Source: Halorubrum lipolyticum DSM 21995
GTDB taxonomy: Archaea; Halobacteriota; Halobacteria; Halobacteriales; Haloferacaceae
Direction of reading: 5' to 3'
DNA length: 42,227 nucleotides
Assembly (NCBI RefSeq): GCF_000337375.1
Contig: NZ_AOJG01000008.1
Span: 1-42,227 of the forward strand
Shown here: one piece after another, positions 1-42,227 of the stretch
Layout of the letters: each line of letters starts with the position of its first letter
Numbering within the stretch: position 1 is the first letter of the stretch
The notes under the pieces: model-generated
Seen by the model: only the letters and a program-made list of their open reading frames with translations
Database searches by the model: none
Told to the model about the DNA's origin: nothing
Program-made: the position numbers and the translations under genes

Positions 1-165
1 CGGAAGCACCGCAATGAAGGAGCGAACGAAGTGAGCGACCGAGTGAGGAGCGCAGCGAGCGTGCGCCCGCCTCGTCGGCTGGGGCTTTGGAGGTCTTTAC
101 CGTAGAGTCGCCGATCGGTTATAAACAGCCGACAGCAACTCCACTCGATCGCTTATAAAGGACTT
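1..165 (-). ncRNA. Left copy of a dispersed noncoding element, candidate small RNA with its own promoter
   Basis: Read on the minus strand, this stretch matches the plus strand at about 33510-33680. A 42-base block is identical (33-74 here, 33609-33650 there), and similarity continues outward on both sides. Two TATA-like boxes near 118-124 and 151-158 point leftwards, so a transcript could start near base 92 and run off the window. The element lies directly downstream of the bactofilin gene in the same orientation, just as the other copy lies downstream of glutamate dehydrogenase. Nothing here looks coding. That it is an RNA gene rather than a REP-like repeat is inference. Confidence 0.5.
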
Positions 166-168
166 CAG

Positions 169-1551
169 CTACGTCGCTTCAGCGTCGGCGTCGAGTTCCT
201 CGGGATCTGGCTCATCCGTATCTGAACCCTTCGCTGCCGAGTCCTCGGCGGCGGACTCGTCGTCAGCACTCTCACCGTCGGACTCGGCGTCGTCGGGTGC
301 GTCGTCCCCGTCGGCCGCGTCGGCCGCGTCGTCTCCGTCTGCTTCGGTCACCGTTTCCGAGTCCGCCCGTTCGTCGTCCGCCGCTTCTGAGTCCGACGTA
401 TCGCCGTCCGTGGGGTCGTCGCCGTCAGACGCTTCGTCCTCGTCGGACAGTTCGTCTGCGTCCATCTCGCCTCCGTTTTCGTCCTCGTCCCTGCTTTCGT
501 CCTCGCCTCCGTTTTCGTCCTCGTCCCTGCTTTCGTCCTCGTCCCTGCTTTCGTCCTCGTCCCTGCTTTCGTCCTCGTCCCTGCTTTCGTCCTCGCCTCC
601 GTTTTCGTCCTCGCCTCCGTTTTCGTCCTCGCCTCCGCTTTCGTCCTCGCCTCCGCTTTCGTCGACGGCATCGCTCTCGGCCTCGCTTTCCCCCTCTTCA
701 CCTTCGTCGTCGCCCGTCTCCTGAACGAGCTTCATCTCGCCGCGGGCGCGGAGGGTCCCGTCGATCTCGGCGCCGTCGTGAACGACGAGGTCGCCGGCGG
801 AGACGTCGCCGAGGACCCGCGCACCGGCCTCGACGGTGACGGTTCCGCCCCGGGTGGTGACGTCGCCGTGGATCGTCGTGTCCGCGCCGACCGTGATTTC
901 CTCGCGGGCGCGGAGGGAGCCGAACACCTCGTTGCGCTCGCCGACGCGGATCGACTCCGCGCGGAGGTTACCGTGGAGCCGGCAGTCGTCCCCGACGGTC
1001 GCGGGCGTCGAGACGCGCCACGCGTCGTCGGAGATCTCGGCACCGCGCGGGATCAGGAGGGGATCGCGCACCTCCTCGCCGTCGGCGAGCGCCTCCGCGA
1101 GGTCGTCGGCCGCGTCGGTCTCGCCGAGCCGCAGGAGCTGGGAGAGGACGATGAAGTAGAAGACGAGGGTGGGGACGGGGTTCCGGATGACGATCCAGCC
1201 GTTCGCCTCGAACCCCTCCTCGATCGTCACGTCGTCGCCGATGTCGAGATCGCCGGAGACCATCAGTCGGCCGGTGACCGTGACTCGCTCGCCGAGGTAC
1301 GCGTCCTCGCCGACGAGGACGTTGCCGTCGACGGAGCACCACGTGTCGAGCCGGCAGTCGCCCTCGGCCTCGATGTCGTTCTCGACGCTCACGCGCTCGC
1401 CCAGCGCGACGTTGCGGCCGCGGAGCCCGAACTCCACGGTCGACTGCCCGCCGACGAGCACGTCGCCGTCGGTGACGAGGTCGTGCTCTTCGACGGTCGT
1501 CCCGGACGGGACGGCGAGCTCATCTATCGGACCGCCTCCCCTCAGCGACAC
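169..1551 (-). CDS. Bactofilin-like polymer-forming protein with acidic repeat tail
   Basis: Encodes 460 residues. Residues 1-120 and about 170-275 are short beta-helix-like turns (repeats of the kind G-x-V-x-V-G-x-x-x), as in bactofilins and other polymer-forming cytoskeletal proteins. A hydrophobic segment at about 127-142 splits the two halves and may contact the membrane. The last 180 residues are almost only D, E, S and G and include eleven tandem hexapeptides (DESGGE, DENGGE or DESRDE). The start is GTG at 1551: a TATA box at 1573-1582 sits about 26 bases upstream, which fits a leaderless mRNA. Role in cell shape or envelope scaffolding is inferred from the family. The acidic tail is unusual in length. 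Confidence 0.75.
   Translation of the reverse strand: MSLRGGGPIDELAVPSGTTVEEHDLVTDGDVLVGGQSTVEFGLRGRNVALGERVSVENDIEAEGDCRLDTWCSVDGNVLVGEDAYLGERVTVTGRLMVSGDLDIGDDVTIEEGFEANGWIVIRNPVPTLVFYFIVLSQLLRLGETDAADDLAEALADGEEVRDPLLIPRGAEISDDAWRVSTPATVGDDCRLHGNLRAESIRVGERNEVFGSLRAREEITVGADTTIHGDVTTRGGTVTVEAGARVLGDVSAGDLVVHDGAEIDGTLRARGEMKLVQETGDDEGEEGESEAESDAVDESGGEDESGGEDENGGEDENGGEDESRDEDESRDEDESRDEDESRDEDENGGEDESRDEDENGGEMDADELSDEDEASDGDDPTDGDTSDSEAADDERADSETVTEADGDDAADAADGDDAPDDAESDGESADDESAAEDSAAKGSDTDEPDPEELDADAEAT
466..663 (-). repeat. Eleven 18-base tandem repeats inside the bactofilin gene
   Basis: Exactly eleven in-frame 18-base units encode DESGGE x2, DENGGE x2, DESRDE x4, DENGGE, DESRDE, DENGGE. 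Each unit is one of three variants that differ at codons 3-5, so the array looks like recent unit duplication plus exchange between variants. Copy number probably differs between strains. Confidence 0.9.
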
Positions 1552-1572
1552 ACCGGGAGAACTCCCTCCGCC

Positions 1573-1582
1573 CGTATAAACC
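1573..1582 (-). promoter_or_regulatory. TATA box of the bactofilin gene
   Basis: The minus strand reads gtttatacgg, centred about 26 bases upstream of the GTG at 1551. This spacing supports leaderless transcription and the chosen start. Confidence 0.6.
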
Positions 1583-1705
1583 GTGTGGGGTCGTCCGACG
1601 CTCGTCGGACGGGTGCGGGGCGATCGTTCACGGTCGCGCGTGCGGGCCGTTGCCGAACCGCGGCGGTGTCACTACCCTTTTCAAGCCGGCACTGAAGGTT
1701 CAGAC

Positions 1706-1888
1706 ATGGGATTCGGATCGTACGACGAGAGCGAGCAGAAGGACCAGGACGTGGACACCGACGACGACGGCGCCGTGAACGTCCACGAGAACGACCACGA
1801 CGGCGAGGTCTCTATCGAGGGCGGCGCGTCGACCGACGACCTCGTCGGGCGGCTCTCGGAGATGAAAGACGACGAAGACGACGAGTAG
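1706..1888 (+). CDS. Small acidic protein, DUF5786 type
   Basis: A 60-residue, strongly acidic protein with no catalytic motif. The pattern MGFGSYDESEQ, a central D/E-rich stretch and a C-terminal LVGRLSEMKDDEDDE match the haloarchaeal DUF5786 group as I remember it. The ATG at 1706 is preferred because a T-rich TATA-like element (1674-1685) lies 26 bases upstream; longer in-frame starts would sit upstream of that promoter. Function unknown. It is probably transcribed on its own: the next gene has its own TATA box. Confidence 0.75.
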   Translation: MGFGSYDESEQKDQDVDTDDDGAVNVHENDHDGEVSIEGGASTDDLVGRLSEMKDDEDDE

Positions 1889-1979
1889 CGCGCGCGGTCG
1901 ACGAGCGCGAAAGAGCGTTTTGCGGGTCGAGCGCGGCCGTGTCACGCCCCTTTTATCCGGTCGCGGCCTACCGCGTTCC

Positions 1980-2177
1980 ATGAGCACCGACCTGACGTTC
2001 ACCGACGACGGCGTCGACGTCGTCTACGAGGGCACCGAGTTCGAGCTCGAAAAGGACCTGATCGAGGAGGCGACCGGAAAGGGATACCGCGACGTCACCG
2101 ACCACGAGGTGTTACAGATCGTCGCCGAGGAGCCCGACCTCGACGGCGAGCCGGTCCGGATCGGCGACGTGTTGTAG
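1980..2177 (+). CDS. Small conserved haloarchaeal protein, DUF5800 type
   Basis: Encodes 65 residues beginning MSTDLTFTDDGVDVVYEG, followed by an acidic alpha/beta segment (ELEKDLIEEATGKGY, then HEVLQIVAEEPDL). It matches the DUF5800 group of short haloarchaeal proteins by my recollection of that family. A TATA box (ccttttatcc, 1948-1957) centred 26 bases before the ATG gives a leaderless start and rules out the longer reading from 1920. No function is known. Confidence 0.7.
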   Translation: MSTDLTFTDDGVDVVYEGTEFELEKDLIEEATGKGYRDVTDHEVLQIVAEEPDLDGEPVRIGDVL

Positions 2178-2229
2178 GCGTGATCCGCGGAGCGGTACGA
2201 TTTTACGCACCGATCGGTTTGACCGCTGT

Positions 2230-3432
2230 ATGATTGTTGGGGGCGTTCTCTCGACGCTCACGAGTTCGAAGCTCAGGATCGCGCTCGTCGGGCTGCTCGT
2301 CGTCGGGAGCGGCGTCGGCGGCGCGTTCGCGGTCGGGATACTCGGCGTGCCGGGCGTCGCCGCCGTGGACAACACGTTCGGCGACGCGACGAACGAGACC
2401 ACGGCTATCGAGACGGACCTGGTCGTTTCGAACCCGAACCCCGTCGGGATCGGCCTCGACGGCGTCTCGGTGAGCTACACGGTCTCGATGAACGACATCG
2501 AGATGGCGCAGGGCGGCCGGGAGGGCGTGCGGATCGACGCCGAGAACTCCACGCTCGAGCTGGAGACGCAGCTTCGGAACGACGGGATCCCGGCGTGGTG
2601 GGTGAGCCACGTCCGCAACGGCGAACGGACGACCCTCGACATCGACGCCACCGCGACCTCGGACCGGCTCGGCCGGGGCGTCGACTTCTCGCGCAGCCGC
2701 GAGATCCAGACGGACCTCCTCGGCGCGTTCAACTCCGACGAGACGCGGCCGGTGAACGCCGACAGCCCGCTGACGAGCGATCCCGTCCTCTACGTCAACG
2801 AGACGCGGAGCGAGTGGGGGACGTTCAGCGAGTCAGAGACGCCGATCGAGATGGCGTTCACCGTGTACAACCCGAACCTCGAGCCGTACGCGGTCACGGA
2901 GATCGGCTACGACATCACCATGAACGGGGTGGAGATGGGATCGGGCCAGACCGAGGAGGGGTACGTGATCCCCTCGCGCAGCACCGAGACGATCGAGTTC
3001 TCCACCGGACTCGAGAACCGCCGCCTCGATGACTGGTGGGTCACCCACCTCGACGAGGACGTTCGCGGGCACCAGGTGACGGGTCTTCGGATCGAGTTCT
3101 ACGCCGTGATCGAGTTCCCGACCGGCGAGGAGGCGACGATCCCGCTCGACGCGCTCACCTACGAGGAGACGATCGAGACGGACATCTTCGGCGAGGGCGA
3201 CGACGTGCGAGAGACGAACGAGAGCGGGTCGTCTGCGGACGAGTCCGGTCCCGGGGACGGCGGGAGCGAGACCGACGACACGGGCGATAGCGGGACTGAG
3301 ACCGACGACACGGGCGATAGCGGGACTGAGACCGACGACGGTGACGACGCCACGAAAAACGAGACCGACGACAGCAACGACGGCACGGAAAACGGGTCGG
3401 ACGATGACGACGACGGCGTGTTACCCCTGTAG
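2230..3432 (+). CDS. Membrane-anchored protein with two LEA14/WHy domains
   Basis: Encodes 400 residues. An N-terminal hydrophobic helix at about 15-45 anchors it. Two copies of an LEA14-type (water stress and hypersensitive response) domain follow: each starts with an NPNP or NPNL motif (about residues 68 and 214), continues as a beta-sandwich pattern, and ends with WWV(S/T)H. The last 75 residues are a disordered acidic tail containing the repeat ETDDTGDSGT. Haloarchaeal LEA-like proteins are usually annotated as stress or desiccation related; a protective role at the outer membrane face is inference. The TATA box at 2199-2208 is 26 bases before the ATG. It follows the DUF5800 gene by 52 bases but has its own promoter. 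Confidence 0.75.
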   Translation: MIVGGVLSTLTSSKLRIALVGLLVVGSGVGGAFAVGILGVPGVAAVDNTFGDATNETTAIETDLVVSNPNPVGIGLDGVSVSYTVSMNDIEMAQGGREGVRIDAENSTLELETQLRNDGIPAWWVSHVRNGERTTLDIDATATSDRLGRGVDFSRSREIQTDLLGAFNSDETRPVNADSPLTSDPVLYVNETRSEWGTFSESETPIEMAFTVYNPNLEPYAVTEIGYDITMNGVEMGSGQTEEGYVIPSRSTETIEFSTGLENRRLDDWWVTHLDEDVRGHQVTGLRIEFYAVIEFPTGEEATIPLDALTYEETIETDIFGEGDDVRETNESGSSADESGPGDGGSETDDTGDSGTETDDTGDSGTETDDGDDATKNETDDSNDGTENGSDDDDDGVLPL

Positions 3433-3507
3433 GGGGCGGAGGCCGCCGGCGCGGACGGTTCCGTCCGAGGGTGGCCCCGTCGCTCGGCGGAGATTTCGCG
3501 GTCGTCG

Positions 3508-3771
3508 CTACCGACCCGCGGTGTCCTCGCCCACGGCGTGGATATCGCGGACGGCTTGAGGCGGGTAGTAATCGAGGGCCGCCTCGTCGCGCTCCGCCGA
3601 CTGACCGCCGTTCGTTCGGGTGCATTTGATCCAGCCGCTGTCGAGTATCACCACTCTCGCGTATCGCTTCCGCTCCGAGTCCGCCGCTGTGCTCTCGGGC
3701 GACTCCCCGGGATCGATCTGGTCAGTGACCGTCACGGTAATACTCCCCTCCGACGGAACCTCGTGCGCCAT
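3508..3771 (-). CDS. Small hypothetical protein
   Basis: Encodes 87 residues. The N-terminal third (MAHEVPSEGSITVTVTDQI) reads like a short beta strand region. The middle (YARVVILDSGWIKCTRTNGG) and end (YYPPQAVRDIHAV) look like a compact alpha/beta fold. I do not recognise the family. The codon bias is GC-rich like the backbone, and the gene points back towards the LEA gene. It is the last backbone-like gene before the lower-GC accessory region. The start at 3771 has only a weak TATA-like element (actaaacg, near 3795) upstream. Confidence 0.5.
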   Translation of the reverse strand: MAHEVPSEGSITVTVTDQIDPGESPESTAADSERKRYARVVILDSGWIKCTRTNGGQSAERDEAALDYYPPQAVRDIHAVGEDTAGR

Positions 3772-4081
3772 ACCGTACGCTCGCGGTGCGTTCGTTTAGT
3801 TCGGTCGGCGCGCTCGGGTCGAACCCGACGCACGGGCGGAAACAGATTTTGAGGCGTGAGATTTCTCCGTGAACTCACAGCGGTCACGCCGCCGGTTGTG
3901 GGGGCACGCGACCGCGACGCAGGGTTGGGTCGATTGGTAGCCCCACGTCTGAAACGTGGATTCGGAAGGCCGGTCGAAACGTGTCGTGAACAGGGGAGCC
4001 CGCCCGTTCTCATCGCGCTTGTCGTAGTAGTTTCGCGTGTCGGTCACGGTACTCCGTTAACGACTCGTCGACTCTCATTGT
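3772..4081. other. Intergenic stretch with an IS200/IS605-like end hairpin
   Basis: No convincing gene in 310 bases. A perfect hairpin lies at 3943-3959 (stem ccacgt/acgtgg, loop ctgaa) followed by gattc. The TnpB element at 9.5 kb has an end of the same design, with tgaa in the loop and ggattc after the stem. This is probably a leftover insertion-element end and marks the left edge of the accessory region. Confidence 0.35.
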
Positions 4082-4795
4082 TCACATGAAAGGACGACTA
4101 TCAGCGAGCTCAAATAGCGGAACCACGTCGGAGACTGCGTACACTCGTAGCAGTTCCTCGAGCTCACTGCAACGCTTCTCATCGGCACTGTCGCCGTCAC
4201 ACCAGTCGAGATAGTGCTCGCCGAACTGTGCGACATCCGCGCCCGTAAGCAGTGGATCGCCTTTGTCCCGGTCGACACGGAAATCATCGGCATTGAGCCC
4301 GTGGGCGTACTCCTGCCATTCGGGTGTCTCTTGGGAGACACGCATGTGCGCGCAGGTGTCCTCGAGCGTGGTGTACCTACCAAACGCCTTCCAGGCGTCA
4401 TGCTTCAGGTCGTCGCTCGTTCCAGCCGAGAGTACCCGGTCGATGCGCTCCGCGAGTGTACCATCCGTACCTGCGTCTTCAGCAGCGATATGAGCGCGGC
4501 CCCGAAGGTGGGGGAAGTCGAACGCCTCACCGTTGTACGTCAGGTAAGTCTCGGCCTCAGCGTCCTCGAGACGGGTTACCGTCTCAGATAATAGCGCGAG
4601 TTCTGATTCGGGACCCCACCCATTTCGGAGCAACACCTCACTTTGGATCTCGGAACCAGGGCTCTGCTGTATTGCGAGAGCGACTGCGAGAAGCTCGAAA
4701 TCATGTGAATCTCGGAAGTCAGGCTTCTCCCAGTATTCGTGGTTCGGACTGACGGTTTCGATGTCGATCGCGAGACGTGTTACAGAATTTGTCAT
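4082..4795 (-). CDS. PolB-type 3'-5' exonuclease, stand-alone
   Basis: Encodes 237 residues with an RNase H-like DEDDy exonuclease signature. Exo I is DIET (D11, E13), Exo II is YNGEAFDFPHL (N88, F92, D93), and Exo III is YAVSD (Y219, D223, the Yx3D form). These are the metal-binding acidic residues of the B-family polymerase proofreading domain. No polymerase domain is present, so it belongs with the predicted free-standing PolB-like exonucleases. It should trim single-stranded or mismatched DNA ends; the biological substrate is unknown. It is divergent from the winged-helix gene at 4920, with 124 bases between them. It could serve repair or an element's own replication. Confidence 0.7.
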   Translation of the reverse strand: MTNSVTRLAIDIETVSPNHEYWEKPDFRDSHDFELLAVALAIQQSPGSEIQSEVLLRNGWGPESELALLSETVTRLEDAEAETYLTYNGEAFDFPHLRGRAHIAAEDAGTDGTLAERIDRVLSAGTSDDLKHDAWKAFGRYTTLEDTCAHMRVSQETPEWQEYAHGLNADDFRVDRDKGDPLLTGADVAQFGEHYLDWCDGDSADEKRCSELEELLRVYAVSDVVPLFELADSRPFM

Positions 4796-4919
4796 GGGAT
4801 CTTATCCATGATAACGTATTGACCATCTATAGTTCTTCCTTAATGTACTACAAGTGGTTATGAAGTGTTCAGAGATTCCTATTCGTTGAGAATATGACTC
4901 TACGAAGTACCTCTACTAT

Positions 4920-5180
4920 ATGCGCCTCCCAGCGGACTGGATGTCTTCAGCAGATGAGAGACTGCTCGAATTTCTTCGAGAAGAAGGACCTCATCCGCCC
5001 TCAAAAATACATGAAGATGATCGGTTACCATATAGCCGAAATCACATCAATAAACGGTGTAAGCTGCTGACAGAGCAGGGTCTGACAAAAAATCTCGGGA
5101 ACGGAGTATACGCAATAACGGACAAGGGGGTGGATTATCTGGACGGGGAAATCGATCTGAGAGAAGAGTCCACGTCGTAG
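4920..5180 (+). CDS. Winged-helix regulator, phiH1-repressor type
   Basis: Encodes 86 residues. An opening MRLPADWMSSADERLLEFL, a recognition region (PPSKIHEDDRLPYSRNHIN) and a wing ending in YAITDKGVDYL match the winged helix-turn-helix family that haloarchaeal genomes label phage phiH1 repressor-like or MarR-like. It likely binds DNA as a dimer and controls nearby genes, possibly the divergent exonuclease. It converges on the PH/coiled-coil gene with only 10 bases between stops. Such regulators are common in haloarchaeal proviruses and islands, in line with the context. Confidence 0.7.
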   Translation: MRLPADWMSSADERLLEFLREEGPHPPSKIHEDDRLPYSRNHINKRCKLLTEQGLTKNLGNGVYAITDKGVDYLDGEIDLREESTS

Positions 5181-5190
5181 TTTGTCACGG

Positions 5191-6402
5191 TTAGGAATCG
5201 ATGTACTCCCGGACAACCTCGGCTAACTCGTGAAGGTGAGGTAAGGTGTATGTCGCCGCTTCAAAGAAGTAGATGAATTCATCTCCGGCAAGAATCAACG
5301 CCGGGGAATTACTAGGTTCCTCCCAATGCTCCAAGGAACCCTGAGGGACACGACCTATCCTTGCAGTTTCGAGAACATCGTACGAGATCTCATCAACGTC
5401 ACCTGGTTCGCGTGAAAACAGTATCCGGGAAGGTGTTATCGCCGTCCAATTTTGATTAGTAGTCTGAGTCACTTCGGCTTCTCCTCCTGGGGAAAAGATT
5501 GCTGCACCACGTTGTCCACCGAATAAGATGAAATCAACCGACTCTCCCTCGAACAAGTGGTCAAATATTGGATCAAGTCGGTCCGGAGTAACAGACGTAC
5601 TTGATGACTTTTCGGCCAGTGTCTCCAACTGTACTTGCCGCTCACGCTTTTTGGCTTCCCGCTCACGCTTCTCGGATTCCCGGCGAAGTTTCTCCTCCTG
5701 CCATCGTTCTTCTCGTTCGCGTCGCTCCTCTTTTTCTCGTTGTAGACGCTTCTGTTGCCGCTCAGCTCTTTTCTTTATTTTCTGTTTTCGTACTCGCTCA
5801 GCGCTTTCCCAGAACGCCTCGTACTCCCACCGATCCTCCGAGAAGTGGGCCTTCATCAACTCACCCAACGAACGAACGTCCTTCAACGGAAGTGACGTCT
5901 CGTCAATGAAGGAGTAGCGCGCGGTTCCCTTTTGAAGGCGAAGTATCGGAGTGAACGTTGTTGTGATGCCAACACCCTCGGCTTTTTGCGGGTCCTGCTC
6001 GCCTGGCTTGAGTCCGAAATCATCGAGTTCATCGAACGCTAGTGAAACAGTCCAGTTTTCGGGCTTTCGCCCGACGAGAAGCAGGACCCGTCGGTCAGTG
6101 ATACACGCGAGCGAACGATAAGGCGGAGTCGGTGCAATCTCTTCAACTTCGTCTTGGTGCTCTACCTGTACCGGCTGTGTGCTCTCGAGGATGAAGTGTG
6201 GCTGTTCGTCCGAATCAAGATACGAAATAAGCGGACGCTGATGGATCCACCCGGTGTCCGACCGAAGGTGGCGACTCCGTCTCGTCTCTGTGAGAGCGTT
6301 TCGTGTGACAGAAACATGCTTGGCACTTTTAATTACTTCCTCGATCCGGCTTTCCGAGGGGAGCTCGTAGTTGTGCTGCTTTCGACGCCACGGGAACTCC
6401 AT
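5191..6402 (-). CDS. Protein with two PH-like domains flanking a charged coiled coil
   Basis: Encodes 403 residues. Residues about 25-190 and 290-400 each look like a PH-like beta barrel plus helix: the first contains ACITDRRVLLLVGRK, the second ITPSRILFSREPGD followed by YDVLETARIGRV. Between them, residues about 200-265 are an uninterrupted R/E/K-rich helix (RKQKIKKRAERQQKRLQR and onward), almost certainly a coiled coil. No membrane segment and no catalytic motif are seen. Related bacterial PH proteins bind membranes or other proteins; here a sensor or scaffold role is only a guess. The upstream neighbour is a helicase fragment and a GmrSD-like nuclease, so a role in defence is possible but unproven. 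Confidence 0.55.
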   Translation of the reverse strand: MEFPWRRKQHNYELPSESRIEEVIKSAKHVSVTRNALTETRRSRHLRSDTGWIHQRPLISYLDSDEQPHFILESTQPVQVEHQDEVEEIAPTPPYRSLACITDRRVLLLVGRKPENWTVSLAFDELDDFGLKPGEQDPQKAEGVGITTTFTPILRLQKGTARYSFIDETSLPLKDVRSLGELMKAHFSEDRWEYEAFWESAERVRKQKIKKRAERQQKRLQREKEERREREERWQEEKLRRESEKREREAKKRERQVQLETLAEKSSSTSVTPDRLDPIFDHLFEGESVDFILFGGQRGAAIFSPGGEAEVTQTTNQNWTAITPSRILFSREPGDVDEISYDVLETARIGRVPQGSLEHWEEPSNSPALILAGDEFIYFFEAATYTLPHLHELAEVVREYIDS

Positions 6403-6517
6403 GTCGGCTGGCTCTCACTCCAGAGGTGTAGCGGTTTCCCATTAGCAAATGCTGATCACCTAGCCGCGCTCCACCAACCAACAGATGACCTAGGCATGGC
6501 GGTGCCATCGCCGAGAA

Positions 6518-7111
6518 TTGCTGATTACTGTGAGTTCTATCGAGCTAAAAATCGTTGTACTGCCATTCGTCGATAGCCCTGGCGTGGCCTATAACTATCT
6601 CGTTCGTTTCGAGGACGGCACTGGTGACGTGATTCGAGAGGAGATAATCCCCGTCTTCGTCGATGCGATACATCACGATCCACAACAACGACTCGGAGAG
6701 CGTATCGTACGAGGAGATAGTATAAAAGGGTCACCGGACTCTGAGTCCGTTCGAGCGCTCCTCGAAAACCAAGAACAGCTACGGACTGCAGCAGACCGGT
6801 ACATCAGCCAGCGGGTCGAAGATCTCCGAGCCGAGCTGTCCGAGCGACGTCGAGAGGAGACACAGCGGGAACTCGACAACCTCGAAGCGTACGCAGAAGC
6901 CGAGCGTGAACGCATTGAACAGTTCATTGAGGATTACGAACGGAAGGCGGAGGCAGGATCGGATATGGACATCGCCATCCGCGGACAGCGTCAGCGCCTC
7001 AATAAGCTCGAAGAACGCATTGAGAAGCGGAGGAAGGAGCTCCGGCGGAAATCCCAAGTTATCTCGCTGGCTCCAGAAGTGGAAAATCTCTGCCTGACAC
7101 TTCCAGTGTGA
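6518..7111 (+). pseudogene. C-terminal remnant of a large SNF2-type helicase
   Basis: The open frame gives 197 residues. From about residue 23 (GVAYNYLVRFEDGTG) to the end it resembles the C-terminal tail of big haloarchaeal SF2/SNF2 helicases of defence islands: a small beta domain (IREEIIPVFVD), then a long charged helix (RELDNLEAYAEAERERIEQF), then RRKSQVISLAPEVENLC. No helicase motif is present and the first 20 residues look unrelated, so the bulk of the gene is gone. It lies 96 bases before the DUF262 gene in the same direction. The assignment rests on remembered family features, not on a search. It might instead be a small independent coiled-coil gene. Confidence 0.45.
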
Positions 7112-7177
7112 CCGCTTCGTCACTGGTGACGCCCCCAGAGTAGAGCCTCCATCGCGAATGGTCGTCTCCTTGCCAAT

Positions 7178-7186
7178 CTTTAGTAC
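7178..7186 (+). promoter_or_regulatory. TATA box of the DUF262 gene
   Basis: The sequence ctttagtac is centred 26 bases before the ATG at 7208, so the nuclease gene has its own promoter and a leaderless start. Confidence 0.5.
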
Positions 7187-7207
7187 AGTTGCCTATCAGA
7201 AACAATC

Positions 7208-9016
7208 ATGGTCGAGGTCGAAAATCCGGGGACAAAACAGGTAGAGACACTTCTCGAAAACGTGGATGACGGGTCATATGTCATTCCCTATTTTCAACGA
7301 GGGTTCGAATGGCAGCCCTCGATGGTCTCCGAACTGTTCGAGTCGATACTGCAGGACTATTACACGGGACTGCTACTATTCTGGGACCTAGATCAGAACC
7401 GCGCTGAACAGGAGGAATGGGACCCAATATGGGGTTCGAATCTCGAAGGGTCCCCAGACATGGCTGTACTTGACGGCCAACAGCGACTCTCCTCACTTTA
7501 CTATGCGATTCACAATCCAGAGAAGAAATTTCCTAATCGGAAATCCTACTATGTGTTCTATCTCGACCTAATCAAGGCGCTCGATGAAGATTACGAGGAG
7601 GCAGTTACGTACAAATACTTCCAGTATTACCGAACCTGGGAACAGCTGAGCGAGGACAGGGAGTCATGGATTGACCGCGGCAAGGTTCCGCTTGCGATTC
7701 TCTCGGCACGAGATCCGAATGATCCGAACAAGAAGTATCTCGATTCCCGTGAGTTCCAAGACTGGATTGACGAGTTCATCGAGCAGCGGTCTTCTGATCT
7801 TCCGTCCGACGTCAAGCCGTGGGACATCCGCGACGTATTCGTGAGTATCCTCGACTATAGCTTCGTTCACTACCCCCTCAGCAACGACCGCGAAATCCGC
7901 GATATCTGCAACATCTTCGCGAAGGTGAACGCGAGCGGGATGAAACTCTCCACGTTCGATTTGATGAACGCGTTCCTGTATCCGAGTGGCGTGGAGCTCC
8001 GCAAGGAGCTCTGGGAGAAGCTGGATAACGAGACGCTGAAGCGAATTGACCCCAACATGAAGGAGTATCTGTTGAAGACTATTTCGCTGGTCAAGCAGAA
8101 CTACTGTTCCTCAAAATACCTCTACAACCTCATTCCCGGTGAAAAGGTGACGCGACGCGGCAATGACGGGAAGCGATACGAAGAAGTACTCGTCGACTCA
8201 GGTGAGGAATTCAAAACGCTGTGGGAGCAGGCATGCGATTACGCAGAAAAAGCGCGGGAGATCCTCATGAATACGGGAGACGGTGAGTTCGGGGCGATAC
8301 GGACAGAATTCATTCCAAACAGTACGATTGTCCCGGTTCTTGCGGCGATCCTGTGGGAGTACGATGGCGATATCGAGTCTCCAGAATTCAAAGAGACGCT
8401 CAGCCGCTGGTACTGGTCGGCAGTTCTCTCACAAGATTACAGTGGTTCCTCAGATACGGTGATGGCCAAGGACTTCCGTGATTGGAAGGAATGGATGGCG
8501 ACGGGGAGTACGATTGAACGGATTACGAAGATAGATGGCGATTTTATTAAGGAGTTGAACCTTCGGTCCGTGGACAAGGGATCGGCACGGTACAACGCCA
8601 TTATCTGCTTGCTAGCGCTGAATGACGCTCGGGACTTCTATAAGGGGAGAATCGTCGGCACAGGGGACTTCTCAGAACGAAAGATCAACGATCATCACAT
8701 CTTTCCAAAGAAGGTGAAGGACCTCCACCCAGACGATGCCAAGACGTTCGATAGCCTGAAGGATTCTATTGTTAACCGGACACTCATCCTTGACGAAACG
8801 AACAACGACATCAAAGCTGACCGACCGTCGGAGTACATTCAGGAGATGATCGACAAACACGGAAGCGAGACGAAGGTTCAAGAGATTCTCCAAACCCACT
8901 TAATCACCGACTCAGCCTATGAACATCTAAGAAACGACGAATTCGATGATTTCGCTATTGAACGAGAGAAGGCCATAAAGCAGCATATCATCGACAACGT
9001 TGGTGTAGGAAACTGA
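7208..9016 (+). CDS. DUF262/DUF1524 nuclease, GmrSD-like type IV restriction protein
   Basis: Encodes 602 residues. The N-terminal DUF262 domain shows the hallmark YFQRGFEW (28-35) and VLDGQQRLSSL (87-97). DGQQR belongs to the ParB/Srx-like nucleotide-hydrolysing fold of GmrS. The C-terminal part carries an HNH-type DUF1524 motif, NDHHIFPKK near residue 495, followed by NRTLIL and a conserved NDIK. Both halves sit in one chain, as in fused GmrSD and BrxU enzymes, which cut DNA with modified cytosines. Here activity against modified phage DNA is inferred from the family. All key residues I know appear intact. A helicase remnant lies immediately upstream. Confidence 0.8.
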   Translation: MVEVENPGTKQVETLLENVDDGSYVIPYFQRGFEWQPSMVSELFESILQDYYTGLLLFWDLDQNRAEQEEWDPIWGSNLEGSPDMAVLDGQQRLSSLYYAIHNPEKKFPNRKSYYVFYLDLIKALDEDYEEAVTYKYFQYYRTWEQLSEDRESWIDRGKVPLAILSARDPNDPNKKYLDSREFQDWIDEFIEQRSSDLPSDVKPWDIRDVFVSILDYSFVHYPLSNDREIRDICNIFAKVNASGMKLSTFDLMNAFLYPSGVELRKELWEKLDNETLKRIDPNMKEYLLKTISLVKQNYCSSKYLYNLIPGEKVTRRGNDGKRYEEVLVDSGEEFKTLWEQACDYAEKAREILMNTGDGEFGAIRTEFIPNSTIVPVLAAILWEYDGDIESPEFKETLSRWYWSAVLSQDYSGSSDTVMAKDFRDWKEWMATGSTIERITKIDGDFIKELNLRSVDKGSARYNAIICLLALNDARDFYKGRIVGTGDFSERKINDHHIFPKKVKDLHPDDAKTFDSLKDSIVNRTLILDETNNDIKADRPSEYIQEMIDKHGSETKVQEILQTHLITDSAYEHLRNDEFDDFAIEREKAIKQHIIDNVGVGN

Positions 9017-9157
9017 GACGGCAGGCGGTATTCGGAGGGTGGTAGCGCAGTCGCTCACAGCAATCCAAGAAAGGCCCGCGCCTCCACAGTAGTGGAGACG
9101 AGCCAGAGAGAACCCGACGGAAAAGAGGGCGTCAGCGTTGATAAAGTTATCTCGGTT

Positions 9158-9530
9158 TTAGAGGCCGTAAAGCTCAGATCGCTCGAGCGCCCGGTTGACT
9201 GTCGATCGCGCGCAGTCCAGCCGTTTTGCGGCCTTCCGCCTCGAAAGTTCGTCCTTCTGTACCATCTCCAGTGTCGCGACGACGTCGTGGTAGTCGCCGG
9301 ACTCGATGAGCTCGCCGTCGTCTTTCTCGAAGCCGAGCGGCGCAGGCCCGTGATGATACGCTTCGTTTTGTTGGCGGGCAGAGATACCGTCACGCGTGCG
9401 CTGGCGCGTCATGTTCGCTTCCAGTTCTGCGAACACACCCAGCAGCTGAAACAGAGCCGTCTGGTACGGATCACTCTCTCCCGGCCGGAGTGTCAATCCT
9501 TCACTGACGATGTGGAGTTCAACCTCTTGA
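9158..9530 (-). pseudogene. Serine recombinase, 3' part only, cut by an insertion element
   Basis: The remaining reading frame encodes the end of a resolvase/invertase catalytic domain (FQLLGVFAELEANMTRQRTR, then DGISARQQN), a linker (YHHGPAPLGFEKDDG) and a C-terminal helix-turn-helix (SRRKAAKRLDCARSTVNRAL). The N-terminal half with the catalytic serine is missing. The frame runs into the right-end hairpin of the TnpB element at about 9531, so the insertion truncated it. I did not find the other half beyond the element, so a deletion probably followed. Confidence 0.7.
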
Positions 9531-10260
9531 CATCCTCCCCGCGCTGAAGCGCGAGGATTCCCACGGCACCGCACCGCTGGGTTGGGATAGTGTGGTTTAC
9601 GACGTTACCTGTTCTTGAGGTGCGAACGCACCAGTCTCCTTGTCAAACAGGAACGTCGATGGCTGTGCCAACCAGCCGTTACTCCTATCACCGCCATCCG
9701 TGGCGGGACTTGGAGATACTTTCTGCCGAATATTCTCAGCGCCGTTCACATCTGCGTTCGCTACTGTACCGCACTCATCGCAGACATACAGTCCGCGTTC
9801 AACACGGTTGGCTTCATGCTTCCGGCCACAGCACGAACACGATTTCGAGGTATCCCGCTCAGACACGTGCTCGACCGTGATACCTTCCATCTCGGCTTTG
9901 TATTCGAGTAGGTCGCTGAACCGGTCGAACGCCCACGAGTGCAGGTCAAGATTACCGTGCTTGCCCCAGTCCTTCGACTCGCTGTTCTCCTCATCCTCAC
10001 GGATGCCGGAGAGATCGCCCACCACGATAGTTCCAACACCTTCCTCAACACACCGTTCAACAATATGCTTGGAGAGAGTGTGGAAGTAGTGGGTGCGGCG
10101 GGCCGACTTCTTCTGGTTCAGCCTGGTAGCCTGCTCGGAGTCCGAGTCGTCACACCAAGCGATTCGCTTGCTGAAGTAGTAGTCGTCCTGTTTCAAGCTC
10201 ATGCGGTTCAGCGGATTGAGTCGTGGTACGGAGATAGCTGAAGATGTTGAATATACAGTC
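9531..10260 (-). mobile_element. Truncated IS200/IS605-type element with tnpB remnant
   Basis: The right end is a hairpin at 9536-9556 (cctc-ccc-gcgc-tgaa-gcgc-gagg), typical of haloarchaeal IS200/IS605 and IS1341-like elements. The element carries only the 3' half of tnpB and no tnpA. The left end is not recognisable; 10260 is where the TnpB-like frame fades out. It sits inside the serine recombinase remnant. Confidence 0.6.
9597..10202 (-). pseudogene. tnpB: TnpB (OrfB), C-terminal half
   Basis: The frame encodes 201 residues: GVGTIVVGDLSGIRED, HSWAFDRFSDLLEYKAEM, a zinc ribbon (CSCCGR, then CDECG) and the last acidic catalytic block ADVNGAENIRQKV. Full TnpB proteins have about 400 residues; the N-terminal wedge domain and first RuvC aspartate are missing here. 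Open frame continues upstream of the ATG (…SVPRLNPLNRM), which supports truncation rather than a short gene. TnpB is an RNA-guided nuclease in complete elements; this copy should be inactive. The sequence downstream (9540-9596), where a guide RNA would end, is retained. Confidence 0.8.
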
Positions 10261-10446
10261 TGACCACCAGTTTCGACAGGATCGAATAATTACTCCGAAC
10301 AATAGTTTGGTCTCATATAGTAGCGAGAGAGACCGAGCAAGCCAACGTCCACTTTTGCGATAGAACCGTCACCTACGAAGTAATATCAAACCGAGCACTG
10401 CTACCAAGAATGAAGTGCAGGTAAACAGTCAAACCGCGCGTACAGC
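10261..10446. other. Spacer between the tnpB remnant and vapC
   Basis: I see no gene, hairpin or recombinase half in this stretch. It is AT-richer than the backbone and probably old element debris. Confidence 0.3.
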
Positions 10447-10833
10447 CTACTTTCTGTACGTTTCGACATCTAGCCCGCTAACAGCGCCGAAATCGTTGTC
10501 GCCGACAACGAGCGGAACACCGAGAGAGCGTGCAGTGCCGGCGATGTAGATGTCGCTCTTGTTGATCATCTCGCCGTCGTCGCGGAGTTCGACGTAGATC
10601 TCGGCCGCTTCAGCGGCAGTCTCGTTCGTGAACGGCACCGGTTCCACCCACTCGTACTTCGACACCGCCTCCTCTTGGGTCATCTCCTGTGTGATCATCA
10701 ACCCACGATATAGCTCGGAGAGAACGATGGTTGAGGCGCCGATTACCTCCTCGTCGTGAGCGGCTAGGTACGCAATTGCCGCGTCGTCACCGCGGGCGTA
10801 GTCGATGAGAAACGAGGCGTCGACGAGCTTCAC
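10447..10833 (-). CDS. vapC: VapC-type PIN-domain toxin
   Basis: Encodes 128 residues with a full PIN nuclease fold. Acidic metal-binding residues are in place: D5 in KLVDASFLID, E40 in STIVLSELYRG, D94 in NKSDIYIAGTA, and D112/D114 in VVGDNDFG. VapC enzymes are Mg-dependent RNases that cleave tRNA or rRNA. The start is GTG at 10833, which overlaps the stop of the upstream antitoxin gene in a GTGA; this decides the start and implies coupled translation. It appears intact. Confidence 0.85.
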   Translation of the reverse strand: MKLVDASFLIDYARGDDAAIAYLAAHDEEVIGASTIVLSELYRGLMITQEMTQEEAVSKYEWVEPVPFTNETAAEAAEIYVELRDDGEMINKSDIYIAGTARSLGVPLVVGDNDFGAVSGLDVETYRK

Positions 10834-11090
10834 GATTCCCCCGAGAGTCGATCGTCAACCTCGTCGCCGAGTTCGTCGAACGAATCGTCGACGTCCTCGA
10901 GCCCTCGACTGACTTCGGCTTCGAGGTCAGCAGCCTCCTCTTCGGAGAGGAAGCCCGCGTTCGTCCGCCAGTCAGAATCGAGTTCGTGAAGGATTCGGTC
11001 GAGCGTCTCGCTAAAACTTTCGTCACCGCGTTTGTGCGTTTTCAAGCGCTCGTAGACGTCCTCCTTGATGCCGATATTCTTCGAGGCCAT
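10830..11090 (-). CDS. vapB: VapB-type antitoxin
   Basis: Encodes 86 residues. The N-terminus (ASKNIGIKEDVYERLKTHKR, then ESFSETLDRIL) is a ribbon-helix-helix-like DNA-binding segment found in haloarchaeal VapB antitoxins. The acidic C-terminus (LEAEVSRGLEDVDDSFDELG) would wrap the VapC active site. It precedes and overlaps vapC by four bases. A perfect 12-base palindrome at 11110-11121 overlapping the promoter is a likely autoregulatory operator. Confidence 0.8.
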   Translation of the reverse strand: MASKNIGIKEDVYERLKTHKRGDESFSETLDRILHELDSDWRTNAGFLSEEEAADLEAEVSRGLEDVDDSFDELGDEVDDRLSGES

Positions 11091-11109
11091 CCTTGTTTTG
11101 TGTATGAGT

Positions 11110-11121
11110 ATGTGTACACAT
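11110..11121. promoter_or_regulatory. Palindromic operator at the vapBC promoter
   Basis: atgtgtacacat is a perfect 12-base palindrome, 20 bases upstream of the vapB start and overlapping the TATA-like attaatgtg (11117-11125, minus strand). Ribbon-helix-helix antitoxins bind such sites, so VapB or VapBC autorepression is likely. Confidence 0.5.
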
Positions 11122-11196
11122 TAATGTTGGCTCCCGGTTCGAGCCGATCGCCCCGACAGTATTGAGAAAGGTGAAAACGCGAATCAACTCTACATC

Positions 11197-11478
11197 TCAC
11201 TCGTCACCGGGCTTGGTACCATTCCGAAGGTTCTCCCGGTATTGCCGGTACGCTTCTGCCCGCTCACGTTGTTCCTGCTCGGTCGGCGCTTCGTGTTTCG
11301 TTTCGTCGAAGAATGGTAGTTCGTCGATCTGGGGGATATCCATCACCACTCCCAAGCTGACGATGTCCGGAAAGTAATTCTCGATCACCCACTCTTCACC
11401 GTGCTCCTCGACTGCCTCCCGAATATACGGGGCTGCCTCCGGATAGTCTTCTTCCAAGCTGCCGTCCATGTGTACCAT
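11197..11478 (-). CDS. Small acidic hypothetical protein
   Basis: Starting at ATG 11478 it encodes 93 residues; a start at 11496 would add six. The shorter form fits a TATA-like ctttctatcg at about 11504-11513. The protein has one compact region (EDYPEAAPYIREAVEEHG, then EEWVIENYFPDIVSLGVVMD) and a C-terminal charged helix (EQEQRERAEAYRQYREN). I do not recognise the family. It lies between VapBC and a repeat-bearing spacer. Confidence 0.5.
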   Translation of the reverse strand: MVHMDGSLEEDYPEAAPYIREAVEEHGEEWVIENYFPDIVSLGVVMDIPQIDELPFFDETKHEAPTEQEQRERAEAYRQYRENLRNGTKPGDE

Positions 11479-11898
11479 ATGGTGTGACTGACGCATAACA
11501 GTCGCTACGATAGAAAGGACTGGCTCTGTTGAAATCCTCAGCAGCTGATATTTTTTATTACCAATCGCTCAGTACAGATGACGCGGGGATCGGTCAGTAC
11601 AGCGGAGAGACAGTCCAATTCGAACAGGGAACGCTCGTGATGGCCGTGTCAGAACTCGACTCGACGGAGTCACAGGCCGACTCCGATCAACACTGTCCCG
11701 TCACTGCTACCCAGAGAGATCGTGTTGCGGTACCTATCAATGGCTCCGTGCTACCTCTCGCGCCGTTCCAATACAACTTGAGCATAAAGACACCGACCAT
11801 TCTCTCTTGCTACTCAGCACGGTGTCGTTTTCTGACGGATACATTGAACTCAGCTGTCTCACGAATCAACCGGGCTACGATCGTGTGCCCAAACAGTA
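11479..11898. other. Spacer with a solo IS-end-like repeat
   Basis: An open frame exists but has no recognisable protein features. At 11522-11541 lies ggctctgttgaaatcctcag, repeated with one change at 19568-19587. Both sites are followed within 80 bases by cgctcagtacag and cggtcagtaca. The rest of the stretch shows nothing I can name; it may be a dead insertion element. Confidence 0.4.
11522..11602 (+). repeat. Copy 1 of a GGCTCTGTTGAAAT repeat
   Basis: Shares 14 identical bases, then 19 of 20, with 19568-19587. The downstream motifs cgctcagtacag (11566-11577) and cggtcagtacag (11591-11602) also recur near the second copy, in swapped order. The ggctctgttgaaat start resembles termini of haloarchaeal insertion sequences. 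Confidence 0.5.
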
Positions 11899-12384
11899 TT
11901 ATTCAGTGGAGCACACAATGGCTCGCAGCTCGCTGAGAAGCTCTGGATGCTCCTCAACAATGTTCTTCATTTGCTGATGTGCCTGCGCGTGACAGTCGTT
12001 ACACAGCGTGACGAGATTGTCTGGGTGGTTCGCTCCACCCGCAGAAAATGGGATAATATGGTGAAGTTGGAAGTCAGTCCCCTCTTCGTTCATCGGAGTG
12101 ACGTCGACGTTACACCGCTGACATTGGTACTCGTCCCGTTCGAGAACTGTTTGTCGGGTAGACGGACTGAGGCTTCGTGACTCAGCAATACTTTCAGCGT
12201 GAATGAGCATATGGTGGGCTTTCATGCCTGCTTCACTGGCAAACGAACGCTCACAGAGTGGACAAGTGCTCGGAGCCTTTCGACCAACGAGACTCACATT
12301 GTGCGCGATGGTGTGGTGGGCCTTCATATCGACCTCACGGGCAAAATCGTCCCGACCACAGGTCGGACACTCGTGACTTGACAT
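11899..12384 (-). CDS. HNH endonuclease with two C2H2-like zinc fingers
   Basis: Encodes 161 residues from ATG 12384. Two fingers come first: CPTCGRDDF…MKAHHTIAH (about 5-27) and CPLCERSF…MKAHHMLIH (about 40-61). An HNH nuclease domain follows: CQRCNVD, then LHHIIPFSAGG, then NLVTLCNDCHAQAH, with both zinc-binding CxxC pairs and the catalytic HH intact. The start is fixed by a TATA-like cttctaatag at 12407-12415, which overlaps the end of the Orc-like gene. Such proteins cut DNA; with fingers for binding it could be a restriction-like or homing-type nuclease. The target is unknown. Confidence 0.75.
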   Translation of the reverse strand: MSSHECPTCGRDDFAREVDMKAHHTIAHNVSLVGRKAPSTCPLCERSFASEAGMKAHHMLIHAESIAESRSLSPSTRQTVLERDEYQCQRCNVDVTPMNEEGTDFQLHHIIPFSAGGANHPDNLVTLCNDCHAQAHQQMKNIVEEHPELLSELRAIVCSTE

Positions 12385-12410
12385 TACCCTTCGTTGAATT
12401 CTGAGATCTA

Positions 12411-13391
12411 TTAGAAGTATGCCGATTCGAAGTAATCCGGCGAAACGGGTTGTGCCATACGGTGGTGGGGGAATTCGCATCCGTTTACAAGTACGAGATC
12501 GACGTCGACGAGGTTGTAGTGCTCCAGCTTCGGCAGGTGGTTTTCTCGGAGATACCGCAGCGTCACCGGGTCGGGATGTGCCTCCTCGTAGCGGGCGTAC
12601 AGCTCCTTCTGGATGAGCCCGTCCTCTTCAGCGAGAACCTCGTACAGCACGCGCTGGTGGTCGTTCAATTTCGAGATGGTCTTCTGGCGGACCTCGCGCT
12701 CCGCGTTCGCGACGGCGTCCTTGACGAGTCGCGCCGGGATCACCGACAATCCCTCACGCGTTGCCATCCGCGCGGCGACCCGTAGCGCCGCGATCGCCTG
12801 CCGCGCGTCTCCTTCGGAGAGGCGCGCGATCCGTGCGAGCACGTCCTCGTCGACGGCGCCGGGTCCGAGCCCCTCACGGGCGCGACGGGAGAGGATCTCC
12901 GTGATCGCGTCCTCACTGTAGGTATCGAAGCGGACTCGGTAGGCGACGCTGATCCGGGAGGTGACCCGATCGTCGAGGTCCGCGAGGAGGTCGACCTCCC
13001 GATTCGCGATCCCGATCCACGAGAGCCCGCGGATCTCGTGGAGGTCGTAGAGTACCTCGGTCCCGCGCAGTTGGTCCGCCTCGTCGAGGATGACGACGCC
13101 CGGCCCGTTGAGGTTGTCCGTGATCAGGTCGATCAGCCGGCCGGTCGAGGACGATCGCGGCAGCGCCGCGCCGACCAGGTCCCGGGCGAGCTGCTCGAGG
13201 ACCGCGTTCCGGGTGTAGTCCTGCCAGCAGTTCACGTAGGCGTGCGGGACGTCGAGGACCTCCTGCCGAAGTTCGCGAACGGCGGCCTTCGCGACGGTCG
13301 TCTTCCCGACGCTGGACGGACCGAACAGGAAGCAGTTCTCCGCGCGGAAACCGTCCTGAATCGGTGCGAGCGCGTCCGTTACCTCGTTCAT
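12411..13391 (-). CDS. Orc1/Cdc6-family AAA+ ATPase
   Basis: Encodes 326 residues. Walker A is GPSSVGKT (24-31), Walker B VVILDEADQL (99-108), sensor 1 WIGIANR (about 127-133), and an arginine-finger region DDRVTSRI. Sensor 2 is SEGDARQAI, and a C-terminal winged-helix part ends the chain (NDHQRVLYEVLAEEDGL onward). Canonical haloarchaeal Orc1 proteins have about 400 residues and a longer N-terminus; this one begins just before Walker A. In the family these proteins mark and open replication origins. In an island, it may drive the element's replication or its partition. Decamer repeats in its upstream region are possible binding sites. It precedes the HNH gene by 26 bases. Confidence 0.8.
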   Translation of the reverse strand: MNEVTDALAPIQDGFRAENCFLFGPSSVGKTTVAKAAVRELRQEVLDVPHAYVNCWQDYTRNAVLEQLARDLVGAALPRSSSTGRLIDLITDNLNGPGVVILDEADQLRGTEVLYDLHEIRGLSWIGIANREVDLLADLDDRVTSRISVAYRVRFDTYSEDAITEILSRRAREGLGPGAVDEDVLARIARLSEGDARQAIAALRVAARMATREGLSVIPARLVKDAVANAEREVRQKTISKLNDHQRVLYEVLAEEDGLIQKELYARYEEAHPDPVTLRYLRENHLPKLEHYNLVDVDLVLVNGCEFPHHRMAQPVSPDYFESAYF

Positions 13392-13502
13392 GTGTCGATC
13401 CGGCCAACAATGGTGGAGGGGAGGTGATCGTCGTCGAACACCGTTCAGTCGCGTATCACATTAGCCTCGGTCACGGTGCGGGGATATAAGCCGACCCCCG
13501 AG

Positions 13503-13542
13503 TGTTCCGAACGGTTCCGGATGGTTTCCAACCGCCCCGAAC
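13503..13542. repeat. Four 10-base iterons between the orc-like gene and hicB
   Basis: Units tgttccgaac, ggttccggat, ggtttccaac and cgccccgaac follow one another without gaps. The consensus is ggttccgaac and the period is one helical turn. They lie between two divergent genes, next to a TATA-like gatataag at 13482-13489. They could be an operator for HicB or a binding site of the Orc-like protein. They lack the usual haloarchaeal ORB core that I know. Confidence 0.45.
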
Positions 13543-13573
13543 CCTTTTGATGAGGTGCGCTCTAATCACAGGC

Positions 13574-13873
13574 ATGAGTACGGATACGGGTGGCAACGGT
13601 GAGAGACCGGCACCCGCGACTCACATCACGCTGGAACTCTCGGAGGACGGCGAGATGTGGATCGTCACCGATGAGGAGACAGGCGTGACGACGCAGGGTG
13701 AGACGCGTGAGCACGCTTTGGAGATGATCGATGAGGCGGTCGCGCTCCACAAAGGTGAGGCGGGCCGATCCATCACTGACGACGATCTCCGCGAGTGGGG
13801 AATCGATCCCGAATCGGTCCCCGACGAGCCCGGAGTCCCGGACGCGCCGTGGTTCGACGCGGACGAGGAATGA
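13574..13873 (+). CDS. hicB: HicB-family antitoxin
   Basis: Encodes 99 residues. The core (HITLELSEDGEMWIVTDEET, then GVTTQGETREHALEMIDEAV) is the HicB partial RNase H fold. The acidic tail (DDDLREWGIDPESVPDEPGV) is common in haloarchaeal HicB proteins. No separate DNA-binding domain is visible. In the family it neutralises the HicA mRNA interferase. Its stop overlaps the hicA start (ATGA, 13870-13873). The ATG at 13574 is preferred; another in-frame ATG is 24 bases upstream. The antitoxin appears intact although its toxin is broken. Confidence 0.8.
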   Translation: MSTDTGGNGERPAPATHITLELSEDGEMWIVTDEETGVTTQGETREHALEMIDEAVALHKGEAGRSITDDDLREWGIDPESVPDEPGVPDAPWFDADEE

Positions 13874-14114
13874 CGCGACGACAGTTCACCGGCGAAGAAG
13901 TCGCTTCTGTTCTCATCGAAACGGGTATTATCCCGTTGATCGGACGGGAAGTCACCTCAAGCTCAGGTACAAACATCCCCAGACAGAGGAAGTTCGGAAT
14001 GTCAGCGTTCCGATTCACGGAGAGATCCGCACCGGCACGCTTCGAAACATAGCCGACCAATGCGGAGCACTTGATTTCGACTCGTTCTGCGAGTGGATCG
14101 ACCGGAATAGCTGA
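13870..14114 (+). pseudogene. hicA: HicA toxin with a one-base frameshift
   Basis: The first frame gives MTRRQFTGEEVASVLIETG and then loses similarity. The sequence from about 13924 in another frame restores HicA: YYPVDRTGSHLKLRY, then VSVPIHGEIRTGTLRNIADQ, ending DSFCEWIDRNS. Adding one T at about 13926 rejoins the two parts into a normal HicA of about 81 residues with the catalytic histidine in TGSHLKLRY. HicA is an mRNA-cleaving toxin with a double-stranded RNA-binding fold. As read, it should be inactive, unless this is a sequencing error or programmed shift. Confidence 0.75.
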
Positions 14115-14167
14115 ACCGAGCGAGTTACTGCGACTACCGACTTCTTACACATGTAGCTACTACTCCC

Positions 14168-14923
14168 TCAAAACACATAGTATACATACACAATAACAAG
14201 CGGTCCAGTAAGGATTGCCAACAATTCGAATAACAATTGTTGCCACTTTTCTCTCTCCTTAGATTCTACTTGTAAAAAGTATCTAGAAGCGTATGATAGG
14301 TTCCAAGCCCCAATGAGCATTAGAAACGCGGAGATCGATATTGGGATATACAGCACTGGTGACTGTACTGAAATTAATGACTGTAATGATAACGCGAGTA
14401 TATCCCCTACAATGGGAAATCCAGAAGCTATCTCAGTGAGCGTTTCAGGATATGGTAAACTTGGAAGTTCTGTGAACGAAATACTTCCATATCGTAGTGG
14501 GATCTCCCCAAAGGAGGGAATAATCTCTCCTACTAGATATCCCCCGGATAAGAACAGTATGCCCCTGTTTTGAGCTGTTTGAATAGTATCTTTAGTTGGC
14601 ACTGACTTACTAAATATCTCCACTTCTGAATCAAATGGAGGGGTACAGCTCCTCCAGACGTGGACTAATGTTGCTTTTAGCGTGGATATGAATTTGATTA
14701 GAATTACAGAAACCAGAGATATGAGCAGAATTTGGTGGGGAACAAAAAATGTATAATATAATAAAAATCCGGTGCTACTGGGACTAGCTGGAAAGTACCA
14801 TATTCGTACTATCTCCAGAATCACCCCAATAATAACGTAAATCAGCCAAGGGAGTAATGAGTAGTATTGGTATTTCAGGAATAGGAGGAGATCTCTATCC
14901 CCTCGATGACAATTGTCAAACAC
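14168..14923 (-). CDS. Unknown multi-spanning membrane protein
   Basis: Encodes 251 residues from GTG 14923. About five or six hydrophobic helices are visible: about 18-42 (LPWLIYVIIGVILEIV), 55-80 (TFFVPHQILLISLVSVILI), a weaker one near 122-140, 172-195, 200-220 (PISISAFLMLIGAWNL) and 236-251. No transport or catalytic motif is recognised. Codon use is AT-rich, unlike the backbone. A TATA-like gatttaataa (about 14947-14956, minus strand) supports the GTG start. It is divergent from the unknown gene at 15050. Confidence 0.55.
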   Translation of the reverse strand: MFDNCHRGDRDLLLFLKYQYYSLLPWLIYVIIGVILEIVRIWYFPASPSSTGFLLYYTFFVPHQILLISLVSVILIKFISTLKATLVHVWRSCTPPFDSEVEIFSKSVPTKDTIQTAQNRGILFLSGGYLVGEIIPSFGEIPLRYGSISFTELPSLPYPETLTEIASGFPIVGDILALSLQSLISVQSPVLYIPISISAFLMLIGAWNLSYASRYFLQVESKEREKWQQLLFELLAILTGPLVIVYVYYVF

Positions 14924-15020
14924 GGGACCTGATATCCATGTCCGGTTATTAAATCATTTCACTATGTGCAAATGTGAGAAGTATGGTTTGCCTGCCGACT
15001 TATTATGGAATGCCGCAGTA

Positions 15021-15030
15021 GATTTAATTC
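15021..15030 (+). promoter_or_regulatory. TATA box of the unknown gene at 15050
   Basis: gatttaattc is centred about 25 bases before the ATG at 15050 and supports a leaderless start. Confidence 0.5.
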
Positions 15031-15049
15031 TGGAATCAGATGACTGTTT

Positions 15050-15796
15050 ATGGGAGAAAGTGGAACGTTCTCGTTTTTTGGACGTGTGCACCCCGAACGA
15101 GCCGCCGCTGCGATCGGTGAGGTGAGCCTCCAACACCGGAGTCAATTCATCAATTTCGAAATAGACATATTCACACATGGTTCTCAGCTTTTAGTTCAAG
15201 TCCATCCTGAGTCCGAAGTGGAGGATCTTGATACACTCCAAAATTTAGTACAGTCTTCGGTCTCCTCTATAACAGATCCATTCGCATTTATATATGGAAA
15301 ACACGTTTCGGTGGAAATTACTGGAGCTATTACACCATCTGGCAGTAAACGAGTATTCGGGATAGAGCACGGATACATCGCTGAGAAAACTACCCAAAAC
15401 GGGGAAGCCGATGAGTGGTACGGAAAGATATTAGATGTCTATAGTACAGATGCCGCACCATATCTACAGCGTGCGTTTCGCGATTACAGGCTAGCTCTGG
15501 AACATGCAGAAGACACAGGATTCTATTGCTTCCGTTCCATCGAATCTCTCCGTCAATTCTACAAAGAAAGTGATGACACCGAATCTTGGGAGAGACTCAG
15601 GAGCGATATTGAGGTTAGTAGAGAAACTATTGAACAAGGGATCCAAATATACGCAAAGGACCGAAGACACGGCGACGTTTATTCATTATCAGGCGAAGAA
15701 AGAAAAGAGATCTTAGAGACTACTTGGACAATACTCAGTTCATTTATCGATCGTTTGAGTGAGCAAGCAGAAGATGGATCGAATGAACCTGAGTAG
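15050..15796 (+). CDS. Unknown protein in the low-GC block
   Basis: Encodes 248 residues. The N-terminal half (about 5-125) alternates beta strands and short helices (FINFEIDIFTHGSQLLVQVH, then HVSVEITGAITPSG). The C-terminal half is all helical (LQRAFRDYRLALEHAEDTG, then FRSIESLRQFYKESDD, IQIYAKDRRHGDVYSL, LETTWTILSSFIDRL). The helical half has the feel of a HEPN-like bundle, with RLALEH (an Rx4H arrangement) and RRHGD as polar spots, but I cannot assign it. It is AT-rich. It stands 94 bases before the two-gene nuclease module, which has its own promoter. Confidence 0.6.
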   Translation: MGESGTFSFFGRVHPERAAAAIGEVSLQHRSQFINFEIDIFTHGSQLLVQVHPESEVEDLDTLQNLVQSSVSSITDPFAFIYGKHVSVEITGAITPSGSKRVFGIEHGYIAEKTTQNGEADEWYGKILDVYSTDAAPYLQRAFRDYRLALEHAEDTGFYCFRSIESLRQFYKESDDTESWERLRSDIEVSRETIEQGIQIYAKDRRHGDVYSLSGEERKEILETTWTILSSFIDRLSEQAEDGSNEPE

Positions 15797-15861
15797 GTGA
15801 ACGACTTGTCATAAATAACTGCTACTACATTCACCACGTGCCGGGAAGTTTTCATGGTTGG

Positions 15862-15870
15862 GTTATATGG
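15862..15870 (+). promoter_or_regulatory. TATA box of the nuclease module
   Basis: gttatatgg lies with its centre about 25 bases before ATG 15891. A second box, cttatataag (15871-15880), is closer. The first favours the start at 15891 over the in-frame TTG at 15858 and ATG at 15867. Confidence 0.5.
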
Positions 15871-15890
15871 CTTATATAAGGGACACTAGT

Positions 15891-17066
15891 ATGTACTTCG
15901 AACCGGGCAACCTCGAAGGGAAAGAGACTGGGGCAATCCTCGACAGATTGATCCAGTACGTTACAAAATCCGATGAGGAAATTGCTGAGGAAGGTCGTGA
16001 GAAGAAGAAGACCACGACGGAGCTTAAGGTATTCCTCGCGGAAAACCGAGGGCTCGAGCAGGGAGACATAGAGGAAAGAATCGAGGACTTGCTCTTTACT
16101 GATGGGCTCACAAAGCCGCAAACGGAGTTCTTCGATTCACATAATTTTGAGGAGTACATACTGAACGAGGAGATCTCCTCTGTAGAGATCACGACGCCGC
16201 AGTACGATCGTACCGACCAGTTCTTCTTCTATTACCCAGATAACTACCTGCGAGTATTTACTATTGAGCGCCGAAAGTGGACTGAAAGGACCGTAGAGCG
16301 TTTGATTAAGTACTTACCAGAACTGGATCGCCTCCTCCTCTCTTCGGAGGATCTTGAAGAGATATCCGAAGATCTACAGAAGACCGACGTTTCCGGATTT
16401 ACCGCTAAGTACCAGCCGTATTACAGAGAACAGAGTGTCAGCATCCAGTTTCATGGATCTGAGCCGGGTGACCTCGAAAAGGTCGAGGAGGAGTTCAACG
16501 CACGCCCATCTCGACTCGAACTGAGCCGCAGAAACAGCCCTGTGGACGCGGTGAAAACGTCAATGGATGTTGGTGGATATTTCTCTGTTCCCCGAATCCG
16601 AGAGGATAGTCAGGAACTCGGTCACGAGACGCTGATGCAGCTGGGCGAAGAGTATCAGTCACGCGACCGAGAGAACTTCGATGTCGAACATAAACCGAGG
16701 AAGATTCCCCAACGGCAGGGCTTCTCAGTAGAGGGGCATACGACTCTTGAATTGGTTGAGCAGGTGGACGACCTCGAACCAGATGTCGCTCCTTCCCACG
16801 AGGAGTTAGTCCAGAAATTAGAGGAAGAAGTGGTAGACGGAAAACGGCGCTACGAGTACTCGGTTTGGGAAGACGGTAACTACATGGTCTTCGACAAAGA
16901 CCGGGATGAGCCGTTTGAAATAACCATTGAGGATCGGAATATCGTCCTACATGCGAAGCCGGCGACAAACTCAGTCACACTTCGAGACTTCTGTGATATA
17001 ATAAGACAAGAGTTCAACACCACCTATCGGCTAGAAAAGACCTCAGAGAAGGTGGGGGTCCTGTAA
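15891..17066 (+). CDS. Unknown 391-residue protein, partner of the PD-(D/E)XK nuclease
   Basis: The product is soluble and acidic. The N-terminal part (about 1-75) is helical and highly charged (TKSDEEIAEEGREKKKTTTE). The middle (about 90-210) contains aromatic strands (QFFFYYPDNYLRVFTIERRK) and helices (TVERLIKYLPELDRLLLSSE). The C-terminal part ends in a beta-rich section (YEYSVWEDGNYMVFDKDRD) and RDFCDIIRQEFNTTYRL. No motif I know fits; the aromatic strand region could be a recognition module. It is directly joined to the nuclease gene (stop TAA 17064-17066, next ATG 17067), so the two are co-transcribed and probably work together. Confidence 0.65.
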   Translation: MYFEPGNLEGKETGAILDRLIQYVTKSDEEIAEEGREKKKTTTELKVFLAENRGLEQGDIEERIEDLLFTDGLTKPQTEFFDSHNFEEYILNEEISSVEITTPQYDRTDQFFFYYPDNYLRVFTIERRKWTERTVERLIKYLPELDRLLLSSEDLEEISEDLQKTDVSGFTAKYQPYYREQSVSIQFHGSEPGDLEKVEEEFNARPSRLELSRRNSPVDAVKTSMDVGGYFSVPRIREDSQELGHETLMQLGEEYQSRDRENFDVEHKPRKIPQRQGFSVEGHTTLELVEQVDDLEPDVAPSHEELVQKLEEEVVDGKRRYEYSVWEDGNYMVFDKDRDEPFEITIEDRNIVLHAKPATNSVTLRDFCDIIRQEFNTTYRLEKTSEKVGVL

Positions 17067-17969
17067 ATGTCGGAGTGGCCGCGTCAGAAAGACGAGATCT
17101 ACTCCTACAACCTCTTTCACGCTGCAATCAAAAGTCGACACAACACAACGGGTCTCTCTTCCCGTGGATTTGGGCTGGTTGGAACATTCATGCGGGTCCC
17201 GGGAGGTGACGAGGATCCAACGCCTGATCCTGACTTTACCCTGTATAAAGACGGAGTTCTATTGTTCGTCGAGATCAAAGCCGGGGAGAATATCAACGAT
17301 AGCCATATCGATCAGATGCAGGAATATGGCGAACTCGGGCTCGAGGCGGTCGAAGAGTTCGCGATGCAGACTGATCTTGCAGAACGATATAATCGAGACG
17401 ATATCGTGGGTTTTGAACACTGTATCGTGTACGGAGAAGAGTTTATCGAGGAGTGCAAAGAGGAGTATGAAAACTGCCGAGAAACCTTGGAAGAGTTGGC
17501 TGAATACGCACCAGTACTCACTCAAGAGCGCGGTTCGACCCTACAACTAGATTCTGGATCGTTCTCCCGGGACGAGTATAACGACAGGTTCTCAAATGGG
17601 ATTCAGCTGCCGAAAGCTACTGATAAGGTGATCTACCTTCCCGAGAATGTCGAGTTAGAAGCCCTCAGCTACTCGATTACTCATGATATTGTGCTGAACA
17701 ACCTGAATGGTGATAGCTTCGAGGCTACCCCCTCTGAAATACAGAACTTCCACGGGAGGCGTGATGTCCGCCTCAGAAAAATAAAGCAAAGTCTCTCATT
17801 CCTGTCGTATGCAGAGGCATGTCACAGGCAATCTGACGGAAGCTATCTATTCCGTCGAGACGATCTCGGGGATATTCTCGGCATCGAGGATCTCCTACGC
17901 GAAAAGAGAGTGGAGGAGCACCTTGAGGAGGCTGATGGGGAACAGGCAGGACTTCAAGAGTTCCTCTGA
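17067..17969 (+). CDS. PD-(D/E)XK-type nuclease of an unknown two-gene module
   Basis: Encodes 300 residues. A restriction-endonuclease-like core is visible: TPDPDFTLYKDG (D56) followed by LLFVEIKAGENI (E69, K71), the classic D…ExK arrangement, then a helix with DSHIDQMQEYGELG. This suggests metal-dependent DNA cleavage. The rest (about 100-300) is unassigned and contains a charged helical stretch (EECKEEYENCRETLEELAEY) and a strand-helix segment with YLPENVELEALSYSITHD. It starts on the base after the upstream gene's stop. It could be a restriction-like effector whose specificity comes from the partner, or a transposition or repair nuclease. No methyltransferase is nearby. Confidence 0.65.
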   Translation: MSEWPRQKDEIYSYNLFHAAIKSRHNTTGLSSRGFGLVGTFMRVPGGDEDPTPDPDFTLYKDGVLLFVEIKAGENINDSHIDQMQEYGELGLEAVEEFAMQTDLAERYNRDDIVGFEHCIVYGEEFIEECKEEYENCRETLEELAEYAPVLTQERGSTLQLDSGSFSRDEYNDRFSNGIQLPKATDKVIYLPENVELEALSYSITHDIVLNNLNGDSFEATPSEIQNFHGRRDVRLRKIKQSLSFLSYAEACHRQSDGSYLFRRDDLGDILGIEDLLREKRVEEHLEEADGEQAGLQEFL

Positions 17970-18102
17970 GCCTGTGACCCATATCGATTCGAATCACGAC
18001 TTGTTATACAAGTCGATAAATAGACCCTCGAAACCGCCCTGATCGGGCCGAGGACCTCGTCGGTTCTGCCGTACTAAGTGCTACCTTCTTTTGAAAGTTC
18101 AC

Positions 18103-18708
18103 ATGCGCTTAGAGGCGACCGGCAAGCCGGACCAGCACAAAGTGTGGCTCACAGACGACGACCTCGAGGAGCTCCGCCGCGCCGCCGGGAGTCACCGCGA
18201 CGACCTCGTGATACAGCTCGGCGGGTTCGTCGGGCTCCGCGCCTTCGAGATCCCGCAGGTCGCGCCGAAACACGTGAAGCGGACTGCCGACGGCGACCAC
18301 TTCCGACTCCGCGTCCCAGAGGTGAAAGACACGACAGGAAGCGGCGGGAAGCCTCGCGACGCCTACCTCCCACGCGACGTCGAGGGCGACATCCACCGGT
18401 ACGTCCGGTCGGAGGACGTCGGCCGCCACGATCCGATCGTCGACCTCTCCGAGAGCGGGATCCGGGCGGTGGTCAAACGCACGGCCGAACGCGCGGCCGA
18501 CGCGACCGGCGACGAGGACTTTCTCCACGTGTCGAGCCACGATCTCCGTCGTCGATTCGCTCAGCGGCTCCTTGTCGACAAGCAGGTGAACCCGCGCGTG
18601 GTCATGCAGGTCGGCGGGTGGGACTCCTTCCAAGCGATCGAACCGTATCTAAATGCGCCGACATCGGAGGTCGTGAACGACGCTTTCGAAAAAGCGGGGT
18701 TTGAGTAA
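18103..18708 (+). CDS. Tyrosine recombinase (integrase)
   Basis: Encodes 201 residues from ATG 18103. The catalytic set is complete: R46 in GLRAFEIPQV, H146 and R149 in SSHDLRRRF, W173 in QVGGWDSFQAIEPYL (Trp in the place of the second His), and nucleophile Y182. It has only the catalytic domain plus a short N-terminal helix; no SAM-like arm-binding domain is seen. This short form is frequent in haloarchaeal genomes, so it need not be a fragment. It likely integrated or resolved the surrounding island. Its GC content is higher than the genes before it, close to the backbone. Confidence 0.8.
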   Translation: MRLEATGKPDQHKVWLTDDDLEELRRAAGSHRDDLVIQLGGFVGLRAFEIPQVAPKHVKRTADGDHFRLRVPEVKDTTGSGGKPRDAYLPRDVEGDIHRYVRSEDVGRHDPIVDLSESGIRAVVKRTAERAADATGDEDFLHVSSHDLRRRFAQRLLVDKQVNPRVVMQVGGWDSFQAIEPYLNAPTSEVVNDAFEKAGFE

Positions 18709-18817
18709 ATCTCGGCGATCTAGATACACTAGCAACTGAAGCGAAGGATCTACGATGTACATCACTCGTCTCCGTCGCACGAGAGATCGATTGTAAAACA
18801 GATTATATGTACGAGAG

Positions 18818-18828
18818 TTTTTTAAGTA
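18818..18828 (+). promoter_or_regulatory. TATA box of the four-helix membrane protein gene
   Basis: tttttaagtat is centred close to 27 bases before ATG 18852. It makes 18852 the likely leaderless start, because the in-frame alternative at 18807 lies upstream of the box. Confidence 0.55.
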
Positions 18829-18851
18829 TCTATTTGTACCCATATGACAGG

Positions 18852-19538
18852 ATGGAAGGAGGTGCTAGCCCTGGTCCAGGTCCAGAAGCAAGCGACGAAC
18901 AACAGCAGGACAGCAGTCCCGGAGGTGGGTCGCCAACTAGTGATGGAGGCGGCGATACGGGTTCAAGTCCAAACAGTAGAATCGGACTTGAGGAATACAA
19001 GATTGCTGGTTCTGAAGCAAGATATCGGGACCAAATGCTATTTACCTCATTCTATCTATCGCTAGTCGCTCTGGCTATTCTCTTACAGATCGTCCTCGGA
19101 TTATTTGATGAGCAGCAACTATTTTCTGTTATAGTCGTTTCAATCGTGTCTGCTGCGGGATTTGCCAATCTTCTCTGGTGGTCTTACGCAACCAAGCAGG
19201 CTCGGAACAAGGCGTGGGGCCGGCGGAGAGAGCTTGAAAAGAACCTCAATAGTTTTAAGCTCAATGAATATCTCGCTGGAAATAAAGTGTATGACTTCGC
19301 CGATGAAGATGTAAAAGAGTCAAACAGCATTATTGGAAAGTCTAGTAGTGACTTGGTGATCGGGTTTGCAGCAGTAGCAACTCTAGGGTGGGTTGGAACT
19401 GCGGCGGGTACCATCTTTATGATATGGCATGATGGGTCACAACCGGTTCTATACACAATCGGGGGGGCCGTGGTTGCATTTATTATTGGGCTCGCATTCG
19501 AGGTATACAACAAGGGGTATTGTATAAGGAGAAGCTAG
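18852..19538 (+). CDS. Unknown four-helix membrane protein
   Basis: Encodes 228 residues. The first 45 are disordered and rich in G, S, P and D. Two membrane helices follow at about 65-85 (FTSFYLSLVALAILLQIVLG) and 92-115 (SVIVVSIVSAAGFANLLWW). A cytosolic loop comes next with basic residues (QARNKAWGRRRELEKNL). Two more helices lie at about 170-195 and 200-222. The layout of paired helices around a charged loop recalls small sensor or pore proteins of the SLATT kind, but the match is only general. No partner enzyme is adjacent. Confidence 0.5.
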   Translation: MEGGASPGPGPEASDEQQQDSSPGGGSPTSDGGGDTGSSPNSRIGLEEYKIAGSEARYRDQMLFTSFYLSLVALAILLQIVLGLFDEQQLFSVIVVSIVSAAGFANLLWWSYATKQARNKAWGRRRELEKNLNSFKLNEYLAGNKVYDFADEDVKESNSIIGKSSSDLVIGFAAVATLGWVGTAAGTIFMIWHDGSQPVLYTIGGAVVAFIIGLAFEVYNKGYCIRRS

Positions 19539-19567
19539 AGAGGTTTCTGTGTGATATTTTGTGTATC

Positions 19568-19648
19568 GGCTCTGTTGAAATTCTCAGAAAGTGATAGGTT
19601 CGATCCCGGTGCGGTCAGTACAAGATACTCAAGAACCGCTCAGTACAG
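19568..19648 (+). repeat. Copy 2 of the GGCTCTGTTGAAAT repeat
   Basis: ggctctgttgaaattctcag matches 11522-11541 with one change. The motifs cggtcagtaca (19612-19622) and cgctcagtacag (19637-19648) follow. Both copies lie in the same orientation, 8 kb apart, and enclose the HNH, orc-like, hicBA, nuclease-module and integrase genes. Confidence 0.5.
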
Positions 19649-19673
19649 GGAAATCACGAATCACTCGATAAAC

Positions 19674-19910
19674 TTAGTTCGCTGAGTCTTGGTTCTCGTT
19701 CGGTCGAAGCACCGCATAAAAGAGAAGCCCAAGTTCTGTAAGTACGACTACGCCCCCGATCGAGCGAGCAGCAGTCGATATCCCTGTCATGTAACCACGT
19801 ACCGCAACAGCGATATCACCGAGTGCCGCGACTCCCAGCCCGAGCAAAAATACAATTATGAAGAGCAGATACCGAATCGATGTAAGTAGTTCATCTGTTT
19901 TGGAGGGCAT
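19674..19910 (-). CDS. Small two-helix membrane protein
   Basis: Encodes 78 residues from ATG 19910 (MPSKTDELL). Two membrane helices are clear: about 11-35 (IRYLLFIIVFLLGLGVAALG) and 48-68 (SIGGVVVLTELGLLFYAVL), joined by a short loop with R and Y. The C-terminus is polar. Many haloarchaea encode such proteins with no known role. It is convergent with the four-helix membrane gene. Confidence 0.5.
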   Translation of the reverse strand: MPSKTDELLTSIRYLLFIIVFLLGLGVAALGDIAVAVRGYMTGISTAARSIGGVVVLTELGLLFYAVLRPNENQDSAN

Positions 19911-19965
19911 CAAAACTAGTTCGAGTGGTGTTTGTGATAACTTTTCTGAACTGGTAAACGACTGA

Positions 19966-20244
19966 CCAGTTCGTATCTCTCATCGACCCGCTGTTTCAGA
20001 CAAGAACATACCTGAAGAAAAGGATTTCAACAAAGCCGAAAGTACTGGTGATCGCGACGAAAAGATGGCTCGCACTATCGTACAAAAATGCGACGAGCGA
20101 GAACATGAGTCCGTTCTTATTCTGGTTGGCGACAAGCATGTTGAGCCTATCGGCGAGAAACTTGATGAGGAGGGCTGGGAAGTTGAAAAGGAGCGAACCA
20201 ACAATACAATCGCACGGATCAAGAGACGACTGGGATTCAGTTGA
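19966..20244 (+). pseudogene. C-terminal fragment of a TraB/GumN-like protein
   Basis: The open frame continues without a start from 19966 to a stop at 20242-20244. It includes DRDEKMARTIVQKC, then HESVLILVGDKHVEPIGEKL and DEEGWEVEKERTN. The block VLILVGDKHVEPI followed by L…GW resembles the end of TraB-family and related haloarchaeal proteins, where a conserved GDxH closes the domain. No upstream domain remains. An ATG at 20065 would give a 59-residue product; more likely it is debris of a truncated gene at the island edge. Confidence 0.4.
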
Positions 20245-20594
20245 CTCTGAACTGTCAACTTAAAAGAGCCACAACTTGACCGAGAGAATCCGAAGCATGC
20301 GAGAAGGCGCGAGGTTTGACAATTCCACGTTCCGCCAATCTCGTTACCAGTCTTTGGTTCTGTTAGACCGGGGCCTTCCTGTCGCTTGATACGCTTCTGT
20401 CCAGCCTATACGGTTGAGTGTTCGCTGGGGAGTTACGGTTATGAATGCCGCTATCATGAATCCAAGTGACCACCTAACGATGGCAGGGATGAACCGGTAA
20501 CCGGTTCAAATCCAGTTGTCGAATCTTCCGACCTCGATTCGGAAACCGGCGGTAGCGGCTCTGTGCGTGCGGATCTATCGACTGAAGGAGATAA
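20245..20594. other. Intergenic stretch between the gene fragment and tRNA-Trp
   Basis: No gene seen. A short T-arm-like sequence (ccggttcaaatccagt, 20503-20518) is present, but no acceptor, D or anticodon arm can be built around it. It may be a decayed attachment site or tRNA piece. I did not find a direct copy of the tRNA-Trp 3' end here. Confidence 0.3.
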
Positions 20595-20769
20595 TGGGGC
20601 CGGAGGGATTTGAACCCCCGATCGACTGATATCTCCGGTGCGCCTCGGAACTCCAGAGGGTCGTCAACACGACCGATGATCAGTCGGCCGCTCGGTATAT
20701 CAGTCTGGAGTGTCGTCCCGGGCGCAAGCCTCTGGAGTCAGTCGCCATGCCTGGCTTGGCCACAGCCCC
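20595..20769 (-). tRNA. trnW: tRNA-Trp (CCA) with a 101-base intron
   Basis: On the minus strand the gene starts GGGGCTGTGGCC and ends CCGGCCCC plus discriminator A; CCA is not encoded. The acceptor stem pairs fully (one G-T), the D stem is GCCA/TGGC, the anticodon stem ACTGA/TCAGT, and the loop CTCCAGA with anticodon CCA. The T arm is CGGGGGTTCAAATCCC. The coding parts are split after position 37 by an intron at 20631-20731. Only one copy is in the window. The 3' end faces the accessory island, so it is a plausible integration target. Confidence 0.9.
20631..20731 (-). ncRNA. tRNA-Trp intron with two 2'-O-methylation guides
   Basis: In haloarchaea the tRNA-Trp intron is known to act as a C/D guide RNA for Cm34 and Um39. 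Here the sequence shows two antisense segments. tctggagt (20650-20657) pairs with the exon stretch ACTCCAGA that holds C34. gactgatat (20697-20705) pairs with ATATCAGTC, which spans the second splice junction and holds U39. CTGA boxes are present near the second guide; the C boxes are degenerate. The intron is thus needed for modification as well as removed by splicing. Confidence 0.75.
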
Positions 20770-20882
20770 GCGTGATCTCGCATCAGTTGGTTGCCGAAAC
20801 GCGGATAAAGGGGTTTCGATCGCGAGCGATCGGACGACGGGACGGCGGAGCGGGGGACACGCGAGGCGGCGCCCCCGGCCGT

Positions 20883-21110
20883 TCACTCCTCTCGGTCGTC
20901 GGCGCTCCAGTCGCACTCCTGGCACTTGTAGCCGGTCACGAACTCGGTCACGCTCGGCATGTAGCCGACGGTGATGACGCCGCCGCCGCACTCCGGGCAG
21001 TCGCGGTCGGCGTCAGCGATCGATTCGGCCTCGAGCACCGACTCGCCCTCGACCAGCTCCGCGAGCTTCTCGGGCGTCACCATCCGCCCCTGCACGACGC
21101 GATTGGACAT
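20883..21110 (-). CDS. Zinc-ribbon protein, DUF5795 type
   Basis: Encodes 75 residues from ATG 21110. It begins MSNRVVQGRMVTPEKLAELV and carries a zinc ribbon, CPECGG near 38-43 and CQECDW near 63-68, the pattern of haloarchaeal DUF5795. The TATA box cacctaaatacc (21131-21142, minus strand reading) is 26 bases upstream and decides against a longer start at 21185. The role is unknown; small zinc ribbons often bind nucleic acid or proteins. Confidence 0.75.
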   Translation of the reverse strand: MSNRVVQGRMVTPEKLAELVEGESVLEAESIADADRDCPECGGGVITVGYMPSVTEFVTGYKCQECDWSADDREE

Positions 21111-21196
21111 ACTCGGCGTATGCCGCCGAGCACCTAAATACCCGCGACACGCGGGGGGACGACCGGCGCGGCCCTCGGTCCCCAAATCACCCGCGG

Positions 21197-22222
21197 CTAC
21201 AGCCAGGGCGCCCGCGAGTCGTCGTCCGCGAAGGGGTCCGTACCGTCGCTCTCGTCGCTCGACACCGAGGGATCGCCGCCGTTGGCGATCACCGCCACGT
21301 CGTCGTCGACGATCGGGCCGGGCGCGGTCGGCGCGTCGAGCGGGGGGTCGGTCGAATCGGGGGAGTCGTCGTCGTCCGCTGCGTCGTCGACACCGGCGTC
21401 GCCTTCGCTCGAGCTGTCGGCGGCGTCTCCGTCACCGCCGTCGGGGTCGTCGCCGGTACCGTCGCCCGCGGGACCGTCCGCCGGCCCGGCGTTCGGGTCG
21501 TAGGCGAACAGGGTCGTCACAGCGAGCACCGCCAGCGCGATGGGCGCCTCGGTCTGCATGAGGTCGAAGGGGCCGAGCAGGATCGGCAGCGCGAGCACGC
21601 CGAGCGCGACGGCCGATCCGAACCGGAACCGGTCGATGTCGACGCGCCCGCGGAGGTGCGGCGACAGCAGCGCGACCGCCAGCGCGAACGCGACGCCGAC
21701 GCCGGCCGCGGCGGCGCCGTTGAGCACGTACTCGGGGGAGGTGCGAATCGCGAATCCGGAGGGATCGAAGCTGGCGACGAGTCCGAGCGCGATGATGACG
21801 CCGGGGCTCGGCAGGCGCTCGCCGATCTCCGAACTCGCGGTCTTGGCGGCGATCGTGAGGATCACCAACCCGGCGAAGCGCTCGAAGACGGGGAGATTCA
21901 GGAACCCTTTGAACGTGGGAGCGAGCGCGGCCTCCAGCGCGGCGAGCGGGATGATGATCGCACCGATCAGCAGCACGGAGACGACCATCTGTCGGCGGCT
22001 GCCGTCCATCTCCGCGAGGATCACCGCGGCGGTCGCGGAGCCGCCGAAGATGAGGATGCCCGTCTCGATCACGCCCGTCGCAGTCGTCAAGACGCCGGCG
22101 ACGACTAAGGCGGGGAATATCCCGTCGACGAGCGGCAGCACCATCACGGTCGCGAGCAGCTTCGTCGCGCTCCCGACCTGCTGTTCCAGCCGGAGGGCGA
22201 TCGGATGCCGTGAGACGCTCAT
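21197..22222 (-). CDS. Membrane protein, DUF5794 type
   Basis: Encodes 341 residues. Residues 1-235 hold about seven membrane helices (ATKLLATVMVLPLVDGIFPA, GVIETGILIFGGSATAAVIL, MVVSVLLIGAIIIPLAALEA, AVALGVLALPILLGPFD and others). The last 100 residues are a disordered acidic tail (D, G, S, P), likely cytosolic. The opening MSVSRHPIALRLEQQVGSAT and VLPLVDGIFPALV match DUF5794 as I recall it. Function unknown. It is preceded by a 200-base leader with hairpin and repeats, so it may be regulated at RNA level or by an operator. Confidence 0.7.
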   Translation of the reverse strand: MSVSRHPIALRLEQQVGSATKLLATVMVLPLVDGIFPALVVAGVLTTATGVIETGILIFGGSATAAVILAEMDGSRRQMVVSVLLIGAIIIPLAALEAALAPTFKGFLNLPVFERFAGLVILTIAAKTASSEIGERLPSPGVIIALGLVASFDPSGFAIRTSPEYVLNGAAAAGVGVAFALAVALLSPHLRGRVDIDRFRFGSAVALGVLALPILLGPFDLMQTEAPIALAVLAVTTLFAYDPNAGPADGPAGDGTGDDPDGGDGDAADSSSEGDAGVDDAADDDDSPDSTDPPLDAPTAPGPIVDDDVAVIANGGDPSVSSDESDGTDPFADDDSRAPWL

Positions 22223-22745
22223 TCAGGGGCGATGACCCTGACCGACGGGGAGACGGTGGGAAGCGGGCGACCGGCGATAGCCGAGGGCCCGGCGTGCGGA
22301 GTCGAATCCGCGAACGGCCCGACGAGCCCATGTAAAGCGTTTGCGCGAATTGCCGGCTGTAAAGCGGGCGCCGAGGATGAGGGTCGGCTGGCCGGCGATG
22401 CGCGCGTTCACGGGACTGTCGGAGTCCATACCTCATATATCTGTTTCGGTTGCGTTAAAGGTTGTGTGAGACGTGCCCGCACGGGGCGAGAGATCGGTAT
22501 CGATATTTTATAAGTAGAATGTGGATGTGCCGACGAACTCCGGCCACAAGCGACGATTCATCGGATGCCGTCGCCCGCGACGACCGATCTGTGCACGACC
22601 GTTTCGGTGCCGATCCGACGACAGACGAAATATAACTGCCCAATATCGATCCACAAAATTGCATATTACGTGAATTTGGATGACAACGACGTGCACGTCC
22701 GTGCTGACTCGCAACGCTTTTTATCGGCGACTCACGACGGTTTAT
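22223..22745. other. Divergent intergenic region of DUF5794 and guaB
   Basis: The left part (22223-22440) is likely the leader of DUF5794: a TATA box (atatatgag, about 22433-22441, minus strand) lies 210 bases from the start codon. It contains the direct repeats tgtaaagcg at 22331-22339 and 22358-22366, and a nested hairpin (gggcc/ggccc around gcgga-gtcgaa-tccgc, inner part 22296-22311). The right part holds an orphan TATA-like ttttataag near 22506-22514 and the guaB promoter. No convincing protein gene is seen. Confidence 0.45.
22716..22726 (+). promoter_or_regulatory. TATA box of guaB
   Basis: gctttttatcg is centred 25 bases before ATG 22746. It rules out the longer in-frame start at 22680 and supports a leaderless mRNA. 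Confidence 0.65.
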
Positions 22746-24233
22746 ATGGCGACAGACTCCGGTCGATTCTCGGCGAAACTCGACGTTCCGGAAGCGTTGA
22801 CGTTCGACGACGTGCTCTTAAAACCTAAAGAGAGCCGCGTCGAGCCCGACGACGCGGACCTCTCCGCGTGCGTCTCGAAGAACGTCGAACTCACTCTTCC
22901 CGTCCTCTCGGCGGCGATGGACACCGTCACCGAGAGCGACCTCGCGATCGCGATGGCTCGCGAGGGCGGGCTCGGCGTCCTCCACCGCAACATGACCGTC
23001 GAGGAGACGGCCGAAGAGGTCGAGCGCGTCAAGCGCGCGCACGAGCTCGTCATCCGCCGCGAGAACGTCGTGACCGTCTCCCCCGACGACACGGTCCGCG
23101 AGGCCGACGCCGTGATGGAGCGACAGGGCGTCTCCGGCGCTCCGGTCGTCGCCGAGGACGACACGGTCCTCGGTATCATCTCCGGCACTGACATCCGCCC
23201 CTACCTGGAGGTCGGCGAGGACGACGCCGTCCGCGAGGCGATGACCGACGAGGTCATTACGGCCCCCGAAGACGTCGACGCGCGCGAAGCGCTGGAGCTG
23301 ATGTACGACCACAAGATCGAGCGCGTCCCGATCGTCGACGACGCCGAGAGGCTGGTCGGGCTCGTCACGATGCAGGGAATCCTCCAGCGCCGCGAGCACG
23401 AGGAGGCCGCCCGCGACGAGGACGGGCGCCTGCTCGCCGGCGTCGCGGTCGGCCCGTTCGAGGAGGAGCGAGCGGTCGCGGCCGACGAGGCCGACGTCGA
23501 CGTGATCTTCATCGACTGCGCGCACGCCCACAACCTCAACGTGCTCGACTCCGCGCGGGCGATCAAGGAGACCGTCGACGCCGACGTGGTCGTCGGCAAC
23601 GTCGGCACGCGCGAGGCCGCCGAGGCCGCCGTCGACTTCGCGGACGGACTGAAGGTGGGCATCGGCCCCGGCTCGATCTGCACCACCCGCGTGGTGAGCG
23701 GGGCGGGGATGCCCCAGATGACCGCCGTTTCACAGGTGGCCGACGTGGCGTCCGAACACGGCGTTCCGGTGATCGCCGACGGCGGGATCCGTTACTCCGG
23801 CGACGCGATCAAGGCGCTCGCCGCGGGCGCGAACGCGGTCATGCTCGGCTCCTACTTCGCCGGCACCGACGAGGCGCCGGGCCGCGTCATCACGATGCAG
23901 GGGAAAAAGTACAAGCAGTACCGCGGGATGGGCTCCGTCGGCGCGATGAAGTCCGGCGGCGGCGACCGCTACCTCAAGGAGGAGGACGAAGACGAGGAGT
24001 TCGTCCCCGAGGGCGTCGAGGCCGCGACCCCCTACAAGGGGAGCCTCGCATCCGAGCTCCACCAGCTCACCGGCGGCATGTGCTCCGGCATGGGGTACGT
24101 CGGCGCCGAGACGATTCCGGAGCTCCACGAGCGCGCCGAGTTCGTCCGCGTCTCCAGCGCGGGACAGACCGAGGGCCACCCGCACGACGTGATGATCACC
24201 GACGAGGCGCCCAACTACAGCCCGAACGAGTGA
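22746..24233 (+). CDS. guaB: IMP dehydrogenase
   Basis: Encodes 495 residues, normal family length. It oxidises IMP to XMP with NAD in guanine nucleotide synthesis. TFDDVLLKP opens the barrel; two CBS domains occupy about 105-215 ([11 protein letters not shown], then [17 protein letters not shown]). The catalytic loop is GPGSICTT with Cys312. A phosphate-binding loop reads [11 protein letters not shown], and the flap has [14 protein letters not shown]. All expected residues are present. It is monocistronic with its own TATA box. It could be sensitive to adenine and guanine nucleotides through the CBS pair. Confidence 0.97.
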
Positions 24234-24332
24234 CGCGGCGGCGTCGGGAGGTCCCGGATTTCGAGCCGGTTTCGAAACCGGTGGCCGGACCCGAAGAGGT
24301 ATTTTAATATAGTCCGCGAAAAGACGAAACGT

Positions 24333-24371
24333 GTGAGCGAACACGTCGTCGCTCCGAGAATCCATGAGTGA
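24333..24371 (+). CDS. Short leader ORF overlapping the HalX gene start
   Basis: GTG at 24333 gives 12 codons (MSEHVVAPRIHE) and a stop at 24369-24371, past the HalX ATG at 24364. A TATA box, attttaatat (24301-24310), lies 26-28 bases before the GTG, so this ORF would be at the 5' end of a leaderless mRNA. Translation is not shown; it may be chance. Confidence 0.3.
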   Translation: MSEHVVAPRIHE

Positions 24372-24969
24372 GCAACCGCCGCTGGTCCTCGTGGTGGAGG
24401 ACGAACCTGACCTGGCCGACCTGTACGCCGCGTGGCTCGGCGACGAGTATCGCGTCCGAACCGCGTACGGCGGCCAGGAGGCGTTAGACGAGCTCGACGA
24501 GGCCGACGACGAGGTCGACGCGATCCTGTTGGACCGCCGGATGCCGGGGCTCTCCGGAGACGAAGTCCTCGCCGCGGTCCGCGAGCGCGGCGTCGACTGC
24601 CGGGTCGCGATGGTCACCGCGGTCGAGCCCGACTTCGACATTCTGAAGATGGGGTTCGACGACTACCTCGTGAAGCCGGTCACCAGCGACACCCTCCGCG
24701 AGACGGTCGAGGGGCTGCTCCGCCGCGGGGAGTACGACACCGAGATGCAGGAGCTGTTCTCGCTGACCTCCAAGAAGGCGATGCTGGAGACCGAGAAGAG
24801 CGCCACCGAACTCGCGGACAACGAGGAGTACCAGCGGCTCACCGATCGGATCGACGAGCTCCGGTCGGACGCCGATCGGTCGCTGGAGGCGGTGACCGAG
24901 GACGACGACGACTTCGAGAAGCTGTTTCAGGAGTTCGACACCGACGCGGACGACGACGCTGATTCGTAA
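24364..24969 (+). CDS. HalX-type response regulator
   Basis: Encodes 201 residues. The receiver domain runs to about 120 with the acidic pocket VVEDEPD (12-13), phosphoacceptor D57 in ILLDRRMPG, threonine in VTAVEP, and the lysine of YLVKPV at about 107. The C-terminal part is a HalX domain: a helical region with YDTEMQELFSLTSKKAMLE, then coiled-coil-like (NEEYQRLTDRIDELRSDAD) and an acidic end. It lacks a DNA-binding domain. HalX proteins are haloarchaeal two-component regulators that signal to partners. No histidine kinase lies beside it. Confidence 0.9.
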   Translation: MSEQPPLVLVVEDEPDLADLYAAWLGDEYRVRTAYGGQEALDELDEADDEVDAILLDRRMPGLSGDEVLAAVRERGVDCRVAMVTAVEPDFDILKMGFDDYLVKPVTSDTLRETVEGLLRRGEYDTEMQELFSLTSKKAMLETEKSATELADNEEYQRLTDRIDELRSDADRSLEAVTEDDDDFEKLFQEFDTDADDDADS

Positions 24970-25020
24970 TTCCGTCACGCGCGACTTTTTAAGTACGGTC
25001 CGGACGAACTCGCAGACCGA

Positions 25021-27000
25021 ATGCGTGTTCGCGATCTCCCGCTCTCGGAGCGGCTCACCGACCATTTCGCCGAACAGGGGATCCGCGAGCTCTACCCGCC
25101 GCAGGCGGCCGCGGTCGACGCCGGCGTCTGCGAGGGCGAGAACGTCGTCGCTGCGGTACCGACCGCCTCGGGGAAGACGTTCGTCGCCGAGTTAGCGCTG
25201 CTGACCGCCGGTGGGCCCGGCCTGTACGTCTGTCCGCTGCGCGCGCTCGCCCGCGAGAAGTACGAGGCGTTCGCGGCGCTCCCCGGCGTCGACGCAGCCA
25301 TCTCGACCGGTGACTTCGACGCGTCCGGCGAGGCGCTCGCGGGCAACGACGTGGTGGTCGCCACGAGCGAGAAGGTCGACTCCGCGATCCGCAACGGCGC
25401 GTCGTGGGTCGACGAGCTCGCCTGCGTCGCCGTCGACGAGGTCCACCTCCTCGGCGCGCCGCGCCGCGGCCCGACCCTCGAAGTGACGCTCGCGACGCTC
25501 CGCCGACGGAACCCCGAGCTACAGGTCGTCGCCCTGTCCGCGACCGTCGACAACCCGGAGGCGATCGCGGAGTGGCTCGACGCGGCCCTCGTGGAGTCCG
25601 AGTGGCGTCCCGTCGACCTCCGCACCGGGGTCGCCGTCGGCGGGAACGTGACGTTCGACGACGGGACGACGACGACGGTCGAGGTCGGCGGCGACGCGGA
25701 CGACGGGGAGAGCGACGGGAACGGTGACGACGACCCGCCCGACGATACCGAGGTCACCGCGGCCCTCGTCGCCGACGCGGTGGACCGGGGCGGCCAGTGT
25801 CTCGCGTTCGTCCGCTCGCGGACCGAGGCGGTCGCGCTGGCCGAGCGGCTCGCGGACGACGGGCTCGCCGAGCGGTCGGGGACCGAGTCGGCCGCCGCGA
25901 CCGCGGGCGACGAGGCGGCCGACGTGGACGGCACCGCGACCGGCCGGCAGCTGGCCGACTGCCTGCGGGCCGGCGTCGCGTTCCACCACGCCGGACTCCG
26001 TGCCGGGCATCGAGCGGTCGTCGAGGAGGCGTTCCGCGACCGCGGACTCGCCTGTATCTGCGCGACGCCGACGCTGGCCGCCGGCGTCAACGTCCCCGCG
26101 CGGCGGGTCGTGGTCCGCGACCAGAAGCGGTACGCGGGGTCGGCGATGGAGTGGCTTCCCACGCTGGAAGTCCACCAGATGTGCGGGCGCGCCGGGCGTC
26201 CGGGGTTGGATCCGTACGGTGAGGCCGTCCTCGTCGGGAATCGGGACACCGAGGCCGAACTCGTCGAGCGGTACGTCGACGGGGAGCCGGAGGCGGTCGA
26301 GTCGACGCTCGCCGACCCGGCGTCGCTGCGGACCCACGTCCTCTCGGCGGTCGCGACCGGGTTCGCGGAGACGGAGGCCGAGATCCTCGACGTGTTCGAG
26401 GGGACCTTTTACGCCCGGGAGGCGGGGGCCGGCGGACTCGCCGACGCCGTCGCCGTCGCGGTCGACGACCTCGTCGCGGCCGGGCTGGTCCGCCGGGAGA
26501 CGGGCGGGGGCGGCGTGGAGGCGTACCGGCTGGTCGCCACGCCGATCGGGGCGACGGCCTCGAAGCAGTACGTCAGGCCGGAGACCGCCGAGCGGATCGT
26601 CTCCGGGCTCCGGACCGCGGCCGGGATGCCGAACGCGACGACGCTCACCGTCTTCGAGGTGATCTGTGACACGCCGGACATGCAGGACACGTACCTCGGT
26701 AACGCGGAGCGCGCCGAGATCTACCGCTTCGTACGGGCGAACGCGGGGACGCTGACGACGGCGATGGACGAGACGGACGACTTCGAGGGGTGGCTGGAGT
26801 CGGTGAAGACGGCCCGGATCCTCGACGAGTGGATCGGCGGCGCGACGGTCGAGGAGCTGGTGGAATCGTACCGGATCGGTCCGGGCGACCTCGACTCGCG
26901 GGTCGAGCGCGCCGAGTGGCTGTTGAGCGCGGCCGAGGCGCTCGCCGAGACGATCGGCGTGCGGGTCCCGGCGGTCGCGAGGGCGCGGTCGCGGCTGTGA
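25021..27000 (+). CDS. hel308: Hel308/Ski2-like SF2 DNA helicase
   Basis: Encodes 659 residues, shorter than the usual Hel308 (about 720-800). Motif I is PTASGKT (47-53), II DEVH (139-142), III SATV, IV-V region CATPTLAAGVN, and VI QMCGRAGRPG. The opening LYPPQAAAVDAGV is the Q-motif-like start. The C-terminal part has winged-helix and ratchet helices, and ends in a short helix-hairpin-helix-poor tail. Residues about 230-250 are an acidic insert (DGESDGNGDDDPPDDTE). Hel308 unwinds forked DNA 3'-5' during fork repair. The TATA box (gactttttaagta, 24983-24995) gives a short or no leader. Because it is short, this may be the second paralogue in haloarchaea. Confidence 0.85.
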   Translation: MRVRDLPLSERLTDHFAEQGIRELYPPQAAAVDAGVCEGENVVAAVPTASGKTFVAELALLTAGGPGLYVCPLRALAREKYEAFAALPGVDAAISTGDFDASGEALAGNDVVVATSEKVDSAIRNGASWVDELACVAVDEVHLLGAPRRGPTLEVTLATLRRRNPELQVVALSATVDNPEAIAEWLDAALVESEWRPVDLRTGVAVGGNVTFDDGTTTTVEVGGDADDGESDGNGDDDPPDDTEVTAALVADAVDRGGQCLAFVRSRTEAVALAERLADDGLAERSGTESAAATAGDEAADVDGTATGRQLADCLRAGVAFHHAGLRAGHRAVVEEAFRDRGLACICATPTLAAGVNVPARRVVVRDQKRYAGSAMEWLPTLEVHQMCGRAGRPGLDPYGEAVLVGNRDTEAELVERYVDGEPEAVESTLADPASLRTHVLSAVATGFAETEAEILDVFEGTFYAREAGAGGLADAVAVAVDDLVAAGLVRRETGGGGVEAYRLVATPIGATASKQYVRPETAERIVSGLRTAAGMPNATTLTVFEVICDTPDMQDTYLGNAERAEIYRFVRANAGTLTTAMDETDDFEGWLESVKTARILDEWIGGATVEELVESYRIGPGDLDSRVERAEWLLSAAEALAETIGVRVPAVARARSRL

Positions 27001-27081
27001 CGGGTGAAAGCGAGAGAGGACGAGTGCGAGGAGAACGACGGCTGCGGGGAGGACGAGTGCGAGGAGAGCGCCGGACGCCGG

Positions 27082-28149
27082 TCAGTCCGCCGGCTCGACG
27101 GCGCGGTGGAACGGGGTCCGCGCGATCGTCTGCCGGAGGTCAGCGAGGGAGTCGCGGCCGGCGTCTCCGGCGACGGCCATCACCGCGAACACCTCCTGGC
27201 GGGAGATCTTCACGCCGGTCTCGGTGAGCGCGTCCTCGGGGCGGGAGCTGAGCTCGCGGAGGGTGCCGACCGCGAGCAGGTACGGGACGGTCCACGCCTC
27301 CATCGTGTTGCCGTTCGAGAGCGGCATCGTCTCGAGGTACGCCTGTGCGTCGTCGAGGAAGGAGCGGGCGTACTCGGCGGTCCGGTCGACCACGCGCGCG
27401 GACGACTCGCGGTTCTCCGGGTGGACGACGCGCTCCTGGTCGACGCCCTCCGCTTCGAGCCACTCGGCGGGGAGGTAGACGTTGTTCTCCTCGGTGTAGT
27501 CGTCGTACACGTCCTTCGAGACGTTCACGAGCTGGAGGAGGAGCCCGAACTCCTCGGCGGTGTCTCGGAGCCGGCGCGCACGGTCCTCGGTGACGTCGCC
27601 GCGCGTGAGCAGGTTCGTGATGAGGTTCCCGACCGTCCCCGCGGCGTAGTAGCAGTACTGCTCGAGCTCGTCGCGGTCGTCGATTCGGAGCCCGCCCTCG
27701 GTGGCGTGGCGGTCGACGAACATCGCCATCCCGTCGACCATCTCCAGCACGGGCGGGACGATGGCCTCGCGGGCCTCGGGCTCGAACTCCTCGAACGTCG
27801 CCGCGATCGTCGGCGCCTCGGCGACGACCTCCCAGTCGTCGTTGCGCTCCGCGGGCGCGGGGAGCCACTCGTCGACCGCGTCCCGGAACGCCGCGACCTC
27901 GGTGTCGTCGTCGGGATCGATCGCGCGCCGGTACGTCCGCAACACGTCGCTCTGCGCTTCCGGAGGAATGTGCCCGGCGTCCTCGACGGTGTCGGCGACC
28001 CGACAGAGGAGGTACCCCACGCAGATGTGCGAGGCCATCGGCTCCTCCAACACGTCGACCGTTAGCGCGAAGGTCCGGGAGACGCCCTGAACCGCCTCGT
28101 GGCACCACTGGAGGTCGGGCTCTACGGGACCGTGTTCTCGTCCGCTCAT
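27082..28149 (-). CDS. Squalene/phytoene synthase family protein, probably squalene synthase
   Basis: Encodes 355 residues from ATG 28149. It carries the first aspartate-rich motif DTVED (53-57) and the second, KDVYDDYTEEN (about 215-225), which bind the Mg-diphosphate of two prenyl donors. The SRTFALTV entry, and YYAAGTVGNLITNLL with QLVNVSKDV, follow the family. These features suit head-to-head condensation of farnesyl diphosphate to squalene, the precursor of haloarchaeal squalenes and menaquinone-associated lipids. Phytoene synthase is the alternative. The TATA box (ctttttta, near 28177-28184, minus strand) supports the ATG at 28149. Confidence 0.85.
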   Translation of the reverse strand: MSGREHGPVEPDLQWCHEAVQGVSRTFALTVDVLEEPMASHICVGYLLCRVADTVEDAGHIPPEAQSDVLRTYRRAIDPDDDTEVAAFRDAVDEWLPAPAERNDDWEVVAEAPTIAATFEEFEPEAREAIVPPVLEMVDGMAMFVDRHATEGGLRIDDRDELEQYCYYAAGTVGNLITNLLTRGDVTEDRARRLRDTAEEFGLLLQLVNVSKDVYDDYTEENNVYLPAEWLEAEGVDQERVVHPENRESSARVVDRTAEYARSFLDDAQAYLETMPLSNGNTMEAWTVPYLLAVGTLRELSSRPEDALTETGVKISRQEVFAVMAVAGDAGRDSLADLRQTIARTPFHRAVEPAD

Positions 28150-28357
28150 TCGGTTACGGACACTTACGGCACAACGCATAAAAAGCCTCGTGGAACGACG
28201 AGAGCACCCGCGGGCGCGATCGCCGCTCCGCGACGACCGCGTCCGCCCGCTCGCCCCGCCACGGGCAGGCGTTTCACTCGTTTCCCGCGGCGCACAACAT
28301 CGAACCCGTGTACAACCGTGTGGAAACGGCTAAGTTGCCGTGCGGACATCCTCACTC

Positions 28358-29503
28358 ATGGACTTCACGCTCTCCGGAGAGCAGCGTCAGATCCGCGATA
28401 CGGTCGCGGAGTTCGTCGACGAGGAGGTCGTTCCCCGCGCGGCCGAGATCGACGAGACCGACGAGTTCCCGGCCGACCTGATCGACGAGATGGCGGAGCT
28501 GGGACTGATGGGAATGCCGTTCCCGGTCGAGTACGAGGGCGCCGGACTCGACTACCACAGCTACGCGATCGGGCTCGCCGAGATCTCGCGCGGCTCCGGC
28601 GGGCTCGGAACGGTCGTCGCCGCCCACACGTCGCTCGCGGGCAACATGCTGTACGAGTTCGGCGACGAATCGCAGAAGGAGGCGTACCTCACCGCCTTGA
28701 ACACCGGCGAGGACATCGGCGCCTTCGCGCTCTCGGAGGCCGAGGCGGGGTCGGACGTGCCCGCCATGTCGACCGCCGCGGAGCGCGACGGCGACGGCTA
28801 CCTCGTCAACGGCGGGAAGCTGTGGATCTCGAACGGCTCCGTCGCCGACACGGTCACGCTGTTCGCGAAGACCGACCCCGACGCGGGGCGGAAGGGGATC
28901 TCCTCGTTCGTCGTCCGGCCCGAGGAGGACGACGGGTTCGTCGTGGAGGGGACGGAGGACAAGCTCGGCGACAAGGGGTGTCCGACCGCCGAGCTCCGCT
29001 TCGACGACATGTGGATCCCGGAGGACCGCCGGCTCGGCGAGGAGGGCGAGGGGTTCGTGCAGGCCTTAAAAACACTGAACGGCGGCCGGATCACGATCGC
29101 GGCGCGGTCGGTCGGGATCGCGCGGGCCGCCCTCGACGAGGCGAAGTCGTACGCGCAGGAGCGCGAGCAGTTCGGCGGCCCCATCGCCGACTTCCAAGCG
29201 ATCCAGCACAAGCTCGCCGACATGGACACCAAGGCCCGCGCCGCCGAGCTGTTGATGCACGAGGCGGCCGACCTGAAGATACGCGACGAGGACTACATCA
29301 AGGAGGCCGCGCAGGCGAAGCTGTACGCCTCCGAGATCTCGCGCGAGGTCGCCAACGAGGGGATCCAGATCCACGGCGGCTACGGCTACACGAAGGACTT
29401 CCCGGCGGAGCGGTTCTACCGCGACGCGAAGCTGTCGGAGATCTACGAGGGGACGAGCGAGGTCCTGCGGAACACGATCGCTCAACAGCTCCTCGACGAG
29501 TAG
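28358..29503 (+). CDS. Acyl-CoA dehydrogenase
   Basis: Encodes 381 residues from MDFTLSGEQRQIRDTV. It has the N-terminal helical domain, a middle beta domain (FALSEAEAGSDVPAM, then LVNGGKLWISNG) and a C-terminal helical domain (TIAARSVGIARAALDEAKSY, then QFGGPIADFQAIQHKLADM), and IHGGYGYTKDFPAERFYRDA ending EIYEGTSEVLRN. The conserved catalytic glutamate is in the IYEGTSEV segment. It uses FAD to form an enoyl-CoA; substrate chain length cannot be read from the sequence. A TATA-like ggctaagttg sits 26 bases before the start. It stands alone, divergent from the squalene synthase gene. Confidence 0.92.
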   Translation: MDFTLSGEQRQIRDTVAEFVDEEVVPRAAEIDETDEFPADLIDEMAELGLMGMPFPVEYEGAGLDYHSYAIGLAEISRGSGGLGTVVAAHTSLAGNMLYEFGDESQKEAYLTALNTGEDIGAFALSEAEAGSDVPAMSTAAERDGDGYLVNGGKLWISNGSVADTVTLFAKTDPDAGRKGISSFVVRPEEDDGFVVEGTEDKLGDKGCPTAELRFDDMWIPEDRRLGEEGEGFVQALKTLNGGRITIAARSVGIARAALDEAKSYAQEREQFGGPIADFQAIQHKLADMDTKARAAELLMHEAADLKIRDEDYIKEAAQAKLYASEISREVANEGIQIHGGYGYTKDFPAERFYRDAKLSEIYEGTSEVLRNTIAQQLLDE

Positions 29504-29552
29504 AACGGGCCGAACGAGACAGTAGAACGAGACGGGTGGCGCGGGCGTCGCG

Positions 29553-31469
29553 CTACTTGTCGGCGTCGTTCGCGTCGGCCCCTGGTTCGTCGCCGTCGTC
29601 CCGATCGCTTTTCGCGTCCGCTTCGTCTCCCTTCTCGTCCGCTTCGTCGCCTTCCCCTTCCCCGTCTTCGCCCCGGTCGGCGTCGTGGATGTCCGACGGG
29701 TTGCGGTCCACCGCGTACTCGCCGGTGTCGATCCGTTCCGCCGGCTCGGAGTAGTCGCGATCGCTGCCCGAGAAATCGGGGCGGATCACGCCGTCGTCCG
29801 GGATCTCCGACTGGTCTTCGTCGCTCTCGTCGGAGAAGCCCTCGTTGTCGGCGTCGGGGATCGGCTCGTCGCCCTCATCGGTCGACTCGCCGATCGCTTC
29901 GGTCGACTCGCCGATCGCTTCGGTCGACTCGCCGATCGCATCGGCCTCCCCGACGTCGCCTTCGAACCACTCGAACCGGTCCCGTCGATCGCGGTGCTCC
30001 GCGACGGCAACGCGGAGCCGCTCTCGGAGGGTCTCGCGGAGGTCGATCGCCTCGTCGGTCGCGAAGTCGACGGCGGCGGCGTCGTTGCCGGCGATGGAGC
30101 TGCTGCCGGCCGTGTCGGCGACGATCGTCGCCACGTCCCAACGTCGTTGGAAGACCGTCCGGGTGTCGATGACGTTCTGAATCCGGTAGTACGGCACGAC
30201 GGTCACCGTGCGGCTCCAGAACCCGTTCCGCGTGAGGAGGTGGTCCTCGCCGAGCCAGTAGCCGCGGTGCTTCCACTTCAGGTGCGCGGCCGGCGGCACG
30301 GCGACCAGGAGCGCGGCCGGAGCGTACCACGGGAGGCCCGCCCCGAGGTACCAGTCGACGCCGAACGCGGCGGCGACGAGGATACCGACGACGACGGCGT
30401 ACCGGAACGCGTACCGCCACCGGATCCGCTTCGGCGGGCGGGAAAAGCGCGGGTCGCCGAACGCCTCGACCTCGCGCGCCAGCCGGTACACCCGGTCCGT
30501 CGCCGCGATCGGAACGGCCGCCTGACTCCCTTGTTCGCCGCCCTGTCCCGGGGCGTAGCCGGCGGTCTCGATCGAGAGGCTCGCGTAGCCGAGCGCCCGC
30601 TTGGCGGGGTTGTCGGTGAACCGGAGCGCCTGCACCTTCTCGGTGGGGATCGAGCCGCTGTACCGGCGGAACAGCCCGCGCTCGTACCGGAGCTCGTCGC
30701 CGGCGCGAGAGAGCCGGAACCCGTAGTAGTTCGTGAACGCCACCCCCGCGCCGAGCATCCACGACACGAGGAACAGCCCGCCCACGCCGACGATCGCTGT
30801 CGCGGTGAGCGCGACCGCCGATGCCTCCGGGACGAAGCTGGAAAGCACCGGAATCGACCCGGAGCTTAAAAAGGCTAACAGCCCGATGAGGCGGCCGTCG
30901 AACGACAGCGCCCCCACCAGGGCGAGCTCGCCCGGCGAGATCGCGAACAGCTCCTCCTCGGCGGGGCCGACCGCGTCCGGACCGGCGCCCGCGCCGCCTC
31001 CGGCTCGGTCAGTGCTCTCGCGACCCGCCCCCGCGCCGGAATCCGCCGATTTTCGGCGCTGGACCTCGCGCTGGATCCGGGTCGCCTCGTCGGGGCTGAC
31101 GAAGCGGATCGATCCCTCGGTGCTGGAGCCGCCGGCGGTCTCCAGGTCGACGGCGGCGACGCCGATCGCCCGCTGGATCACGCTCCGGCTCACGTCGACG
31201 TTCTGGATCCGGCGATAGGGGATCTCCCGCTCGCGCCGCGAGATCACGCCGGAGGAGATGTCGAGGGTGTCCTCGGTCAGCTCGTAGTCGAACCGCCGGT
31301 AGTACGCCACCTCGTACCCGACCGCGAGGAGGACGACGGCGCCGGCGACGGCGGTCGCGGCCGCGAACCCCCACTCCGGGTTGTTGTTCACGACGAAAAA
31401 GAGGACCACGACGATCCCGGACACCTTCTGGAGCGCGCGGTACGGGACCGACTGGGGCGCGAGCTTCAC
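29553..31469 (-). CDS. bPH2-domain membrane protein, YdbT-like
   Basis: Encodes 638 residues. Three bPH2 (DUF304) domains can be seen, each ending with the RIQNV or EKVQ core: YRRIQNVDVSRSVIQRAIGV, then GSIPTEKVQALRFTDNPAKR, then YYRIQNVIDTRTVFQRRW. Pairs of membrane helices lie at the N-terminus (about 15-50), at about 180-240 and at about 345-385. The C-terminal 130 residues are a disordered acidic tail with three AIGESTE repeats. The YdbS/YdbT pair of bacteria has this design; function is not firmly known, with roles in membrane stress suggested. It overlaps the upstream gene by four bases. Confidence 0.8.
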   Translation of the reverse strand: MKLAPQSVPYRALQKVSGIVVVLFFVVNNNPEWGFAAATAVAGAVVLLAVGYEVAYYRRFDYELTEDTLDISSGVISRREREIPYRRIQNVDVSRSVIQRAIGVAAVDLETAGGSSTEGSIRFVSPDEATRIQREVQRRKSADSGAGAGRESTDRAGGGAGAGPDAVGPAEEELFAISPGELALVGALSFDGRLIGLLAFLSSGSIPVLSSFVPEASAVALTATAIVGVGGLFLVSWMLGAGVAFTNYYGFRLSRAGDELRYERGLFRRYSGSIPTEKVQALRFTDNPAKRALGYASLSIETAGYAPGQGGEQGSQAAVPIAATDRVYRLAREVEAFGDPRFSRPPKRIRWRYAFRYAVVVGILVAAAFGVDWYLGAGLPWYAPAALLVAVPPAAHLKWKHRGYWLGEDHLLTRNGFWSRTVTVVPYYRIQNVIDTRTVFQRRWDVATIVADTAGSSSIAGNDAAAVDFATDEAIDLRETLRERLRVAVAEHRDRRDRFEWFEGDVGEADAIGESTEAIGESTEAIGESTDEGDEPIPDADNEGFSDESDEDQSEIPDDGVIRPDFSGSDRDYSEPAERIDTGEYAVDRNPSDIHDADRGEDGEGEGDEADEKGDEADAKSDRDDGDEPGADANDADK

Positions 31470-31930
31470 ACCGCGTCCTCCCCGTCCGCGCGGATGGCCA
31501 GTCGCTTCAGCTCCTCGCGGAGGTCGCTCGCTCCGTCGGGCGTGAGCCCCGGGATCCGAACGTCAGCGCCGCGGGAGCCGGCCGTGTACACCACGCAAGA
31601 GGCGAGCCCGGCCCCGCGCTCGACGGGGCCTCGTCGGGAGTCGACGTGCTGGATCCGCACCAGCGGCACCGTCGTCCGGACCTGCGTGACCACGCCGCGA
31701 TCGAGGTATAACGCGTCCTCGCGGATCTCGTAGCTCCAGCGGCGGTACCGGAGGAGCGCGTGTCCCACGCCGAGGAGGAGGAAGACCGCGCCGGCGACGA
31801 CCGGTGTCCACTCCGGGAGCCGATCGAGGTAGACCGCGCCGGCGAACGGCGCCGTCAGCACCGCGGCGATGAGTACCGCACGGAGGACCCACACGACCTG
31901 AACGCGGGGGTGAAGCGTCTGCGCCGTCAT
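31466..31930 (-). CDS. bPH2-domain membrane protein, YdbS-like
   Basis: Encodes 154 residues from ATG 31930. Two membrane helices at about 12-33 and 40-60 are followed by one bPH2 domain with YEIREDALYLDRGVV, PLVRIQHVDSRRGPVERG and VVYTAGSRGADVRIPG. Its last four bases overlap the next gene's start, so both are co-transcribed and probably form a complex. The TATA-like cttatacg (31985-31992, minus strand) gives a leader of about 30 bases. A longer reading upstream would enter that promoter. Confidence 0.8.
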   Translation of the reverse strand: MTAQTLHPRVQVVWVLRAVLIAAVLTAPFAGAVYLDRLPEWTPVVAGAVFLLLGVGHALLRYRRWSYEIREDALYLDRGVVTQVRTTVPLVRIQHVDSRRGPVERGAGLASCVVYTAGSRGADVRIPGLTPDGASDLREELKRLAIRADGEDAV

Positions 31931-32147
31931 CGGCGCACCCCCGGCGCGCGTCCGAGTGTCATGCGCCGTGGTTGTCGGCGCCGACGTATAAGTCCGGGCG
32001 AAATCGACGGGGGTGACCGCTGTCGATCTGTGGTCGTCGACCCGCGGTCGCCGCACCGTCAGCTCGCCACCCGAATGTGGCTGTCAGTCACTACCGCAGG
32101 CGATTATTGCCGAAACCGATATCACCCGGGGTCGAGTCGCCCCGATC

Positions 32148-33455
32148 ATGACGGACGACCCGTTCGAGAACATGCTCGCACAGATGGACCGCGCGGAGGA
32201 GTACGCCGACGTTGATCACGGCGTCTTCGAGCGGCTCAAACACCCGGAGCGCACCCTCAAAGTCACGCTTCCGGTCGAGTTGGACTCCGGCGAAGTCGAG
32301 GTGTTCGAGGGGTACCGCTGCCAGTTTGACAGTGCCCGCGGTCCTTTTAAAGGCGGCGTCAGGTTCCACCCGTCGGTCACCCAGCGCGAAGTCGAGGCGC
32401 TCGCCGGGTGGATGACGTGGAAGACGGCGCTGGTCGACCTCCCGTACGGCGGCGCGAAGGGCGGGGTCATCTGCGAGCCGAAAGAGCTCACGCAGAACGA
32501 CCTCGAGAGCCTCACCCGGCGGTACACCGAGGGAATCCGCCGGATGATCGGCCCCGAGACCGACGTGCCCGCGCCGGACATGAACACGAACCCGCAGACG
32601 ATGGCGTGGATGATGGACACCTACTCGATGTACGAGGGGCACTCCGTCCCGCAGGTCGTCACCGGGAAGCCCCTGGAGATCGGCGGGACCCCCGGCCGTG
32701 TCGCCGCGACCGGTCGCGGCGTCTCCATCGTCACCGAGCGCCTCTTCGACTACCTCGACCGCGACCTCTCGAACGCCACCGTGGCGATCCAGGGGTTCGG
32801 GAACGTCGGCTCGAACGCGGCCCGACTCCTCGACGAGGCGGGCGCGCGGATCGTCGCCACCTCCGACGTGACCGGTGCCGCCTACGACCCCGACGGGCTC
32901 GACGTGGCGGCGCTCGGCGCCCACGTCGACGCCGGCGGCCTGATCGAGGAGTACGTGGCCGGCGAGTTCCGGGCCACGCCCGAGAACCGGCGTACAGACG
33001 GGGGAAGCCGCTGGGACGATCCCGACCGGATCACGAACGGGGAGCTGTTGACGCTCGACGTCGACGTGCTGATCCCCGCCGCGGTCGAGGGCGTCATCAC
33101 CGCGGACAACGTCGACGACCTCCGGGCCGCCGCGATCGTCGAGGCGGCCAACGGGCCGACGACGGTCGCCGCCGACGAGGTGCTCACGGAGCGGGACGTC
33201 CAGGTCGTCCCCGACATCCTCGCCAACGCCGGCGGCGTCATCGTCTCGTACCTCGAGTGGGTTCAGAACGCCCAGGAGTTCTCGTGGCCGCTGGAGACGG
33301 TCAACGCCGAACTGGAGCGCCGCATCGGCACGGCGTTCGACCAGACGATCGACCAGTACGACGAAAAGGGGCTTCCGGACCTCCGGACGGCCGCGTACAC
33401 CCTCGCGCTCGAACGCACCGCGAGCGCCCACGAGTACCGCGGGCTGTTCCCGTGA
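32148..33455 (+). CDS. gdh: Glutamate dehydrogenase (Glu/Leu/Phe/Val family)
   Basis: Encodes 435 residues from ATG 32148. Substrate and catalytic regions are clear: FKGGVRFHPSV, WKTALVDLPYGGAKGG with the catalytic lysine, and PAPDMNTNPQTMAWMMDTYS. The Rossmann motif is VAIQGFGNVGSNAARLL. The end has ANAGGVIVSYLEWVQN. Length and motifs fit hexameric glutamate dehydrogenases that interconvert glutamate with 2-oxoglutarate and ammonia. Coenzyme choice cannot be told with certainty. Its 3' side carries the repeated noncoding element. Confidence 0.93.
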   Translation: MTDDPFENMLAQMDRAEEYADVDHGVFERLKHPERTLKVTLPVELDSGEVEVFEGYRCQFDSARGPFKGGVRFHPSVTQREVEALAGWMTWKTALVDLPYGGAKGGVICEPKELTQNDLESLTRRYTEGIRRMIGPETDVPAPDMNTNPQTMAWMMDTYSMYEGHSVPQVVTGKPLEIGGTPGRVAATGRGVSIVTERLFDYLDRDLSNATVAIQGFGNVGSNAARLLDEAGARIVATSDVTGAAYDPDGLDVAALGAHVDAGGLIEEYVAGEFRATPENRRTDGGSRWDDPDRITNGELLTLDVDVLIPAAVEGVITADNVDDLRAAAIVEAANGPTTVAADEVLTERDVQVVPDILANAGGVIVSYLEWVQNAQEFSWPLETVNAELERRIGTAFDQTIDQYDEKGLPDLRTAAYTLALERTASAHEYRGLFP

Positions 33456-33504
33456 ATCGCGCGCAGCGTCGCTGAGCGGCGAGGAATAGTGGGAGTGAGT
33501 ATAC

Positions 33505-33715
33505 CGAGTTGATTGAGTGATTGTTTATAAATGACCGTGTAGTGTTGCTGTCGGTTATTTATAAACGATCGACCGGTATGCAGAGAAGACTTCCAAAGCC
33601 CCAGCCGTCGAGGCGGGCGCACGCTCGCTGCGCTCCTCACTCGGTCGCTCCCGCTCCCTCGTTCCGGTGCTTGCGTCGCCTGTGCCCGCCTCGACGGCTG
33701 CCCCTTTTAGTCCCA
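33505..33715 (+). ncRNA. Right copy of the dispersed noncoding element, candidate small RNA
   Basis: Two TATA-like boxes (gtttataaat near 33523, atttataaac near 33556) are 33-35 bases apart, as in the left copy. From about 33587 a transcript would begin with acttccaaagccccag. It contains a perfect 17-base inverted repeat (33602-33618 with 33684-33700), which makes a long stem around a 65-base loop, and then ccccttttag at 33701-33710, a T-run terminator. The loop holds the 42-base block (33609 on) shared with the left copy. RNA expression is inference. Confidence 0.5.
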
Positions 33716-33895
33716 CCCGCCCGCACAGTACCGCAGCCTCACACCTCCCCAGCCTCGTCGGTCGCCCTCCGCGTTGCTCCGGGCGACCGACTCCCTCGCG
33801 CGATGCTCCTCGCGGGCTGGCGGCCCGCTCGGAGGCACGCGCCACCGCATCGTTCATTTATATGCGATCGTCGCCGTCGCCCAGAGACGGTTTCA
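33716..33895. repeat. Second structured noncoding block after the repeat element
   Basis: A GC-rich stretch with short inverted repeats, for instance tcggtcgccc with gggcgaccga around ccgcgttgct (about 33757-33789), and a Y-rich run of ctcgcgcgatgctcctcgcg. Such sequences are, in my memory, spread through haloarchaeal genomes. It lies between the candidate RNA and the convergent DUF2071 gene. I do not see a gene. Confidence 0.4.
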
Positions 33896-34582
33896 TCAGA
33901 CCGATCGGATCCGGTCCGCGCCCACCTCGACCGGCTCCGCGTAGCGGACGATCGGGTCGCCGTCGGGCCGGTCGAAGCCGTTCGCCTCGAACAGCGTGTT
34001 CGCCCGAACGTCGGCGGTCGCCTCCCGCAGCGTCCACGGCTCGTGAGCGATCTCGCCGCGGTAGAGGCGCTTCCCGTCGGCGTAAAAGCGGTAGTTCTCG
34101 ACGAGGAAGGCGTCGAGCGACCCCGACTCGGCGGCGAACGCACCGCCGGTCGGGCCGTAGCTCGCGTCGAATCGCGCGCGTGGAACCCCGCGGTGCGTCC
34201 GGCGGCTCCGGAACCGGACGGTCCCGTCGCTCCGGGAGGTCGCGCTCATCGCCGCGCGGTAGTACGGGAGCGCGAACAGCCGTCGCGCGACCGCGACGCC
34301 GAGCCGGTCGTCCGCGTCGAGGTTGTAGAAGTAGACGCCCGGACCGTCGGGTCCCTCGACGTAGGTCCGGAGGTTGAGCTCCGGGAACGAGAGCCCGACG
34401 GGCGTCCCTCGCGGGCGGATGTCGTCCATCACGAAGGCGACGACGCTCAGGTACGCGTCGCCGCCGTGGGTGGCGACTGAGAGCCGGTCGGGCAGCGTCT
34501 CGGCCGCGACGGCGGGATCGACCGGCCAGTGGCAGAACAGCCCGTCGCGCCACGTCATCTCCAGCCAGCGCCGTTCGAGCAT
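33896..34582 (-). CDS. DUF2071 (YqjF-like) protein
   Basis: Encodes 228 residues. It opens with EMTWRDGLFCHWPVDPAVAA, then PDRLSVATHGGDAYLSVVAF, PELNLRTYVEGPDGPGVYFY and ALPYYRAAMS, all typical of the DUF2071/YqjF group. Family members are of unknown biochemical role, with an acetoacetate-decarboxylase-like fold suggested. A TATA-like gggttaactc (34604-34613, minus strand) precedes the start by 26 bases. It is separated by 59 bases from the cation transporter gene. Confidence 0.8.
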   Translation of the reverse strand: MLERRWLEMTWRDGLFCHWPVDPAVAAETLPDRLSVATHGGDAYLSVVAFVMDDIRPRGTPVGLSFPELNLRTYVEGPDGPGVYFYNLDADDRLGVAVARRLFALPYYRAAMSATSRSDGTVRFRSRRTHRGVPRARFDASYGPTGGAFAAESGSLDAFLVENYRFYADGKRLYRGEIAHEPWTLREATADVRANTLFEANGFDRPDGDPIVRYAEPVEVGADRIRSV

Positions 34583-34641
34583 GCGAATGGTAGGTGCGCC
34601 GGCGAGTTAACCCGCACGCCGGGGCGGAGGCGGGCGGAACG

Positions 34642-35571
34642 CTAGGCGCCGTCGTCGTCGCCGCCGTCCTCGGCGTCCTTCCACTCGCCGACGCCCGAGG
34701 GGTCGAGGTGGACGTGGACGTCGCCGACGTCCTCGAGGCTCCGGAGCCCCGTGACCAGTTCCGTCTCGATGTCGTGGGCCTCCCGGAGCGTCAGCTCGCC
34801 GTCGACCTCGACGTGGACCTCGACCTCGAGGTCGGTGCCGTCGTAGTACACCGTCAGGTCGTGGACGCCCTCGACGGCGGGGTTCTCGCGGAGCGCGGCG
34901 GTGACGCGCTCGCGGTCGGCGGCGGGCGGCGCTGCACCCACGAGGTAGGTGACGTTCTCCCGGCCGATCTCGATCCCCTGATACACGACGAGGACGCTGA
35001 CGAGCGCCCCGGCGACCGGGTCGAGGATGGGAACGTCTAAGAACACGCCGAACACGCCGACCAAGGCGGCGATCGTGGTGTAGATGTCGTTGAGACAGTC
35101 CACGGCGAGGGCGTCGAGCGCGGTCGATCCGAGGTCGGCGTTCACCCGCTCCGTGTACCAGTACAGCAGGTACATGTCGGCCATCGCGAACAGCAGAGCG
35201 CCGATGAGGAGGAGGCTCTGACGCGGCGGGCTGTGGGCGCCGATCACGCCGCGGATCGACTCGCGGAGCAGTAAGAGCCCGAGAACGACGATCGTCGCGC
35301 CGACGAGCAGGGCGGTCAGCGGCTCGATCCGCTGGTGGCCGTGCGGATGGGTCTCGTCGGCGGCGTCGTACCGCGACCCGCCCCAGATGAACACGACCGC
35401 GCTGGCGACCAGATCGGCGACGGAGTGCGCGGCGTCGGCCACCAGCGCGACGCTCCCGAAGTAGACGCCCACCGACCCCTCGACGGCGATCTTCACCGCG
35501 TTGCCGACGACGTTCACCCCCGCGGCGCGCTGGAACCGGGCCTTCTCGCCGCTTCCCCAGGGGCGCCACAT
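34642..35571 (-). CDS. Cation diffusion facilitator transporter
   Basis: Encodes 309 residues from ATG 35571. It has six membrane helices with the metal site residues HSVAD in helix 2 (DAAHSVADL) and D-x3-D in helix 5 (DCLND). The cytosolic C-terminal domain runs from about 210 (VEGVHDLTVYYDGTDLEVEV, ending DVHVHLDPSG) in the ferredoxin-like fold of the family. It should export a divalent cation such as Zn, Mn or Fe in exchange for protons. The Asp-rich helix 5 site differs from the usual Zn-type HxxxD. A TATA-like cttaag near 35596 supports the short start. Confidence 0.88.
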   Translation of the reverse strand: MWRPWGSGEKARFQRAAGVNVVGNAVKIAVEGSVGVYFGSVALVADAAHSVADLVASAVVFIWGGSRYDAADETHPHGHQRIEPLTALLVGATIVVLGLLLLRESIRGVIGAHSPPRQSLLLIGALLFAMADMYLLYWYTERVNADLGSTALDALAVDCLNDIYTTIAALVGVFGVFLDVPILDPVAGALVSVLVVYQGIEIGRENVTYLVGAAPPAADRERVTAALRENPAVEGVHDLTVYYDGTDLEVEVHVEVDGELTLREAHDIETELVTGLRSLEDVGDVHVHLDPSGVGEWKDAEDGGDDDGA

Positions 35572-35788
35572 ACGTGTCGGTCGACACCGCCCGACCTTAA
35601 GAACCTCGTCGTGGTTCGGACGCCCGATTCGGGGCGCCGGATTCGGCGTCGCGCTCCCGTGTCGCGTTCCAGGTGCTCTGTGCGTCGCGCTCCGAGCGTT
35701 CCGATCCCGACGCCTCGCCGTCCCGTGAGGTATCAGAACTGATTGTCGGCGGTAGGCGTTTAAATACCTCGGCGGCGAACGATCCCGT

Positions 35789-37237
35789 ATGAACCACGGC
35801 GAGCGCGGCCAGAGCGAGGTGATCGGGGTCGTGCTCCTGTTGGCGATCACGATCGGCGCCGTGGCGGTGACGGTGGCGACCGGGAGCGCGGCGCTCGGGC
35901 TGGTCACCGACGAGGCCCGCTCGGCGAGCGTTGAAAACGGGATGTCGCAGCTCAGCTCGCAGTCGAGTCTCGTCGCGCTCGGCGAGACGGACGCGCGTCG
36001 GTTCGATCTCGGCTCCGTCGACGGCGGGCAGCTTCGCCTCGACGAGAGCGCGGGACGCGTCGAGGTGCGCATCGAGAACGGGACCGACACCACCACGACG
36101 TACAACGGCTCGATCGGGACGCTGGAGTACGTCGGCGACCGGCGCACCGTCGCGATGCAGGGCGGGGGCGTCTGGGCGATGGAGGGCGGCCGAGGGCAGA
36201 TGATCTCGCCGCCGGAGTACCACTACCGCGGCGAGACGCTCACCTTCCCGATCGTTCGGCTGACCGGGGCGGAGTCGTCGCCGGCGAGCGGCACGGGCGT
36301 CGTCCGTCGGACCGCGGGCGGTCCCGGCGGGGTCACCGAGACCGAGAACCCCCTCCGCAACGGGACGGTCGTCGTCAAGGTCCAGAGCGACTACTACGAG
36401 GGGTGGTACGACTTCTTCACCCGACGCGCCGACGGGACCGTGACGAAGGACGACGCGAACCGGACGACGACCGCCAGACTGGTGGTGCCGGAGGAAGTGA
36501 GTTTCGACAGGACGCTGGCGGTCAGCGACGCGGGCGGCTACTCCCACTCCGGGAACTCGGACAACGAACTGAGCGAGGGCGACTACGTCGAGGGGGAGAG
36601 CTTCCCGTCGCCGGGACCGCTGATCGCCGATCAGATCGCCGCGGCCGCCGCCGACAACGCCAACGGTACGGAATCCTGCGTGACGCCGACCGGGTTCGAC
36701 GGGTGCGAGACCACCGGGTCCGGGACGGTCGGATCCGGGGTGTATTACTTCGGTGGCGACGCTGAGGTTACCAGCGACCTCACGTTCGACACCGCTGACG
36801 GCGACATCGTCGTCGCGGTCGACGGCGACTTCGATATCGGGGACAACGACGTCGCCGTCGAAGACGGGACCAACAACGTCACCTACTACATCAACGGGTC
36901 GCTCGACATGCAGGGGAGTCCGAACGTCAGCGTCGACTCCGCCAGCCGGAACGTGTTCTACGTCAACGGCGGGTTCCTCGACGGGAGCGGGGGAGACGGG
37001 AGCCCCACCCTCGAGGGGATCGTTTACGCTCCGAACGCAGACGTGGAAACCAACGGGAACCCGACGCTCAGGGGCGCGTTCGTCACGAAGTCCCTTTCCA
37101 CCAAGGGGAAGGCGAAGGTCGAGTACGACGAGAGCCTCAGAGGCAAAGAGATCCGGATTACCGGCGGCGCGGGGCAGAACCCACTCACCTACCTTCACGT
37201 GAGCGAGAACGTCGTCGAGGTCGATTTCGACCGGTGA
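35789..37237 (+). CDS. Pilin-like secreted protein (class III signal peptide)
   Basis: Encodes 482 residues. The N-terminus is a class III (pilin-type) signal: MNHGERGQSEVIGVVLLLA, with the QSEVIG motif before a hydrophobic helix (13-33). Prepilin peptidase should cut ahead of QSEV. The mature part is beta-rich, with DFFTRRADGTVTKDDANRT in the first half and repeats of G-x-x-N-V in the second, which looks like a polymer-forming or pectate-lyase-like turn structure (about 330-450). Several N-x-S/T sequons suit glycosylation. It matches the DUF7289-type group in haloarchaea. A likely surface filament subunit or envelope protein. The TATA box is at 35758-35767. Confidence 0.75.
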   Translation: MNHGERGQSEVIGVVLLLAITIGAVAVTVATGSAALGLVTDEARSASVENGMSQLSSQSSLVALGETDARRFDLGSVDGGQLRLDESAGRVEVRIENGTDTTTTYNGSIGTLEYVGDRRTVAMQGGGVWAMEGGRGQMISPPEYHYRGETLTFPIVRLTGAESSPASGTGVVRRTAGGPGGVTETENPLRNGTVVVKVQSDYYEGWYDFFTRRADGTVTKDDANRTTTARLVVPEEVSFDRTLAVSDAGGYSHSGNSDNELSEGDYVEGESFPSPGPLIADQIAAAAADNANGTESCVTPTGFDGCETTGSGTVGSGVYYFGGDAEVTSDLTFDTADGDIVVAVDGDFDIGDNDVAVEDGTNNVTYYINGSLDMQGSPNVSVDSASRNVFYVNGGFLDGSGGDGSPTLEGIVYAPNADVETNGNPTLRGAFVTKSLSTKGKAKVEYDESLRGKEIRITGGAGQNPLTYLHVSENVVEVDFDR

Positions 37238-37389
37238 GACAAGACTCGACCGGTGAGGCCGGCTTCTATCGACGAGGCCAGACTCCGATCGACCCCGCGA
37301 GACTGACGAAATCTGCGACCGATCCCGACGAACGTCCGCCGGTAAGCCCGTCGTAACGACTAAGAACGAAACGCTCCTCGGTTACGGTA

Positions 37390-37440
37390 ATGAACGACGA
37401 GCTTTTCGCCCGAGGTGGTTCCCGTGGGCGTGGAAATTAA
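37390..37440 (+). CDS. Short leader ORF overlapping the HD gene start
   Basis: ATG at 37390 gives MNDELFARGGSRGRGN and a stop at 37438-37440. A TATA-like gactaaga (37358-37365) is 26 bases upstream, so the ORF would be leaderless. The HD gene's GTG at 37424 lies within it, in another frame. Translation is not proven. Confidence 0.3.
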   Translation: MNDELFARGGSRGRGN

Positions 37441-38116
37441 GGAGACGGAGGTGAGCGACGAGGACTTCGAGGAGATGAAGGGGTTTGTGAGGGATTACCT
37501 CGCAGCCAGCGTCGAGAGCGAGGAGGACGGCGGTCGAATGCGCTGGTACCCGTGGCACTCGGCGGACTACCGGTTCAACCACATCCTCAACGTCGTCGAC
37601 CTCGCGGCTGACATCGCCGAGAGCGAGGGCGCCGACGCGGACGTGGTCCGCGTGGCCGCGGTGTTCCACGACGTGGCGAAACTGGAGGCCGAGCAGGACG
37701 TGCACGCCGAGGCCGGCGCGCGCGTCGCCCGCGAGTACTTACAGAGCCGCGGCAACTACCCGGAGTCGTTCATCGAGGAGGTGTGCGGCGCGGTCGTCGA
37801 CCACTCCTACACGGGCGATCTCACCGACGTGCCCTTAGAGAGCCGGTGTCTGATCGAGGCCGACGTGCTCGACAAGGTCGGCGCGAACGGCGCCGTCCTG
37901 ATGCTGCTCCGGATGGGGTACGAGTCACGGACCCACATGGACGCCGCGAAGATGGTCGATCGGGTGCTCCAGCGCGCCAACGACCACACCGAGCGCGTCG
38001 TCTCCGACACCGCCGAGAGCATCGCCCACCAGCGCATCAAGCGCGTGAAGTGGCTGCGCGAGTGGCTCGAAGAGGAGGTGTCGCGGATGGACGCCGACGG
38101 CGTCACCGAACGCTGA
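37424..38116 (+). CDS. HD-domain phosphohydrolase
   Basis: Encodes 230 residues from GTG 37424; a Shine-Dalgarno-like gaggtg lies 6 bases upstream and decides the start among GTGs at 37415, 37424 and 37430. The HD metal ligands are visible: H in FNHILNVVDLA, HD in AAVFHDVAKLE, H in VVDHSYTGD, and D in IEADVLDKVGAN. The family hydrolyses phosphate esters, nucleotides or cyclic nucleotides; the substrate here is unknown. It is convergent with the TetR gene, 23 bases away. Confidence 0.85.
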   Translation: MGVEIKETEVSDEDFEEMKGFVRDYLAASVESEEDGGRMRWYPWHSADYRFNHILNVVDLAADIAESEGADADVVRVAAVFHDVAKLEAEQDVHAEAGARVAREYLQSRGNYPESFIEEVCGAVVDHSYTGDLTDVPLESRCLIEADVLDKVGANGAVLMLLRMGYESRTHMDAAKMVDRVLQRANDHTERVVSDTAESIAHQRIKRVKWLREWLEEEVSRMDADGVTER

Positions 38117-38139
38117 GCTCCCCTCGCGAAACGACTCGT

Positions 38140-38802
38140 TCACTCGTCGGGATCGACCCTCGGAAGCACCGTCTCCAGGTAGCGGCGGATCCCCCGCCGG
38201 GTGTCGCCGGTCCACTCGCGGTCGGTCGTCGTCGCCCAGCGTAACATGCCGCCCGTCGCGAGCGTCTGGAGCGTCGACGCGACCTCGGCGGCCGGGACCG
38301 CGTCGTCGGACGCCTCAGTCCGCTCTTCGGGTCGCGCCTCGTCCCGTCGCTCGGCCGCCGCCTCGCGAACCGCGCGCTCGAGGAACGCGCCGAACACCCG
38401 GTCGCTGCGGTCGAAGTGGTCGCGGTAGGCGTCGTCGGTCGCGGCCTGCGCGCGGAGCTCGACGATAACGGTCATGAACCGGCCGTCGGGCCCGTGCGCA
38501 CCGGCGATGGAGTCGGGGTCTGTCGTCGCCGCGACGTAGGCGTCGAGCCGCTCGCGCGGCGTCAGGTCGAACGCCTCCCGCGAGACCGACGCCTCGAAGT
38601 CGTCGAGCAGAAAGCCGAGCAGATCGACCAACAGCTCGTCTTTCCCGTCGTAGTGGTGGTAGACGAGCGAGGGGCTCTTGTCGAACTCCTCGCCGATCCG
38701 GCTGATCGTGAGGTCGGCGTACCCGTGCTCGCAGAGCGCGCGGAACGCCGCGCCGAGGATGGCCTCCCGGGTGTCGGCCGGCTCCGCGAACGGGTCCTTC
38801 AT
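38140..38802 (-). CDS. TetR/AcrR-family repressor
   Basis: Encodes 220 residues. The N-terminal DNA-binding domain is complete: TREAILGAAFRALCEHGYAD, then LTISRIGEEFDKSPSLVYHHYDGKDELL (about 30-60). The C-terminal ligand domain is helical and includes an acidic stretch. It is divergent from the surface-protein and RND exporter genes. A palindrome between the promoters is a likely operator, so this repressor probably controls itself and the exporter in response to a small hydrophobic ligand. Confidence 0.9.
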   Translation of the reverse strand: MKDPFAEPADTREAILGAAFRALCEHGYADLTISRIGEEFDKSPSLVYHHYDGKDELLVDLLGFLLDDFEASVSREAFDLTPRERLDAYVAATTDPDSIAGAHGPDGRFMTVIVELRAQAATDDAYRDHFDRSDRVFGAFLERAVREAAAERRDEARPEERTEASDDAVPAAEVASTLQTLATGGMLRWATTTDREWTGDTRRGIRRYLETVLPRVDPDE

Positions 38803-38839
38803 GGACTACCTACCCGGGCCGCGTATATATCGCTCCTGA

Positions 38840-38855
38840 TTGAACGTTCATTCAA
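38840..38855. promoter_or_regulatory. Putative TetR operator between divergent promoters
   Basis: ttgaacgttcattcaa contains the perfect palindrome tgaacgttca (38841-38850) and an outer repeat ttgaa/ttcaa. It lies between a minus-strand TATA (about 38823-38831) and a plus-strand TATA (cttatgtt, about 38860-38867), where a repressor would block both. Confidence 0.6.
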
Positions 38856-38888
38856 CACGCTTATGTTGTGAGCGTCCGACACGAACGT

Positions 38889-38975
38889 ATGACTCGACTC
38901 GACGCGGTCGGTGGACGGTCTGCTTGGTTCTGCGGCTCCGCGGTCGGCGGACCCGGCGTCGGAGGACGCAGATGA
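38889..38975 (+). CDS. Short leader ORF overlapping the surface-protein gene start
   Basis: ATG at 38889 gives 28 residues (MTRLDAVGGRSAWFCG onward) and stops at 38973-38975, overlapping the ATG of the next gene (ATGA). The TATA box at 38860-38867 is 26 bases before it, so this may be the first translated codon of the mRNA. It may couple translation. There is no evidence of a conserved product. Confidence 0.35.
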   Translation: MTRLDAVGGRSAWFCGSAVGGPGVGGRR

Positions 38976-40681
38976 GCCGGGCCTCCCGTATCGGCACGCT
39001 GGCCCTCGCGTTCGTGGCGGCCGGAGCGCTCGTCGCCGCTGTCGCGCTCTCCGGGGCCGCCGCGCCCGCGACGGGCGGCGGGATCGACGGCGGACAGGCG
39101 GCGCTGGTCGGGAGTGACGCGGCCGGTGGCGACGCTGTCACACAGTCTGATGGCTCGGAAAGCGGGTTGGTTCGGGGAGAGCCAGATCTCGACGTGTACG
39201 TCTCCCAGCCGACGGTCGCCAGCGGAAGTCGGCAGTCGGTGACGATCGACATCCTCAACACGGGTGAGATGAACTTCGGCAAGGAACTCGACGAGCGCGT
39301 GACGACGGCTCGCGGACTGACACTGGAAGCCGACGCCGATGACGTACCCATTGAGGTCGAAAGCGGCGAGACGGCGGTGGGTGACGTTTCGACGCGGGGC
39401 GGGCCGGTGTCCGTTCCGCTCGATGTCACGGTTCCCGACGATGTGCCCGACGGTTCGTACGATATTGAGGTTACGGCCGACTACCGGTACACCTCCGAGA
39501 TTAACCCGTCGTCCAGTCTCAACAACCACAAGGATCGCCCTGCGAGCGACGATTTCGACGTCACGATCGTCGTCGACGACGGCGCGCGGTTCGCGATCCT
39601 CGACACAGAGACGGACGCGCAGGTCGGCGGGAGCGGCGACGTGACCGCGACCCTCCGGAACGTCGGCGACGAGGTCGCTCGCGACGCGGTCGTCACCGGG
39701 AGCACGACCGGGAGCGGCGCGGTGATCGGCGGCGACGGCAGCGGCGAGGCGTTCGTCGGGAACTGGGAGCCCGGTGAGAACCGGACCGTGACGTTCGACT
39801 CGACCGTCTCGCCCGACTTCGGCGGCGGGGCGTACGCGTTCGTCTCGACGGTCGACTACCGCGACCGCGACGGGATCGAGGAGACCGCGCCCTCCTCGCG
39901 GGCGGGCGTCGTCCCGGCCCCCGAGCAGTCGTTCTCGGTCGAGAACGTCGAGGGGACCCTCGAAGTCGGCTACTCGGGGACCGTCTCCGGGACGCTCACG
40001 AACGAGGGGCCCCTCGACGTCGACGACGCGGTGCTGGTCGCTGACCCCCAGAGCCAGCGCGTGAGCATCGGCGAGAGCCGGTACGCGCTCCCCGATATTC
40101 CGGCGGGCGAATCGGTCGATTTCGCCTTCGACGCGGACGTGAACGGCAACGCCGACCCCGGACCGCGGCAGTTCCGGTTCACGACCGAGTACGAGAGCGG
40201 CGACTCGACCATCGCGGTCGACGAGACACGCCGGATCGAGGTCGCGCCGCGCCAGCCCGAGTTCGACCTCGCCGCGGACAACACGACCGTTCCGGCGGGC
40301 GAGACGCGGCGGGTCTCCTTCGAGATCACGAACCAGCGACCGGAGACGCTCTCGTCGATCAACGCGGGGCTGTACGCCGACAGCCCGCTGTCGTCTCCCA
40401 ACGACGAGGCGTTCGTCGACGAGCTCGAACCGGGCGAGTCGAGGGAGATCTGGTTCGAGGTGTCGGCCGCGCCCGACGCCAGCGTGGAGACCCACCCGAT
40501 CGAGCTCGACTTCCGGTACGACGACGAGCGGGGTAACGACCGGATCTCGGACGTGACCCAGTTCCCGATCGAAGTGACCGAGTCCACCGACGACGGCGGG
40601 CTCCCGATCGCGACGATCGCCGTCGCCCTGCTCGTCGTGGTCGCCGGCGCGGGCGCGGTCGTCTGGTACCGGCGGCGGTAA
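38972..40681 (+). CDS. COG1361-type secreted protein with NEW3/CARDB-like repeats
   Basis: Encodes 569 residues from ATG 38972. A signal peptide occupies about 1-32 (MSRASRIGTLALAFVAAGAL). Several immunoglobulin-like repeats follow with N-x-G patterns such as ILNTGEMNFG, LRNVGDEVARDAVV, LTNEGPLDVDDAVL and ITNQRPETLSS. A C-terminal membrane helix (IATIAVALLVVVAGAGAVVW) ends with RRR, so the bulk is outside. In haloarchaea such proteins precede RND exporters and are thought to act as their extracytoplasmic partner, which matches the next gene. It is preceded by a small overlapping ORF and a TetR operator. Confidence 0.82.
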   Translation: MSRASRIGTLALAFVAAGALVAAVALSGAAAPATGGGIDGGQAALVGSDAAGGDAVTQSDGSESGLVRGEPDLDVYVSQPTVASGSRQSVTIDILNTGEMNFGKELDERVTTARGLTLEADADDVPIEVESGETAVGDVSTRGGPVSVPLDVTVPDDVPDGSYDIEVTADYRYTSEINPSSSLNNHKDRPASDDFDVTIVVDDGARFAILDTETDAQVGGSGDVTATLRNVGDEVARDAVVTGSTTGSGAVIGGDGSGEAFVGNWEPGENRTVTFDSTVSPDFGGGAYAFVSTVDYRDRDGIEETAPSSRAGVVPAPEQSFSVENVEGTLEVGYSGTVSGTLTNEGPLDVDDAVLVADPQSQRVSIGESRYALPDIPAGESVDFAFDADVNGNADPGPRQFRFTTEYESGDSTIAVDETRRIEVAPRQPEFDLAADNTTVPAGETRRVSFEITNQRPETLSSINAGLYADSPLSSPNDEAFVDELEPGESREIWFEVSAAPDASVETHPIELDFRYDDERGNDRISDVTQFPIEVTESTDDGGLPIATIAVALLVVVAGAGAVVWYRRR

Positions 40682-40685
40682 CCGG

Positions 40686-40784
40686 ATGACGGACCACACA
40701 CTCGACCGACCGCACGAGCGGGCCGCGGCCCTCGCCGGTGGCCCACGGCTCGATCCACGACCGGATCGACGGGGGCGACCGTGA
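40686..40784 (+). CDS. Short ORF bridging the surface-protein and exporter genes
   Basis: ATG at 40686, four bases after the preceding stop, gives 32 residues (MTDHTLDRPHERAAALAGGP onward) and stops at 40782-40784, overlapping the exporter's GTG by four bases (GTGA). It would link translation of the two large genes. There is no domain; it may be only a frame-linking stretch. Confidence 0.35.
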   Translation: MTDHTLDRPHERAAALAGGPRLDPRPDRRGRP

Positions 40785-42227
40785 CCGCCGCCGACCGGTT
40801 CGTCGAGCGCGTCGACGAGTTCGTCACGGAGCGGCCGGGCGCGGTGATCGCCGTCTTCCTCCTGATCAGCGTCGTCGCCGTCGGCGGGATCGGCGGGATC
40901 GAGACCAGCGCCGGCGCCGACCAGTTCACGCAGGACATCCCGGCCCAGCAGGCGTTAGACGACATCGACGAGGAGTTCGAGACCTCGATCGGCGGGTCGG
41001 CCACCGCCGCGCAGGTGATCGTCACCGACGAGAACGTGCTCTCCCGGCCGACGCTGATACGGATCTTGGAGACGCAAGACCGGCTGGAGTCGCGGTCGAC
41101 GCTCCGGGTGGGATCGACGTCGAGCCACGCGGACGCGATCGCGCGCCAGCTCGATCCGACCGCGGAGACCGCCGCCCAGCGACGCGACGCGGTCGCGGAG
41201 GCGACCCCGCCGGAGCTGCGGGCGGCCATCGACGACGCCGACGCGTCCGGCGCGATCGAGTCGCAGGTGTCGGTCGACTACAACCCCACCGCCCAGCGCG
41301 CCGGCGCCGCGATCGTCGGGATCACCTACGACGTGCCCGACGCGGCGACGACCGCCCGGGTGACGGAGCTGCAGACGCGCAGCGTCGAGGTCGTCGACTC
41401 GGTGCCGGGCAACGAGGCGGGCGACAACGCGATCCTCTTCGGCGACGGCGTGCTCCAGTCGGAGATCACCGCGCTGCTCGGCGACACCGCGATCATCGTG
41501 TTCCCCGCGGCACTGCTGCTCATCCTGGGCTTCCTGGTGTTCGCCTACCGCGACCCGATCGACATGTCGATCGGCCTCGCGGCGCTCCTGATGGCGCTCC
41601 TGTGGACCTTCGGGTTCATGGGGTACGCGGGGATCCCCTTCTCCGACTCCCTCATCACCGTCTTCCCGCTGCTGCTCGCGGTCGGGATCGACTTCGGGAT
41701 CCACATCGTCAACCGGTATCGCGAGGAGCGGGGCGAGGGGTTGGGGATCGGGGACGCGATGCGGACGACGACCGACCAGCTGCTGATCGCGTTCCTGCTC
41801 GTGACGATCACCACCGTGTTCGGACTCGTCTCGAACGTGGCCAGCCCCTTCGAGCCCAACCGGGACTTCGGGATCGTCGCGGCCGCCGGGATCACCTTCA
41901 CGCTCGCGGTCTTCGGGGTCTTCCTCCCCGCCGCGAAGGTGCTGGTGGACCGCTGGCGCGAGCGGCTTCCGATCCCCGAGTTCGGCACGACCGCGCTCGG
42001 GACGGGCGGCTCGCGTCTCGGCCGCGTGCTGCACGTCGGGGTCGACCTCTCGCGAGTCGCGCCGGTCGTCGTCGTCGCCGTGCTCCTCGTCGGCGGCGCG
42101 GCCGGGGGCGCGTACGGCACCGGAGTGAACACGGAGTTCTCCGAGGAGGCCTTTTTCCCCGACGAGGACCGGCTGGAGACGTACTCGAACCTCCCGGAGC
42201 CGTTCGCGCCGACCGACTACACGTTCC
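40781..42227 (+). CDS. RND/MMPL-type exporter, 5' part (runs off the window)
   Basis: At least 482 residues are encoded from GTG 40781. Helix 1 (AVIAVFLLISVVAVGGIGGI) is followed by a large outer loop (about 45-225), then a cluster of helices about 230-390: TAIIVFPAALLLILGFLVFA, MSIGLAALLMALLWTFGFMG, SLITVFPLLLAVGIDFGIHI, QLLIAFLLVTITTVFGLVSN, and FGIVAAAGITFTLAVFGVF. GIDFGIHIVNRYREE is the RND helix-4 signature with the proton-relay aspartate, typical of the predicted RND exporters with a sterol-sensing-like domain. The second half of the gene lies beyond the window. Substrate is unknown; lipids or drugs are plausible. Confidence 0.88.
   Translation, partial: MTAADRFVERVDEFVTERPGAVIAVFLLISVVAVGGIGGIETSAGADQFTQDIPAQQALDDIDEEFETSIGGSATAAQVIVTDENVLSRPTLIRILETQDRLESRSTLRVGSTSSHADAIARQLDPTAETAAQRRDAVAEATPPELRAAIDDADASGAIESQVSVDYNPTAQRAGAAIVGITYDVPDAATTARVTELQTRSVEVVDSVPGNEAGDNAILFGDGVLQSEITALLGDTAIIVFPAALLLILGFLVFAYRDPIDMSIGLAALLMALLWTFGFMGYAGIPFSDSLITVFPLLLAVGIDFGIHIVNRYREERGEGLGIGDAMRTTTDQLLIAFLLVTITTVFGLVSNVASPFEPNRDFGIVAAAGITFTLAVFGVFLPAAKVLVDRWRERLPIPEFGTTALGTGGSRLGRVLHVGVDLSRVAPVVVVAVLLVGGAAGGAYGTGVNTEFSEEAFFPDEDRLETYSNLPEPFAPTDYTF

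Follow-up and report, generated by a model that had tools for sequence, protein, structure and literature searches.

What the structured repeat is that occurs twice in the stretch of Halorubrum lipolyticum DSM 21995 DNA analysed here (42,227 nucleotides; hereafter the window), and whether its hairpins are maintained as RNA or as DNA, is the question raised by this locus. A first-pass annotation, made from the sequence, had read the two copies as members of a dispersed family of small-RNA genes. A search within the window showed that 127 of 159 positions are shared by positions 1-159 (minus strand) and 33524-33675 (plus strand), with an E value of about 1e-37. The 42-base identical core described in that annotation is present in both copies (CGAGGCGGGCGCAC...GGTCGCTC), as are paired TATA-like boxes with a spacing of 34 bases, and the right copy has the 17-base perfect stem ascribed to it (33602-33618 with 33684-33700). 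The T-run also ascribed to it, on the other hand, amounts to just four T residues, at 33705-33708, and TTTG stands there in most other copies. Moreover, the apparent arrangement of inverted copies, one at either end of the window, is fortuitous and follows from the position of a contig break, since the contig begins at base 1 of the window and cuts off the left copy. Several further contig ends also lie within copies of the element, and in four loci (L002, L009, L035, L058) an N within the copy is followed by the same sequence again, indicating assembly joins inside the element; the element breaks genome assemblies. The right copy sits between two genes that converge on it, one encoding a Glu/Leu/Phe/Val-type dehydrogenase (32013-33455, plus strand) and the other a DUF2071 protein (33896-34582, minus strand). 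The left copy follows a bactofilin-like gene (169-1551, minus strand), which itself contains an 18/36-bp tandem repeat (window 466-663; 11 copies of 18).

The match noted previously is part of a larger element, formed by inverted ends, TATA-like boxes and three hairpins with constant C-rich blocks between them. A full Halorubrum copy is about 430-540 bp long: each inverted end is followed inwards by two TATA-like boxes, and between these lies a three-hairpin core, in which the order B1-H1-B2-linker-B3-H2-B4-H3-B5 was fixed among the 100 fetched loci compared. In the right window copy, on the plus strand, AATAGTGGGAGTGAGTATACC, corresponding to the family form GATAGCGGGAGTGGGTATAGC, makes up the left inverted end at 33485-33505, whereas the matching right end is missing. 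The sequence of this copy places TATA-like boxes 1 and 2 at 33524-33531 and 33558-33565, and these are followed by constant block B1, TCCAAAGCCCCAGCCG (33592-33607), by hairpin H1 (33602-33700; the 17-bp perfect outer stem described above and an irregular inner part) and by constant block B2, GGCTGCCCCTTTTAGTCCC (33696-33714), with ACCC after it. Comparison of copies further defined the constant blocks B3, CCTCACACCTCCCCAGCCTCG (33737-33757), B4, TCCCTCGCGCG (33792-33802), and B5, ACGCGCCACCGCA (33837-33849), all on the plus strand; hairpin H2 (33757-33791; arms 33757-33767 and 33781-33791) lies between B3 and B4, and hairpin H3 (33806-33834; CTCC...GGAG plus an inner stem) between B4 and B5. 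A further TATA-like box follows B5, at 33857-33863. The second copy (1-159, minus strand), truncated at the contig end, retains TATA-like boxes at 153-159 and 119-125, B1 at 76-91 and the start of H1.

Several of these features recur at set distances. Most copies conserve a TATA-like box some 37/34/40 bases ahead of CCAAAG (134 of 240 upstream stretches), and another lies 7-9 bases past CCGC, after B5, in most copies (43/73). Tandem units of some 57 bp, each with a TATA-like box and a B1, often stand ahead of B1, and H1 is flanked by CTTT on both strands. The inverted ends are less constant: they were recognised at one or both ends of 25 of 82 copies, including the right window copy, and are absent in recognisable form from the other 57, and their reach varies between copies. 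GATAGCGGGAGTGGGTATAGC lies about 107 bp before B1 and its inverse, where kept, about 80 bp after B5; 19 end pairs with the inverse copy were found, and 17 of these span 294-592 bp. A protein-coding core was considered and rejected: the lengths between blocks are distributed evenly among the three reading frames, and the core is therefore non-coding. The 3-base steps seen between the TATA-like box and B1 are probably due to slippage of GAC repeats and not to a reading frame. Some copies also carry recurrent short hairpins (e.g., GGGACC..GGTCCC or GAGAGC..GCTCTC) inserted in the loops of H1-H3 (L005, L015, L041, L057, L110); these occur in Halorubrum and in other genera and form a family of small palindromes nested within the element.

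A covariance model of the H1 module, built from 22 sequences from several genera, detected 89 copies in the 3.43-Mb Halorubrum genome and matched the right window copy with 102 bits (C8:33595-33714). A search of the genome with the element itself returned scores of matches, and searches with the constant blocks gave counts far above chance: the 16-base B1 occurs 161 times in the genome at up to two mismatches, as opposed to 12 for its mirror image, and B2 occurs 84 times, as opposed to none for its control. The proposal of a dispersed family, as distinct from a simple repeat, was thus borne out by 89 copies with a conserved, covarying structure. Among Halobacteria, the model matched 121 of 145 genomes, representing 50 of 58 genera, and in several genera H1 modules form facing pairs; no match was obtained among about 200 genomes of the other classes of the phylum. 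The named genomes with the same element are mostly Halorubrum. Viral contigs and a phage collection gave no match, and 72,556 plasmids gave six weak or partial ones. No Rfam family was matched above its gathering cut-off, and a literature search returned no description of the element. A sequence that accounts, by a rough estimate, for on the order of 1% of the source genome and is present in most genera of Halobacteria is thus described by no curated RNA family.

The element is mobile: it is absent from close relatives at six gene pairs and reversed at two. With the joined flanks of the right copy as a probe, many genomes of the same genus proved to be empty at this site (22-115 bp) and others to contain the element; the gap between the dehydrogenase and DUF2071 genes is empty (22 bp) in a relative with a 95% identical flank (L161) and holds a reversed element in another (L174). 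At five further loci the site is empty in relatives, and L361 shows one more reversal. The empty-site junctions are too diverged to define a target duplication, and no clean one was established. In related genomes, 745-1043 bp of unrelated sequence replaces the hairpin core between the same outer ends (L343, L344), as if this one site were an exchange point for cargo. As to placement, the ratio of convergent to divergent gaps is 33:6 in the source genome and 44:17 in other Halorubrum, against a background of 85:105; insertion or survival therefore favours promoter-free gaps in this genus. In other genera, 15 gaps are convergent and 27 divergent; copies there often lie between divergent genes in some genera (L379-L398), unlike the convergent placement in Halorubrum.

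The preference for convergent gaps in Halorubrum would also be expected if the element were a bidirectional boundary of the host, which had spread and been retained for the usefulness of a strand-symmetric hairpin that stops or insulates transcription between opposing genes. Consistent with this, neither orientation is clearly preferred beside tandem genes (17 vs 14), the same gap can hold either orientation, CTTT borders H1 on both strands and plasmids and phages are nearly devoid of the element. However, the corresponding gap lacks the element in many relatives, it has no long T-run, and the copies of other genera are not at convergent gaps; we regard a host boundary function as improbable, the more so of the two functional alternatives considered here. 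An intrinsic terminator was rejected, the hairpin lacking a T-run (TTTT in the right window copy, TTTG in most copies).

The hairpins show strong covariation. Across the three-hairpin core of 20 copies, 95.5% of the cells are paired and 28 of 50 pairs show two-sided changes, with 134 two-sided cells as compared to 44 after shuffling and 10-24 with the partner slid. For the H1 module, 356 two-sided cells were counted among Halorubrum copies (100 when shuffled) and 265 among copies of other genera found by the model (74 when shuffled). In H3, the arm pairs exchange together among copies (CTCC/GGAG, CTGT/ACAG, CGGT/ACCG, CACC/GGTG). Thus, the compensatory stem changes that the first-pass annotation had named as support for its RNA genes do exist, but almost without G-U intermediates.

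RNA stems tolerate G-U pairs but not A-C mismatches. This was seen in our control, the acceptor and T stems of 21 tRNAs from the same loci, where 252 pairs included 14 G-U (5.6%) and no A-C (0%). By comparison, the element stems of Halorubrum had 20 G-U (0.9%) and 38 A-C (1.8%) in 2147 cells (Fisher p 5e-6 vs tRNA) and those of other genera 11 G-U and 11 A-C in 1131 cells (Fisher p 0.002 vs tRNA), counts to be read with the small size of the tRNA control, the relatedness of the copies and the fitting of the alignments to the model in mind. The stems are nearly exact Watson-Crick palindromes, without preference for the strand proposed previously. Because G-U is not above A-C, unlike in the tRNAs, the hairpins look preserved as DNA palindromes and not as RNA; the near absence of wobble pairs points to upkeep as DNA, or to use of both strands. 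An early count on pattern-picked copies, with A-C sixfold above G-U (61 vs 10), could have hinted at RNA made from the opposite strand. This asymmetry was set aside as a strand signal: since it is confined mainly to the first four stem positions and vanishes in the model-found copies of other genera, no strand is claimed. Folding energy was also discarded as a strand test, the G-rich strand being the stabler in 43/43 copies and yet the shuffle-corrected z-scores being equal on both strands; these scores do not separate DNA from RNA. Applied with the tRNA yardstick, the count of G-U against A-C can distinguish hairpins maintained at the DNA level from RNA genes in further families of repeats. 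The near lack of wobble intermediates also opens one question to direct test: how does a DNA palindrome stay exact across hundreds of diverged copies?

The small-RNA reading therefore has to be divided: the dispersed family and its structure stand, whereas the RNA signature is missing, G-U not exceeding A-C as it does in tRNA. In its general form, that of dispersed structured non-coding RNA genes, each with its own TATA box and spread by some route in a SINE-like manner, it would account for the TATA-like boxes at fixed distances on both sides of the core, for the many copies with tandem 57-bp units of box plus B1, for the strong covariation and for the non-coding character of the core. The boxes are themselves palindromic, however, and so give no direction, and they are mostly absent from the other-genera copies inspected, which may be facing pairs. 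Together with the rarity of G-U, the equal folding z-scores on the two strands and the lack of an Rfam match, this leaves RNA genes an unlikely explanation, if a slightly better one than a boundary element.

We favour, with some reservation, a non-autonomous mobile DNA element of Halobacteria that is recognised through its DNA folds. The hairpins would act as DNA, extruding as cruciforms or folding as single strands; a recombinase or host protein, at present a candidate only, would recognise the folded hairpins, and template switching or selection would keep both arms exactly complementary. Halorubrum copies would survive mainly where no promoter is broken, in gaps that convergent genes border with their 3' ends. 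On one strand, the constant blocks contain four G-tracts, and two of these are immediately adjacent to the H1 stem. In copies picked without requiring it, the CCCC of B1 is kept in 23/23 and 30/32, and CCC-N-CCC follows B2 in 14/23 and 29/32. The G-rich strand of these blocks (GGGTGGGACT-AAAGGGGC-[H1]-GGGGC) may fold into a quadruplex around the stem. A bolder version, which we consider unlikely, is that across the class the G-strand forms a hairpin-looped quadruplex (GGGYGGGACTNAAAGGGGC-[H1]-GGGGC) in the potassium-rich cytoplasm, that a structure-reading protein mobilises or binds it and that a DNA-level process keeps the palindrome exact. If true, this would be a mobile element defined by DNA shape, and not by sequence or RNA.

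One candidate considered for the mobilising enzyme is a Y1 transposase of the IS200/IS605 type, which would act on hairpins in single-stranded DNA, as for PATE or REP-type elements. The element is hairpin-rich, intergenic and present in many copies, and in the haloarchaeon Haloquadratum both PATEs and IS605-type elements are frequent (PMC3119063). However, no Y1_Tnp gene was detected in the source genome, with its 89 element copies, and in 30 Halorubrum genomes the copy number is uncorrelated with the number of Y1_Tnp genes (rho -0.06, p 0.74); a Y1 transposase is therefore probably not the mobiliser. PATEs also lack inverted ends, which the present element has (PMC3119063). This explanation is largely refuted, and we give it very little credence. 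The source genome yielded no transposase or recombinase whose ends match, and no inverted-end pair there was recognised as enclosing an obvious autonomous transposon; the pairs enclose short segments. The window does contain an IS200/IS605-family remnant, a match to Rfam sot0042 (sense overlapping transcript of IS1341-type TnpB genes; 9536-10202, minus strand) that adjoins the end of an apparent TnpB gene, and no relation of the element to this remnant was seen. A separate Rfam tRNA match (20595-20769, minus strand) spans 175 bases, probably bears an intron and was missed by ARAGORN in default mode.

Comparison with known systems places the element among small mobile DNAs. With the structured RNAs of Rfam it shares strong covariation and constant unpaired blocks, but it matches no family there and its base-pair statistics are unlike those of tRNA. 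REP and BIME sequences are, like the element, chromosomal palindromes that lie between genes and number tens to hundreds of copies; the element is about ten times longer, has several conserved linker blocks and, unlike REPs with a RAYT, has no Y1 (RAYT-type) transposase detected in its source genome. REPs occur in bacteria and archaea (PMC12306157). PATEs, palindrome-associated transposable elements, are described in PMC3119063 as lacking inverted ends, having palindromes near their ends and being tied to IS605-type transposons, and a PATE of 489 bp was reported for Halorubrum lacusprofundi and its virus HRTV-DL1 (PMC10544981). They resemble the element in their palindromes, haloarchaeal hosts and similar length (PMC3119063; PMC10544981), but its inverted ends and the lack of a detected Y1_Tnp in the source genome set it outside their definition, and the phage collection searched with the element gave nothing. 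By the definitions in PMC3119063, the element comes nearest to MITEs or small mobile repeats (SMR), with inverted ends and without a transposase. Those of Haloquadratum are likewise short, transposase-free and present in many copies with inverted ends, and the same paper lists 'SwitchRepeats', which are copies that lie in opposite orientation at one site (PMC3119063). In keeping with a MITE, the element has inverted ends (25/82 copies) and presence/absence polymorphism at orthologous sites; the ends of MITEs, however, also occur on a known transposon, and for this element the source genome showed no such transposon. SMR-A of Haloquadratum is also shorter (about 110 bp, against about 430-540 bp), and the account of MITEs and SMR, in the part available, includes neither a covarying multi-hairpin core nor spread across the class (PMC3119063). 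It is the class-wide, covarying and nearly wobble-free three-hairpin core that distinguishes this element from MITEs and small mobile repeats.
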